Shown: positions 1-45,503 of the stretch, one piece after another
How positions within the stretch are numbered: the stretch's first letter is position 1
How the letters are laid out: each line of letters begins with the position of its first letter
Assembly: GCA_903913865.1 (NCBI GenBank)
Contig: CAIWMU010000031.1
Location: forward strand, 1 to 45,503
Length of the DNA stretch: 45,503 nt
Direction: 5' to 3'
Origin: an uncultured Verrucomicrobia subdivision 3 bacterium
GTDB taxonomy: Bacteria > Verrucomicrobiota > Verrucomicrobiia > Limisphaerales > UBA8199
The notes under the pieces: generated by a model
Told to the model about the DNA's origin: nothing
Seen by the model: only the letters and a program-made list of their open reading frames with translations
Databases searched by the model: none
Program-made: the position numbers and the translations under genes

Positions 1-62
1 CGTTCCATGGCGGAGATGGCGGCGATTTGTTCGAGCAGGTGTGCTTTTTTGGGTTGGTTCAT
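1..62 (-). CDS. Partial small ORF at window edge, unknown
   Basis: A reading frame on the minus strand starts at an ATG (60-62) and runs off the left edge. It encodes about 20 residues beginning MNQPKKAHLLEQIAAISAME. The composition is ordinary and helix-forming. From memory the start resembles short accessory ORFs found next to transposases, but that is uncertain. It lies just outside the truncated 3' end of the TonB-dependent receptor, so it may belong to whatever replaced the rest of that gene. No function can be assigned from 20 residues. Confidence 0.35.
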   Translation of the reverse strand, partial: MNQPKKAHLLEQIAAISAME

Positions 63-65
63 ATA

Positions 66-83
66 TGCCTAGAAGGCTAGGCA
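66..83. repeat. Short perfect hairpin
   Basis: TGCCTAG and CTAGGCA (7-bp arms) are separated by AAGG. The hairpin lies between the start of the edge ORF and the broken end of the receptor gene, 3 nt upstream of the edge ORF's ATG. It could be an operator, a translation-blocking hairpin or a mobile-element end. The sequence alone does not decide. Confidence 0.5.
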
Positions 84-112
84 CACATGACGCGAAAAAC
101 AAGCTGAAAAAC

Positions 113-2575
113 TCAATCCGAAATTTTTTGTCTCACACCCGAGAGCGTGAACACGCCAACATCGGTCTTGACCGCCTTGCTGGCGAACAGGTCGATGCCA
201 TCCGTATTACGGACGCCGGTGTTGATCGGGCCGATGTTGCGGACCTGATACAGGTCGCCCGAGGCGGTCGTTTCAACCTGTGCACCCAGCGGGTTTTGAG
301 CACTGGGAGCAGCGCTGGCCCCATAGGGGTTCGCCGGGTTGCTCGCGCCACCATTCGCCCACCACTGATTGACAGCATACTGGGCGCTCTGGAACGGAAT
401 TTTGGTCTGGGTGATCTTGTAATAGTTCACTCCAACCGAGAAGTCCTCCCACCAGGTGGGTGAGTAAACCGTCCCGATCAGGAACGTTTCAGCCTCGGAT
501 GGCTTGAGTTTGTCGTTTCCGACCGTCAGCACTGCTTCCTCTGGCTGGAGCCGGAGGCCGGTGAGCGGGTTGTAGAGTTCCTGGAAGTCCTGACCGGGCT
601 TTTGATATAAACTCCCGAAGCTGGGAGCACTGAAACCCTGGGCATAGCTGCCACGAACCGTGAGCTGCTTCTCCAGAACCTCCCAACGGAAGTTCACGCG
701 GGGTTTGACACCCGTGTCACCCACATCGGAGTAATCCTCGTAGCGTGCGGCGGTGCTGATCGAGAACGACGAAACCAGCGGGATGTTCATGTCCTTGCCG
801 AGCACCGGGATGAACACTTCGCCGAAAACGGAATTCACATCACGAACGGCCTGCAGCGGCTCCGAGGTGTTGAACGGGAAAACGCTCCCGTTGCGGATGG
901 CGTAGTCGGGTTGGTAATCCTCAGACTCGCGACGGGATTCGCCGCCCAAACTGAGTCCCAGCTTCCCGGCCGGAAGCTCGAACAAATCGCCACCGACGTT
1001 AAAATCAACGCCGAGCACCTGCCAAATGTCTCTTGATGTGGCCTCACCGGACAGACTGCTGATTTTGTCGGCAGAGTTCACAGTGCTGGAACCACCGATC
1101 GGGGTGTAGCCAAACGGATTCCATGCCGCACTCGTGGTATTGGCCAGCATTGAATTATAGGCGTCCGCCAGCACACCGCCGGTCTGACGGTCGAAAACCG
1201 AGGTCCGATCGTAGAAGAAGGCACCTTCCCACTTCCAGCTTGAGTCGCCAACCTTGCCCTTCAACCCGGTGACGCCGTGGAAATCCTCGAAGTCAGTGTA
1301 GGTGATCCGGGGTCCCAGTTCAACCGGGCGATAGGAAACCGACAAATTCCCGGTGTTCTGACCCGGGAACACGGTTCCATACCAGTAGTTGCCGGCAGGC
1401 AGCGTGCGTCCAGCCAAGGGCGATGGAGCCAGTGCGTTCTGGGACTGATTCCTCATATAGTAGGCATCAGCAAAAAACGACAGGTTCTCACCAAACAGTT
1501 TTTGCTCACCCGAGAGGTAGGCGCCATATCGCTCATGCGGGCGGTATGCATAGGTGTAAACCCCGTAAGGGAAGCCAGGGTTCACTCCGGGAAGGAGTGA
1601 TGGAGAAGTTCCATAGCGAACCGGCGAGTTGGCCGGGAGCAGGGCGTTGAGTTCCGCCTCCTTGGCATTTCTCATCGCGAGGGCGGCCTGCTGGTTTGCA
1701 GCACTTGACACATCCACGAAGTTGCGGGGATTGAATCCTGCGGGAACCTGGGAGGGATCAGTCAACCCGGTGGTGTTTCCAGGGACGAGACTCCAACGCA
1801 GAGGCAGGAAGCCCGTGGGGGCACCGCTTGGCGTGAACGTGCCTGGATTGGATGTCGCAGAAACATTATCGCCTGTGGGAGCGCTGCGCGTCCGGTCGGT
1901 GCTGAACTGCTCATTGGCCGCGCTGTATTCAGCACTTGCGACCAAACGGGACTTCTCAGTCGATGTCCCGATCAGAGCCTGGAAAGAACGCTCGCTGATG
2001 TCGCTCTCGAAGGTGTTACCGTAGCGGACGGTGAATTTGCTCCCGTTGAAATCCTTCTTGAGGATAATATTGACCACCCCGGCCACAGCATCAGAGCCAT
2101 AAATGGCACCTGCGCCGTCGTTCAGAATGTCAATCTTCTCAATGGCGGCCTCGGGGATCATGTTCAGATCCGAATAGGCAGTGCGGCGACCGTTCACAAG
2201 GAGCAGCGTGGAGCTGGCCGGAAGGCCGCGCAGGGCGACGGAGGAACTTCCGTTGCCGCCATTACCGTAAGCCTCGTTGACGATCCCGGGACCACCATAC
2301 TGCGGGAGTTTGACACGCAGCACATCGGCGACCGTCGGATAGAGGGTGTTCGCCGGTTGGGCCAAATCCACAGGGGTCACGGACAGGCTGCCCTCAGCCT
2401 CGGCCTGAGTGAGGCGGGTGCCGGTGACAACCGATTCCTTGATCTGGGAGGTTGCGTTTGCGGCATCCTGAGACCAGGCAGTGCCAGCAGCCACACAGGA
2501 TCCGGCGGCCACACTGGCCATCAGGGTCCTATAAAGATACGGGGGCATTCTTCTTTTTCGCAGATGATTACTCAT
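113..2575 (-). CDS. TonB-dependent outer-membrane receptor, C-terminally truncated
   Basis: This is an 820-residue outer-membrane receptor that would import a ligand using TonB/ExbBD energy. Residues 1-36 form a signal peptide ending in AWSQ. A TonB-box-like stretch (ESVVTGTRL) follows. The plug domain lies at about 75-175 (VALRGLPASSTLLLVNGRR; DAGAIYGSDAVAGVVNIILKK pattern), then a beta-barrel rich in aromatic strands. The barrel stops abruptly: after a strand reading GVFTLSG the protein ends VRQKISD, with no terminal aromatic residue and without the last strands expected of a family usually longer than this. The 3' end has probably been lost to a rearrangement at about 113-135, so the product may not function. 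It diverges from tonB-exbB-exbD. No strong Shine-Dalgarno precedes the ATG. The ligand is unknown. Confidence 0.9.
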   Translation of the reverse strand: MSNHLRKRRMPPYLYRTLMASVAAGSCVAAGTAWSQDAANATSQIKESVVTGTRLTQAEAEGSLSVTPVDLAQPANTLYPTVADVLRVKLPQYGGPGIVNEAYGNGGNGSSSVALRGLPASSTLLLVNGRRTAYSDLNMIPEAAIEKIDILNDGAGAIYGSDAVAGVVNIILKKDFNGSKFTVRYGNTFESDISERSFQALIGTSTEKSRLVASAEYSAANEQFSTDRTRSAPTGDNVSATSNPGTFTPSGAPTGFLPLRWSLVPGNTTGLTDPSQVPAGFNPRNFVDVSSAANQQAALAMRNAKEAELNALLPANSPVRYGTSPSLLPGVNPGFPYGVYTYAYRPHERYGAYLSGEQKLFGENLSFFADAYYMRNQSQNALAPSPLAGRTLPAGNYWYGTVFPGQNTGNLSVSYRPVELGPRITYTDFEDFHGVTGLKGKVGDSSWKWEGAFFYDRTSVFDRQTGGVLADAYNSMLANTTSAAWNPFGYTPIGGSSTVNSADKISSLSGEATSRDIWQVLGVDFNVGGDLFELPAGKLGLSLGGESRRESEDYQPDYAIRNGSVFPFNTSEPLQAVRDVNSVFGEVFIPVLGKDMNIPLVSSFSISTAARYEDYSDVGDTGVKPRVNFRWEVLEKQLTVRGSYAQGFSAPSFGSLYQKPGQDFQELYNPLTGLRLQPEEAVLTVGNDKLKPSEAETFLIGTVYSPTWWEDFSVGVNYYKITQTKIPFQSAQYAVNQWWANGGASNPANPYGASAAPSAQNPLGAQVETTASGDLYQVRNIGPINTGVRNTDGIDLFASKAVKTDVGVFTLSGVRQKISD

Positions 2576-2874
2576 AGGTATTTATTTTTGGTTTACGGAA
2601 TGACTTGGTGGATTTTTAATGAGATCAGCAGTTTGACGCAAGAGAAAAAAGTCGGAACATTAGGAGGAATTCGTTTGCCGCCGACCTTGGTGAAATCATA
2701 GGCTTGCACCCTAGTGGGCTCGATGCCGTGCGATCCGCCGGGGTCGTATGAGGCACCAATTGACGCTCCACTGGCGATGATGACAACCGACATGGTTCCG
2801 GCCCACCAAGTGCCGGGCTTGCCGACCGGGAATTACGGCTTCAAGCCGGTTCCTGGAGTGCTGGATTTTGTCCC
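2576..2874. other. Divergent intergenic region, receptor / tonB
   Basis: This 299-bp stretch separates the receptor and tonB genes and should hold both promoters, though no convincing -35/-10 pair was identified. On the minus strand a frame from about 2830 to 2593 is open and contains a plausible-looking stretch (start MSVVIIASGASIGASYDPGG), but it has no recognisable family and could be a remnant. I do not call it a gene. Confidence 0.5.
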
Positions 2875-3594
2875 ATGAACCGACCTCCAGCATCAGGCCA
2901 AACTTCCCACTACACGCTGCAATCGGATTTGGCGAGGCTCTGCCTTCCCGCCGAATACAGGGACACAAACCGGACTCTCGCCTACGCCAATTCCATCTGC
3001 GCCCTGTTTCTCGCGATCGGGCTGGTCGGCTTGAAAGCCCCTGAACTCATCTTCCGGCCCCTTTCTGAGGTCTCTGATCCCGTCCCGGTGATCATCGAGC
3101 AACTGCCCGAGCAGGTTCAGCGGGTCGAACCGGAAATCAAGGAGGATGAACCGCCTCCCCTCGACACTCCCACCGACATCCCCCAGGTGGCGGCCATCGT
3201 GGCGGCAGCCGATTCCGCCAACGTGGCGTTCTCAGTCCCCGTGGAAGGGGCGGTGGCAGTCATGCCAAATGCGCGATACGCACCACCCCCGCCCCGCATC
3301 ACCCAGGCTCCCCCATCCCAGCCCAGCCAGTTTCGCCAAAACTCAGTTCAAGGGGCCGTCACGCCGAATCCAGCATTCCCGGCCAGCGCTGAGAGAAAGG
3401 GCTACGAGGGATCCGTCGTGGTTGAATTTTCCGTGGACAGCACCGGATCAGTCGGCAACGTGAAAGTCCAAAAGTCTTCAGGTTATCTGGCACTGGATGA
3501 GGCCGCCCTGACAGTGGTAAGGCAGCGATGGCGGTTCCCCCCCGAGAAGGCGGGTTTCTATTTCTGGAAGTGCACATTCGTTTTACCAAAATAG
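2875..3594 (+). CDS. tonB: TonB family energy-transducing protein
   Basis: A 239-residue inner-membrane protein that couples the proton motive force, collected by ExbB/ExbD, to outer-membrane receptors. Residues 1-33 are cytoplasmic and about 34-56 form one transmembrane helix. A periplasmic Pro/Glu-rich linker spans about 65-150 (EPPPLDTPTDIP, YAPPPPRITQAPPSQP). A C-terminal TonB domain lies at about 165-239 with the motif YEGSVVVEFSVDSTGSV, then ALDEAALTVVRQRWRFPP. It is the first gene of the tonB-exbB-exbD-radical SAM run and diverges from the truncated receptor. The ATG at 2875 gives a normal N-terminus. Confidence 0.9.
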   Translation: MNRPPASGQTSHYTLQSDLARLCLPAEYRDTNRTLAYANSICALFLAIGLVGLKAPELIFRPLSEVSDPVPVIIEQLPEQVQRVEPEIKEDEPPPLDTPTDIPQVAAIVAAADSANVAFSVPVEGAVAVMPNARYAPPPPRITQAPPSQPSQFRQNSVQGAVTPNPAFPASAERKGYEGSVVVEFSVDSTGSVGNVKVQKSSGYLALDEAALTVVRQRWRFPPEKAGFYFWKCTFVLPK

Positions 3595-3696
3595 GATAAC
3601 CTTGAACAAAGTTGATCATGACATGAACGTTCAGGGATTCAAACACCTGCCATCCTGACCAAATCTCTTTAACAATCCAAAAAACCTTTTTTACAT

Positions 3697-4368
3697 ATGC
3701 TAGCAAACATTCTTGTTAAATACTTCATGGCCGGCGGCCCGATCATGTGGCCCATCCTGATCACAGGAATAGTCTCTGTGGCCGTGGTCGGAGAGCGTGC
3801 GTTCTGGTGGTGGCGCGAAAGCGTGAAACGCGACCCCGAGACCCTCGAAAAGCTTTTCGCCGCCCTTGAAAACGGCGATTTCCCCGAGGCTTCCAAACTG
3901 TCCAAGGACAGCCGGGACCCGATCATCCGCATGATCTATCACGGCATGAACCACTTTCATTCATCCCTGCAGGGAGCGCTCTTCGTGGCGGCCGGGGCGG
4001 AGATCCAGAAAGCAGGGAGATTCCTCACGGTGATGGACACGCTGGTCACTCTCGCCCCGCTACTGGGTCTGCTGGGCACGGTGTCCGGCATTTTCCGGAC
4101 CTTCCTCTCCCTCGGCGACGCAACCGTTGAGGGTGCGACCGGAGCCATCACGGGCGGCATTGGCGAGGCGCTGATTGCCACCATGTGCGGTCTGGCGATT
4201 GCCATTTTTGCCCTTATCCCCTTCAACTACTTCACTCGAAAGCTGGCCCAGTTGGAGTTCGAGTTGCAATCCGCAGCCACGAACGTGGAGGTGATGGTGA
4301 CGGCGGCCAAGCAGAAGGGGTTCGAAACCGTCGCGTTCCGCCGCCAGAACTCCCCTGATCGCGAGTAA
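3697..4368 (+). CDS. exbB: ExbB/TolQ/MotA-type proton channel subunit
   Basis: A 223-residue inner-membrane protein forming the proton channel that powers TonB. Three membrane segments fit the ExbB topology: about 15-35 (PIMWPILITGIVSVAVV), about 107-137 (TLVTLAPLLGLLGTVSGIF, the family signature), and about 153-180 (GEALIATMCGLAIAIFALIP). A cytoplasmic loop lies between the first two. It sits 102 nt downstream of tonB and 33 nt upstream of exbD. The start is preceded by a T-rich tract ending in ACAT rather than a Shine-Dalgarno. TolQ is the alternative family assignment, but the tonB context favours ExbB. Confidence 0.92.
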   Translation: MLANILVKYFMAGGPIMWPILITGIVSVAVVGERAFWWWRESVKRDPETLEKLFAALENGDFPEASKLSKDSRDPIIRMIYHGMNHFHSSLQGALFVAAGAEIQKAGRFLTVMDTLVTLAPLLGLLGTVSGIFRTFLSLGDATVEGATGAITGGIGEALIATMCGLAIAIFALIPFNYFTRKLAQLEFELQSAATNVEVMVTAAKQKGFETVAFRRQNSPDRE

Positions 4369-4401
4369 CGGGGGACCCGCCCCCACAGACCTCCCGCTCC
4401 T

Positions 4402-4824
4402 ATGAAACTAGGGTCACCACTGCCGCACAAAAAGGCGCGCATCGAGATCATTCCGCTGATCGACATCATGTTCTTTCTGCTGGCCTCCTTCATGCTCGCC
4501 AGCCTGAGCATGATCCGCCTGCAGTCCATCAAGATGGATCTCCCGACCGCCACCATGGCCAAGCGCGATTTCAAGCCGGACATCGTGAACATTTCCGTGG
4601 ACAAGGCGGGCGACGTCTTTGTTGAGAAAAAGTCGATGAACGTCGTCGATCTCCATTATTTTCTCTCAAACAAGTTCCGTATCAACACCAATCTTCCAGT
4701 CTATATCAGTGGGGACAAGGACGCCAGCCATGGGGCTGTGATCCGGGTGCTGGACATCGTCCGCCGGGAGGGAATTCAAAAAGTGTCCTTCGCCATTGCT
4801 CCCAATGCCGCCGAGAAAAAGTAA
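4402..4824 (+). CDS. exbD: ExbD/TolR-type biopolymer transport protein
   Basis: A 140-residue single-pass inner-membrane protein. Residues about 14-38 form the helix. It contains the essential protonatable aspartate, D21, in the motif IIPLIDIMFFLL. The periplasmic domain follows (DIVNISVDKAGDVFVEKK; LPVYISGDKDASHGAVIRVLD), as in ExbD/TolR. It acts with ExbB to convert proton flow into TonB movement. The stop codon is only 2 nt before the radical SAM start, which implies co-transcription and probably coupled translation. Confidence 0.92.
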   Translation: MKLGSPLPHKKARIEIIPLIDIMFFLLASFMLASLSMIRLQSIKMDLPTATMAKRDFKPDIVNISVDKAGDVFVEKKSMNVVDLHYFLSNKFRINTNLPVYISGDKDASHGAVIRVLDIVRREGIQKVSFAIAPNAAEKK

Positions 4825-4826
4825 CG

Positions 4827-6002
4827 ATGCCTGACGCTCCCAGCGCCGCAACAACGGGTTCAACTCCTGCCGGTGGATCGCCTGTGGATTTTTCCACACC
4901 GGTGCAACCTCCTCGCACAGGTGCGTTTCAACTCCTGAAGGATGTTTTGAACCATGGAGGGCCCGGCTACCTCCAGTTCGCCATCACCAACATTTGCAAC
5001 GCCAAATGTGACTTTTGCGGGTTTGCCGTGGACCGGTTCGACCCCAAAAAGCGGCGCAGTGTCACCTTGAAGGAGGCAAGGGACGTTATAGATATCTGCG
5101 TCAAAAACCACATCGGCTACCTGTTGTTCGTCGGGGGGGAACCGCTCGTCCACAAGGACCTTCGGTCCATGACCCGCTACGCGGCCGAGCGTGGCGTGCG
5201 CCCCATGATCTGCACAAACGGCTCCCTCTGGACCGAGCAAAACATGCGGGATCTGGCGAGCGACGGGCTCAGCAGCGTCATCATGTCGATCGATGCCCAT
5301 GATGTCCGCAAGCATGAGAAAAACCGGGGACTTCCCGACGTCTGCCGGAAAATTCAGCATGCCAACGAGGTTTTTGCCAAGCTGGGAATTCAGACCACCG
5401 CCAGCGTGACCGCCAGCAAGCTGATCGATGACTATGCGAAGCTTCCTGAATTCCTGACCAGGCTCGGCTTCGCCAGTTGCACCTTCAGCTATCCGCTGAC
5501 AAGTCTTGCCTCCAGCTATCTCAGCTTCAGCGAGTGCAGCCTCGTGAGCTACAACACCACGGAGTTGATCGAGGTCTTCGAGAAAATAAAGCAGATGAAG
5601 CGCACCAGCGGGTTCCCGGTGGTCAACCCTGCTGAATCACTGGATGAGATGCAAAGGCATCTGCGGCAGGAGCCGGAGCGCTTTGGCTGTCTTGGAGGCC
5701 ATAAATATTTTTACCTGGATTGGAATCTGAACCTTTACCGCTGCCACTTCTGGGAAACCCCCATGTGCAGCATCTATGAGTTCGACCAGTCCCGCATCAT
5801 CCGGGACGGCTGCACGCGATGCATGATCGATTGCTACCGCGATCCCAGCATTTTGCAGTTCGTCGCCATCAGCGCCAGCGATGCCTGGAACAACCTCAAG
5901 CGGGGCAGGATCGGCGCCGCTGCGGGGAATATTTTAGACCGCCGCAACCTGACATCCCTCAAAGCGGTCTGGGCCGACCGGAAGTGGATCGGCAAAGTCT
6001 GA
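4827..6002 (+). CDS. Radical SAM protein with extra C-terminal cysteine cluster
   Basis: A 391-residue radical S-adenosylmethionine enzyme. The 4Fe-4S/SAM motif C57-x3-C61-x2-C64 sits in NICNAKCDFCGF, and a GGEP motif (residues 103-106) supports SAM binding. The C-terminal part has six further cysteines, C288, C306, C314, C329, C332 and C336 (GCTRCMIDC). This suggests an auxiliary Fe-S cluster of the SPASM/twitch type, as in enzymes modifying peptides or membrane precursors. The substrate is unknown. It begins 2 nt after exbD, an unusual partner for a TonB energiser. The 3' end converges on the D,D-carboxypeptidase gene with a 3-nt gap. Confidence 0.85.
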   Translation: MPDAPSAATTGSTPAGGSPVDFSTPVQPPRTGAFQLLKDVLNHGGPGYLQFAITNICNAKCDFCGFAVDRFDPKKRRSVTLKEARDVIDICVKNHIGYLLFVGGEPLVHKDLRSMTRYAAERGVRPMICTNGSLWTEQNMRDLASDGLSSVIMSIDAHDVRKHEKNRGLPDVCRKIQHANEVFAKLGIQTTASVTASKLIDDYAKLPEFLTRLGFASCTFSYPLTSLASSYLSFSECSLVSYNTTELIEVFEKIKQMKRTSGFPVVNPAESLDEMQRHLRQEPERFGCLGGHKYFYLDWNLNLYRCHFWETPMCSIYEFDQSRIIRDGCTRCMIDCYRDPSILQFVAISASDAWNNLKRGRIGAAAGNILDRRNLTSLKAVWADRKWIGKV

Positions 6003-6005
6003 CGT

Positions 6006-7565
6006 TTATTGGGCGGGAGGTATCTTCCCGCCCTCCACAGGGGAGTCCTCTGACGAACGTCCCCGAAAGGTCGCGAGCAACACACCCAGCCTGTCCAACT
6101 CCAACCGGGCGGTGGATGCCGGGTCCGGGCTGGCGTAGCGGTTGAGCATGAGCGAAAAAACCAGCTGTTCCCCGGACTCGCTCTTGATATAGCCCGAAAG
6201 GCTGCTCGCCCAGCGGAGCGTGCCTGTTTTGGCACGCATGTTCCCGGCAGCGGCAGTGTTCTTGAAACGGTTCCGCAAAGTCCCATCCACCCCGGCCACT
6301 GGCAGCGCAGAGACATATGCCTCACTCGCGGGATGCCGCCACATGTGGCGCAGCAGATCCACCGTTGCCCGGGCCGTGGTTAGATTGTTCCGGGATAAGC
6401 CAGACCCCTCCTCAAACTGGACATCCCCGGGAGCCAGGCCCACCCGCTTAACAAATCGATTCAGTTCGCGGATGCCAAGATCCTCGGACGTTCCCGCCTG
6501 ATCCCCCCGTCCCTGCTCTCCCACATGCGCCAGCAGCAGGTCTGTATACAGGTTTTGGGAGGGCTTCTGGACCTCCCTGGCCAGTTCCGCCATCGTCGGA
6601 GAATCCACCCCGCCCAGTTCCACCCAACCCTCCCGCTCGCAGGAACTGGTCTGCCCCGGCTCCCAATCCTTCACCACCGGGGGGCCATCCACTTTGATGC
6701 CCTTCCGCTGCATCGCCTTCCGCAACAATTCCACAAACAGGGCGGCGGGATGATGCACCGTCACCACAGTCTTGTAGGGTGACTCCCCCACCGCCACCCC
6801 GCCTGAAACCAGAACCCGGTTGCTTCCCGGCTCACGCTGCAATTGAATTCCCGATTTGGTTCCCGCCGCCCCGGTGCAGGTCCGGTTGGAGACCACTATC
6901 ACCGACGTCACCGGGCGCAAAACCACAACACAGGGCTTTCCCGGGGATGCTGCGGGCAGAACCTCCATATCCACCACATTGTCATTTACCGTCAGTGCCG
7001 AAATCTCCGCCCCATAATACTCCTGCGCGTCATCCCAGGCCCAACCGGAACCCAGGGCCGGGCCCCGGAAGTAACTCCCATCCCCAACAATCGAGCCGCT
7101 CACCCGCCGCACACCTGCCGCAGCAAGGCTCGATGCCAGTTGATCGAAAGCCTGATCCAGATCACCGTGCGACCGGGCGTTGAAGGTCGGATCCCCCCGC
7201 CCGAACACAACCAGATCCCCATGGATTCTTCCTTTCTTGTCAGGTCGTGCACGGGCATACAGGGATGTGCGGATGCGGTGGTCACAGCCCAGACGATCCA
7301 ATGCCAGACCGATGGTGTAGAGCTTCGAGTTTGAGGCCGGGCTCAACAGCTTTTGAGGATTGTGCTCAAAGAGGGTTCTGCCCGTGTCGAGGGATGCCAC
7401 TTTCACCCCCCAGAGGGCTCCGTTGAACTTTGGCTCCCCCACCAACTCAGAAAGGCGATCCCGTAGTGCCTGCAGGGTCTCCGGACCCTGAACCGGCTGC
7501 GACCATCCCCCACTGGGAATCAGCGTGGCAACCATGAGAACCACCAAAAAGCAGAAGCGCCTCAT
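6006..7565 (-). CDS. dacB: D-alanyl-D-alanine carboxypeptidase/endopeptidase, PBP4 (DacB) type
   Basis: A 519-residue periplasmic penicillin-binding protein (peptidase family S13) trimming or cleaving peptidoglycan peptides. I chose the start MRRFCFLVVL, 15 residues inside the longest frame, because it opens a clean signal peptide (1-22). The active-site triad is complete: S78-N-S-K81 (SxxK), S391-R-N393 (SxN) in EEGSGLSRNNLT, and K446-T-G448 in AKTGTLRWASSLSGY. A large domain is inserted between the first two motifs, as is usual for DacB. It is transcribed alone on the minus strand, divergent from rplU and convergent with the radical SAM gene. Confidence 0.92.
   Translation of the reverse strand: MRRFCFLVVLMVATLIPSGGWSQPVQGPETLQALRDRLSELVGEPKFNGALWGVKVASLDTGRTLFEHNPQKLLSPASNSKLYTIGLALDRLGCDHRIRTSLYARARPDKKGRIHGDLVVFGRGDPTFNARSHGDLDQAFDQLASSLAAAGVRRVSGSIVGDGSYFRGPALGSGWAWDDAQEYYGAEISALTVNDNVVDMEVLPAASPGKPCVVVLRPVTSVIVVSNRTCTGAAGTKSGIQLQREPGSNRVLVSGGVAVGESPYKTVVTVHHPAALFVELLRKAMQRKGIKVDGPPVVKDWEPGQTSSCEREGWVELGGVDSPTMAELAREVQKPSQNLYTDLLLAHVGEQGRGDQAGTSEDLGIRELNRFVKRVGLAPGDVQFEEGSGLSRNNLTTARATVDLLRHMWRHPASEAYVSALPVAGVDGTLRNRFKNTAAAGNMRAKTGTLRWASSLSGYIKSESGEQLVFSLMLNRYASPDPASTARLELDRLGVLLATFRGRSSEDSPVEGGKIPPAQ
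6011..6033. terminator. GC-rich hairpin at a convergent gene junction
   Basis: GGGCGGGA and TCCCGCCC form an 8-bp perfect stem around a 7-nt loop. It lies in the last codons of dacB, just past the radical SAM stop. No T-run follows on either strand, so it would be a weak or Rho-assisted terminator at best. Confidence 0.4.
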
Positions 7566-7743
7566 ATATGATTGAGAGCATCCCGCCCGGCAGAGCGGTG
7601 CCGCAAGCAATTTTCCACAAAAAATCGAAAAAACAGGGCTTGCTCAGGTTTGCTCCTTGCACAATGGATTCAATCAGGTAGTCTGCTACTGAACAGACCA
7701 GCGGTGCAAAACGCCGCGGGGGTCGCTTTTTTTCACTCAATCG

Positions 7744-7773
7744 TTGACAGAGCGGCTCGAATGTGTTTTTATT
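7744..7773 (+). promoter_or_regulatory. Sigma-70-like promoter of rplU-rpmA
   Basis: TTGACA at 7744-7749 is a perfect -35. TTTTAT/TTTATT follows at 7767-7773 after a 17-18 bp spacer. The predicted start of transcription is near 7780, leaving a leader of about 20 nt before the rplU ATG. Confidence 0.6.
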
Positions 7774-7798
7774 GCCGTCCCTTTGGTGGGAAAATTTT

Positions 7799-8110
7799 AT
7801 GTACGCTGTATTGGAAACTGGAAGCAAACAATATCGGGTGAGCGCAGGCGACACTCTGCAAATCGAGCGTTTGGATGTGGAAGCGGGCAAGCCCGTGACC
7901 TTTGAAAACGTCCTGCTCATCAATAACGACGGGAAGCTCTCCGTGGGCAGCCCCAACGTGGCAGGGGCCGTGGTCACCGCCGACGTCGTGGAGCACATTC
8001 GCGGAGTCAAGACGATCGCGTTCAAAATGAAGCGCCGCAAGGGTTTTCACAAGACCATCGGGCATCGTCAGGAACTGACGGTGGTTAAGATCACAGAAAT
8101 CAAGGGCTGA
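7799..8110 (+). CDS. rplU: 50S ribosomal protein L21
   Basis: A 103-residue ribosomal protein, the usual length for bL21. The family pattern is clear: MYAVLETGSKQYRVSAGD at the N-terminus, IERLDVEAG, and KMKRRKGFHKTIGHRQ near the C-terminus, which binds 23S rRNA. I took the ATG at 7799 rather than a longer frame from 7763, because the extra residues are not part of L21 and overlap the promoter. rpmA follows 19 nt after the stop, the classic L21-L27-Obg order. Confidence 0.97.
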   Translation: MYAVLETGSKQYRVSAGDTLQIERLDVEAGKPVTFENVLLINNDGKLSVGSPNVAGAVVTADVVEHIRGVKTIAFKMKRRKGFHKTIGHRQELTVVKITEIKG

Positions 8111-8129
8111 TAGTCATTTTTAGAGTTTT

Positions 8130-8390
8130 ATGGCACACAAGAAAGGTCAAGGAAGCGTACGCAACGGTCGCGACAGCGTTAGCAAGCGACTCGGCGTCAA
8201 GCGTTATGGTGGCGAACTGGTCACCGCAGGTAGCATCATCATCCGCCAGCGCGGCAGCAAGTTTGTTGCAGGCCAGAACGTCGGCACGGGCCGTGATTGG
8301 ACCCTGTTCGCCCTCAAGGATGGCCGTGTTCTGTTCGACAAGAACAGCCACCGGGTGAACATCCTGTGCGAGGCCGCCCCCGCCAACTAA
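8130..8390 (+). CDS. rpmA: 50S ribosomal protein L27
   Basis: An 86-residue bL27. The N-terminal tail [16 protein letters not shown] reaches the peptidyl-transferase centre. [21 protein letters not shown] and [14 protein letters not shown] are family signatures. The mature-like MAHKKG start means no cleavable N-terminal extension of the Firmicutes type. It is co-transcribed with rplU and followed at once by a strong intrinsic terminator. Confidence 0.97.
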
Positions 8391-8409
8391 GATTTGACAG
8401 TTATCAAGG

Positions 8410-8437
8410 AGGCGAGGCCACAAACCTCGCCTTTTTT
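8410..8437 (+). terminator. Intrinsic terminator after rpmA
   Basis: AGGCGAGG, a 7-nt loop CCACAAA and CCTCGCCT form an 8-bp perfect stem, followed directly by six T residues. It separates rplU-rpmA from obgE, so obgE needs read-through or its own promoter. Confidence 0.85.
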
Positions 8438-8554
8438 GTTTTCAGGGGGGACTGCTCCATTCATTGAAAGTCGGTCTTTCCCCCGGATACAGTCAGGGTC
8501 CAAACCCTCCAAACACAGCCAACAGGAATCGAACTCCACCAACCATCCATATCT

Positions 8555-9763
8555 ATGTTCATTGATGAGATCAAAGTTTATGCCCGGGCCGGGCATGGTG
8601 GCAAAGGGTGCGTCGCATTCCAGCGTGAAAAATACTGCCCCAAGGGCGGCCCCAGCGGCGGCAACGGTGGCCGGGGCGGGGATGTGATTCTGGAGGCAGA
8701 CCACGACCTCAACAACCTCATAGCCCAATACTTTCAGCCCCGCCTCATTGCCCCAAACGGGGAACATGGCCTGGGGAAGGGAATGGATGGGCATGCCGGC
8801 AAGGATCTGATCATCAAGGTCCCCTGCGGAACCCTTGTCTGGAAGCTCCCCTCCAAACCCGCACCTGAGGAGGATGTGGAGGATGATGAAAACCCACTGA
8901 CCAAGGGACGGAGGGGCGGCGAACTGCAGACAGGCGGCCTGCGCCGGCCCACCTTGAGAACATCCCACACCGACCGGGCCTTTGAAGTCGATCTGTCCTC
9001 AGCGACGGAGGAAGGAACTCCGGAGGAACTCCCCCTTGAGAGGGAATTGGTTGCAGACCTCGTCACGCATGGTCAGCGCCACATCCTGTGCGGAGCCGGC
9101 CGCGGCGGCCTGGGCAACCGCAACTTTGCGACATCCACGCGCCAGGCCCCACGCTTCGCCCAGCCGGGTGAACCCGGCGCCGAAGGGGAATACCTGTTCG
9201 AATTACGGATTCTCGCTGAGGTGGGATTGGTCGGCTATCCAAATGCCGGAAAATCAACCCTCCTCACCGCCATCAGCAAGGCACGTCCCAAGGTGGCCCC
9301 CTACCCTTTCACAACCCTCCATCCACAGATCGGCATTCTTGAATACTCTGACTGGCGTCGCCTCACCGTTTGCGATGTCCCCGGATTGATCGATGGCGCC
9401 CACCTGAATGTCGGCCTCGGCCACGCGTTTCTCCGCCACATTCAACGGTGCACGATTATTGTGCTCCTGATCGACATGGCTGGAACCGACAACCGGGCTC
9501 CCTGGGATGATTACAAGGGTCTCCTGAAGGAACTGGAACTTTACAACCCTGAACTGGTGAAGAAGCCCCGGATTGTTGTGGCGAACAAGATGGATGAAGC
9601 GATTTCGGCCGAGAACCTGAAGAAGTTCAAACGCCGTATCACCAAGACACCGGTCCTGACAATGTCGGCTGCATTTGGCGAGGGCGTGGACCGGTTTAAA
9701 CTGGCCATCCGGAAGGCTGTGGAAGCCTCAACGGTGAGCAATCAAAACCCGCAGGGTGTCTGA
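8555..9763 (+). CDS. obgE: GTPase Obg with an insertion in its glycine-rich domain
   Basis: A 402-residue essential GTPase acting in 50S ribosome assembly and stress control. The Obg fold (residues 1-215) has the usual glycine-rich pattern (GGPSGGNGGRGGDV, MDGHAGKDL). The G domain has G1 GYPNAGKST (228-236), PFTT, DVPGLIDGA (274-282) and NKMD (344-347). Roughly residues 98-160 are an extra acidic, hydrophilic segment (PAPEEDVEDDENP onwards) between strands that are adjacent in typical Obg. There is no extended C-terminal OCT-type domain, as is common. The ATG at 8555 matches the family start MFIDEIKVYARAG. Confidence 0.95.
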   Translation: MFIDEIKVYARAGHGGKGCVAFQREKYCPKGGPSGGNGGRGGDVILEADHDLNNLIAQYFQPRLIAPNGEHGLGKGMDGHAGKDLIIKVPCGTLVWKLPSKPAPEEDVEDDENPLTKGRRGGELQTGGLRRPTLRTSHTDRAFEVDLSSATEEGTPEELPLERELVADLVTHGQRHILCGAGRGGLGNRNFATSTRQAPRFAQPGEPGAEGEYLFELRILAEVGLVGYPNAGKSTLLTAISKARPKVAPYPFTTLHPQIGILEYSDWRRLTVCDVPGLIDGAHLNVGLGHAFLRHIQRCTIIVLLIDMAGTDNRAPWDDYKGLLKELELYNPELVKKPRIVVANKMDEAISAENLKKFKRRITKTPVLTMSAAFGEGVDRFKLAIRKAVEASTVSNQNPQGV

Positions 9764-9773
9764 CATTCTCTTC

Positions 9774-9798
9774 GGAGCCTCACATGGCTGAGGGCTCC
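9774..9798. terminator. Possible hairpin between convergent genes
   Basis: GGAGCCTCA pairs with TGAGGGCTCC (one bulged G) around CATGGC, between the obgE stop and the end of the 78-residue minus-strand gene. No T-run flanks it, so terminator function is uncertain. Confidence 0.3.
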
Positions 9799-9814
9799 TG
9801 CTGGCGGACTGAAT

Positions 9815-10051
9815 CTATGGTTTCCCCTTGGATTCCAGCTTGTAGCTCAGAGTGCCGTAATAGCGGCGCTTCAGCCCCCTCTTCGTTCGCTGCCGCTCCC
9901 GTGCCTTGATCAGGTGCCTCAGACAGCGGGAACCCTGTGCCGCAGGCTCCCCGCACTCTGTGCAGCGGCGATCCCGCTGCATCCTGAGCTGGTACTTCCG
10001 TTGGCGCGAAACCGCCAACCCTGTGAATTCATCCTGTATCGGCTTTCTCAT
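9815..10051 (-). CDS. Small basic protein with a Cys-pair motif, unknown
   Basis: A 78-residue protein, very rich in Arg and Lys. It has a CxxC pair and a third Cys followed by His (RRCTECGEPAAQGSRCLRH), which could bind zinc in a ribbon- or HNH-like arrangement. SRQRKYQLRM precedes it and RQRTKRGLKRRYYGTLSYKL follows, giving a strongly nucleic-acid-binding character. I chose the ATG at 10049-10051 over a TTG six codons upstream. It stands alone, convergent with obgE and divergent from pgk. From memory, similar small proteins occur in Verrucomicrobiota, but no function is known to me. Confidence 0.65.
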   Translation of the reverse strand: MRKPIQDEFTGLAVSRQRKYQLRMQRDRRCTECGEPAAQGSRCLRHLIKARERQRTKRGLKRRYYGTLSYKLESKGKP

Positions 10052-10438
10052 TTGGTTCCAATTCAACAATTTCTGCCTGACTCATCCCTGCACCGGGTGG
10101 GATAGTCTCCATTTCCGGACATCCGCCTCCCCTGCAGAGGTCAACATATCACTCATTTGTCAAAGCGCCATCGGGTGTGAGAGTGTCCGCACCCTTCCGC
10201 CCTCTAATGTTGAAAACAGGCAAACTGAATTCTGCGAAGGCAAGCCGCCCCCCCATCCAAAGCCATTGCTCCTGCCGGACCGGGGGGCTGAAGCTGCCCG
10301 AACCAGCGCCGAAACCCTGCATTTTCACCAAAAACGGGACCTCCCGACCCACCCGCCCTTTTTCGAATAACGAAATGGTTTTGACTCCAGGCCGGATTCC
10401 ACTATGATTTGCGGCTCTTAATTTGAGGATCCGTTGAT
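10052..10438. other. Intergenic region upstream of pgk
   Basis: About 390 bp. The distal end carries the pgk promoter described separately. The rest is GC-rich with open frames on both strands (for example 10149-10445 minus and 9906-10370 plus) that overlap each other and show no recognisable protein. I see no RNA gene. Confidence 0.5.
10381..10408 (+). promoter_or_regulatory. Sigma-70-like promoter of pgk
   Basis: TTGACT at 10381-10386, a 16-bp spacer, then TATGAT at 10403-10408. Transcription would begin near 10415, about 24 nt before the pgk ATG. This is the best promoter match seen in the window and probably drives pgk-tpiA-secG. Confidence 0.65.
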
Positions 10439-11692
10439 ATGGCAAAATTAACTGTCAGAGATTTGAACACCCGCGGCAAACGCGTCTTTGTGCGCGTGGA
10501 TTACAACGTCCCGCTCGAGGAAAAAGACGGCACAATGGTCATCACGGATGACACACGCATCCGCGAAACCCTGCCGACCCTCCGTGCCCTCACGGAACAG
10601 GGAGCCAAACTGATCCTCGCAGCCCACCTTGGTCGGCCGAAGGGCAAAAAGGAGCCCTCCATGTCCCTGCGCCCCGTGGCCCAGGCTCTGGCAGACCTGC
10701 TGGGTCGCCCTGTCGCTTTCGTCGATGATTGCATCGGCCAGCAGGCCGTCAAAACCATCGCCGCGATGCAGACCGGCGATGTGGTCCTCCTGGAGAACGT
10801 CCGCTATTACAACGAAGAGGAGGCCAACGACCCCGCATTTGCTGCGAAGCTGGCCGAACTGGCCGACATCTATGTAAACGATGCGTTTGGTGCCGCCCAT
10901 CGTGCCCACGCTTCCACCGAAGGCATCGCGCGGGTAATTGCCGCACGGGGCGGTCAGTGCGCAGCCGGTCTCCTGATGGAGCGCGAACTCAAGTTTCTCG
11001 GTGATGAGCTGGAAAATCCCACCCGCCCCTTCACAGTCATTCTCGGCGGTGCCAAGGTCTCGGACAAGATCCAGGTCATTGACCGCCTTCTGGAAAAGGC
11101 CGACACGATCTTGATTGGCGGTGCCATGGCTTACACCTTCCGGCTGGCCCAGGGCTTCACCACAGGGAAATCCCTCGTGGAGGCGGACAAGACGGATACC
11201 GCAAAGTTAGCGCTGGAAAAAGCCGCGAAGCTGGGTGTTAAATTCCTTCTGCCCGTCGATGATGTTGTGGCTGTTCCGGTTAAGACCGACAAGCTGGACA
11301 AAAAGGGCAAGGCGATCATTGAGTTTCAGGATGTGCGGGCGAACCCGGACCAGAACTGCCCCGCCGACATGGCAGGCTTGGATATCGGTCCCGCCACGAT
11401 CAAGCTCTATTCGGATGAAGTTGCCAAGGCGCGAACCATCCTTTGGAACGGGCCCATGGGCCTGTTTGAAGACAAGCGTTTTGCGGAAGGCACGTTTGCC
11501 GTCGCCCGGGCGGTTGCAGAAGTCACGCAGACCGGCGCCAAGAGCATCATCGGGGGTGGAGATAGCGTCAAAGCCATCAACAAGGCAAAGCTCGGCGACA
11601 AGGTCACCTTCATGAGCACGGGTGGCGGGGCAAGTCTCGAATTTTTGGAAGGTCAGGTGCTCCCCGGGGTTGCGGCATTGAGCGAGAAGTAA
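10439..11692 (+). CDS. pgk: Phosphoglycerate kinase
   Basis: A 417-residue glycolytic enzyme converting 1,3-bisphosphoglycerate and ADP to 3-phosphoglycerate and ATP. Signature stretches are present: KRVFVRVDYNVPL near the N-terminus, LAAHLGRPKG, DDCIG, LLENVRYYNEEE, YVNDAFGAAHRAHAS, the hinge-region GGAKVSDKI, and the nucleotide-binding GGGDSVKAI and MSTGGGASLEFLEG. The length is typical of the family. It is the first gene of a pgk-tpiA-secG run; gap (glyceraldehyde-3-phosphate dehydrogenase) is not adjacent. Confidence 0.98.
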   Translation: MAKLTVRDLNTRGKRVFVRVDYNVPLEEKDGTMVITDDTRIRETLPTLRALTEQGAKLILAAHLGRPKGKKEPSMSLRPVAQALADLLGRPVAFVDDCIGQQAVKTIAAMQTGDVVLLENVRYYNEEEANDPAFAAKLAELADIYVNDAFGAAHRAHASTEGIARVIAARGGQCAAGLLMERELKFLGDELENPTRPFTVILGGAKVSDKIQVIDRLLEKADTILIGGAMAYTFRLAQGFTTGKSLVEADKTDTAKLALEKAAKLGVKFLLPVDDVVAVPVKTDKLDKKGKAIIEFQDVRANPDQNCPADMAGLDIGPATIKLYSDEVAKARTILWNGPMGLFEDKRFAEGTFAVARAVAEVTQTGAKSIIGGGDSVKAINKAKLGDKVTFMSTGGGASLEFLEGQVLPGVAALSEK

Positions 11693-11713
11693 GCCCCATA
11701 CGGGACAAATCTC

Positions 11714-11732
11714 AAAAACAGAAGCGGATAGA
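11714..11732 (+). promoter_or_regulatory. Repeated pre-start motif, copy 1
   Basis: The 18-nt core AAAACAGAAGCGGATAGA lies 11 nt before the tpiA ATG. A copy with one difference precedes secG at 12508-12525. It may be a ribosome-binding or mRNA-processing element. Confidence 0.5.
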
Positions 11733-11743
11733 CAAATTTTTAT

Positions 11744-12508
11744 ATGAATAAAGAACGGAAGTTGATTGTTGCGGGCAATTGGAAGATGAACAAGACCGTG
11801 GCTGAGGCTCTGGACCTCGTGCGCGGCCTCAAGATCGAGCTGGCCAACATCAAGGAAGTGGATGTCGTGGTTTGCCCGCCCTACACGGCGCTGAGCGAGG
11901 TGTCCAAGGAGGTTTTGGATTCCAACCTCAAACTGGGCGCCCAGAACATGAGCGAGAACGGCGTCGGTGCCTATACAGGCGAGATCGCCGCCACCATGCT
12001 CAAGGAATTCTCCGTCCGCTACGTCATCCTCGGCCATTCCGAACGCCGCCAATACCAGAAGGAATCCAGCGAATTGATCTCCAAAAAGGCACTGGCGGTT
12101 CATGCCGCCTCCCTGAAGCCGATCGTTTGCGTGGGGGAAACCCTCGCGGAACGTGAGTCCGGCCGGATGCAGGAAGTGCTCCAAAGCCAGGTGCAGGGCA
12201 GCCTTGCAGGCTTGACCAAAGAGCAGATGTGCGAAACTATTGTTGCTTACGAGCCGGTCTGGGCGATCGGAACCGGCAAGACCGCCTCAACGGCGCAGGC
12301 ACAGGAAGCTCACGCATTCATTCGCGGTCTGCTCGTTGGCATGTTCGATGACTCGGTCGCGCGGCGTGTCCGGATCCAATACGGCGGCAGCGTGAAGGCG
12401 GCAAACGCCCGGGAACTGCTGGGCCAGCCGGATGTGGACGGCGCACTGGTCGGCGGCGCGGCGCTTGAAGTCCGCAGCTTTGCTGATATAATCAAAAACT
12501 CGATCTGA
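11744..12508 (+). CDS. tpiA: Triose-phosphate isomerase
   Basis: A 254-residue TIM-barrel enzyme interconverting dihydroxyacetone phosphate and glyceraldehyde-3-phosphate. All catalytic residues are visible: N12 and K14 in AGNWKMNK, H98 in VILGHSERR, E170 in AYEPVWAIGTGKTAS. The phosphate-gripping YGGSV and GALVGGAAL motifs lie near the C-terminus. It lies 51 nt after pgk and 25 nt before secG, and shares an upstream motif with secG. The length is normal. Confidence 0.98.
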   Translation: MNKERKLIVAGNWKMNKTVAEALDLVRGLKIELANIKEVDVVVCPPYTALSEVSKEVLDSNLKLGAQNMSENGVGAYTGEIAATMLKEFSVRYVILGHSERRQYQKESSELISKKALAVHAASLKPIVCVGETLAERESGRMQEVLQSQVQGSLAGLTKEQMCETIVAYEPVWAIGTGKTASTAQAQEAHAFIRGLLVGMFDDSVARRVRIQYGGSVKAANARELLGQPDVDGALVGGAALEVRSFADIIKNSI

Positions 12509-12525
12509 AAACAGAAACGGATAGA
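12508..12525 (+). promoter_or_regulatory. Repeated pre-start motif, copy 2
   Basis: AAAACAGAAACGGATAGA matches the tpiA-upstream motif at 17 of 18 positions. It lies 8 nt before the secG ATG and overlaps the tpiA stop. Two occurrences in one operon at similar distances argue for a translational or processing role. Confidence 0.5.
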
Positions 12526-12533
12526 ATCATATT

Positions 12534-12944
12534 ATGGGCTTTATAATTGGTCTTTTGACCATCGTGATGGTGCTGGATTGCCTCCTGCTGATCCTGCTGG
12601 TCCTTGTGCAACTGCCTAAGAAGGACGCGGGTGCCGGCATGGCGTTCGGCGGGGGAACCACCGATGCGTTGTTTGGTGCCGGCAAGGGTAACGTCCTTAC
12701 GAATATAACAAAGTGGGCCGCAATCGCCTTCTTTACACTCGCAGTGCTTCTCTCCGTGCTCCAGAGTCGGCATTACCACCGCACCACAGCTGAGTTCGAG
12801 CGCTCACTGACCAACCCCAGCCGGGTGCCCGCTGCAATGGCAACCCCCCCCGCAGCTTCCCAGCCCGCTCCGGCGGCTGAGTCGGCTACCGCGGCAGCCA
12901 CCAACAAGCCCGCTCCTGCTGGAACCAATACGCCGTCCAAATAG
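12534..12944 (+). CDS. secG: Preprotein translocase subunit SecG
   Basis: A 136-residue component of the SecYEG channel. Two membrane helices (about 1-25, and about 62-80, ending FTLAVLLSVLQS) flank a conserved loop with PKKDAGAGMAFGGGTTDALFGAGKGNVLTNITKWAA, typical of SecG. After the second helix comes a long Ala/Pro/Thr-rich tail (about residues 95-136), longer than in E. coli SecG and of low complexity. It follows tpiA by 25 nt, an arrangement seen in several phyla. A strong terminator lies just after the stop. Confidence 0.93.
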   Translation: MGFIIGLLTIVMVLDCLLLILLVLVQLPKKDAGAGMAFGGGTTDALFGAGKGNVLTNITKWAAIAFFTLAVLLSVLQSRHYHRTTAEFERSLTNPSRVPAAMATPPAASQPAPAAESATAAATNKPAPAGTNTPSK

Positions 12945-12953
12945 TCAGGCGGC

Positions 12954-14630
12954 TTGAGACCATTCTCAAAAAACGCTCTCCGGAGTTCCCGGAGGGCGTT
13001 TTCATTTGTGGCATTTACTTCCGCCGCATTCTGCGGGTTTCTTCTCCTCATCCTTACAGGCTGTGCCCGCCCCGAGCCTCAGGCCGACCTCGTCATCGCA
13101 AATGGCGGGGAACCGGAATCCCTCGACCCGGCGATCGTCACTTCATACGCAGATATGCGGGTCACAAAAGCCCTCTTCGAGGGGCTTCTCCATCTGGATG
13201 GAATCGACGGTCGCCCCGTCCCCGGCCTGGCATCCCATTGGGAGACCTCCCCCGATAAAACAATCTACACCTTCCATCTTCGATCCAACCTCCTCTGGTC
13301 CACCGGGGAGCCCATCACAGCGGAGGATGTTTACTTCTCCTGGAAGCGGGCACTCGACCCGGCCACCGCTTCCGACTATGCCGGCCAGCTCTTTTACATT
13401 CGAAAGGCTGAGGAGTTCTACACCGGCACGGTCAAGGATTTCAATGAGGTGGGCATCCGTGTGCTGGATCCCCTGACGTTTCAGGTTGAATTAAACTCCC
13501 CCCTGGCCTTCTTTCTGGATCTGTGCTGCTTTCCCACTTTGGCCGTCGTCCCACGGAAAACCATTCAGACGGGCGGCGATCTCTGGGTCAGCGAGCGCCC
13601 TCTGCCCTCCAGTGGTCCCTATTGCCTCGTTTACTGGCGCCTCAATGACCGCATCCGCCTGCGCAAAAATCCGGCCTACTGGGATGCCTCACGGACCCGG
13701 AGCGAACTCATTGACATCCTGCCAACCGGATCCCCGAATGTCGCCCTCAACCTCTACGAGACCGGCATCGCCGATATCGTGTGGGACAAGGATCTGGTTC
13801 CCACGGAACTGCTGGATGTCCTCAAACTCAGGCCGGACTTCCACACCTTCAACTACCTCGGCACCTACTTTTACCGGTTCAACGTCACCCATAAACCGCT
13901 CGATGATCCCCGCATCCGGCGGGCATTCGCCCTCGCGACGGATCGGGAACGCATCGTTCACAAGCTGACGCAGGGAGGGGAGAAGCCCGCCCACCAGTTT
14001 GTTCCCTCCGGGGTTGCCAATTACACCCCGCCAGCCGGATTGCCGTTCGCTCCCATCCGGGCCCGCGAACTCCTGGCCGCCGCCGGATACCCGGGTGGAC
14101 GTGATTTCCCGACCCTCCAGTTCACCTTTTTCTCCTCAGCGGGCGGGGCCGCAAAACTGCAGGGAAAAATCGCCATTGAACTGCAGCAAATGTGGCGGGA
14201 GAACCTGGGTGTCCGCATCGAACTGCGCCAGATCGAGCGCAAGATTTTCTACAATGCCCAATCCCGGCTCGACTACGAAATCTGCGCTTCAAGCTGGGTG
14301 GGGGATTACAACGATGCGAACACATTTCTCGACCTCTACCTCGCCAACAGCGGCAACAACCGCACCGGCTGGAAGAACCCCCGCTACGATGACCTGATCC
14401 ATCGCGCAAACGCGCAGACGGACATCCCTGCGCGCGCAGCGTTGCTGCGGCAGGCCGAGACACTTCTAGTTGAGGAGGATGTCCCGGTTGTCCCCATTTT
14501 CTTCTACGCGGGCTTCAACTGTTTCGATCCGAAAAAAGTGGGTGGTCTCCACCAGAACCTGCTGGATGAGCACCCCTTGCAGGACCTCTACCGCATCACC
14601 CCCGGTGGTGGGCGTAAACCGGGGGAATGA
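12954..14630 (+). CDS. oppA: Peptide ABC transporter substrate-binding lipoprotein (OppA-like)
   Basis: An extracytoplasmic oligopeptide-binding protein of family SBP_bac_5, up to 558 residues. The lipobox LTGC is followed by ARPEPQADLVIANGGEPESLDPA, then ALFEGLLHLDG and HLRSNLLWSTGEPITAEDVYFSW, all typical of OppA. The start is ambiguous. A TTG at 12954 gives a well-formed signal peptide with a basic n-region (RSSRR) but places the secG terminator inside the coding sequence. A GTG at 13008 avoids the hairpin but lacks positive charges. The oppB start follows the stop by 4 nt. Cognate ATPases are not in the window. Confidence 0.9.
   Translation: MRPFSKNALRSSRRAFSFVAFTSAAFCGFLLLILTGCARPEPQADLVIANGGEPESLDPAIVTSYADMRVTKALFEGLLHLDGIDGRPVPGLASHWETSPDKTIYTFHLRSNLLWSTGEPITAEDVYFSWKRALDPATASDYAGQLFYIRKAEEFYTGTVKDFNEVGIRVLDPLTFQVELNSPLAFFLDLCCFPTLAVVPRKTIQTGGDLWVSERPLPSSGPYCLVYWRLNDRIRLRKNPAYWDASRTRSELIDILPTGSPNVALNLYETGIADIVWDKDLVPTELLDVLKLRPDFHTFNYLGTYFYRFNVTHKPLDDPRIRRAFALATDRERIVHKLTQGGEKPAHQFVPSGVANYTPPAGLPFAPIRARELLAAAGYPGGRDFPTLQFTFFSSAGGAAKLQGKIAIELQQMWRENLGVRIELRQIERKIFYNAQSRLDYEICASSWVGDYNDANTFLDLYLANSGNNRTGWKNPRYDDLIHRANAQTDIPARAALLRQAETLLVEEDVPVVPIFFYAGFNCFDPKKVGGLHQNLLDEHPLQDLYRITPGGGRKPGE
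12970..13002. terminator. Strong hairpin after secG, overlapping the oppA 5' region
   Basis: A 14-bp stem (12970-12983 with 12989-13002, one G-T wobble) and a 5-nt loop AGTTC. A-runs on the left arm and T-runs on the right make it a bidirectional-type intrinsic terminator. It lies inside the TTG-started form of oppA. This suggests either a GTG start for oppA or attenuation of the opp-dnaG segment. Confidence 0.75.
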
Positions 14631-14634
14631 CGCC

Positions 14635-15549
14635 ATGTATTTCCTGAAGCGCATTATATTCGCCCTACCCCTCCTGCTGGCCATCAGCTTCCTCACCTTT
14701 TTCCTGGTGCGCGTCGCCCCCGGCGGCCCGTTTGATCGCGAGCGCAAACCCGCATCGCCGGAGATCGAGCGCCAGTTGCAGGCGAAATACCATCTGGATG
14801 AACCGGTCTGGAAACAGTATCTGAGATTTCTCGGCGACCTTTCGCACGGGGACCTGGGACCTTCCCTCAAATACCGGAACCATTCGGTGAACGACATCAT
14901 CGGTCAGGCGCTGCCGGTCTCCCTGACGCTCGGGGGGCTTGCCTTCGGCCTGGCCCTGGGTGTCGGAATTCCGATTGGCTATCAGAGCGCCGTGCGGCGC
15001 GGAAGGTGGCAGGATTATGCCGGGAGCCTGTTTGCCATACTCATGGTTTGCATACCTCCCTTTGTCCTGGGCCCGTTCCTGATCCTCCTTCTTGGCATCA
15101 AGTGCCACCTGCTCCCGGTTGCCCTGTGGGAGTCCCCTGCCCACACGGTTCTCCCGGTCATCGCCCTCGGCCTCTACTACTCGGGTCGCATCGCCCGCCT
15201 CATGCGGGAGGGAATGCTCGGGGTGATGCAGGCCGAATTCATCACAACCGCCCGTGCAAAGGGGCTGGATGAGCACACCGTCCTGCTGCGCCACGGGTTC
15301 AGGCTGGCTGTCATTCCCGTTGTTTCCTACTGCGGACCCCTCCTCGCCGACCTGCTCACCGGATCGTTCGTCATCGAGAGCATTTTCCAAATCCCGGGGT
15401 TGGGGACCTTTCTTGTGAATGGCTCCCTGAACCGGGATTACACGCTCGTGGTCGGTCTTGTCCTGCTCTATGCGGTGCTCCTGATTGCGCTGAACCTGCT
15501 GGTGGATTTCGCCTGCGCCCTGCTGGATCGGAGGGTCCGGTATGCCTGA
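14635..15549 (+). CDS. oppB: Peptide ABC transporter permease OppB-like
   Basis: A 304-residue inner-membrane permease. I took the start MYFLKRIIFALPLLLAISFLTF at 14635, 4 nt past the oppA stop; the longer open frame upstream overlaps oppA and is not family-like. The typical N-terminus is followed by VRVAPGGPFD. Several membrane helices are seen, and the EAA-type loop is present (ITTARAKGLDEHTVLLRHGFRLAVIPVV), which contacts the ATPase. The last 8 nt overlap oppC, implying translational coupling. Confidence 0.95.
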   Translation: MYFLKRIIFALPLLLAISFLTFFLVRVAPGGPFDRERKPASPEIERQLQAKYHLDEPVWKQYLRFLGDLSHGDLGPSLKYRNHSVNDIIGQALPVSLTLGGLAFGLALGVGIPIGYQSAVRRGRWQDYAGSLFAILMVCIPPFVLGPFLILLLGIKCHLLPVALWESPAHTVLPVIALGLYYSGRIARLMREGMLGVMQAEFITTARAKGLDEHTVLLRHGFRLAVIPVVSYCGPLLADLLTGSFVIESIFQIPGLGTFLVNGSLNRDYTLVVGLVLLYAVLLIALNLLVDFACALLDRRVRYA

Positions 15550-16483
15550 GTCCCCCAACAGCCCCGGACAACGCGCCTGGAGCCGCTTCCGTCGGCACCG
15601 CCTCGCCCTGCCCAGCGCCATCGCCCTGGCACTCCTCCTCCTTGTGGTGGTGCTCGCGCCGATCCTCCTCCATCTTGCCGCAGGAAGCCAGATCGCCCTC
15701 AGATTCGATCCCGAGCGCCTGTCGGATGCCCAGTTCCAGCCCCCCTCGGCAGCGCATTGGTTTGGCACCGATGTCCACGGTCGCGATCTGTTTGCCCGCG
15801 TCCTATTTGGGGCGGGGGTCTCGTTGCTGGTGGGGCTTGTGGGTGCCGGAGTCAGCCTCGTCATTGGGGTGGTCTGGGGAGCCGTCGCAGGCTATGCCGG
15901 GGGCCGGTTGGATGCCCTGATGATGCGCTTCGTGGATGTCCTCTATTCCCTCCCATCGATCATCCTCGTCATCGTCCTGATCACCACGCTGGAGGGTCTC
16001 CTCAAATCGACACTGGAAAAGATCCACGCACCATGGCTGAACGATTCGGCACGCCTCCTCTTCCTGTTCGTCGGCCTGGGATCGGTTTCCTGGTTGAACA
16101 TGGCCCGCATCGTTCGCGGGCAGGTGCTTTCGCTGCGAAGCCGCGCTTTCGTGGATGCCAGCCGGGCGATGGGTGCCGGCCCCATCCACATCCTCTCCCG
16201 CCACATCATCCCCAACACGCTCGGTGTGGTGATTGTGTATGTCACGCTCACCATCCCGGCGATCATCCTTTACGAATCGTTTCTGAGCTACCTCGGTCTG
16301 GGGGTTCAGCCTCCCATGGCCAGCTGGGGATCCCTCATTGCCGAAGGGGCCGACCAGATCAACCCCATCCGGACCTACTGGTGGCTCGTTGCCTGCCCCG
16401 GAACCATTCTCGTGGCCACCCTGCTCGCCTTCAACTGCCTTGGCGATGGCTTGCGGGACGCTTGGGATGTCCGCAGCAAGTGA
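15542..16483 (+). CDS. oppC: Peptide ABC transporter permease OppC-like
   Basis: A 313-residue inner-membrane permease, partner of OppB. The N-terminal hydrophilic segment with SRFRRHRLALPSA precedes the first helix. HWFGTDVHGRDLFARVLFGAGVSLLVG is the family signature. The EAA loop is FVDASRAMGAGPIHILSRHIIPNTLGVV, and LGLGVQPPMASWGSLI follows. The ATG overlaps the oppB stop. The downstream gene is dnaG, not oppD/oppF, so the nucleotide-binding subunits must be encoded elsewhere. Confidence 0.95.
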   Translation: MPESPNSPGQRAWSRFRRHRLALPSAIALALLLLVVVLAPILLHLAAGSQIALRFDPERLSDAQFQPPSAAHWFGTDVHGRDLFARVLFGAGVSLLVGLVGAGVSLVIGVVWGAVAGYAGGRLDALMMRFVDVLYSLPSIILVIVLITTLEGLLKSTLEKIHAPWLNDSARLLFLFVGLGSVSWLNMARIVRGQVLSLRSRAFVDASRAMGAGPIHILSRHIIPNTLGVVIVYVTLTIPAIILYESFLSYLGLGVQPPMASWGSLIAEGADQINPIRTYWWLVACPGTILVATLLAFNCLGDGLRDAWDVRSK

Positions 16484-16590
16484 CGAACGCCGCCACGCAA
16501 CCGTCCAGTCTCCTGAAGGGATTGGATGCGTTCCGCGCCACCCCGATCCATTCCCTTTGACCCCCGTGCTGTTTGCGGTAAAGTGCGCCT

Positions 16591-18393
16591 GTGGCCGGCT
16601 TTTTTTCCCAATCAACCATCGATCGGGTGCGCAGCGCGAGTGACATCGTGGATGTCATTGGCGCCTCCATCCCATTGAAGCGGGCCGGGGCCAACTTCCA
16701 GGCGATCTGCCCTTTTCACAAGGAGAAAACCCCCAGCTTCAACGTCAACCCGCAGAAGCAGATATTTTATTGCTTCGGCTGCCACAAGGGCGGGGATGTG
16801 TTCGCTTTTGTCCGCGATTTCGAAGCGGTGGATTTTCCGGAAGCGGTCCGGCGTTTGGCGGAGCGGGCTAGAATTCCCCTTGATTACGAGAAGGGCGGCC
16901 CGGATCAGGAATCCCGGGACCTGAAGGATCAATTGCTCAAGCTCCACGAGCAGATCACAACCCGCTGGCAATCCGCCCTCCTGAATGATGCCGGGGGCGG
17001 GATCGCACGTGAATACCTGAAACGGCGCGGGGTCTCGGGCGAGGCCGTCACCCTCTTCCGCCTTGGCTACGCCCCGGATCTCTGGGATGACACCGTCACC
17101 TGGGCCCGCTCCAAGGGGCACCCCACAACCCTCGTCGAAAAGGCCGGACTCATTCTCGCCCGGGATGGCGGCGGCCATTACGACCGCTTCAGGGGCCGCC
17201 TCATGTTCCCCATCTGCGATGAACAGGGCCGGGTGATCGGCTTCAGCGGCCGCATTCTTGCCGGGGATGAGAAGACGGCAAAATACGTCAACTCCCCCGA
17301 AACACCCATCTTCACCAAGAGCAAGGTGTTCTTCGGGTTGGACAAGACGAAGCGGGCCATCCTGGATGCCGGGAGTGCCATCATCTGCGAAGGCCAGCTG
17401 GATCTGATCGCCTGCTTCATGGCCGGGGTCCAGAACATCGTCGCACCCCAGGGCACCGCTTTCACCGCCGATCACGCCCGCATCATCAAGCGCTACACCG
17501 GCGAGGTGGTCATGTGCTTTGACTCGGACAACGCCGGTCAGAACGCCACCATGCGCGCATTGGACAGCCTGCTGGCAGCGGGACTCGCGATCAAGGTGGC
17601 CACCGTCCCGCGCCCCCACGACCCGGACAGCCTCATCAAAGCCTCGGGCCCGGATGCCTTTCGACAGGTCATCTCCCAGGCGGAGGGGTTCTTTGATTTT
17701 CTCCTCAACCGCCTCTGCCAGATGAACGACATCCGTTCCGACAAGGGCCGTCTGGACGTGATCCGCGAAATGTCCGAAGCCCTGCTGAAAACCGGCAGCG
17801 CCGTCCTCCTCGACACCTACGCCCAGAAAACCGCCATGCGGCTGGGCGTCACCACCGAGGCGCTGCGAACCGAATTCGCAAAAGCGGGCAAACACATCCC
17901 GCAGCAGCGGGAACAGGCAGACCCGGAGGATCAACCGGATTACACGGAACCCACCCCCCCATCGGAGCCGGAGTGGTGGCTCCTCAAAATCCTATTCCTC
18001 CACGACGATCTCCCCCCATGGATCCGTTCCACACTGGACCCGGCATGGATCCAGCACCCGTTGGTCCGCGGGATCGTGGCCGCCCGGTTCAAAAGCGATG
18101 AAGAAGGCACTTGGGCCGGTCTCGCTACGTTCCTGAACACCCTCGCCCCGGAACAGCAATCCCTTCTCACCCAGGCAGCCGTGGGGGATCGTCCTATTCC
18201 CACTGCCGAACGCCAATTGGTGGATCTGGTCACCCGCATGCGCAACCAGCACTTGGACCGGGAGATCGCGGAGTTGCGGGCCATCCTCAACCACCCAAAC
18301 ACCTCCGATGTCGCCCGCATGGAACTGATCCAGCATCAGGCCAGCCTCCGCACCGCAAAAACAGTCCGCATCACCCCCTCACCACAAGAGTAA
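16591..18393 (+). CDS. dnaG: DNA primase
   Basis: A 600-residue replicative primase that makes RNA primers for DNA synthesis. It starts at GTG with MAGFFSQSTIDRVRSASDIVDVI, the family N-terminus. The CHC2 zinc site is C40, H43, C61 and C64. The TOPRIM domain carries E268 (ICEGQLDLIA) and D311/D313 (CFDSDNAG), which bind catalytic metals. The C-terminal helicase-binding region (about 455-600) is divergent. Its last 95 or so residues occur a second time, in diverged form, at 22821-23117. No Shine-Dalgarno is visible. Confidence 0.97.
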   Translation: MAGFFSQSTIDRVRSASDIVDVIGASIPLKRAGANFQAICPFHKEKTPSFNVNPQKQIFYCFGCHKGGDVFAFVRDFEAVDFPEAVRRLAERARIPLDYEKGGPDQESRDLKDQLLKLHEQITTRWQSALLNDAGGGIAREYLKRRGVSGEAVTLFRLGYAPDLWDDTVTWARSKGHPTTLVEKAGLILARDGGGHYDRFRGRLMFPICDEQGRVIGFSGRILAGDEKTAKYVNSPETPIFTKSKVFFGLDKTKRAILDAGSAIICEGQLDLIACFMAGVQNIVAPQGTAFTADHARIIKRYTGEVVMCFDSDNAGQNATMRALDSLLAAGLAIKVATVPRPHDPDSLIKASGPDAFRQVISQAEGFFDFLLNRLCQMNDIRSDKGRLDVIREMSEALLKTGSAVLLDTYAQKTAMRLGVTTEALRTEFAKAGKHIPQQREQADPEDQPDYTEPTPPSEPEWWLLKILFLHDDLPPWIRSTLDPAWIQHPLVRGIVAARFKSDEEGTWAGLATFLNTLAPEQQSLLTQAAVGDRPIPTAERQLVDLVTRMRNQHLDREIAELRAILNHPNTSDVARMELIQHQASLRTAKTVRITPSPQE

Positions 18394-19103
18394 GCCCTGT
18401 CGTATGCCGTCCCCGGCGTTACCCAGGGCATCCGGCATGAATCCCCGGCAACGCTGAAGGCAGCCCTCCAGAGTGCCAAGGTCCCAGCAGAATTACCCCA
18501 CCCCGCGTCCTCGTGCGGCTCTTTTGTGATCCTTGCTGAAGTCCAGTTGGTAGTGTGAAAGGGGCCCCCCCGAAACCCCACAGGAAACACCGTCGTTTCA
18601 GTCCTCTTTGTGACAGGCAGAATACGCAGGATTTCCGGCCTTTTTCCAGTGATGTTTCCACCTCCGACATGCCACTCCCGCTTGCGTGATTTTCACGCAA
18701 AAATGCGTGAATTTCACGCATTGGCATTTTTGGCAGAGATAAAACTGCGTTTTTATTGGGGTTTTTAGCTGCACATTAGCTGGCACGAGATATGCTTTAT
18801 TGGGAATTTGATGAACCTTGAACCCGTGCATGACGCGAAAACCAGTGCCAAATTCACGCTCTGGCGGGTCTCAGTTTCATGCCATGTTTTTCGTGCAAAA
18901 TCCCCTGGCCGGATGTCGCCCCTGCACCGGATAACCCACCCTCGAAATCTGGATGGAACCAGCCGCCCCTTACAGGGTGCTCCCTCCGGTTTCAACCATA
19001 CCGCCCGGGGCGATGCAGGATCCGCCTCCTTCCCGGGTTCCAGTGGACCCGGGGCCATGTCATTCCCAACCAAAAGAAAACACCAGCAACCAAACCCATA
19101 AAA
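18394..19103. other. Intergenic region between dnaG and the giant repeat gene
   Basis: 710 bp without a convincing gene. It contains ATGCCG/CGGCAT inverted copies just after dnaG, the tandem palindromes at 18682-18720, and an AT-rich stretch at 18730-18800 that may hold a promoter. A Cys-rich minus-strand frame (18598-18831) crosses the palindromes and looks accidental. The frame of the giant protein is open back to 18879, but those residues are not signal-peptide-like. Confidence 0.5.
18682..18720. promoter_or_regulatory. Two tandem operator-like palindromes
   Basis: Site 1 is TTGCGTGA-TTT-TCACGCAA (18682-18700). Site 2 is TGCGTGAA-T-TTCACGCA (18704-18720). Both share the half-site TGCGTGA. 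Their centres are about 21 bp apart, two helical turns, so two dimers would sit on the same DNA face. They lie about 385 bp upstream of the giant secreted protein, and could serve it or an unseen promoter nearby. Confidence 0.6.
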
Positions 19104-22100
19104 ATGCAGACCTCCCTGATTCTTGCAACCCTCCTGACGGCCATTTCAATGAGTGGCCAGCCCCAACAGGTTCGCCCCTCCGAGTGCCAGCCCCGGATGC
19201 AGGAGGCGGATGCCCAGCCGATTCCACTGACCACCCCACAGCAAGCCAATGTGGCCGTGGGAAAAGGCCAACCCATCGCCTGGGACGATGTGGGCAGGAA
19301 GGCTACGTTGGACTATTCGGGTGATGGTCTCTCGGTGTTCACCGCCGGCGGCGCAGTTCGGATGCGATGCAACTTTCAGAAACTGGAAGGGGAAGCCACC
19401 GCCGGGGGCTTGTGGATCCTGTCCACCGCCACGCCTGGCGCGGTCGAGCGGTTCCGTCTGGTGGCCAGTGGCATCAATGGGGTGGCGCTCCCGGTGGAGG
19501 GTGTGGTGGCGATGAACAACCAGAGGGCACGCTTCATCCGACCCGGGCTGACGGAGGAATACTCTGTGAGCGTGGACGGCGTCCGCCAGGATTTCGTGGT
19601 GGAGGAACGCCCCACCGGCAGTGGCGAACTGCGCCTGGAACTTGCGCTCACCGGCGCACGGGCCTCGGCCCGACCCGAAGGCGCACGGCTGGTGATGGAT
19701 GGCTCGGGGCGCAGGCTGGCATACACCCGGTTGAACGTGTTGGATGCCAAAGGCAAACCGTTGCCGGCCCGCATCGTCGTGACGCATCCCTCTCCTGCAG
19801 AAGGCATTCCGGCCTCCGGTGCCGGGAGCCGGTTGCCAGTCCACCCCGCTGCTTTGACAGTGGTGGTGAACGATTCCGGGGCCAATTACCCTGTCCGGAT
19901 TGATCCCACATTCAGCGACGACAACTGGACCAGCATGGACGGCCTTCCAGGTGCGAACGACGCCGTTCATGCCGCGGCAGTGGACGATTCCGGAAACCTC
20001 TATATTGGGGGAAGCTTCACTGCGGTCGCGCACATCGCCGCCAATCATGTGGCCCGTTGGGACGGCTCCGGTTGGTCGGCTCTGGGACCGGGTGTGGACG
20101 GCACCGTCACCTCCCTTGCGGTGTCGGGCGGTGATGTTTACGCGGGTGGCAGTTTCACAAACGCGGGCGGCATGACGGCCCTTCGGATTGCCAGATGGAA
20201 CGGGACCAATTGGTTGGCTCTGGGGGCGGGGCTGAGCGGAACGGTCAGTGCACTGGCAATTTCGGGCAGTGATCTTTACGTGGGAGGCAGTTTCACAAAT
20301 GCCGGGGGAATCGCGGCCCTTCGGATTGCCAAATGGGACGGGAGCGTGTGGTCGGGTCTGGGGGCGGGGTTGAACAGTGGTGTTCGTGCTCTGGCAGTAT
20401 CGGGCACCCATCTGTTCGTGGCAGGATATTTCACGACCGCAGGCGGGATCACGGCAAACCATGTTGCCAGATGGGACGGGACAAACTGGTCGGCCCTGGC
20501 CTCGGGCCTGAACAGTGCTGCTTATGCACTGGCGGTGTCGGGATCTGACCTTTACGTGGGCGGTTATTTCACATCCGCAGGGGTCGCTGGGGCCAACAAC
20601 GTGGCCAAATGGGACGGCACCAGTTGGTCGGCTCTGGGGACGGGGCTTGGCAGCCAGGTGAACGCCCTGGCAGTGTCGGGCAATGATCTCTACGCGGGCG
20701 GCATGTTCACGACTGCAGGCGGAATCGGGGCCGGATATGCCGCCAAATGGGACGGGACCAATTGGGCGGCCCTCGGCGCGGGGCTGAACGGCATGGTTAA
20801 TGCCCTGGCGTTTTCGGGCAATGATCTCTATGTCGGTGGCGTTTTCTCGATCGCAGGCGGTTTCGCGGCCTTCCAGGTTGCCAAATTTGACGGAAGCGGT
20901 TGGTCCCCCATGGGCTCTGGACTGAACGGCCAGGTCACTGCGCTGGCGGTTTCGGGCACGGATCTTTACCTGGGTGGCACCTTCTGGACTGTGGGCGCTA
21001 TCACTGCAAACCACATCGCCAAATGGGACGGAACCAACTGGTCGGCCCTTGGGTCCGGGCTGAACGGCGATGTTAACACACTGGCCGTGTCCGGCACGGA
21101 TCTATATGTGGGCGGTAGTTTCTCGCAGGCAGGCGGAATCACATCCCACGCGTTGGCCAAATGGAACGGAACCAATTGGTCGGCTTTGAGTCTGATACGT
21201 TGGGACACTGTTTATGCACTTCTTTTCTCGGGCAGCAATCTTTATGCAGGCGGCACCTTCAAGATCCCGGGCCCAACCCGGGGAACCAATCTGGCCAAAT
21301 GGGACGGGACGAATTGGTCGCCCCTGGGGATACGGCCGAACGGCCCTGTTTATGCCCTGGCAGTTTCGGGCAGTGACCTGTATGCCGGAGGCAAATTCAC
21401 GAGCGTGGGCGGGGTCGCAGCCACCAATGTGGCCAAATTGAGCGGGACCAACTGGTCAGCCTTGGGGACAGGGACGAGGGGCCCTGTTTATGCGCTCGCA
21501 GCATCCGGCGGTATTCTTTACGCGGGAGGGGCGTTCACCAACACGGGAGCGTTCCCGGCCAAAAATGTGGCAAGCTGGGATGGGAACAGTTGGTCTCCCC
21601 TGGGGACGGGGGTGAAGGGCACTGTCAATGCCCTGGGGGTGTCGGGGGTGTATCTTTATGTTGGCGGCACCTTTACCAACGCGGGCGGCATCGCCGCCAG
21701 CCGGATAGCCAGATGGAATGGAAGCAATTGGTCAGCCTTGGGATCAGGAGTGAACAACCCTGTATTAGCCCTGGCCATGTCGGACACTGCTGTTTACCTA
21801 AGCGGCACTTTCACGACAGCCGGGGGAAAGGTCTCCGCTTACGTGGCCAAACTGCCTGAGGGCCGCCAGGCGCCCGCCACGATCAACCTGACCCAACTGA
21901 ACCAGATCTACAACGGCACCGCCAGGTGCGCTTCCGCCGCCACATTGCCACCGGATCTGGCCGTCACCCTGACCTATGACGGCACAGCCACCTGCCCAAC
22001 CAACGCCGGAACTTACACAGTGGTGGGCACGGTGAACGATCCGGATTACACGGGAACCGTGACAAACATGCTGGTGGTGGCGAAGGCAACTCTTTTTGCC

Positions 22101-22811
22101 GCCGGGGAGAGCCGGTCGCGCCTGTATGGATCCTTGAACCCACACATGATTGTGCGCTACACAGGGTTCGTAAACGGGGAGACATCCTCCGTATTGACCA
22201 CCCGCCCCGTCGCACAGACCTTCGCAACCCGCTCCAGTCCGGTGGGGGATTATGAAATAACAGTCACCGGTGGGACCGCCGCCAACTACGATGTGGTGCC
22301 TGTCTCAGGCGTTTTCACCGTCACCCGTGCGCCCTTGACCGTTTACTGTGACAACCAGACCCGGTTTGAAGGGCAGGAAAATCCTGTGCTGACCGGGACG
22401 GTGACCGGTGTGATTCCTGGAGATGCCATTACTGCGGGATATACGACGACCGCCCTCAAACAAAGCCCGGCCGGAACATACCCGATCCTGCCTGTTTTCA
22501 TGGATCCGGAGGGGAAACTTGGAAACTACAACGTCACGACGAACGCCGGGGTGCTGACCGTGAAGGCGGCTGTAACCGGGGGAATGCTGTCTGTGGATGC
22601 ACGAGACATCCAATTGCCCGGGCCTGAAGGCGGGGTGCGGATCCGGCTGCAAGGGACAGCCAGCCAGGCCTACCGGATTGAGGTGTCCGGGAATCTGGAC
22701 CTCTGGGATGTTCTCACCCGGGGTGTGGCCGGGACGAATGGCGTGTTCGATGTGCGGGACACCCAATCGGGCAGTTTCCCCCACCGCTTTTATAGGGCGG
22801 TTTCCGAGTAG
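19104..22811 (+). CDS. Giant secreted repeat protein with propeller-like and MBG domains
   Basis: A 1235-residue exported protein of unknown function, starting at the ATG at 19104, which opens a signal peptide (MQTSLILATLLTAISMSGQ). Residues about 20-270 form a mixed domain. About 272-919 hold 14 tandem units of roughly 45 residues with the consensus LAVSGSDLYVGGxFTxAGG / VAKWDGTNWSALGxGLNG, resembling beta-propeller blades (enough for two seven-bladed rings). About 926-1155 hold MBG-type Ig-like repeats (YGSLNPHMIVRYTGFVNGE and related). The C-terminal 80 residues (YRIEVSGNLDLWDVLTRG ending HRFYRAVSE) form a small beta domain also present in the BspA-like gene at 43311. The gene ends against a second copy of the dnaG tail. 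A role in surface adhesion or binding is inference. Confidence 0.85.
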   Translation: MQTSLILATLLTAISMSGQPQQVRPSECQPRMQEADAQPIPLTTPQQANVAVGKGQPIAWDDVGRKATLDYSGDGLSVFTAGGAVRMRCNFQKLEGEATAGGLWILSTATPGAVERFRLVASGINGVALPVEGVVAMNNQRARFIRPGLTEEYSVSVDGVRQDFVVEERPTGSGELRLELALTGARASARPEGARLVMDGSGRRLAYTRLNVLDAKGKPLPARIVVTHPSPAEGIPASGAGSRLPVHPAALTVVVNDSGANYPVRIDPTFSDDNWTSMDGLPGANDAVHAAAVDDSGNLYIGGSFTAVAHIAANHVARWDGSGWSALGPGVDGTVTSLAVSGGDVYAGGSFTNAGGMTALRIARWNGTNWLALGAGLSGTVSALAISGSDLYVGGSFTNAGGIAALRIAKWDGSVWSGLGAGLNSGVRALAVSGTHLFVAGYFTTAGGITANHVARWDGTNWSALASGLNSAAYALAVSGSDLYVGGYFTSAGVAGANNVAKWDGTSWSALGTGLGSQVNALAVSGNDLYAGGMFTTAGGIGAGYAAKWDGTNWAALGAGLNGMVNALAFSGNDLYVGGVFSIAGGFAAFQVAKFDGSGWSPMGSGLNGQVTALAVSGTDLYLGGTFWTVGAITANHIAKWDGTNWSALGSGLNGDVNTLAVSGTDLYVGGSFSQAGGITSHALAKWNGTNWSALSLIRWDTVYALLFSGSNLYAGGTFKIPGPTRGTNLAKWDGTNWSPLGIRPNGPVYALAVSGSDLYAGGKFTSVGGVAATNVAKLSGTNWSALGTGTRGPVYALAASGGILYAGGAFTNTGAFPAKNVASWDGNSWSPLGTGVKGTVNALGVSGVYLYVGGTFTNAGGIAASRIARWNGSNWSALGSGVNNPVLALAMSDTAVYLSGTFTTAGGKVSAYVAKLPEGRQAPATINLTQLNQIYNGTARCASAATLPPDLAVTLTYDGTATCPTNAGTYTVVGTVNDPDYTGTVTNMLVVAKATLFAAGESRSRLYGSLNPHMIVRYTGFVNGETSSVLTTRPVAQTFATRSSPVGDYEITVTGGTAANYDVVPVSGVFTVTRAPLTVYCDNQTRFEGQENPVLTGTVTGVIPGDAITAGYTTTALKQSPAGTYPILPVFMDPEGKLGNYNVTTNAGVLTVKAAVTGGMLSVDARDIQLPGPEGGVRIRLQGTASQAYRIEVSGNLDLWDVLTRGVAGTNGVFDVRDTQSGSFPHRFYRAVSE
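20010..21855 (+). repeat. Tandem coding repeats of about 135 bp, 14 units
   Basis: The repeats encode the LYVGGSFT/AKWDGTNWSAL units of the giant protein. They are visibly similar at DNA level, for example AAATGGGACGGGACCAA and close variants recurring in most units. Copy number could therefore change by slippage or recombination. Confidence 0.85.
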
Positions 22812-22820
22812 CTCCGGTGC

Positions 22821-23117
22821 CGATGGACGTGGCATGTGGGCCGGTCTCGGCTCATTCCTGAACACCCTCACGCCGGATCATCAATCCCTACTGACTGAAT
22901 CCGCCGTGGGGGATCGCCCCATCTCCAACTCCGACCCCCAGCTGATGGATCTGGTCACCCGCATGAGGAACCAGCACCAGGACCGGGAGATCGCCGAATT
23001 GCGCGCCATCCTCAACCACCCCAACACCTCCGATGTCGCCCGCATGGAACTGATCCACCACCAGGCCAGCCTACGCACCTCAAAATCCATCCCCATCACC
23101 CCTCCCAACAACAGTAG
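22821..23117 (+). pseudogene. Second, diverged copy of the dnaG 3' end
   Basis: The frame encodes a stretch matching the DnaG C-terminus from W508. Of 89 aligned residues (WAGL...ITP) about 70 are identical by my count, including an unbroken run from DREIAELR to ARMELI. Several nucleotide differences in that run are synonymous (GCG/GCC, GAG/GAA, CGG/CGC, CCA/CCC). Near the end, a one-base offset relative to dnaG removes the expected stop, and the frame reads on to 23223. Similarity persists for perhaps 30 nt past the dnaG stop. It begins within about 10 nt of the giant gene's stop. No primase core is present, so it is a fragment. Confidence 0.85.
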
Positions 23118-23715
23118 GCACTGGCAACTGCCGTCCACGGAAACGCCGAAACCGCGACGATTCAAACCGCTCCAGTGCCCTTTCCTAGACCATATCCACC
23201 GCATCGTGCCGGGACAAAGGTGACATTGGCACGGGAGTCGAGTTGGTCCGTGCGTTGGCGCAAGCCCGCCCCTTGTTGGGCACAAGCCTGCCCAGGTGCT
23301 TTGGGAGCGGTGGGGCAGTCCTCAAATATCTCCCGCCGAGGTGGTCGTGCCACACCGGCGTTACAAAGAACACATTACTGTATGCTGTTAATCGTCTGAT
23401 TGTAAACAGTGTTTAGATTTTTGAAGAAAAAAACAGGCATTGACAACGACCTCCATCAATTTCAAACTGTGTTCAAATCCAAGCATGCAACCCGTGACCA
23501 TCATCTGTCTTGTGAGTTACAGCCCGCGAAAAGGGCACCGGCCATCAAGAGCAGTGAATGGGGCGTGGGGTTCGATCATGCCACGATCTTGTTATTGTGG
23601 CTGGCAGGCCGTTTGGATGTGTGGGTCTCTCCGGAAGGCGGGCTCGACCACTGTGTCTGAAATGACCCTCCCGGCACCACAACCACTCCCAACAACGACA
23701 CACCAAGGCTCCTGA
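23118..23715. other. Non-coding or decayed region
   Basis: About 600 bp between the dnaG-tail copy and the next gene. An AT-rich segment (23380-23450) lies in the middle. Short frames exist on both strands (for example 23409-23660 plus, ending LLLWLAGRLDVWVSPEGG) but none has a recognisable family or good start. It may hold remnants of the event that duplicated the dnaG tail. Confidence 0.45.
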
Positions 23716-24720
23716 ATGAGAATATACAAAATCCGGCTCCTGAGCTGCCTCCCAATGTTCTGCCTTCTCCAAATGGTCTCAACCGCAGGGCAGGCGGCGG
23801 ATGGGGCATTCGAAACCTTTCAACGGTTTGTGAATGGGCAGATACCGGTGGCGGAAGTGGTGGTGCACCGGCAAATAGCATCCACCAACGGCCATGTGAC
23901 CAACCATGAATGGTGGCGTTGCGGATGGCAATCCAACACATGGTATTGCCAGCGGCTGACACCCGCCCCGAACAACCCTGCAAAGCTTGTTCCATTGGCC
24001 AGAAATGAAGTCGTTGGGGAATCCCGCACACATGGCTGGATCATCAGCGACCAGAATGTTCATCTGGTGGCCAGGACAAATCTGGCAAACAGCATTTTGG
24101 ACACGCACGGCGCGTTTCCGCGCGATCTGCTGTTTCGGGCAATTTCCCTGGGAATCCCACGCATAATGAAAATGCGAAAAATTGAGGACGCGCCGGTGGT
24201 CTGGAACCATCTGGAATTCCAAACGACGGTTACCACCGCCCGGGGCGCATCCGGCATGGTCGTGAGCAATTCCCCTCTTGTGGGAAAGGTTCTGCTCAAT
24301 GCTCGCGGGTGCCCCGGTTCAGCGGAATTTCCGAATCTTCCAACGCCGGGCCGGACCGTTGTCGTTTATGAATACAACGGAGAAAACGAGGGGATCCCAA
24401 GCGCCTTCATTGTGAGATATCCCGACGCTGAATATCGTTACGAGTTCCTCTCTTTGGATTTGATGTCCCCGGAATATGCGAAAGGAAACGAATACGTGCC
24501 ATCCATGTTCGCTGATCCGAAACTTGAGCGCTTTGTGACAATTTGGACAAACAGCAACTCCTACTCGCTGGTAAAAGGGAAGATGCGCCCCAATTTCGGC
24601 GGAAAGATCGCCGGCCAGGACACACACCATGTCGGCTTGATCATCCTGATCTCGTTGGCAGCCGTTTCTGGCATTACCCTGACGCTTTGGTACAGGCGTT
24701 CGGGGCACGGTGCAAGGTGA
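23716..24720 (+). CDS. Exported, C-terminally anchored protein of unknown function
   Basis: A 334-residue protein with a signal peptide (about 1-28, ending AGQAA) and a single C-terminal membrane helix (about 304-326, VGLIILISLAAVSGITLTLWYRR) followed by a short basic tail. The bulk would therefore face the periplasm. The middle is rich in aromatic and beta-forming residues and has two nearby cysteines (RCGWQSNTWYCQR). I recognise no family. It starts at ATG 23716, and the glycosyltransferase fusion follows 170 nt after its stop. The pairing with that membrane enzyme and the giant secreted protein may be meaningful. Confidence 0.7.
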   Translation: MRIYKIRLLSCLPMFCLLQMVSTAGQAADGAFETFQRFVNGQIPVAEVVVHRQIASTNGHVTNHEWWRCGWQSNTWYCQRLTPAPNNPAKLVPLARNEVVGESRTHGWIISDQNVHLVARTNLANSILDTHGAFPRDLLFRAISLGIPRIMKMRKIEDAPVVWNHLEFQTTVTTARGASGMVVSNSPLVGKVLLNARGCPGSAEFPNLPTPGRTVVVYEYNGENEGIPSAFIVRYPDAEYRYEFLSLDLMSPEYAKGNEYVPSMFADPKLERFVTIWTNSNSYSLVKGKMRPNFGGKIAGQDTHHVGLIILISLAAVSGITLTLWYRRSGHGAR

Positions 24721-24890
24721 CACCCGCAAGAACGACCCCCACAATTTCACGAGCAACGCTCCTTGCTCCCACTGCATGCTTCAGGGGCGATGCCACCAGG
24801 CCTGTTACCTGAACCGAAAAAAACTTGAGCGCAACAAAGCCAACCTCCCGGACAGCCGCGCAGAACGGAGCTCGGGATTCCGCCCACCCA

Positions 24891-26783
24891 ATGTCCCCCG
24901 ACTCCCGGGTCTGCCGGACCCACATGGTGGTATGTGCTGGAATCCTGGCTCTAACTCTCGCTGGAAAATCGGTGGCGCTGCTCCATGGGGGCGACCTGCT
25001 CAAGGAGGCCCACTCCTTCCTGCCGGGAACGTATGGGTTGTATGTGTGGGTGGGATTGGTCCTTGAATGCGCCGCACTCGCGGTATTGTGGGCTCGTGCG
25101 ACCAGGCTGTTCCTGATGGTTTGTCTGGGTTTGGGGATTTTGTTTGTCGGCTATCATGCCGTGGAAGTAAGGTTGGCGGTCAACGCACCCTGCCCATGCC
25201 TGGGCGGGTTGCTCGGCAGTTGGGAGCCATTGGCCCGAATGGAGTCCACCATCTCATTCATGCTGGCGGCGGCACTGGCCACTTCCGCCTTTCTTGGGCT
25301 GGCACCCCGGCAACCGCAGGTCTTGTCGGACACAACAACACACCAGGACCAACCCAGCGTGGGCGGTTGGGGCGTCGGACTCTGGCTCTGTCTCGGGGCA
25401 GCGGTCCTGCTGTTCTGGAGCGGGCATGTGCTGGGCGGCGACGAAAGCATGGAGGCTGCAAAGTCGCTCCAATACCTGCGTGATCCGGCAGCCGCAGCCC
25501 GCATGTGGAACGACCAGCCTCCGCTGTCGTCCTATGTCGGGGCTGCTATTTTCGGTATTTTTGGCCTTTCGCTCACGGCAGGCCGGGCCGTGATCATCCT
25601 GGTGGGGGCATTGCTGCCACTGGCCTGGGGGGCATATTGTTCCAGGATTGGCGCCAGGTGGGGGGCCGTGTTTGCCGTTGTGCTCCTATGGCTTGCCCTG
25701 CCCTCCCACTTCGCATCATTCATGCTCGAGGCACCCGCATACGCAATCGGCGTTGGGGCTTTGCTTCCCCTGCTCCTGATGAGGAGACAACGAGCAGCGT
25801 GGATGCTCTCGGCTTTGATAGGGGCGCTTGCCCTCTCCATCAAATTGACCGCTGCATTTGCGTTGGTCGTTCCATTCGTTTATCTGGTTCAAACAGCCCG
25901 TCAACGCGCCATCGTCTGGGGCACTGCGGTCGTGCTCCTCACTGTGGCAGGCTCGTTCCTGCAGCCCGGCTGGTTCTGGGGCACCATGGGAGCATCCCAT
26001 CTGGCCGCACCAGCCAGGGAGGCACTGGAATACCGATTCACTCCGGCGGCATACGTTTCGAATTGGCTGGTCTGTCTTTTGGCGCTCTTTGCACTTGCTG
26101 CTCGTTACCTGAACAGCCAGATGCAGTCGATCCTTCCCTGGGTGGCCGCAGCGGGGGCGGCCCTTTTGATTCACATGTTTCACCATCCTTACTGGGATTA
26201 CTATGTTGTGCATTTGATGACTCCCGTGGTGGTGCTGGCCGGCATCGGGATGGTTGACCTGTTGCAGGCAGCACGGGAGACGAAGCTTCCGCTGTGGGGA
26301 CGGCGATCCATCTGGACCGTCGGCCTGATTTTGTGCGGACTGTGGGGCTGGCAAAAGTTCGATACTATCCTTGAGAGCCGCGAGGGGGCGCTGCCCTATG
26401 CGCACTCCCCTGTCACAGAGCAACTCAGGGCGCTGGCCGCACCGGGACGCACGATGTTTGCGATGGATCCCCTCTGGACTTTTGCAGCAGGCCAGGTTCA
26501 AACACCACGCGACTTGACCATCATCCCCAAAAAGCGCCTCTGGTCCGGCGAAATCACCCATGAGATGATTGTCGGTCTTCTTGCCTCGAATAGGGTTGAT
26601 GCCCTTGTGGTGTATCAAACCACCTTGAACATGCCAGCCTGGACAAATCTGTTGGCAGGCTACCTTCCAACAGCGCGGGAGCGGAGGCATATACTATTCG
26701 TCCGCCGCGAGTTGGAACCCAAGCCGATTGATCTGCCGGAGACGAGTGAAACGGCCTTCGATCTCAAACGGCTTGGCCTGTGA
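24891..26783 (+). CDS. MauE/DoxX-like domain fused to a GT-C (GT39-like) glycosyltransferase
   Basis: A 630-residue polytopic membrane protein; I chose the ATG at 24891 over a TTG 22 codons upstream. Residues about 12-138 form four helices like MauE/DoxX redox-associated proteins, with the cysteine pair C101-P-C103 in NAPCPCLGGLLG. From about 160 the rest resembles GT-C mannosyltransferases of the PMT/ArnT type. The first large loop carries D184-E185 (LGGDESMEAAKSLQYL), where family members bind the lipid-linked sugar and metal, followed by WNDQPPLSSY and many helices. A soluble tail begins at about 505. Such enzymes transfer sugars from polyprenyl carriers to proteins or lipids. The fusion of these two domains is unusual. 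Confidence 0.75.
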   Translation: MSPDSRVCRTHMVVCAGILALTLAGKSVALLHGGDLLKEAHSFLPGTYGLYVWVGLVLECAALAVLWARATRLFLMVCLGLGILFVGYHAVEVRLAVNAPCPCLGGLLGSWEPLARMESTISFMLAAALATSAFLGLAPRQPQVLSDTTTHQDQPSVGGWGVGLWLCLGAAVLLFWSGHVLGGDESMEAAKSLQYLRDPAAAARMWNDQPPLSSYVGAAIFGIFGLSLTAGRAVIILVGALLPLAWGAYCSRIGARWGAVFAVVLLWLALPSHFASFMLEAPAYAIGVGALLPLLLMRRQRAAWMLSALIGALALSIKLTAAFALVVPFVYLVQTARQRAIVWGTAVVLLTVAGSFLQPGWFWGTMGASHLAAPAREALEYRFTPAAYVSNWLVCLLALFALAARYLNSQMQSILPWVAAAGAALLIHMFHHPYWDYYVVHLMTPVVVLAGIGMVDLLQAARETKLPLWGRRSIWTVGLILCGLWGWQKFDTILESREGALPYAHSPVTEQLRALAAPGRTMFAMDPLWTFAAGQVQTPRDLTIIPKKRLWSGEITHEMIVGLLASNRVDALVVYQTTLNMPAWTNLLAGYLPTARERRHILFVRRELEPKPIDLPETSETAFDLKRLGL

Positions 26784-26973
26784 AAATATTCCGCCGCATC
26801 TCCCGCAGCAGGGATCGACCGGGTCACATCCCCCATCTGCCGACGATTCCCCTGTTGATACGGCGCTTGAACCCGGATCGCCGATCGTCCACTGGCCAAA
26901 CCTGAACCGCACGCAGGGACAAGCCCCCTCCGGAGCTTGCTTGTGGCGCGGGATACTGTTTAGCTTTGCATCC

Positions 26974-28227
26974 ATGAACACTTTCAAAATGGGACTTCTT
27001 GTCCTGACGCTCATGGCCGGCATGGGCCATGCGCCAGCCCAGTTTCGTGCCGCGATTTCCGTGAAGATTGTGACCCCCGATCCCCTGCTGCCGCTGGTCG
27101 GGGGCATCGGCAAGGCGGAACCGGCCACACAGAAAAAGGGGGATCTCACCGTGCGGGCCCTCGTGATGGCCCAGGGGGGGACCGAGGTGGCCATTGTGAG
27201 CGCCGATTTCCTCGGGTTTCCGGGGGTTCTGGGCGACAGGGTGAGGGCGGCGGTGAAGGAAATCCCGGGGGGCAACATTCTCATCGGGGCAACCCATACC
27301 CACAGCGCACCGGACACCTACGGCTTCCCGGACGGGGAGGGTGGCACGAGTGCCGACCCCAAATACCTGGAAATGGTTTGCACCCGGATGGCCGAGGCGA
27401 TCCGGGAAGCCCACGCGGGGCTGCAACCGGCCCAACTCAAATCCGCAACCGGCGAGGCCCGGGGCCAGATCGCCTACAACTATTATGCGGACAAGCTCTA
27501 CGATCCGCGCTGTAACGTCCTGCAGTTGCTCCACCCGGATGGAAAGCCGATTGCGACACTGGTCAACTACGCCATCCACCCCGAGGTTCTCGGGAACGGG
27601 GAGCGCATCCTGAGCCCGGATCTCATCGGGCCGCTCTGCGACGAACTGGAACGGCTGGGGGCCGGCACCGGCATCTTCATGAACAGTGCCCAGGGGGGCA
27701 TGGTCACTGCCGACAACCGCACGGCAAACGGCGGCGAAGCCCGCGATTGGCCGGAATGCCAGCGCATCGGCAAACTCCTGGCCTCTGAGGCGGTCCGCAT
27801 CGTGAAGGATGCCCCGGCATCCCCGTCCCCCGGGCTCTACTGCACGGCCCGGACCATCACGTTCCCGGTGGATTCCCCGGGCATGAGGGCGCTGCTGAAG
27901 GCGGTGCCCCGGCCCAAGGGTGCCCCCGAGAATGTGGTCACCTCCCAGCTGAATCTCATCAACCTGGGCAACACCCAGATCATCACCATCCCCGGCGAGG
28001 CCCTCCCGAATATCGGCTTCTATCTGAAGCGGAAAATGCACGGGAAACAAAACCTCCTCTTCGGCCTCACGAACGATGCCTACGGCTACATTCTGACGAA
28101 GGAGGACTTCGACAGTTTCAAGCGCTATGATTACATCACCCGGACGAGCCTCGGCGAGCAGACCGGGGAGATCCTCGTTCGCGAAATCCTCGCGCTCTGT
28201 GATAAGAGCCCGCGCCCCGCGCCCTGA
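26974..28227 (+). CDS. Neutral/alkaline ceramidase-like secreted hydrolase
   Basis: A 417-residue protein starting at ATG 26974, which opens a signal peptide (MNTFKMGLLVLTLMAGMGHAPA); the open frame extends upstream without a plausible start. The pattern matches the N-terminal domain of neutral/alkaline non-lysosomal ceramidases: VRALVMAQGGTEVAIVSADFLGF, then GATHTHSAPDTYG with candidate metal-binding histidines, VNYAIHPEVLGNG, and FMNSAQGGMV. Proteins of this type in environmental bacteria are widespread and often of unknown substrate, so ceramide hydrolysis is not assured. It heads a plus-strand run with an OYE-type enzyme and a two-component system. Confidence 0.8.
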   Translation: MNTFKMGLLVLTLMAGMGHAPAQFRAAISVKIVTPDPLLPLVGGIGKAEPATQKKGDLTVRALVMAQGGTEVAIVSADFLGFPGVLGDRVRAAVKEIPGGNILIGATHTHSAPDTYGFPDGEGGTSADPKYLEMVCTRMAEAIREAHAGLQPAQLKSATGEARGQIAYNYYADKLYDPRCNVLQLLHPDGKPIATLVNYAIHPEVLGNGERILSPDLIGPLCDELERLGAGTGIFMNSAQGGMVTADNRTANGGEARDWPECQRIGKLLASEAVRIVKDAPASPSPGLYCTARTITFPVDSPGMRALLKAVPRPKGAPENVVTSQLNLINLGNTQIITIPGEALPNIGFYLKRKMHGKQNLLFGLTNDAYGYILTKEDFDSFKRYDYITRTSLGEQTGEILVREILALCDKSPRPAP

Positions 28228-28313
28228 GCCGGTTCCCCATCTGCCGCCCCCCCGCCGGACCGGCTGGAATTGGCTCGCGTTTGCAGTGGGGGGCCAACAG
28301 AGTTTTACAGCGT

Positions 28314-29813
28314 ATGGCTGAACCGATCCAACTGGTGCGAATACCGGCACTGAAAAGCGTGGCGGAGTTCCGCCGGCATCTTTCGGCCCTGGGGCTGGAA
28401 CTGCCGTGCGATGATTCGATCCTCCGGCGCGACACATCCCCCCTTGCCCGGCCGATCGATGGCCTCGTGATCAACGGCAAACGGATCGGGAATAGTTGCG
28501 CCATACATCCCATGGAGGGGTGGGATGGGACAACGGCAGGCGGAATCACGGAGCCTGTGCTGCGCCGCTGGCGCAATTTTGGCCGGAGCGGTGCCAAATT
28601 GATTTTCGGCGGCGAAGCGATGGCGGTCAGGCCGGATGGCCGGGCCAATCCCAACCAGCTCATCATCGGCGAGCAGACGCGCAACGACCTTGCTGCCCTG
28701 CTTCAGGCGGCACGGGAGGCACACCGGGAGCGGCACGGTTCGATCGACGATCTGGTCATCGGCTTTCAACTCACCCATTCAGGACGATTCTGCAAACCGG
28801 CGGACAAGTTCAAGTTTGAACCCCGCGTGGCCCACAGGCACCCGATTCTCGACCGGAAATTCCACGTCACAAGCGACGCCCAGGTCTGGACCGATGCCGA
28901 ACTTCCCGGACTGGTGGAATCCTACATCAAAGCGGCACAGGTCGCCCGGGAGGCGGGGGCGGATTTTGTCGATATCAAGCACTGCCACGGCTATCTCCTC
29001 CATGAGTTCCTGGGAGCGCACACCCGGCCCGGCCCCTACGGCGGGTCGTTCGAAAACCGCACCCGTCTCCTGCGGGAGATCGTTGCGGGGATTCGCGCCT
29101 CCGGCAACCCCATCGGAATGGCCGTCCGCCTGAGTGCTTTCGACATCATCCCTTTCCGGCCCGATCCGGCCCGGTCCTCCCCGGGCAAACCCGGCCCCGG
29201 CATTCCGGAAGATTTCACAAACCTCCTCCCCTACCGCTATGGCTTTGGGGTCAACCCGGATCATCCAGACCAATACGACCTCGCAGAGCCGCTCCGTTTT
29301 CTGGAATTGTGCAACGAGCTTGGCATCCGGCTCGTGAACCTGACCGCCGGATCCCCCTACTACAATCCCCACATCCAGCGCCCCGCCGCATACCCTCCTT
29401 CGGATGGCTATCAACCGCCAGAGGATCCCCTGGCCGGGGTCGTGCGCCAGATTCAGGTGGTGCGTGAATTGAAACGGCGCGCGCCCGCAGGGATGGTCTT
29501 TGTGGGGACCGCCTACACCTATCTGCAGGATTACCTGCCTCATGTTGCCCAGGCGGTGCTGGCGCAGGGCTGGGTGGATTCCGTGGGAATCGGACGGATG
29601 ATCCTGTCCTACCCGGATTTCTTCACCGACTGCCTTGAGAAGGGTGCCATGGCCCCTAAACTCATCTGCCGTACATTCAGCGATTGCACCACCGCACCCC
29701 GGAACGGCCTCCCCTCCGGCTGCTACCCGCTGGACGACTATTACACCTCCAGTCCGGAGCACCAGGGTCTCAAGACCATCAAGCGGGCCTCCAATGCGCC
29801 GAAGGGGGTCTGA
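28314..29813 (+). CDS. NADH:flavin oxidoreductase / old yellow enzyme family
   Basis: A 499-residue FMN enzyme with a TIM-barrel N-terminus. The start MAEPIQLVRIP (28314) is preferred over an upstream TTG. Family features are NSCAIHPMEGWDG near the flavin site, GFQLTHSGRFCKP, DFVDIKHCHGYLLHEFL with the conserved H-x2-H-type pair, RPGPYGGSFENRTRLLREIV, and the phosphate-binding VDSVGIGRMILSYPDF. It lacks the additional Fe-S/NAD-binding half seen in 2,4-dienoyl-CoA reductases. A Cys-rich region near the end (CRTFSDCTTAPRNGLPSGCYPLD) is intriguing. The substrate is unknown. The kinase gene begins 9 nt after its stop. Confidence 0.85.
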   Translation: MAEPIQLVRIPALKSVAEFRRHLSALGLELPCDDSILRRDTSPLARPIDGLVINGKRIGNSCAIHPMEGWDGTTAGGITEPVLRRWRNFGRSGAKLIFGGEAMAVRPDGRANPNQLIIGEQTRNDLAALLQAAREAHRERHGSIDDLVIGFQLTHSGRFCKPADKFKFEPRVAHRHPILDRKFHVTSDAQVWTDAELPGLVESYIKAAQVAREAGADFVDIKHCHGYLLHEFLGAHTRPGPYGGSFENRTRLLREIVAGIRASGNPIGMAVRLSAFDIIPFRPDPARSSPGKPGPGIPEDFTNLLPYRYGFGVNPDHPDQYDLAEPLRFLELCNELGIRLVNLTAGSPYYNPHIQRPAAYPPSDGYQPPEDPLAGVVRQIQVVRELKRRAPAGMVFVGTAYTYLQDYLPHVAQAVLAQGWVDSVGIGRMILSYPDFFTDCLEKGAMAPKLICRTFSDCTTAPRNGLPSGCYPLDDYYTSSPEHQGLKTIKRASNAPKGV

Positions 29814-29822
29814 TCGCGAGCC

Positions 29823-32800
29823 ATGATGTGCGTTTTCCAGAAAGCCCGGAGCCGGGGGATGCAGGCCGCAAGCCTCGCAGCCTCACTATGGTTCTGGAGC
29901 CTCGTTGTGGCGATGGGACAGACGAACCATGCGCCACTCCCGGTCACAGTCACAGGTGCGAACACCACTCCCTCGCTCGCATCATCTCTTGTCGTTCGAT
30001 CCTGGTCCACCCGTTCCGGCCTCCCGCAGAACACCATCAACGCCATCACCCGGACCCGGGACGGCTACCTCTGGCTTGGCACCCAGGATGGGTTGGCCCG
30101 GTTCGACGGATTGCGGTTCACAACCTTCGGGCTTGTGGATGGACTTGAGAGCGTCGAGATCCAGACCCTGCTGGAGGATACTGAAGGGGCCCTCTGGATT
30201 GGCACCCGGGGGGGCGGATTAAGCCGCTACTTGAATGGCCGTTTTGAAACCTTCAACCTGCCCTCCCGCATCCTCGCAGGCAATACCATCACCTGCCTCG
30301 CCCAGGATAAAAAGGGGATGCTCTGGATCGGCACGGGTTCAGGTTTGACCTTCTGGGAAAATGGGGAGTTTCAGGATCTGCCTGCCTGCGATTTCCTCGA
30401 CCACCGACCCATCCGGTCACTGCTCAAAAGCAAGTCTGGAGGGATGTGGATCGCCACCGGCAACGACGGGCTTTTCGAGTATAAACACGAGAAGTTGACC
30501 TTTCTCGAAGGCCCTCCTGAAGCTACCAACCTCCTCGCCTACTGCCTGCTTGAGGACAAGACAGGATCCCTCTGGGCAGGCATTGGCAATGGGCGCCTGC
30601 TCTGCCGCCAGAAGAATGACTGGAAGATGTTCACGAAGGCGGATGGCATCCCTTACGCCTACATCACCTGCCTTGCTGAAGATCGGGATGGCCACATCTG
30701 GGCGGGCTCCCTGGATGACGGCCTGCACTGCCTTCAGAACGGCCGTTTTGAACCGATCCACAGCACCGATGGACTTTCCGCCAACGACATCCGCTCCCTG
30801 TGCTCCTCCCCGGAAGGTGACCTGTGGGTCGGCACCCGCACCACGGGATTGAACCAGTTGCGCAAACGTCGCCTTTTCTCGGTCTCCTCCGCCGAGGGCC
30901 TCACAAACGAGTTCACCCGGTCAACCGTCGAGACCCGGGACGGGCGGATCTGGACAGGCACCCTGGGCACCGGCGTCTTCCGCAGTTCCCCAACCGGCTT
31001 CAAGGGCTATTCAGTCAGCCCCCTGATGGACTTTTATTCCTCCATCGAATCCATCCTCCCGGTTTCCGATGGCAGCGTCTGGCTGGGAGGGGCGCGGGCT
31101 CTGATGCAGGTCCGGGATGACAAGCTCACCGCCTGCTACACGAATGAAAACTGGATTCAAGCCACATGGGTCACCGCCCTGTGCGAGGATCCCCTGGGTG
31201 GTCTCTGGGTCGGCACGCAACTCGGCCGCCTCGTCCATATTCGCGACCAGTCGGCACAAATCGTGAAGTTCTCTGTCGGTCAGGGCAGTGTCACCGCACT
31301 AGCCGCCGAACCGAAGGGCGGTCTCTGGATCGGAACCACCGCAGGCGGCCTGAAGTGGCTTCCGCCCGGCGGGGACCGGGTGATCTCCATGACCAACGGT
31401 CTCCTGAGCCGCAGCATCCGCACATTGCGCCGGGACGGGTTCGGTGTTCTCTGGATCGGCACAGCAGGCGGCGGTCTGAGCCGGTGGCAGGCAGGGAGGG
31501 CCTTCACCTACTCAAGCCAGCACGGCCTGGATGCGAAGACGGTCCTGCAAATTGTGGATGACAGCCTTGGCTACCTCTGGCTCGGATGCAGCCGGGGCAT
31601 CCTGCGGGTGGCCAAGAGCGATCTTGAGGATGTTGCCGCAGGAAGGAAGCCCTACCTCCACCCGATCACCTTCGGGGCCAACGAGGGGATGCTCGGGGAG
31701 GAATGCACGGGAGGGTTCACCCCGGCCGGTTTGCGAACCGGTTCCGGACTGATCTGCATCTCCACTGTTCGCGGGCTGGTGTTTATCGACCCCACCCGGC
31801 AGCCGCCCCCGACCGAAGCCCCCAAGGTCTGGATTGAGAGCGTCAAGTTTGATGGGGCGGACACCCCGCTGAAACTGCCTGTGTCCGGCCTCCAGCCGGA
31901 CAGGCTGGCCACCTCCCAGTTCGACAGGAATAACGGCCTCCAGTTGAAGGCGGGCCAGCGTGAGATCGAAATTCAATACACAGGCATCAATTTTTCGGCC
32001 CCGGAAATGGTCCGGTTTCGATACAAAATGGAAGGGCTTGATAACGACTGGGTGGATGCGGACACCCGCCGAACCGCCTACTACCGCCTGCCAGCCGGAA
32101 CATTCCATTTCAAGGTGCAGGCTCGCACTGCGGACGGCGAATGGTCGGAAACCTCACCCAACCTCCGGATTGCCGCCCCGCCGTTCATCTGGGAAACCCC
32201 CTGGTTCAAGGCGGTTCTGGGAATCGTGATCATTGGTTCCATTGCCGCCCTCCTGCGCCAGCTCGTCAGACGCCGCTACCAGCGCCAACTTGCCACCCTG
32301 CGGACCCGCCATGCCATTGAACGGGAGCGGCTGCGCATCTCAAAGGACATGCATGACGACATCGGCAGCACCCTCACACAGGTGGCTCAGCTCACAGAAA
32401 TCGCCCGCGGGGAACCCGGCCTGCCCGGCCCGGTCCAAATCCATCTTGAACGCATCCGCCTTCAGGCCCGTGCCGCCGTTCAGGCTCTGGATGAGATCGT
32501 TTGGGCCACCAACCCGAGGAACGACAACCTGCCTCGCTTCGCGGAATACCTCTGCCGCTTTGCGGATGAGTGCTTCGAGATGTCCTCAACCCGTCTCTGG
32601 ATTGAGATTCCGACCGACCTCCCCGCCGTTCCACTGCGGGCCGATCTGCGGCACAACCTGTTTCTCGCCGTCAAGGAGGCGATGAATAACGTCCTCAAAC
32701 ATTCCGGCGCGCAGGAGGCCTGGCTCCGGTTGCGCCTGAACGCCGGCGTGATCGAACTCGAAATTGAGGACTCGGGGCGTGGCTTCAATGTTCCGCCAGC

Positions 32801-33068
32801 CACGGCAACCGATCCAGCCGACGCTCCCTCGCCGGGGCAACCACCCCAAAACTCACCCGGCAGGAAGCCACCGGAATCTGACACCGAATTTCTCAAACCT
32901 TCCCCACGGGAATTCCACCGGAACGGCCTTGGCAACATGCGTTCCCGGCTGAGGGAGTGCGGCGGCACCACGGAGATCACCTCCATCCCGAACAAGGCCA
33001 CCCGTATCCGGTTCTCCCTCCCCCTCCCGGAGCCCGCAAGCAGCCAACTTAACCCTAATGTGGTATAG
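29823..33068 (+). CDS. Two-component propeller sensor histidine kinase
   Basis: A 1081-residue membrane sensor. A signal peptide or first helix lies at about 13-38. Residues about 55-620 contain Reg_prop repeats with the recurrent motif DGYLWLGTQDGL / GGLWIGTxxGGL, forming periplasmic propellers, followed by a Y_Y_Y domain at about 700-780. One helix spans about 793-815 (AVLGIVIIGSIAALL). The HisKA_3 box carries the phosphorylated H844 in ISKDMHDDIGSTLTQ. The ATPase domain has the N-box KEAMNNVLKHS (about 949) and EDSGRGF (about 981). A Pro-rich insert of about 45 residues separates the latter from NGLGNMRSRL. The response regulator gene follows 21 nt later. Confidence 0.95.
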   Translation: MMCVFQKARSRGMQAASLAASLWFWSLVVAMGQTNHAPLPVTVTGANTTPSLASSLVVRSWSTRSGLPQNTINAITRTRDGYLWLGTQDGLARFDGLRFTTFGLVDGLESVEIQTLLEDTEGALWIGTRGGGLSRYLNGRFETFNLPSRILAGNTITCLAQDKKGMLWIGTGSGLTFWENGEFQDLPACDFLDHRPIRSLLKSKSGGMWIATGNDGLFEYKHEKLTFLEGPPEATNLLAYCLLEDKTGSLWAGIGNGRLLCRQKNDWKMFTKADGIPYAYITCLAEDRDGHIWAGSLDDGLHCLQNGRFEPIHSTDGLSANDIRSLCSSPEGDLWVGTRTTGLNQLRKRRLFSVSSAEGLTNEFTRSTVETRDGRIWTGTLGTGVFRSSPTGFKGYSVSPLMDFYSSIESILPVSDGSVWLGGARALMQVRDDKLTACYTNENWIQATWVTALCEDPLGGLWVGTQLGRLVHIRDQSAQIVKFSVGQGSVTALAAEPKGGLWIGTTAGGLKWLPPGGDRVISMTNGLLSRSIRTLRRDGFGVLWIGTAGGGLSRWQAGRAFTYSSQHGLDAKTVLQIVDDSLGYLWLGCSRGILRVAKSDLEDVAAGRKPYLHPITFGANEGMLGEECTGGFTPAGLRTGSGLICISTVRGLVFIDPTRQPPPTEAPKVWIESVKFDGADTPLKLPVSGLQPDRLATSQFDRNNGLQLKAGQREIEIQYTGINFSAPEMVRFRYKMEGLDNDWVDADTRRTAYYRLPAGTFHFKVQARTADGEWSETSPNLRIAAPPFIWETPWFKAVLGIVIIGSIAALLRQLVRRRYQRQLATLRTRHAIERERLRISKDMHDDIGSTLTQVAQLTEIARGEPGLPGPVQIHLERIRLQARAAVQALDEIVWATNPRNDNLPRFAEYLCRFADECFEMSSTRLWIEIPTDLPAVPLRADLRHNLFLAVKEAMNNVLKHSGAQEAWLRLRLNAGVIELEIEDSGRGFNVPPATATDPADAPSPGQPPQNSPGRKPPESDTEFLKPSPREFHRNGLGNMRSRLRECGGTTEITSIPNKATRIRFSLPLPEPASSQLNPNVV

Positions 33069-33089
33069 TAAACCATCCGCACACCTGAT

Positions 33090-33755
33090 ATGACTCCCCA
33101 CCGATTGAATAAACCCATCCAAGTTGCACTGGTCGAGGATGATCCTGGAGTGCGGGCCAATCTCGCCGCCATGATCAACGGGGCCCCCGGCTTCCGCTGT
33201 CAGGCTGCCTATGCGGATGGTGCCTCCGCCCTGATAGGCATCCCCGCCAACTGCCCCGATGTCGTCCTCATGGACATCAACATGCCGGGAATGCTGGGAA
33301 CCGATTGTGTGCGACAGCTAAAGACTCTGGCCCCCGGACTTCCCGTGCTCATGCTCACGGTTTACGATGACAGTGAACAGATTTTCAAGTCCCTCATGGC
33401 AGGGGCCACCGGCTATCTCCTGAAGCGCACCTCCCGGGAAAAACTTCTCGAAGCCATCAAGGAAACCACCAACGGCGGGGCACCCATGTCCCGCCAGATC
33501 GCCCGGCGTGTGGTGCAGTTCTTCCACCAGATGGACCAGACCACCCCCGCAGCCAGGCCACCGGTGCACCTGGACGGCCTGACCGACCGGGAGGAGCAGG
33601 TGCTGGCGCTCCTCGCCAAGGGACATTCCTACAAGGAAATCGCCGACCTCCTGAACATCAGCTTCGAAACCGTCCGCACCCACGTCCGCAGCATTTACGA
33701 CAAGCTGCACGTGCACAGCCGCACGGAGGCCACGCTGAAATACCTCGGCAGGTAG
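33090..33755 (+). CDS. NarL/FixJ-type response regulator
   Basis: A 221-residue cytoplasmic regulator. The receiver domain (1-125) has the acidic pair near D17/D18, the phosphoacceptor D62 in DVVLMDINMPG, the conserved Thr in VLMLTVYDD, and the Lys in GATGYLLKR. The LuxR-type helix-turn-helix spans about 163-212 (LTDREEQVLALLAKGHSYKEIADLLNI, then SFETVRTHVRSIYDKL). It is surely the partner of the adjacent kinase and may control the surrounding catabolic genes, although no operator repeats were identified. Confidence 0.95.
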   Translation: MTPHRLNKPIQVALVEDDPGVRANLAAMINGAPGFRCQAAYADGASALIGIPANCPDVVLMDINMPGMLGTDCVRQLKTLAPGLPVLMLTVYDDSEQIFKSLMAGATGYLLKRTSREKLLEAIKETTNGGAPMSRQIARRVVQFFHQMDQTTPAARPPVHLDGLTDREEQVLALLAKGHSYKEIADLLNISFETVRTHVRSIYDKLHVHSRTEATLKYLGR

Positions 33756-33768
33756 CTGTTCCAGAACT

Positions 33769-33796
33769 CCTCCCTGCAAACGATGTCGCAGGGAGG
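33769..33796. terminator. Stem-loop between convergent genes
   Basis: CCTCCCTGC and GCAGGGAGG give a 9-bp perfect stem with a 10-nt loop, lying between the response regulator and the oppositely oriented oxidoreductase. It lacks a T-run and could be a weak bidirectional terminator. Confidence 0.4.
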
Positions 33797-33920
33797 GACT
33801 CCATGAGCCGGATGAAGGATAGACCGCGAATGGACCCTGCGCGGCCAGACAGCCTCACCCGGCACGGGCACGCAATCCGTGCTCTTCCGGCCGAATGGCA
33901 TTTCCGGGGACGGTCGTCCC

Positions 33921-35288
33921 TCAGGCCTTCAAATATTTCTCGGGGAACTTCCAGGGAGCCCGGTATTTGGGAATGGCCATTCTGGCGGCCTGGCGGTCAC
34001 CCACAATCTGCTCCTTTACCGGGTCGAACCGGATCGACCGCCCCAGCTTGAGGGAGAGCAGGCTCAATTGGATCGGCACATCCACTCTCACATGGTAATT
34101 GGGATTGCAGCTCGGCAACTGGCGGGACTTGATGCAGTTCAACCATTCCCGTTCGTGGCCCGGCGATGGGGGGATTGAGACGGGCGGGGCCTGCTTTCCA
34201 TCCATGTATTCCCCTTCCGCCACGATCTTGAACATGCCGTAGTCGGCGAACATCGTCCCGTTTGATCCGTGGAAGTAGGTTCCCAGCCGCCGCTCCCGCT
34301 TCGGAGCGCCGTGGAAATCAAAGCCGTAGCTGTTGGTCATGGAGGACATCCATGTCATGGTCATCTTGGGATATTGCCAGACGACTTCATGGTTGTCGTA
34401 AATGTCCCCGTCATCCTTCAGGATATAACGTCCCCCGGCCGAACTGATGTTCAACGGGAATCCAAGATCGAGCGCCCAGATTGGGAGGTCGATGATGTGC
34501 GGGGCCATGCCGGGAGTCCACCCGCCGCTGTAATCCATCCACGAGGAATGGTTGTAGGCATCCGACACGATCGTGCGATTGAACGGCCGCAGCGGGGCCG
34601 GACCGCACCAGAAGTCCCAATCGAGGCCCAGATCCTCCGGTTTTGTGGGCGTCTTGACCCGCCCCACGCCGTTCGGAGTTTGATTGAGCACGTTGAACGT
34701 GCGGACGGTGCCGATGGATCCTAGATTCCCCGACCGGATATATTCCACCACCCTGCGGTAGTTCTCAGTGGCATGGATCTGCGTCCCCACCTGGCAGATG
34801 CGCTGGTGCCGGTTCACGGCATTCCGCACAGCCATGCTCTCCCCGAAGTGCATGGTCATCGGCTTCTGCAGGTAGATGTCCTTGCCCGCTTCACACGCGG
34901 CAATCGCCTGGAGGGCGTGCCAGTGGGGCGGAGTGCCGATGATGACCCCATCCAGCTCCTTCTGCTGGAGCATCTCCCGGAAGTCCTTGTAGCCCTTGCA
35001 TGTGCCCTTGTAGCGCTCCACCACCACATCCAGCCGGGCATCCCAGACATCACACGCCGCAGTCACCACCACATCCGGTTCCCGCGCACAGGCAGTGAGA
35101 TTTGAGGTTCCCATTCCACCACAGCCGATGATGCCGATGTTGATGCGTTCGCTCGGCGCCGGCTTGCCGCCCCGACCCAGCGCCGTGGAGGGAATGATGG
35201 TCGGCATCGCGATGGCCACAGCAGTGGCGGTGGATGCCGATTTGAGGAATTCCCGGCGGGTGACCTTGTTCTTTTGCTGGTTTTTCAT
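33921..35288 (-). CDS. Gfo/Idh/MocA family oxidoreductase, Tat-exported
   Basis: A 455-residue NAD(P)-dependent sugar-dehydrogenase-type enzyme. The start MKNQQKNKVTRREFLKSAS (35288) opens a twin-arginine signal peptide (RREFLKSASTATAVAIAMP). The Rossmann motif INIGIIGCGGMGTSN lies at about 46-60. The family catalytic-region Lys appears in AGKDIYLQKPMTMH (QKP in place of the common EKP). FWCGPAPLRPFNR and HIIDLPIWALDLG are features of the large Verrucomicrobia/Planctomycetes exported subgroup. The gene lies 31 nt downstream of the DUF6807 gene on the same strand, so they are likely one transcript. The substrate is probably a sugar derivative. Confidence 0.9.
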   Translation of the reverse strand: MKNQQKNKVTRREFLKSASTATAVAIAMPTIIPSTALGRGGKPAPSERINIGIIGCGGMGTSNLTACAREPDVVVTAACDVWDARLDVVVERYKGTCKGYKDFREMLQQKELDGVIIGTPPHWHALQAIAACEAGKDIYLQKPMTMHFGESMAVRNAVNRHQRICQVGTQIHATENYRRVVEYIRSGNLGSIGTVRTFNVLNQTPNGVGRVKTPTKPEDLGLDWDFWCGPAPLRPFNRTIVSDAYNHSSWMDYSGGWTPGMAPHIIDLPIWALDLGFPLNISSAGGRYILKDDGDIYDNHEVVWQYPKMTMTWMSSMTNSYGFDFHGAPKRERRLGTYFHGSNGTMFADYGMFKIVAEGEYMDGKQAPPVSIPPSPGHEREWLNCIKSRQLPSCNPNYHVRVDVPIQLSLLSLKLGRSIRFDPVKEQIVGDRQAARMAIPKYRAPWKFPEKYLKA

Positions 35289-35319
35289 ATGTGCGCTGTT
35301 GGTGTTGGCCCCCGTTATA

Positions 35320-36627
35320 TCACGCCCTGGCCGCAGGGCAAAATAAAGAATTCGCAGATCTCCAATGATCCCCCCCATCCCGTTCCGAAGGTGTCCAACC
35401 GGCATGGATCCAGAGCCGGTAGCGCAAGAGCAGCGGGCGTCCCGGCTCAAGGGCATAGCGCGTCTCCGCAGCGGGAAAGGTCGGCTGCAGCCAGTTCAAT
35501 TCAGGATACTCAATCCAGTCTCCCGGGTGATACGGATTAGAACTCTTCTGCAGGATTGTCACCCCCGCCCCCGATGTGGCTCCGGGGAACGTCCCTGAAA
35601 GATCAGCCCAGCTCTGCCCCGGGTTTCCATCGGCCTTGGGATCATGCTTGTAGATCTGCTGTCCCTGCACACCGGCAAACCGCAGGCTCAGCCCCCCGTA
35701 TTTGTCCGTCCCCCTCCGCGCCAGGAGCACCCGCTCCCCGATCGCGCTGAAATGGAATTCCAAATCCAGAAGCCGCCCATGCACTGTTTGGTTCCACGCA
35801 CGGATGATGGCCCTTTCATACACAATCTCCTCGCCACTCTCCCAAACCCACGTGTTTTCCGCATCAATCTCCGCAAAAAGCGGCCCGCCCAGCGTCCGGC
35901 ACCGCCCCCACGGCCGTGAAAACACCATTTGCAGCGCGTGCAAATCCCCGCGCTTTCCGCGCCAGTCCACCTCCGGCCAGGCCCAGTAAATTCCACGGTG
36001 ATGCGGATGATCCGGGGACCAGTCGCGGGTCAGTTCCTCCCCGTTCGGCCCCCATAGCGGGTGGATGTAGTCACTCCGGGCCACGGCATATTTTTTGTTA
36101 TCCGCGCTCACCGCATCGAGCACCTTGCCCGGTTCCACTGTGGAATGGTTGTAGCGAAGGACACTCTTCCCCGCTTCCATGATCTGATGTTGACCACTCG
36201 CCGCATCAATGCGGATGGACATGCGGGCCGCCGGAGCCCGGCCAACCTCCCCCAGAAGAAATCTGCGCTCCCCGGCCGCGCCCGGGGGAATCCGCCACGC
36301 CACCCGCGCCACGCCCACCCCGGGGAAGCCCATCAATTGAACCGGCAATGCCGGTCCGCACCCACCCCCGGTCGCCGGTTGCTCAAAGGCAACGAGGCGT
36401 CCCTCATCTCCGGCACGGCAAAGCCGGTCTTCCAATCGCACATCCACGGCCACGGGGCCTTCTGTCCGCCCCAGCGAGCCCTCCGCATCGTCCACGATTC
36501 CAATCACCCTCAGGTTCGCCCCCGGTCTGCCCGCGCAGCCGTTGCCGCCCAGCATTCCAACCCCGGCCAACACAGGCAGCGCCAGACAACCCCGGCTGAT
36601 GCCTGCCACAAATGTTCGACGATTCAT
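35320..36627 (-). CDS. DUF6807 / PmoA-like exported protein
   Basis: A 435-residue protein with an export signal containing RR near the start (MNRRTFVAGISRGCLALPV) and a possible lipobox-like NGCAG. The body carries the PmoA/DUF6807 pattern: KSVLRYNHSTVEPG, YAVARSDYIHPLWGPNGEELTRDWSPDHPHHRGIYWAW, and later the tandem beta-strands around DLSGTFPGATSGAGVTIL. These proteins recur beside Gfo/Idh/MocA dehydrogenases and sugar isomerases in Verrucomicrobiota and Planctomycetes. The biochemical role is not established; the PmoA name is historical. It is the upstream gene of a two-gene minus-strand unit. Confidence 0.8.
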   Translation of the reverse strand: MNRRTFVAGISRGCLALPVLAGVGMLGGNGCAGRPGANLRVIGIVDDAEGSLGRTEGPVAVDVRLEDRLCRAGDEGRLVAFEQPATGGGCGPALPVQLMGFPGVGVARVAWRIPPGAAGERRFLLGEVGRAPAARMSIRIDAASGQHQIMEAGKSVLRYNHSTVEPGKVLDAVSADNKKYAVARSDYIHPLWGPNGEELTRDWSPDHPHHRGIYWAWPEVDWRGKRGDLHALQMVFSRPWGRCRTLGGPLFAEIDAENTWVWESGEEIVYERAIIRAWNQTVHGRLLDLEFHFSAIGERVLLARRGTDKYGGLSLRFAGVQGQQIYKHDPKADGNPGQSWADLSGTFPGATSGAGVTILQKSSNPYHPGDWIEYPELNWLQPTFPAAETRYALEPGRPLLLRYRLWIHAGWTPSERDGGDHWRSANSLFCPAARA

Positions 36628-37058
36628 GCCTTGCAGCTTAGACGAAACGGTTCAGATTGAAAGAATAAGGCATCGTGGGGTGGACTTGTGGTCCAATGAA
36701 AAAACAAACTTCTGGCCACGGCAGGAGACGAACCGGACGGAGCCCCTTGAATTTGACATCCGGAATGGCACCTCGTCCCTCCGGATTTCCTCCGCCGGCC
36801 AGCGACTGACGGCGCATGCCGGGAGGGTGGCTTGGTCGCACCGGCGTGCGGCTGATGGCAACGAACGGCAGTTCCACAGAGCCCGGGTATTTTTGCCTGG
36901 CTGCTTTGCCTCCTCGACCGTCGCCCATGGGAGGGGGTTCCGCCATCCCGATGGTGAGGCCGTAGAAAAAGTGCAGCCCACCGGAGGTCTTTGGATGTTC
37001 CGTGCGTAGTGGGTCTGCCCCGCCAGACAGCCGCCTCCGCAACCGCCTGCTAGACAAC
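36628..37058. other. Intergenic region, possible dispersed repeat
   Basis: About 430 bp with no supported gene. On the minus strand two different frames are open for over 100 codons (36652-36981 and 36638-37342), both Arg/Pro-rich with no recognisable family. That pattern fits high-GC non-coding DNA or a repeated element. I cannot search for further copies. Confidence 0.4.
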
Positions 37059-38381
37059 TCAGGCGACCCAGACCAGTGCCTCGCGATCCAGTTCCCCCTT
37101 GTTGACCAGGGTTGCCTCGACGACACGCGTGGAAACATTGAAATGGGCGGCGGCTTCCACGATATCGTCATCATCCGGCTGGGTGGTCTGAACCTTCTCC
37201 AGCAAGGCGCCGAAGGGACAGAGGAACTCCTGGGCGAACGCGCGTTGAAACTGTTGACGCGCAGTTTTGGCGCTGGTCGCCGGAATGAGGCGGCCCCCGT
37301 GGGAATGAAAAAGGTGGTCCCCAAGAAGTCTGCTGGCTGCAAACCGGCGGCTTGTGGGGTGCGCCCTGCTCAAGTAAAAATCAGCGTTCTTCCGGTTTGC
37401 CCCCCGCAAAAGAAGCGGCATGGGGGCCGGCCCCTTTTCCACTTCATGGAAGATGGCCTCCCTGGTCCCGAGCAGGTCCGCCAGTCTTGCGTTTGTGACC
37501 GGCCCGCTGCCGAATCCCCATTCCTGCCGCGCCAACCGGGCCAGCATGGCCGCCCGCTGCCATGGCCGCGCCTCCGCCTCGTATTCCGGCTTCGCAGCCA
37601 GTTCCGGCAGCGTGCCGCCAAACGCAACCGCCGACGCGGCTGCCCCGCCACTGGCCAGCGAAAGAATCTGGTTGAGCATTCCGGCGGTTGAGCCCCGGCC
37701 CTGCGCCGCCACTTCCTCCAGTGCACCGCCACCCAGCCCGGCCTTGTCCGTGACCAGCATCGCGATGATCTCCTCCGGTGCCTCGCCCGGATCAAAACCA
37801 CAGATTGCCTCCAACCTCCGCTCCCGCGCCAGTTCGGGATTTCGGCGCTCCTTCAGCACTTCCGCCCAGAGACCGGCCAGTTCGGATTTCTCGAAGCCTT
37901 CAGAATGCAGCCTGGACAGCACCAGCGTGAGGAACGCGTCGATTGCGCTCTCAAAGGCCCTGCCCGTGATCCGTGTGTTGACCTCGTTCAAATAACGCAC
38001 CGGGCCCAGCACACGCCCCCGGGTCGCCCGCGAAGCCACCGCCAGCGTGTCTCCGTCGCTGGCAAACAGGATGCTCGGCCAGCAGTAGCCATCCCCGGCG
38101 GAGGCCATTGAGTGGGACATGCGCCAGTCCACATCACCCAGCGAGGCTGGCGTCTCAGGCTCCCAGCGCAGACGCCACCAATTCCCCGCCAGCCAGCACG
38201 CAAGGGTGTGCGCGGAGGCGTGCAGGCGGTTCCGCACGGTGTTTCCCCACGAATCCTCCAGCCGCGTCAACCATTGGTCCCCCACGCTGATCCCGATCGC
38301 TCCCCGTGAGGCCTGGGAGATGTCGTTCTCCGCATCCAGCCGGCCCGACCACTCACATTCGATTTTCAGGGCATCATCCAT
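37059..38381 (-). CDS. ImmA/IrrE-like protein with degenerate HExxH
   Basis: A 440-residue cytoplasmic protein starting at MDDALKIECEW (ATG 38379-38381). The N-terminal two thirds have tryptophan-rich motifs (CWLAGNWWRLRWEP; DGYCWPSILFASDGD) and LEAICGFDPGEAPEEII; I know no name for this domain. The C-terminal third has the layout of ImmA/IrrE (DUF955) metallopeptidases. RRFAASRLLGDHL sits where RFxxAHELGHHL is expected, and QRAFAQEFLCPFGAL where the third metal ligand and MP motif normally lie (E385 kept). The zinc-binding H-E-x-x-H is replaced by R351, L352 and D355, so peptidase activity is doubtful. The ATG overlaps the preceding gene by 8 nt. Confidence 0.75.
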   Translation of the reverse strand: MDDALKIECEWSGRLDAENDISQASRGAIGISVGDQWLTRLEDSWGNTVRNRLHASAHTLACWLAGNWWRLRWEPETPASLGDVDWRMSHSMASAGDGYCWPSILFASDGDTLAVASRATRGRVLGPVRYLNEVNTRITGRAFESAIDAFLTLVLSRLHSEGFEKSELAGLWAEVLKERRNPELARERRLEAICGFDPGEAPEEIIAMLVTDKAGLGGGALEEVAAQGRGSTAGMLNQILSLASGGAAASAVAFGGTLPELAAKPEYEAEARPWQRAAMLARLARQEWGFGSGPVTNARLADLLGTREAIFHEVEKGPAPMPLLLRGANRKNADFYLSRAHPTSRRFAASRLLGDHLFHSHGGRLIPATSAKTARQQFQRAFAQEFLCPFGALLEKVQTTQPDDDDIVEAAAHFNVSTRVVEATLVNKGELDREALVWVA

Positions 38382-38805
38382 GGTTTTGATTCCATTTGGT
38401 GATGACACTCTCCCGGAAGTCGTCGTTCGCCTCGAGCGGATAGCCATGGTAGGTGCCATTGCCGGGATTCTCCAGCTGGGCTTCCAACGGGATTCCATCC
38501 TCCGTCATTGACCAGATATTCTTGGGGTAGCCGGTTCCATCCCATTCACTGATCATCCCCCGCCTGATCCCCAGCCGCAGCAATCTCAACGCCTCCGCCC
38601 GCCGAAACAGGCGGACCTCATCGCAGAGAGACTTATCGTCCCGTGGCAGCGAAGGCGGAGTCAGCCCGAAGTCCCCAGGATTCCGCTTGTGGGCGGGTTT
38701 CCCTCCATAACGAACCTCCGCAGCCAGCTTCTCCAGTGCTTCGGGTGCTGGAAGGCCGCTGGCAAAACGTCGTTTGCGGTTGAACCTGGTGCGGGTCGCG
38801 GGCAT
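38374..38805 (-). CDS. Small protein paired with the ImmA-like gene, unknown
   Basis: A 143-residue protein starting at the ATG at 38803-38805. The N-terminus is very basic (TRTRFNRKRRFASG). A conserved-looking core follows (VRYGGKPAHKRNPGDFGLTPP, KSLCDEV), then a helix (FRRAEALRLLRLGIRRGM) and WSMTEDGIPLEAQLENPGNGTYHGYPL. From memory, proteins with a YxGxPxHK...LCD pattern recur in many bacteria beside ImmA/IrrE-like genes. I cannot name a function. It shares 8 nt with the start of the 440-residue gene, so translation is coupled and the two probably act together. Confidence 0.7.
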   Translation of the reverse strand: MPATRTRFNRKRRFASGLPAPEALEKLAAEVRYGGKPAHKRNPGDFGLTPPSLPRDDKSLCDEVRLFRRAEALRLLRLGIRRGMISEWDGTGYPKNIWSMTEDGIPLEAQLENPGNGTYHGYPLEANDDFRESVITKWNQNHG

Positions 38806-39209
38806 CAATGCCTCAAAACATACAACGGACCCGGCGCTTGTTCAATCAGGCTTTTTGGCTGGAGTCCCCACCGGGCGCGCGTCGATCCCGTCCGCCCCAG
38901 CGGATGTCTTGATGGGTTCGGTCTGTTGTTTCATCGCACCATTGTCGCAGGTTCGGCCGGGGTTCACAGGATTGTCGGGCAGGTGATGTGCGGCAGGGCC
39001 AACCATGGTGTGAACGGGGCACGCAGGGTTCTGCTCCAGACGGACAACAGTCGGCCCCCGCATATCCGAGATGGGAGGGTGCCGGGCGGCAGCCGGTGGC
39101 CGGGCGACCGCAGGGCCGCAGCAGGGAAGGGCTGGGGGAAGGGCTGCCACTTTTCCGGCGGGAAAATCAGCCTCGACACCACCGCCGCCGCCCGTGCACC
39201 CTCACCCGC
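38806..39209. other. Divergent intergenic region
   Basis: About 400 bp between the minus-strand pair and the TIM-barrel gene. On the minus strand a 30-codon frame (38842-38934, starting MKQQTEPIKTSAGADG) ends 37 nt before the 143-residue gene and could be a short leader peptide, but the evidence is thin. The rest is GC-rich without clear features. Confidence 0.4.
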
Positions 39210-40193
39210 ATGTCGCCCGCGATCCAGACCCGCGCCTCCGCCACAAACACACTGCCCAGAAGGTCGGCATTGAAGCTTCTCGGTGCCGCACTCGCCCTCC
39301 CAGCCCTGGCACCCCTCTCCCACGCTGTGGATGGCAAACCGTTGTGGAAAACCGCCGTTGGCTTGAACGGATTCCAGTCCGGCACCCGCAAATACGGCAG
39401 GAATTACCCCATCTGGGAGGTGTTGGATTTCGCTTCACGAAATCATTTCGACGGTGTTGAACTGGTGGGCGACTGGCCCTCCGGTGGATACCCGGGCCCT
39501 GATGAAAAAGAACGGGTTCAGGCACTTCGCGGGCTCTATGACCGCTACGGTCTTCGAATCTTTTCGATCCAACTCGGCGCTGATGGTGCATTCGATCCCG
39601 ATGAACCGGCTCGCCAGCGGTGGCTGCAGGAGTTCCGCGAGCGCATCCGCCTCGCCAAACAGCTGGGATGTGAGTGCGTGGGAATGTGGCCGGGTGGCGG
39701 CTTGCGCGGGCAAACCATCGACCAGGCGATCGACCGCCTCGCAAAAACGTTCCGGGAAGCCGGCCGGATTGCGGGGGATGCAGGTATTCTGGCCTGCTTC
39801 GAGATCGAACCGGTCTTCGTCTTCAACAAGGAGGACCATTACATGCGCATCCTCCACGGAGCGGATCATCCCTCGCTCAAGGGTATTTACGACCCCAGCC
39901 ACTTTGACCAGATGAACGGCGCGACCGGCAAGCCGGAGGAGATGCTGCAGCGGGTGGGGCCGGCAAACATCGGCTACCTCCAGTTCTGCGACTCGGACAG
40001 CACCCTGCGCGATGGTGGCACCTCCAAGCACCTTGCCTGCGGGGATGGCCGTATTGATTGCGCCAAATCCCTGCAGATCCTGAAGGCGGGCGGCTTCCGG
40101 GGCTGGATCATGGCGGATGAATGGGAAGTGCCGGATCCCTATGATGCCTGCCTCAAGTGCAAACGCCTTTGCGACTCCGTCGGCCGGGCGTGA
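39210..40193 (+). CDS. Tat-exported sugar phosphate isomerase/epimerase-type TIM barrel
   Basis: A 327-residue protein of the xylose-isomerase-like (AP_endonuc_2) TIM-barrel superfamily. The start at 39210 opens a twin-arginine-like signal (LPRRSALKLLGAALALPAL). Metal-site-like segments are present: HFDGVELVGDWP, ILACFEIEPVFVFN (first Glu ligand), KGIYDPSHFDQMNG (Asp/His) and RGWIMADEWEVPDPYDA (last Glu). Such exported members accompany Gfo/Idh/MocA and DUF6807 proteins in sugar-degradation loci; here the GH50-like enzyme follows 54 nt downstream. The exact substrate is unknown. Confidence 0.85.
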   Translation: MSPAIQTRASATNTLPRRSALKLLGAALALPALAPLSHAVDGKPLWKTAVGLNGFQSGTRKYGRNYPIWEVLDFASRNHFDGVELVGDWPSGGYPGPDEKERVQALRGLYDRYGLRIFSIQLGADGAFDPDEPARQRWLQEFRERIRLAKQLGCECVGMWPGGGLRGQTIDQAIDRLAKTFREAGRIAGDAGILACFEIEPVFVFNKEDHYMRILHGADHPSLKGIYDPSHFDQMNGATGKPEEMLQRVGPANIGYLQFCDSDSTLRDGGTSKHLACGDGRIDCAKSLQILKAGGFRGWIMADEWEVPDPYDACLKCKRLCDSVGRA

Positions 40194-40247
40194 TAGCCCG
40201 CACACTTCACGCTTCAGTAATTTGCCACCCTGCCCCATGATGGGCGG

Positions 40248-42395
40248 ATGAAGATCCATCAGGCACCCCTCCCGTTGCCGCACATGCAGCGCCCAGACCG
40301 CGGAACCCGGTCAACCGCCGCCGCCCTGCTCCATGCCGGAATTCTCGCCATCCTTTTGCTCACCAACTCCCCAGCCAAGGCTGCCGAGATGGTCTTGTTT
40401 GATTTCAAGTCCCCATTCGACGCCTCCAAAGTCCCGGTGACCGATGCCACAGCCACGCTCTCCCGCGTTGGCAGGACGCAGGCGCTCCGGGTGGAGACGG
40501 GCCATCACGAAACCTGGCCGGGCATCACTTTGAAGCCACAACAAGGCACGTGGGACCTCACAGCGTTCGACCGCGTGACTTTGAGCCTTAGCAACATTGG
40601 CCCGGACAAGCTGACCGCCCATTGCCGTGTGGACAACACCGGAGCCGATGGCACAAAACATTGCCTGACTGAATCCATCACCCTGAACCCGGGAACGGCC
40701 GGCACCCTGCAAGTGCGCCTGATCCGCGCCGCCTCGGACAAGCTCGGGGGAAAGCTGTTTGGCTTGCGGGGTTACCCTGTTGCCGTGGGCGGGGACGGGA
40801 CCGTGGATCCACGGCTCATCACTCAACTCCTTGTCTTTGTGAGCAAGCCCGCCACGAACCACTCGTTCGAGATCACCCGGGTGCGGGCCGAGGGCACTTA
40901 CGTGGCCCCCACGGCCAGCACTGCCGACGCCAGCCCCTTCTTCCCGTTCATTGATACCTTCGGCCAATACAAGCACAGGGATTGGCCCGGCAAAACGCAT
41001 TCATTGAAAGAGCTGCAGGATCGGCGTCAGCTCGAGGAAAAGGAACTGGCCCGGACACCGGGGCCGCGCGATTGGGACAAATACGGCGGATGGCTGAAAG
41101 GACCGCAACTGGAGGCCACCGGCTTCTTCCGAACCACAAAACAGGATGGCAGATGGTGGCTGGTGGACCCCGATGGGCGATTATTCTTCTCACAGGGCAT
41201 TGATTGCGTGCGGATGCGCGATTCCACCCCCATCGACGGTCGCAACTCCTGGTTCGAGGACTTCCCTGGCAGCGATCCCGCATTCAGCTCCTTCCTCGGC
41301 ACCGGCTACGCTCTGCACGGCCACTACTCAGGCAAGACCGTTCCCTGCTTTTCCTTCGCTGGAGCGAACCTTCAGCGCAAGTATGGCACCGGAGGCACCA
41401 CCTACCCGGAACTCATCCAAAAGCGCCTGCGAAGCTGGGGTATCAACACCATCGGCATGTGGTCGGATCACGAAACACGCCTGCTGCGTCGCACCCCCTA
41501 CGTGGATGCGGCGAGCAGCCACGGCACAAGAATGATTGATGGCAGCGAGGGCTACTGGGGGAAATTCCCGGATGTGTTCGACCCCACTTTCGCACGGGCC
41601 GTTCGGCAGAGTGTGAAGGGCAGCGCCAGCGCAAACGATCCCTGGTGCATCGGATACTTTTCAGACAATGAAATGTCCTGGGGAAATGAGACATCCCTGG
41701 CACTCGCAGCCCTGAGATCACCATCCGACCAACCGCTCAAACAGGCATTTCTGGCTGATCTGAAGGCGAAATACGGCGAGATCTCAGGATTGAATGCCGC
41801 ATGGGGACTGCACCATGATTCATGGGAATCGCTGCAAAACTCCACGAATGCACCCGGCGGGGATGCCGCACAGCCCGACCTGAAGGCATTTTACACCCGG
41901 GTGGCGGAACAATATTTTCGAACCGTAAGGGATGCCATCAAGGAAGTTGCGCCCCACCAGCTCTACCTTGGCTGCAGGTTTGCCTGGGCAAACCAGAGGG
42001 CCGCTGCTGCTGCCGCCAGGTTTTGCGATGTGGTCAGCTACAACCTCTACCAGCGCAGCGTGGCCGGGTTCAAATTCGACGGGGGTGCGGATGTTCCCAT
42101 CATCATTGGCGAGTTCCACTTCGGCGCACTGGACCGCGGGATGTTCCATACCGGGCTGGTGCCGGTGGCGGATCAGAAGGCACGGGCCGATGCATATCTT
42201 GAATACGTCCTTGGTGCCAGGAGCAACCGCTCCATTGTGGGCTGCCACTGGTTCCAATACCAGGACGAGCCCACCACGGGTCGCGTTTACGACGAGGAAA
42301 ACTACCAGATCGGGTTCGTGGACATCGCGGACACGCCCTATTCCGAGTTGATTGAGGCAAGCCGGAAGGCTGCTGGAATGATTTACAAACCGTAG
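40248..42395 (+). CDS. GH50-like glycoside hydrolase (agarase family type)
   Basis: A 715-residue secreted enzyme. The signal peptide is long: either from the ATG at 40248 or from 40284 (MQRPDRGTRSTAAALLHAGILAIL, ending PAKA). About 45-230 form a beta-sandwich carbohydrate-binding-like region (LFDFKSPFDASKVPV; VTLSLSNIGPD). The catalytic TIM barrel runs from about 280, with WWLVDPDGRLFFSQGIDC, acid/base candidate E475 in YFSDNEMSWG, and nucleophile candidate E622 in IIIGEFHFGALDRGMFHTG. This matches GH50 beta-agarase-type enzymes. Verrucomicrobial relatives may act on other galactans, so the agar substrate is not proven. Confidence 0.82.
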   Translation: MKIHQAPLPLPHMQRPDRGTRSTAAALLHAGILAILLLTNSPAKAAEMVLFDFKSPFDASKVPVTDATATLSRVGRTQALRVETGHHETWPGITLKPQQGTWDLTAFDRVTLSLSNIGPDKLTAHCRVDNTGADGTKHCLTESITLNPGTAGTLQVRLIRAASDKLGGKLFGLRGYPVAVGGDGTVDPRLITQLLVFVSKPATNHSFEITRVRAEGTYVAPTASTADASPFFPFIDTFGQYKHRDWPGKTHSLKELQDRRQLEEKELARTPGPRDWDKYGGWLKGPQLEATGFFRTTKQDGRWWLVDPDGRLFFSQGIDCVRMRDSTPIDGRNSWFEDFPGSDPAFSSFLGTGYALHGHYSGKTVPCFSFAGANLQRKYGTGGTTYPELIQKRLRSWGINTIGMWSDHETRLLRRTPYVDAASSHGTRMIDGSEGYWGKFPDVFDPTFARAVRQSVKGSASANDPWCIGYFSDNEMSWGNETSLALAALRSPSDQPLKQAFLADLKAKYGEISGLNAAWGLHHDSWESLQNSTNAPGGDAAQPDLKAFYTRVAEQYFRTVRDAIKEVAPHQLYLGCRFAWANQRAAAAAARFCDVVSYNLYQRSVAGFKFDGGADVPIIIGEFHFGALDRGMFHTGLVPVADQKARADAYLEYVLGARSNRSIVGCHWFQYQDEPTTGRVYDEENYQIGFVDIADTPYSELIEASRKAAGMIYKP

Positions 42396-42489
42396 GAATC
42401 CCTGCCTGCAACTGAAAGTCCCAAACGCTTGCTTCATGCCATGGCGACCCGGAAGAGTGCCTCTGAGCATTCTGCACAGAGTTGACTTT

Positions 42490-42506
42490 GGTAATGCCTG
42501 ATTACC
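42490..42506. promoter_or_regulatory. Operator-like inverted repeat
   Basis: GGTAAT and ATTACC are separated by GCCTG. The repeat ends 15 nt before the -35 of the 88-residue gene. It could bind a dimeric regulator, possibly the encoded protein itself. Confidence 0.4.
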
Positions 42507-42521
42507 GTGTAAAAATTTCCC

Positions 42522-42549
42522 TTGTCAAGCGTTTGCCCGGTGGTAAATT
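42522..42549 (+). promoter_or_regulatory. Sigma-70-like promoter with a near-zero leader
   Basis: TTGTCA, a 16-bp spacer, then TAAATT. The expected transcription start at 42556-42558 coincides with the ATG, so the message may be leaderless. Confidence 0.5.
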
Positions 42550-42557
42550 AGGGTCAT

Positions 42558-42824
42558 ATGGCTGAAAAAGAAATCATTAGGCGCCCACGTATGCGCAGCT
42601 GGGAGGCGGACGAAGATGTCGCACGTCTCATGGACCTGTGTCTGTCAACGACAGGCGCTTCACTGAAAGAAATCGTCAATGAAGCCCTGCGCGTGCAAGG
42701 ACCTGTCATTGTTCGGCGCCTGTTGCTCGAACGGGAAGGTGCGAAGAAGGAACTGGAAACTCTCCTCGCCACCAACAACCCCAATCATCACAAAGCGGAA
42801 CTCCGCAAGCGGAAGAATCCCTGA
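42558..42824 (+). CDS. Small helical protein, possible RHH-type regulator
   Basis: An 88-residue charged protein. The segment EDVARLMDLCLSTTGASLKEIVNEALRVQGPVIVRRLL predicts two helices joined by a turn, and a basic RRPRMRS start precedes it. This is reminiscent of ribbon-helix-helix DNA-binding proteins or antitoxins, though no family is certain. The end is basic (KAELRKRKNP). It has its own promoter and an inverted repeat upstream, which would fit autoregulation. No toxin-like gene is adjacent. Confidence 0.6.
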   Translation: MAEKEIIRRPRMRSWEADEDVARLMDLCLSTTGASLKEIVNEALRVQGPVIVRRLLLEREGAKKELETLLATNNPNHHKAELRKRKNP

Positions 42825-43310
42825 CTAGAAGTTCAAGCAGCGCCCGTCAGGTGAGCAATCCCTGTTCGGGCCTGCCTTTTTAGCCCGCTCTGTCGCAGTC
42901 CTCAGGAAGATTGTCCTTGAGGGGATTCAGCCTCTGAATCCGTCCCCCTTCCACCTCCATCTCAAGTTTGGTGGCTTATTGATCCCAGATCGATTTCCCA
43001 AGCCCCATTTCCAATCGAAGTCTTCGGAACCTCTGATGTGGCGGTCGTGATTTCCGGCACCCTTCCCGTTCAGTGTTCCGATCCGATCAGTGCGCCAAAC
43101 GACCGGCATCACACAGTCCTGCCCCTCAGGTCTTGCAAATAGCGGTCGAAGATCGGGAGACAGCCTTATTACAGACTCCCATCTCTTACCCAAAAAACGA
43201 ACCGGCCCGGGAAACGGATTCCCCGGGCCTGAACACAATAAATTTGTCCTTACGCCTGGCATCCGGCTCCGACCAATCCGTCGGACGCTGCACGCTCCCT
43301 CAGAAAAGGC
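42825..43310. other. Intergenic region with a minus-strand terminator
   Basis: About 490 bp. Apart from the terminator at 43192-43229 I see no feature. A 111-codon minus-strand frame (42927-43262) runs through the terminator and has no recognisable family. Confidence 0.5.
43192..43229 (-). terminator. Intrinsic terminator of the BspA-like gene
   Basis: GGCCCGGG and CCCGGGCC form an 8-bp stem with a 10-nt loop. On the minus strand a run of six T follows 6 nt later (43192-43197). It lies about 80 nt past the stop of the LRR gene. Confidence 0.7.
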
Positions 43311-44066
43311 TCAAGGAAGACGAAGGCGATAAACCCGGGTGGAGCTGCTTGATGAAGCCGGATCGCTAAAGCTGGAAGTTCCCCCTGTGAGTGTGTTCGT
43401 GCTGATGGCAGACCATGTGGGATTGCCCAGATCGTTGCAAGCCTCGACGATCACCACCTGATCCGCCGCACCATTGATCGTGAATCCAAACCGGTCCACG
43501 GCGAATGCGGCGGCGGAAATGCTGAGAGGAATCACAGGTGCCCCAAGGGCTACGGCGGGACGACCGGCATAGGTGCTGCCCCACCCCTTTCTGTCGTGGT
43601 CATAATAAACGGTCGTGTCGTTATCCCCATAAAACACATAAGATCCCTCGCGTGGAGCGTCCCCCCTGAAATGAACCTGCTTCAGGCTGGCACAGGATGA
43701 AAAAGTCCAATCTCCGCTGCTGGTAACACTGGCAGGCACGGTAACAGTCGCCAGACCGGTGCATCCGGAAAAGGCTCCCTCCCCAATGGTCGTGACGCCG
43801 TCCGGTATCGTGACATCAGTCAACCCGCTGCAACTGGAAAAGGCGTAGGTTCCGATGGACACGACGCTTGATGGAATTGTGACGTCTGTGAGGCGGTTGC
43901 AACTCGAAAATGCGTAGCCTTCAATGCTGATAACCCCATCCGGGATCGTGTAGACCCCAACACGACCTTCAGGGTAGCGCATCAGCGCGGTCTGGCCCTT
44001 ATTGAACAGAACACCGTCCACGCTGGAAAACACCATGTTTTGGGCATCCACAGTGATGGACTTCAA
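43311..44066 (-). CDS. BspA-like LRR protein, C-terminal half after frameshift
   Basis: 251 codons from an unlikely TTG start. It continues, one frame over, the LRR_5 repeats of the upstream frame. It begins KSITVDAQNMVFSSVDGVLFNKGQTALMRYPEG, the usual interruption in BspA repeats, then repeats such as LTDVTIPSSVVSIGTYAFSSCSG. A linker follows (FYGDNDTTVYYDHDRKGWG). The last 75 residues form a small beta domain (FGFTINGAADQVVIVEACNDL ending TRVYRLRLP) also found at the end of the giant protein at 19104. There is no independent ribosome-binding site. The intact product would be a surface or secreted adhesin-like protein. Confidence 0.75.
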   Translation of the reverse strand: MKSITVDAQNMVFSSVDGVLFNKGQTALMRYPEGRVGVYTIPDGVISIEGYAFSSCNRLTDVTIPSSVVSIGTYAFSSCSGLTDVTIPDGVTTIGEGAFSGCTGLATVTVPASVTSSGDWTFSSCASLKQVHFRGDAPREGSYVFYGDNDTTVYYDHDRKGWGSTYAGRPAVALGAPVIPLSISAAAFAVDRFGFTINGAADQVVIVEACNDLGNPTWSAISTNTLTGGTSSFSDPASSSSSTRVYRLRLP

Positions 44067-44905
44067 CCCATGCAGCGGGAGAACGCGTAGGCTTCAATAA
44101 ACGCCACATTCACTGGAAGGTTCACTGCGGTCAGGTTGACACACCCATAGAATGAGTAACTCTCAATGTTCGTCAGACCGACCCCCATCGTGACATCCGA
44201 GAGGCTTGAGCAGTTGTAAAAGGCGTAATTCTCAATCTCGGTGAGTCCATCCGGCATGGTCACTGTGGTCAATTTCCCACACCCTGAGAAAGCATAAGTG
44301 CCGAGGGTTGTCACTCTCTCCGGGATTGCCACCCCGGTCAGACTCGTACAGTAGGAAAAGGTCTCTGCACCGATCGCCATCAGGGTTGAGGGAAGTGAAA
44401 GGCTCAAGAGTCCAGTGCACCGAAGAAACGCACCGTCTCCAATTTTGGTCACCCCCTCCGGAATGACGACACTTTTCAACCTCGCGCAGTAGGCGAAGGC
44501 TTTTTGCCCGATCCGGTTAACCCCGACCGGGATGGTGATGTCCGTAAGATCAATCGTCCGCGAAAACGCTTCCCCACCGATCGCTGTGACCGGGGTCCCG
44601 TTGATGCTCTCAGGAATGACCACCACCCCTGATGTCCCCGTGTAGCCAAGAATAGTGGCCTTTCCGTCCTCGATTGAATACTTGAAGTCACTCTGGGCCA
44701 TGACGGAAATGGAGATCGCCAACTGGAGAAGGATCAAAGGCAGAAGCCTGAACTTCCAAACTCCGCACACCGTTGGCGTCATGGATGAAGACTGCGCCGA
44801 CCACCGGCAAGCCTGAAAAACAGTTCCCCTGCCCCCGTTTCCGTGATGGTGACCATTCGATCCCCCCTGAACCCTACCCGACTTCATGTTCTTTTTCATA
44901 TCCAT
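44063..44905 (-). CDS. BspA-like LRR protein, N-terminal half before frameshift
   Basis: 280 residues. A signal peptide is present (KFRLLPLILLQLAISISVMAQ). It is best formed from the ATG at 44780-44782, though the frame opens at 44905 with an unusually long His/Gly-rich leader. After a short DFKYSIEDGKATILGYTG domain come BspA-type LRR_5 repeats of about 23 residues (LTDITIPVGVNRIGQKAFAYCAR). The frame stops at SRCMG followed by TGA. Adding one base in the GGGTT just before the stop restores SRCMG-L-KSITVDA, which joins it to the next frame. Confidence 0.8.
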   Translation of the reverse strand: MDMKKNMKSGRVQGGSNGHHHGNGGRGTVFQACRWSAQSSSMTPTVCGVWKFRLLPLILLQLAISISVMAQSDFKYSIEDGKATILGYTGTSGVVVIPESINGTPVTAIGGEAFSRTIDLTDITIPVGVNRIGQKAFAYCARLKSVVIPEGVTKIGDGAFLRCTGLLSLSLPSTLMAIGAETFSYCTSLTGVAIPERVTTLGTYAFSGCGKLTTVTMPDGLTEIENYAFYNCSSLSDVTMGVGLTNIESYSFYGCVNLTAVNLPVNVAFIEAYAFSRCMG

Positions 44906-45345
44906 AAAATTCTCGTTATCTCAGAAAAACCGGCACCGCCGCCCCAAACCCTGAGAATTATTTTTTATCCCCTCCACCGCCAAACGATGGGCAAAGCCAA
45001 ATCGCCATAAATAAACAGCGTCCGGCACTCCTCATCTTATCAAACACGGAAAGTAACACAATCCGTACTTGACCCGACCTGCAAATCAGACACTGGGGGA
45101 AGGAGGCGACCCCGGTCTGGCGAACGTGGGATAGAAACCCTGGCGAGCAAGCTGAGTCGGGGGGCTTTTTTTGGGTGGTTTGCTAACCGAGATGGCGTGC
45201 CAGCCTCTGGCAGATCTCACGGCCTGGGGGGCCGAGCAGCGGGGTGCCAGGGGATCTCCTACCGCAATGAATGAGAAGAAGTCCCCGGTGCCGGCCCGAT
45301 TCCCTCGGGATTTGATTCAGATGCGCTGAACCACAGGCGTGGAGA
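44906..45345. other. Intergenic region upstream of the LRR gene
   Basis: About 440 bp. On the minus strand this is the leader of the LRR gene, with a hairpin built from CGAT, GGC, GCC and ATCG near 44995-45014. A G-run followed by seven T at about 45161-45174 resembles a terminator tail but lacks a clear stem. A 45-codon plus frame (45192-45329) is unconvincing. Confidence 0.4.
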
Positions 45346-45503
45346 TCATGGGGGGGCTCGCAAGTTTTCCAGAGGCGTCAGCAAACTTTGCTCCAGCCGG
45401 CGGATCGTGAGCAGTGCTTTGGCGCGAGCCTCGGCCTCCATTTCCATCAGTTCCCGGGTGAAAGTTATGAGGGGCATCCGAGTGTAGGCATTCTGGTGGT
45501 AGA
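45346..45503 (-). CDS. 3' end of an unknown gene at window edge
   Basis: An open frame enters from the right edge on the minus strand and encodes 51 residues before TGA at 45346. The tail TRELMEMEAEARAKALLTI and RRLEQSLLTPLENLRAPP predicts an amphipathic helix or coiled coil. The other two frames are poorer: one stops early and the other is Gly/Pro-rich. No family can be assigned from this fragment. Confidence 0.4.
   Translation of the reverse strand, partial: YHQNAYTRMPLITFTRELMEMEAEARAKALLTIRRLEQSLLTPLENLRAPP

What the first reader, a model, noticed from the sequence alone, without database searches (positions are those of the whole stretch)
16591..23117. Second, diverged dnaG 3' end flanks a giant repeat gene
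Seen: the last 95 or so codons of dnaG recur 4.7 kb downstream, starting within about 10 nt of the stop of a 1235-residue secreted protein. About 70 of 89 residues match. The most conserved core is identical in protein while several codons differ synonymously. Inference: the copies diverged under selection as parts of working primases in separate lineages, not by decay after a local duplication. This fits an acquired island (18394 to about 22820) that brought or displaced a primase 3' end, as integrating elements do at conserved gene ends. No integrase is visible, so homologous recombination with foreign DNA is the alternative.
Basis: partly seen in the sequence, partly recalled or inferred. 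Interest (0 to 1): 0.8.

Follow-up and report, generated by a model that had tools for sequence, protein, structure and literature searches.

The report
Leftover second end of primase gene
A bacterium carries, a few thousand bases after its normal DNA-primase gene, the broken-off and slightly different tail of another primase gene, most likely a scar of DNA exchange with a close relative rather than a new kind of system.

Summary
The last 98 codons of dnaG plus 23 nt (18096-18416) recur at 22821-23140: 83% of bases, 68 of 88 compared residues. No other dnaG piece was found in this genome. Of 320 genomes of the order, five have two tail matches; only this one has both on one contig. The copies diverged under purifying selection: NG86 dN/dS 0.26; copy-2 branch omega 0.14-0.15, neutrality rejected. 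Each keeps family-invariant residues the other lost. So the second tail was probably the end of a working primase for most of its history; it is now half a domain with its stop out of frame. The junction is resolved to about 2 bp: similarity to a paralogue of the giant gene ends at 22822, dnaG similarity begins at 22821. No integrase among 29 window proteins scanned. Best explanation: exchange with a sister lineage, homologous on one side and illegitimate on the other, stranding a dnaG tail. Which tail is resident, and whether the giant gene is foreign, stays open: its paralogues and promoter look native. Known kind of event; modest interest.

The parts
16591..18393 (+). dnaG, complete DNA primase gene (600 aa, GTG start)
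   Evidence: Pfam DNAG_N, Zn_ribbon_DnaG, Toprim, DnaB_bind; only full-length dnaG match in the genome
18096..18416 (+). tail copy 1: dnaG codon 503 to stop, plus 23 nt downstream
   Evidence: matches 22821-23140 at 83%
18684..18719 (+). two palindromes GCGTGANNNTCACGC, 21 bp centre to centre; likely activator sites upstream of the giant gene (inference)
   Evidence: 8 sites in the genome against 0 for the reversed control pattern
18781..18796 (+). sigma-54-like -24/-12 element TGGCACGAGATATGCT
   Evidence: same arrangement at 4 of the 5 places in the genome that carry the palindrome; the sigma-54 consensus is recalled
19104..22811 (+). giant gene: 1235-aa protein with a hydrophobic N-terminus (by eye), beta-propeller repeats and MBG domains
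   Evidence: Pfam Rax2 propeller, MBG_2, MBG_3; paralogous stretches in the genome
22821..22822 (+). junction: end of the giant gene's 3' flank and start of dnaG similarity, 2-bp overlap
   Evidence: similarity to the C180 paralogue ends at 22822; dnaG similarity starts at CGATG, 22821
22821..23140 (+). tail copy 2: displaced or imported dnaG 3' end, without the first 502 codons
   Evidence: no Pfam match on its own
23095..23115 (+). end of copy 2, one base out of register with dnaG in a run of C; the stop opposite dnaG's stop is not in frame
   Evidence: alignment, translation
22834..23223 (+). possible reading frame of copy 2 from its own ATG (129 codons); no evidence that it is used

Best explanation
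Copy 2 is the 3' end of a dnaG allele from a sister lineage, or the resident tail pushed aside by such an allele. Incoming DNA from a close relative recombined by homology on one side and was joined illegitimately, at about 2 bp of overlap, on the other (homology-facilitated illegitimate recombination). The result is one whole dnaG, the giant gene, and a stranded dnaG tail that starts in mid-domain. SHOWN: the two tails, the base-level junction, divergence under selection, no second full dnaG found in the genome, no recombinase among the proteins scanned. INFERRED: the route (one homologous and one illegitimate crossover) and the donor. OPEN: which tail is the resident one, and whether the giant gene came with it. 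Copy 2 is probably a non-functional remnant now.
For: Omega on the copy-2 branch is 0.14-0.15, equal to background. With that branch fixed neutral lnL falls from -1616.37 to -1619.77. Under a clock lnL is -1617.13 at the best neutral fraction of copy 2's time (0.12), -1619.87 at 0.5 and -1624.8 for fully neutral; no neutral time at all costs only 0.94. Each copy keeps residues that are invariant in the 7 relatives compared and lost in the other: copy 2 keeps N538 and P593, copy 1 keeps P537, so neither derives from the other as it is now. Junction between the giant gene's 3' flank and mid-dnaG resolved to 2 bp. Similarity between the tails stops 23 nt after the stop codon; the DNA beyond aligns no better than shuffled, as expected if the tails come from different neighbourhoods. 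No recombinase among the 29 proteins scanned. The only genome of 320 with two tail matches on one contig.
Against: No genome with either tail in its earlier setting was found: nothing in genome contigs (2 scans), viral contigs, phages or plasmids; those tools warn that records very near this genome may be left out, so this absence is weak. The copies are sisters relative to the only congener, so an old in-lineage duplication kept under selection is not excluded. Only 88 codons were analysed, with a home-made codon model on a fixed tree. The giant gene shows no foreign signature.
Confidence: 0.6

Rival explanations
1. Old duplication inside the lineage: a second dnaG (or tail) arose in an ancestor, stayed under selection for a long time as part of a working gene, and was recently cut down to a tail.
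For: The copies are nearest relatives of each other; purifying selection on both branches fits a second primase that worked until recently.
Against: In the 58 genomes (this one and 57 relatives) no row shows a second near-full-length dnaG match beside the first; no trace of the 5' part next to copy 2; the flanking DNA beyond 23 nt is not duplicated.
Confidence: 0.2
2. Site-specific integration at the dnaG 3' end, as e14 does at icd: the element supplied a new tail (copy 1) and pushed the old one (copy 2) to its far end; the integrase has been lost.
For: Same layout as e14/icd (passages of PMC6379469); a 13-bp identical block TGGGCCGGTCTCG near the start of both tails.
Against: No integrase or other mobile gene among the 29 proteins scanned; similarity already starts upstream of that block; no other of 320 genomes has two tail matches on one contig.
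Confidence: 0.07
3. Copy 2 is a working small protein: it gained its own ATG (22834) just after the giant gene's stop and binds the replicative helicase.
For: Frame open for 129 codons, omega about 0.14; ATG where dnaG has ACT; the model of this frame keeps four helices, mean pLDDT 79.
Against: The break falls near the end of the third of seven helices of the helicase-binding bundle, so about half the domain is missing; copy 2 loses the family-invariant P537 and has Q at 555 where the 7 relatives have hydrophobic residues; its end is out of frame; no good ribosome site seen by eye.
Confidence: 0.05
4. Assembly artefact: a mis-join of contigs from two related strains.
For: Fragmented assembly of 267 contigs; reads could not be inspected.
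Against: A mis-join at a shared word would swap the tails, not place both on one contig 4.7 kb apart; the junction has only about 2 bp of overlap.
Confidence: 0.06

Closest known systems
Homology-facilitated illegitimate recombination (HFIR)
   Different: Known from naturally competent species and E. coli conjugation in the laboratory; the original Acinetobacter, Pseudomonas and pneumococcus papers were seen only as references. Here it is inferred from one genome.
Displaced 3' gene parts in V. cholerae T6SS effector/immunity arrays and rhs loci
   Same: The authors propose that new DNA enters by an HFIR-like event and shifts old 3' gene parts downstream (passages of PMC5361080).
   Different: There variable effector and immunity genes; here a housekeeping primase whose stranded tail has no evident use.
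Prophage e14 at E. coli icd
   Same: The inserted DNA supplies the gene's 3' end and a 163-bp displaced icd piece remains (passages of PMC6379469).
   Different: e14 integrates site-specifically; no integrase was found here, and the join is not at a long identical core.

Membership tests
HFIR-type insertion | One junction without significant homology | tested here: met
   About 2 bp of overlap at 22821-22822
HFIR-type insertion | Other end anchored by homology to a divergent allele | tested here: inconclusive
   Two divergent alleles of the dnaG tail are present, but the crossover point cannot be placed without a closer relative
HFIR-type insertion | Donor or recipient state observed in a relative | tested here: not met
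   No match in genome contigs (very near records may be left out there); the only congener returned, G001, has other neighbours of dnaG
Site-specific integrative element at a gene 3' end (e14-like) | Integrase gene next to an attachment site | tested here: not met
   None among 29 window proteins scanned with Pfam
Site-specific integrative element at a gene 3' end (e14-like) | Identical core at the start of both tails | tested here: inconclusive
   13-bp identical block, but similarity starts before it
Neutral local duplication / plain pseudogene | dN/dS near 1 on the branch of the spare copy | tested here: not met
   0.14-0.15; neutrality rejected
DnaG helicase-binding domain, stand-alone | Whole helical domain encoded | tested here: not met
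   In the model of dnaG residues 405-600 the break (codon 503) lies near the end of the third of the seven helices from residue 459 on; the nearest folds are DnaG/DnaB helicase-binding domains, weakly (best E 6.4e-3, none <= 0.001)

The most novel reading that the evidence does not exclude
The dnaG 3' end served as a homology anchor by which relatives exchange large surface-protein genes, and the stranded tail, with its newly gained start codon behind the giant gene, is translated as a small partial helicase-binding peptide.
Probability: 0.05. Interest if true: 0.6.

Novelty: new member of a known kind. Interest (0 to 1): 0.3.

Why it matters
It is a natural scar, resolved to the base on one side, that shows how the end of a housekeeping gene can be exchanged between sister lineages while a large secreted-protein gene sits in between. 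If confirmed it would be direct evidence of chromosomal gene exchange with an illegitimate join in this group. It does not point to a new system.

Tried and rejected
Mobile element: no integrase, transposase or relaxase among 29 window proteins scanned with Pfam (one LuxR-type response regulator, 33090-33755, also matches a resolvase helix-turn-helix model below its cut-off); no tRNA; no Rfam match at gathering score. ORFs not scanned were not tested.

Recurrence: a direct-repeat self-comparison of 14 stretches (the window, 11 of this genome, 2 of G001) found repeats outside single big ORFs in 6 besides the window (C180, C223, C249, C190, C217, C162). Three were read at base level: an intergenic repeat with a terminator-like hairpin (C180), a shared prepilin-like motif (C249) and a duplicated 5' gene region (C162). 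Those of C223, C190, C217 and the further ones of C249 and C162 were not read. Among those read none is a diverged tail of a housekeeping gene.

Other genomes with two tail matches at E <= 1e-5: 5 of 320 including this one (where only the best 15 candidates per genome were scored for most genomes, so a weak second tail could be missed, and the list of matches was cut although the counts per genome were shown). G059 has two contigs with equal scores (looks duplicated; not aligned). G030's second match runs to a contig end. G210's two matches are complementary parts at contig ends. G174 has a 252-bp copy at 98% on another contig. None is like this case.

Synteny for an empty site: opp operon and dnaG lie on different contigs in G001; relatives of the downstream genes 23716 and 24825 lie side by side in G004 and G006 stretches without dnaG. 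Polarity of the exchange from composition: GC3 is 0.74 for copy 1, 0.82 for copy 2, 0.79 for the dnaG 5' part, 0.70 for the giant gene, 0.63-0.79 for the others measured; not decisive. A faster copy 2 is not significant: lnL -1618.09 with a clock, -1616.38 without.

Papers: no paper for dnaG with partial duplication; 6 for dnaG with integration site, integrase and genomic island, 3 for Verrucomicrobia with illegitimate recombination, listings only, none on this arrangement by title and abstract start.

Full report
WHAT IS THERE. The window is contig C31 of a 6.27-Mb, 267-contig genome. dnaG (16591-18393) is complete. Its last 98 codons (503-600) and 23 nt of its 3' flank recur at 22821-23140, after a 1235-codon gene (19104-22811) with a beta-propeller and MBG domains. 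Over 88 comparable codons 35 differ, 15 of them synonymously; 68 residues are identical (its printed residue numbers are 3 too low, true dnaG numbers are used here). Similarity over 312 columns is 83%. In a direct-repeat self-comparison of the window at E <= 1e-6 it is the only pair outside single big ORFs. No other dnaG or dnaG tail was found in the genome. From its kind of genes the organism is probably one of the Verrucomicrobiota; that label is recalled and comes from no call.

SELECTION. NG86 gives dN 0.120 and dS 0.470 between the copies. A codon model on seven sequences gives omega 0.138-0.148 for the copy-2 branch, the same as background; fixing it at 1 costs 3.4 lnL units (2 delta lnL 6.8, p about 0.009 by chi-square). 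Under a clock, the best fit has copy 2 neutral for 12% of the time since the split; a fraction of 0.4 lies 1.8 units and 0.5 lies 2.7 units below the best, fully neutral 7.7, and no neutral time 0.9. Copy 2 keeps N538 and P593, invariant in the seven relatives compared and replaced in the working dnaG; copy 1 keeps P537, replaced in copy 2. So both probably spent most of their separate history as primase ends. Today copy 2 lacks the first 502 codons and is out of frame at its end. A model of dnaG residues 405-600 puts the break near the end of the third of the seven helices from residue 459 on; the nearest solved folds are DnaG and DnaB helicase-binding domains, weakly (best E 6.4e-3, none at 0.001 or below). 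Copy 2 thus codes for roughly half a domain; its own model keeps four helices with mean pLDDT 79.

JUNCTION. A paralogue of the giant gene on contig C180 matches at 73% from 22104 through the stop to 22822; dnaG similarity starts at CGATG, 22821-22825. Left and right similarities overlap by 2 bp. On the other side, similarity between the tails ends 23 nt after the stop, and what follows aligns no better than shuffled sequence (score 14.5; shuffled mean 14.6; 91 of 200 shuffles reach it). The repeated piece is thus just the tail plus 23 nt.

RELATIVES. The copies are nearer each other (74-76% aa) than to G001 (53-54%), the only congener that the genome search returned. In G001 dnaG lies among other genes, and the opp operon that precedes dnaG here is on another contig. 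Congeners G009 and G012 share dnaG at 81% with no significant similarity past its end in the stretches held, so dnaG's neighbours seem to change readily in this family. Of 320 genomes of the order, 283 have a tail match at E <= 1e-5 and 5 have two; in the other four the two matches lie on different contigs (contig-end splits, an apparent duplicate, or a near-identical fragment). For most genomes only 15 candidates were scored. No match to the tail in genome contigs, viral contigs, phages or plasmids; those searches may leave out records very near this genome.

IS THE ISLAND FOREIGN? Not shown. GC is 58-66% across the giant gene, as in the genes upstream; the stretch just behind copy 2 (23000-24750) is lower, 53-58%. 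GC3 of the giant gene is 0.70 against 0.63-0.79 in the other genes measured. The gene has paralogous stretches in this genome; the best match in G001 is 53% over residues 35-584, i.e. the N-terminal part and propeller repeats. Upstream lie two palindromes GCGTGANNNTCACGC and a sigma-54-like element; the same kind of set occurs at 3 other places in this genome, so its regulation is that of this genome or a close relative.

MECHANISM. The simplest history that gives two selected, diverged tails with a join of 2 bp is an exchange with a sister lineage: homologous pairing on one side, illegitimate join on the other. Either the incoming DNA brought copy 1 and the giant gene and pushed the resident tail (copy 2) aside, or it brought copy 2 and the DNA behind it. 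I cannot tell these apart. Comparable displaced gene ends are proposed for V. cholerae effector arrays and rhs loci (passages of PMC5361080) and described, with site-specific integration, for e14 at icd (passages of PMC6379469). Small duplications without flanking repeats have been seen among pneumococcal transformants (passages of PMC3784515).

VERDICT. A real and clean scar, most likely of recombination, at dnaG. Ordinary in kind, with one informative base-resolved junction.

Noticed in passing
window 18684-18796; C138:3244, C162:28639, C223:18853 (loci L119, L121, L122): A small apparent regulon: one or two palindromes GCGTGANNNTCACGC 51-92 nt before a TGGCAY-N5-ATGCT (sigma-54-like) element at 4 of the 5 places that carry the palindrome; 8 palindromes in the genome, 0 for the reversed control. 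By eye it precedes the giant gene, a prepilin-like gene, another exported protein and a small protein.
   Followed up: partly
L093 (C162) 7016-7410 and 10056-10449: A 395-bp direct repeat (93%) covering the upstream region and start of a gene: the first copy looks like a truncated duplicate of a gene's 5' end.
   Followed up: partly
C180 (L105/L050) 13770-13932 and 17003-17166: An 80%-identical intergenic repeat carrying a terminator-like hairpin, on either side of a 3-kb reading frame.
   Followed up: no
L114 (G174:C132) 429-680: A 252-bp copy of the dnaG 3' end at 98% on a second contig of another genome of the order, preceded by unrelated AT-rich sequence; may be a strain variant or an assembly artefact.
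   Followed up: no
window 16591-18393: In the working dnaG, residues 538 and 593, N and P in all seven relatives compared, are T and R (numbers corrected by 3).
   Followed up: no
window 23000-24750: GC drops to 53-58% just behind copy 2, below the 58-66% of the giant gene and of the genes upstream.
   Followed up: no

Follow-up and report, generated by a model that had tools for sequence, protein, structure and literature searches.

A conserved gene pair with an ImmA/IrrE-type protein devoid of zinc ligands: a candidate toxin-antitoxin-like module

Two overlapping genes lie among sugar-metabolism genes in a contig of an uncultured Verrucomicrobia bacterium, and the product of the larger one resembles the ImmA/IrrE metallopeptidases in fold, while the residues that would hold the zinc ion are replaced. 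Do these genes form a unit, and which role might an ImmA/IrrE domain play once its metal site is gone? The following features of the window (the whole stretch of DNA analysed, 45,503 nucleotides) are considered here:

38374..38805, minus strand: gene of the small basic protein, 143 aa (P0002), candidate toxin with a predicted BECR/RelE-like fold; from translation
37059..38381, minus strand: gene of the large acidic protein, 440 aa (P0001), candidate antitoxin/sensor; from translation
38374..38381, minus strand: 8-nt overlap of the two frames; from the sequence
37887..38381, minus strand: N-terminal domain of the large protein, residues about 1-165, predicted CdiI/Whirly-like fold; from predicted-structure matches
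37062..37592, minus strand: C-terminal ImmA/IrrE (M78-like) domain of the large protein, residues about 264-440, without zinc ligands; from Pfam and predicted structure
37317..37331, minus strand: RLLGD, residues 351-355 of the large protein, at the HExxH position; from homologue comparison
37233..37256, minus strand: QQFQRAFA, residues 376-383 of the large protein, Q376 at the position of the third zinc ligand; from homologue comparison

A conserved and co-inherited gene pair

A first-pass annotation of this DNA had described open reading frames of 143 and 440 codons that overlap by 8 nt, the shorter one coding for a small basic protein. Translation bears out both frames and the overlap, and the small protein has a pI of 9.4 (family median 9.5; median of the large family, 5.4). 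The start that yields 440 aa is the one common to the homologues of the large protein, and the open frame extends 39 codons upstream of it. In the homologues measured, the overlap of the small and large frames ranges from 1 to 13 nt, 4 and 8 nt being the commonest lengths. Since both frames and their overlap are found again in distant homologues, they are not chance open reading frames. The assembly comprises 6.27 Mb in 267 contigs, where the large gene is present in a single copy and is the sole M78 match found. The closest named relative is a Verrucomicrobia MAG, with identities of 61% for the large and 71% for the small protein.

The profiles of the small and the large protein each match 10 of 388 genomes of the phylum; these are the same 10, the matches lie in adjacent places, and the remaining 378 genomes carry neither gene. 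The objection that homologues of the two genes might fail to co-occur thus falls away, as co-occurrence is perfect in this survey. Wherever enough upstream DNA is available, the small gene or a remnant of it directly precedes the large gene (22 of 23 cases); the exception is a second, distant large copy (G363:C2, L054:8300-9757), upstream of which no recognisable small gene is found. Besides relatives from the same phylum, two IMG/VR contigs and a number of proteobacterial plasmids carry pairs; the plasmids belong to Massilia, Allorhizobium, Rhizobium, Sphingomonas, Tistrella and Agrobacterium, and Acidithiobacillus plasmids have fragments. The phage collection searched contained no relatives of the pair. 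In the record of the Massilia sp. H6 plasmid (L008:7564-7995) the small gene is annotated too short, with a start at locus position 7753; homology gives a full-length 143-aa frame from 7564.

The pairwise divergence of the small protein correlates with that of the large protein (r 0.80, Mantel p 0.0002, 19 pairs), which is the outcome expected of joint inheritance and by itself is not proof of binding. With two adjacent, overlapping and co-inherited genes, the pair has the gene arrangement of type II toxin-antitoxin systems. On plasmid pRetNXC12d of R. etli NXC12 (L090:3850-4500) a solitary small gene is frameshifted and split between two frames, and no large gene was detected there. Decay of a lone small gene is expected if this gene is harmful by itself, and the R. 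etli plasmid, as one case, points weakly in this direction.

Predicted folds and the replaced zinc site

The ImmA/IrrE-like character ascribed earlier to the C-terminus of the large protein is borne out by structure prediction. Pfam M78 (PF06114) matches residues 338-425 with 22.1 bits, barely above the cut-off of 22. The AlphaFold2 model of the large protein has a mean pLDDT of 89.4 (17 sequences in the alignment); the alignments were made up of window and scanned-locus sequences only. In this predicted model, residues 264-440 match CapP (7t5t) with Z 11.9 over 153 residues at 2.9 Å, PprI (8sln) with Z 9.9, IrrE (3dte) with Z 9.7 and a mycobacterial regulator with Z about 8. The modelling of the large protein thus supports an ImmA/IrrE (M78, COG2856) fold, predicted with confidence, and disposes of the objection that this fold might be absent. 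A match of the large-protein profile to apolipoprotein E, obtained in a PDB sequence search, runs via the helical middle of the protein and was rejected as helical-composition bias.

The zinc ligands H, H and E of this fold correspond to R351, D355 and Q376 in the window copy. The substitution of R-L-L-G-D for H-E-L-G-H had been noticed before and holds (R351-L-L-G-D355). The E/CP motif downstream had been regarded as kept, which is correct for FAQEFLCP and incorrect for the zinc-ligand Glu of the motif, since this residue is Gln (Q376). In an alignment made by hand, the HELGH position reads R-[hydrophobic]-[hydrophobic]-G-D across the large family. R351 and Q376 are found in 22/22 homologues and D355 in 15/22; R380, A381, F382 and P389 are invariant as well, and an HExxH motif is present in the ImmA/IrrE domain of none of the 22. 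Judged by residues R351, D355 and Q376, the large protein is not an active M78 peptidase. The lack of HExxH in all 22 homologues and the invariant replacements indicate that the loss of the zinc site is old and common to the whole family, and that the site, instead of decaying, has had other residues fixed in it. The motif initially called “dead” is accordingly better described as an ancestral loss of the zinc site with invariant replacement residues, and the former zinc pocket may have adopted a new role.

The N-terminal domain of the large protein (residues 1-165 of the predicted model) finds its best match in CdiI of Burkholderia dolosa (5ffp; Z 7.0, 125 residues, 3.8 Å), and CdiI of Enterobacter cloacae matches with Z 5.3 (4ntq_B). 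Further matches are the Whirly proteins (WHY2 4kop, Z 5.9; plant Whirly proteins, Z about 5.5), PUR-alpha (PURA, Z 5.7) and MRP1/2. These matches suggest, as a lead, a CdiI/Whirly-like N-terminus, a Z of 7 being within the range of common arrangements. Such a domain would fit an immunity role and would equally leave room for nucleic-acid binding; its presence makes the large protein the likelier antitoxin of the two.

The small protein is predicted to consist of helices and a three-stranded sheet. Its model is of moderate quality (pLDDT 77.5), and residues 37-63, which include the invariant H39 and the near-invariant K40, are poorly modelled. The top VIA-align match, a weak one, is the CdiA-CT toxin domain 5t87_E (Z 5.1, 65/69 residues, 3.0 Å), followed by similarly weak matches to MqsR (Z 3.6) and to the RelE and HigB toxins (Z 2.1-2.4), MqsR and HigB being RelE-like. 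Foldseek searches against the PDB and viral models gave no confident match (best E 0.5), and a profile search of the PDB gave chance matches only. The sequence libraries Pfam, NCBIfam and PADLOC hold no match for the small protein, apart from a chance-level PADLOC hit of one member, so that the small family would represent an uncatalogued candidate toxin family missed by all three.

RelE/ParE toxins share the BECR (barnase/EndoU/colicin/RelE) fold with several CdiA-CT RNases of known structure, and for most BECR CdiA-CTs with a characterised structure, recognition came from the structure alone (PMC9086364). The small protein is accordingly judged a likely RNase-like toxin, for which a BECR-like fold is suggested. 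Among 19 homologues, Y33, H39, C61, P94, Y119 and P123 are invariant and K40, W98 and G121 nearly so; H39/K40 and Y119/H120 are candidate active-site residues, as are Y33 and the near-invariant H/K120. The combination of a basic small protein with an acidic partner also counts for a toxin-antitoxin reading.

The roles of the two proteins might nevertheless be reversed or shared, such that the large protein acts as an effector or nucleic-acid-binding sensor and the small one as its inhibitor or co-factor. The N-terminal domain matches MRP1/2 as well as the Whirly and PUR-alpha folds, which bind ssDNA or RNA, and PprI and CapP respond to ssDNA (PMC10904395), all of which would suit such a sensor. 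We nonetheless consider this reading unlikely, given that the best match of the same domain is a CdiI immunity protein, that the matches of the small protein are mainly toxins, that known ImmA-type partners act as antitoxins (PMC10440598) and that the small gene is found alone and decayed in R. etli.

Genomic neighbourhood

The neighbourhood survey proposed along with the first-pass annotation found that neighbours of the pair often are defence genes, including type I and IIG restriction, Dpt, Cas3 and DpdE/ZorD-like genes. On the Massilia plasmid dptFGH precede the pair, and on an Agrobacterium plasmid restriction endonuclease genes lie on both sides of it. Ten large neighbours were identified individually. 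At locus L043 the pair is followed, after about 150 nt, by the gene of a type I restriction enzyme, and at L047, after about 45 nt, by that of a IIG restriction-modification enzyme; an AriA/OLD-like ATPase and a TmtA-like protein are neighbours at L045 and L046, respectively. At L044 (G144:C59; 4725-16709), a dense defence region, the pair is flanked by a DpdE/ZorD-like helicase and Cas3g. Single neighbour proteins checked at four other loci gave no match.

At an E value of 1e-10, 231 PADLOC families were matched among 99 neighbours of the pair, compared to 23 among 59 control proteins encoded elsewhere in these genomes, on other contigs; the 23 consist mostly of type I specificity subunit models, each matched by a single protein. 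Given the redundancy of the PADLOC models and the small size of the control set, which itself includes a type I specificity subunit, the enrichment is taken as a direction only. Overall, an association of the pair with defence genes is suggested.

Some pairs are found in a mobile context, as exemplified by plasmids, by sites near IS elements and by an IMG/VR contig that also encodes a serine recombinase. Together with the M78 domain of the large protein, this would be compatible with an ImmA/ImmR-like regulatory pair of mobile elements, in which the large protein has the small one under its control, or serves as an anti-repressor, and switches a mobile element, no toxin being involved. Such a function appears improbable in view of the peptidase site being lost in 22/22 members, the many copies that adjoin restriction and other defence genes, and the small protein, in which no HTH family was recognised.

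The window copy lies outside a defence island, between DUF6807/Gfo-Idh genes on one side and an AP_endonuc_2 (xylose isomerase-like) gene on the other. It had been proposed to interrupt a sugar-utilisation locus in the manner of a cassette. In favour of this, a congener carries the neighbouring Gfo/Idh and DUF6807 genes in order and without the pair; this congener lacks the gene on the other flank and so offers no demonstrable empty site. As to the cassette part of the proposal, neither convincing terminal repeats nor a GC shift were found at the window pair, which leaves it only partly supported as a whole. That the pair is a stress or metabolic regulator of these flanking sugar genes without any tie to defence is highly improbable despite its position, since the other genomes examined have different neighbourhoods and the congener's Gfo/Idh and DUF6807 genes do without it.

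Several further genes were observed in passing. On the Allorhizobium pseudoryzae plasmid a second overlapping pair of a small and a large gene lies directly downstream of the pair (L009:9769-11120); its larger protein is ATP-grasp-like by eye (cf. graspetide clusters). At L051:9431-10527 (G078:C85) the pair adjoins two genes that by eye are DUF4007 and PAPS-reductase-like (cf. the surroundings of phosphorothioation systems). The window itself also contains a 1310-codon gene with Rax2/beta-propeller and MBG repeats at 18879-22811, probably coding for a surface protein, and a BspA-type leucine-rich repeat protein gene at 44063-44905.

Proposed mode of action and relation to known systems

The pair was initially read as a pseudoenzyme sensor with a partner, i.e., as a candidate toxin-antitoxin, stress or defence system. 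Fold and co-occurrence support this reading, and we lean slightly towards a two-gene toxin-antitoxin-like module, often located in defence islands, with the small protein as toxin and the large one as antitoxin. Its computed basis comprises the pairing, the overlap, the C-terminal fold of the large protein, the loss and replacement of the zinc site and the neighbourhood; we infer toxicity and the identity of the toxic partner, its activity as an RNase, a direct contact between the two proteins, the signal, the way of release and defence activity, in particular against phages.

According to this model, the small basic protein would be the probable toxin, a BECR-fold RNase-like effector, and the large protein its antitoxin, translated from the overlapping start. 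The CdiI/Whirly-like N-terminal domain would bind and block the toxin, a helical middle would follow it, and the C-terminal ImmA/IrrE domain would sense an infection or damage signal. By binding to the Arg/Gln (R351/Q376) pocket or the adjoining HTH-like part, the signal would change the shape of the large protein and loosen its grip on the toxin; alternatively, signal binding might render the large protein a target for a host protease. Release is proposed to occur without self-cleavage on account of the lost metal site and the invariant Arg/Gln pair: judged by these residues, self-cutting of the large protein looks impossible, and a toxin would probably be set free in another way. The specific version in which the pseudo-peptidase serves as a receptor, its Arg/Gln pair binding a phage- or damage-derived ligand and switching off the CdiI-like domain without proteolysis, so that a BECR-fold RNase is released, is more speculative and in this detailed form doubtful.

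ImmA/IrrE antitoxins are thought to act by signal-triggered proteolysis. A family that lacks the metal site, has other residues fixed in its place and is still paired through defence islands would show the ImmA/IrrE domain as a non-cutting sensor, and R351 and Q376 offer a simple residue-level handle on the function of the large protein.

ImmA-domain proteins are established antitoxins, and the ImmA domain is a hub antitoxin in NetFlax, where node D25, RosmerTA, combines the ImmA-domain antitoxin RmrA with various RmrT toxins and is arranged toxin-first in 58% of the pairs (PMC10440598). The present pair likewise has two genes, one of which codes for a protein with an ImmA/IrrE-type domain. 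Unlike in RosmerTA, the peptidase site is lost in all members of the large family and the N-terminal domain is CdiI/Whirly-like instead of a small HTH. The large protein weakly matches the RmrA models over its ImmA part only (about 76/363 profile positions, 20 bits), and the RmrT models match none of 19 small proteins, RmrT toxins being diverse and the library dating from 2023. Judged by the RmrA models, which give no full-length match, the pair is not RosmerTA.

In VapBC52 of M. tuberculosis, the toxin is bound by the N-terminal domain of VapB52, whose IrrE domain cleaves its own protein when triggered by ssDNA (PMC13273310). The large protein shares this layout: an N-terminal domain for toxin binding (here predicted) together with an IrrE/CapP-like domain that includes an HTH part. 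VapB52, however, retains HExxH and reportedly loses toxin binding by self-cleavage (PMC13273310), whereas R, D and Q occupy the ligand positions here; moreover, the toxin of VapBC52 is a VapC protein and the candidate toxin here is BECR-like. The CBASS regulator CapP and PprI/IrrE, to which residues 264-440 are closest in predicted structure, are active metallopeptidases; stimulated by ssDNA, they cleave a repressor that is a separate protein (PMC10904395), while the large protein is without zinc ligands.

Both proteins also recall CDI pairs (CdiA-CT/CdiI), given that the small protein finds its top structural match in a CdiA-CT and that the N-terminal domain of the large protein matches CdiI. 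In contrast to CDI, the candidate toxin is a free-standing gene of 143 codons without a secretion domain or CdiB, and the immunity-like domain forms one protein with an ImmA-like domain; no CdiA or CdiB was seen among the window ORFs examined, and the pair is not assigned to CDI. Makarova and colleagues noted that COG2856 proteins occur as fusions with Xre domains and in the vicinity of RelE and PIN toxins (PMC2701414). Overall, the pair fits best as a new variant among the ImmA-domain toxin-antitoxin modules.
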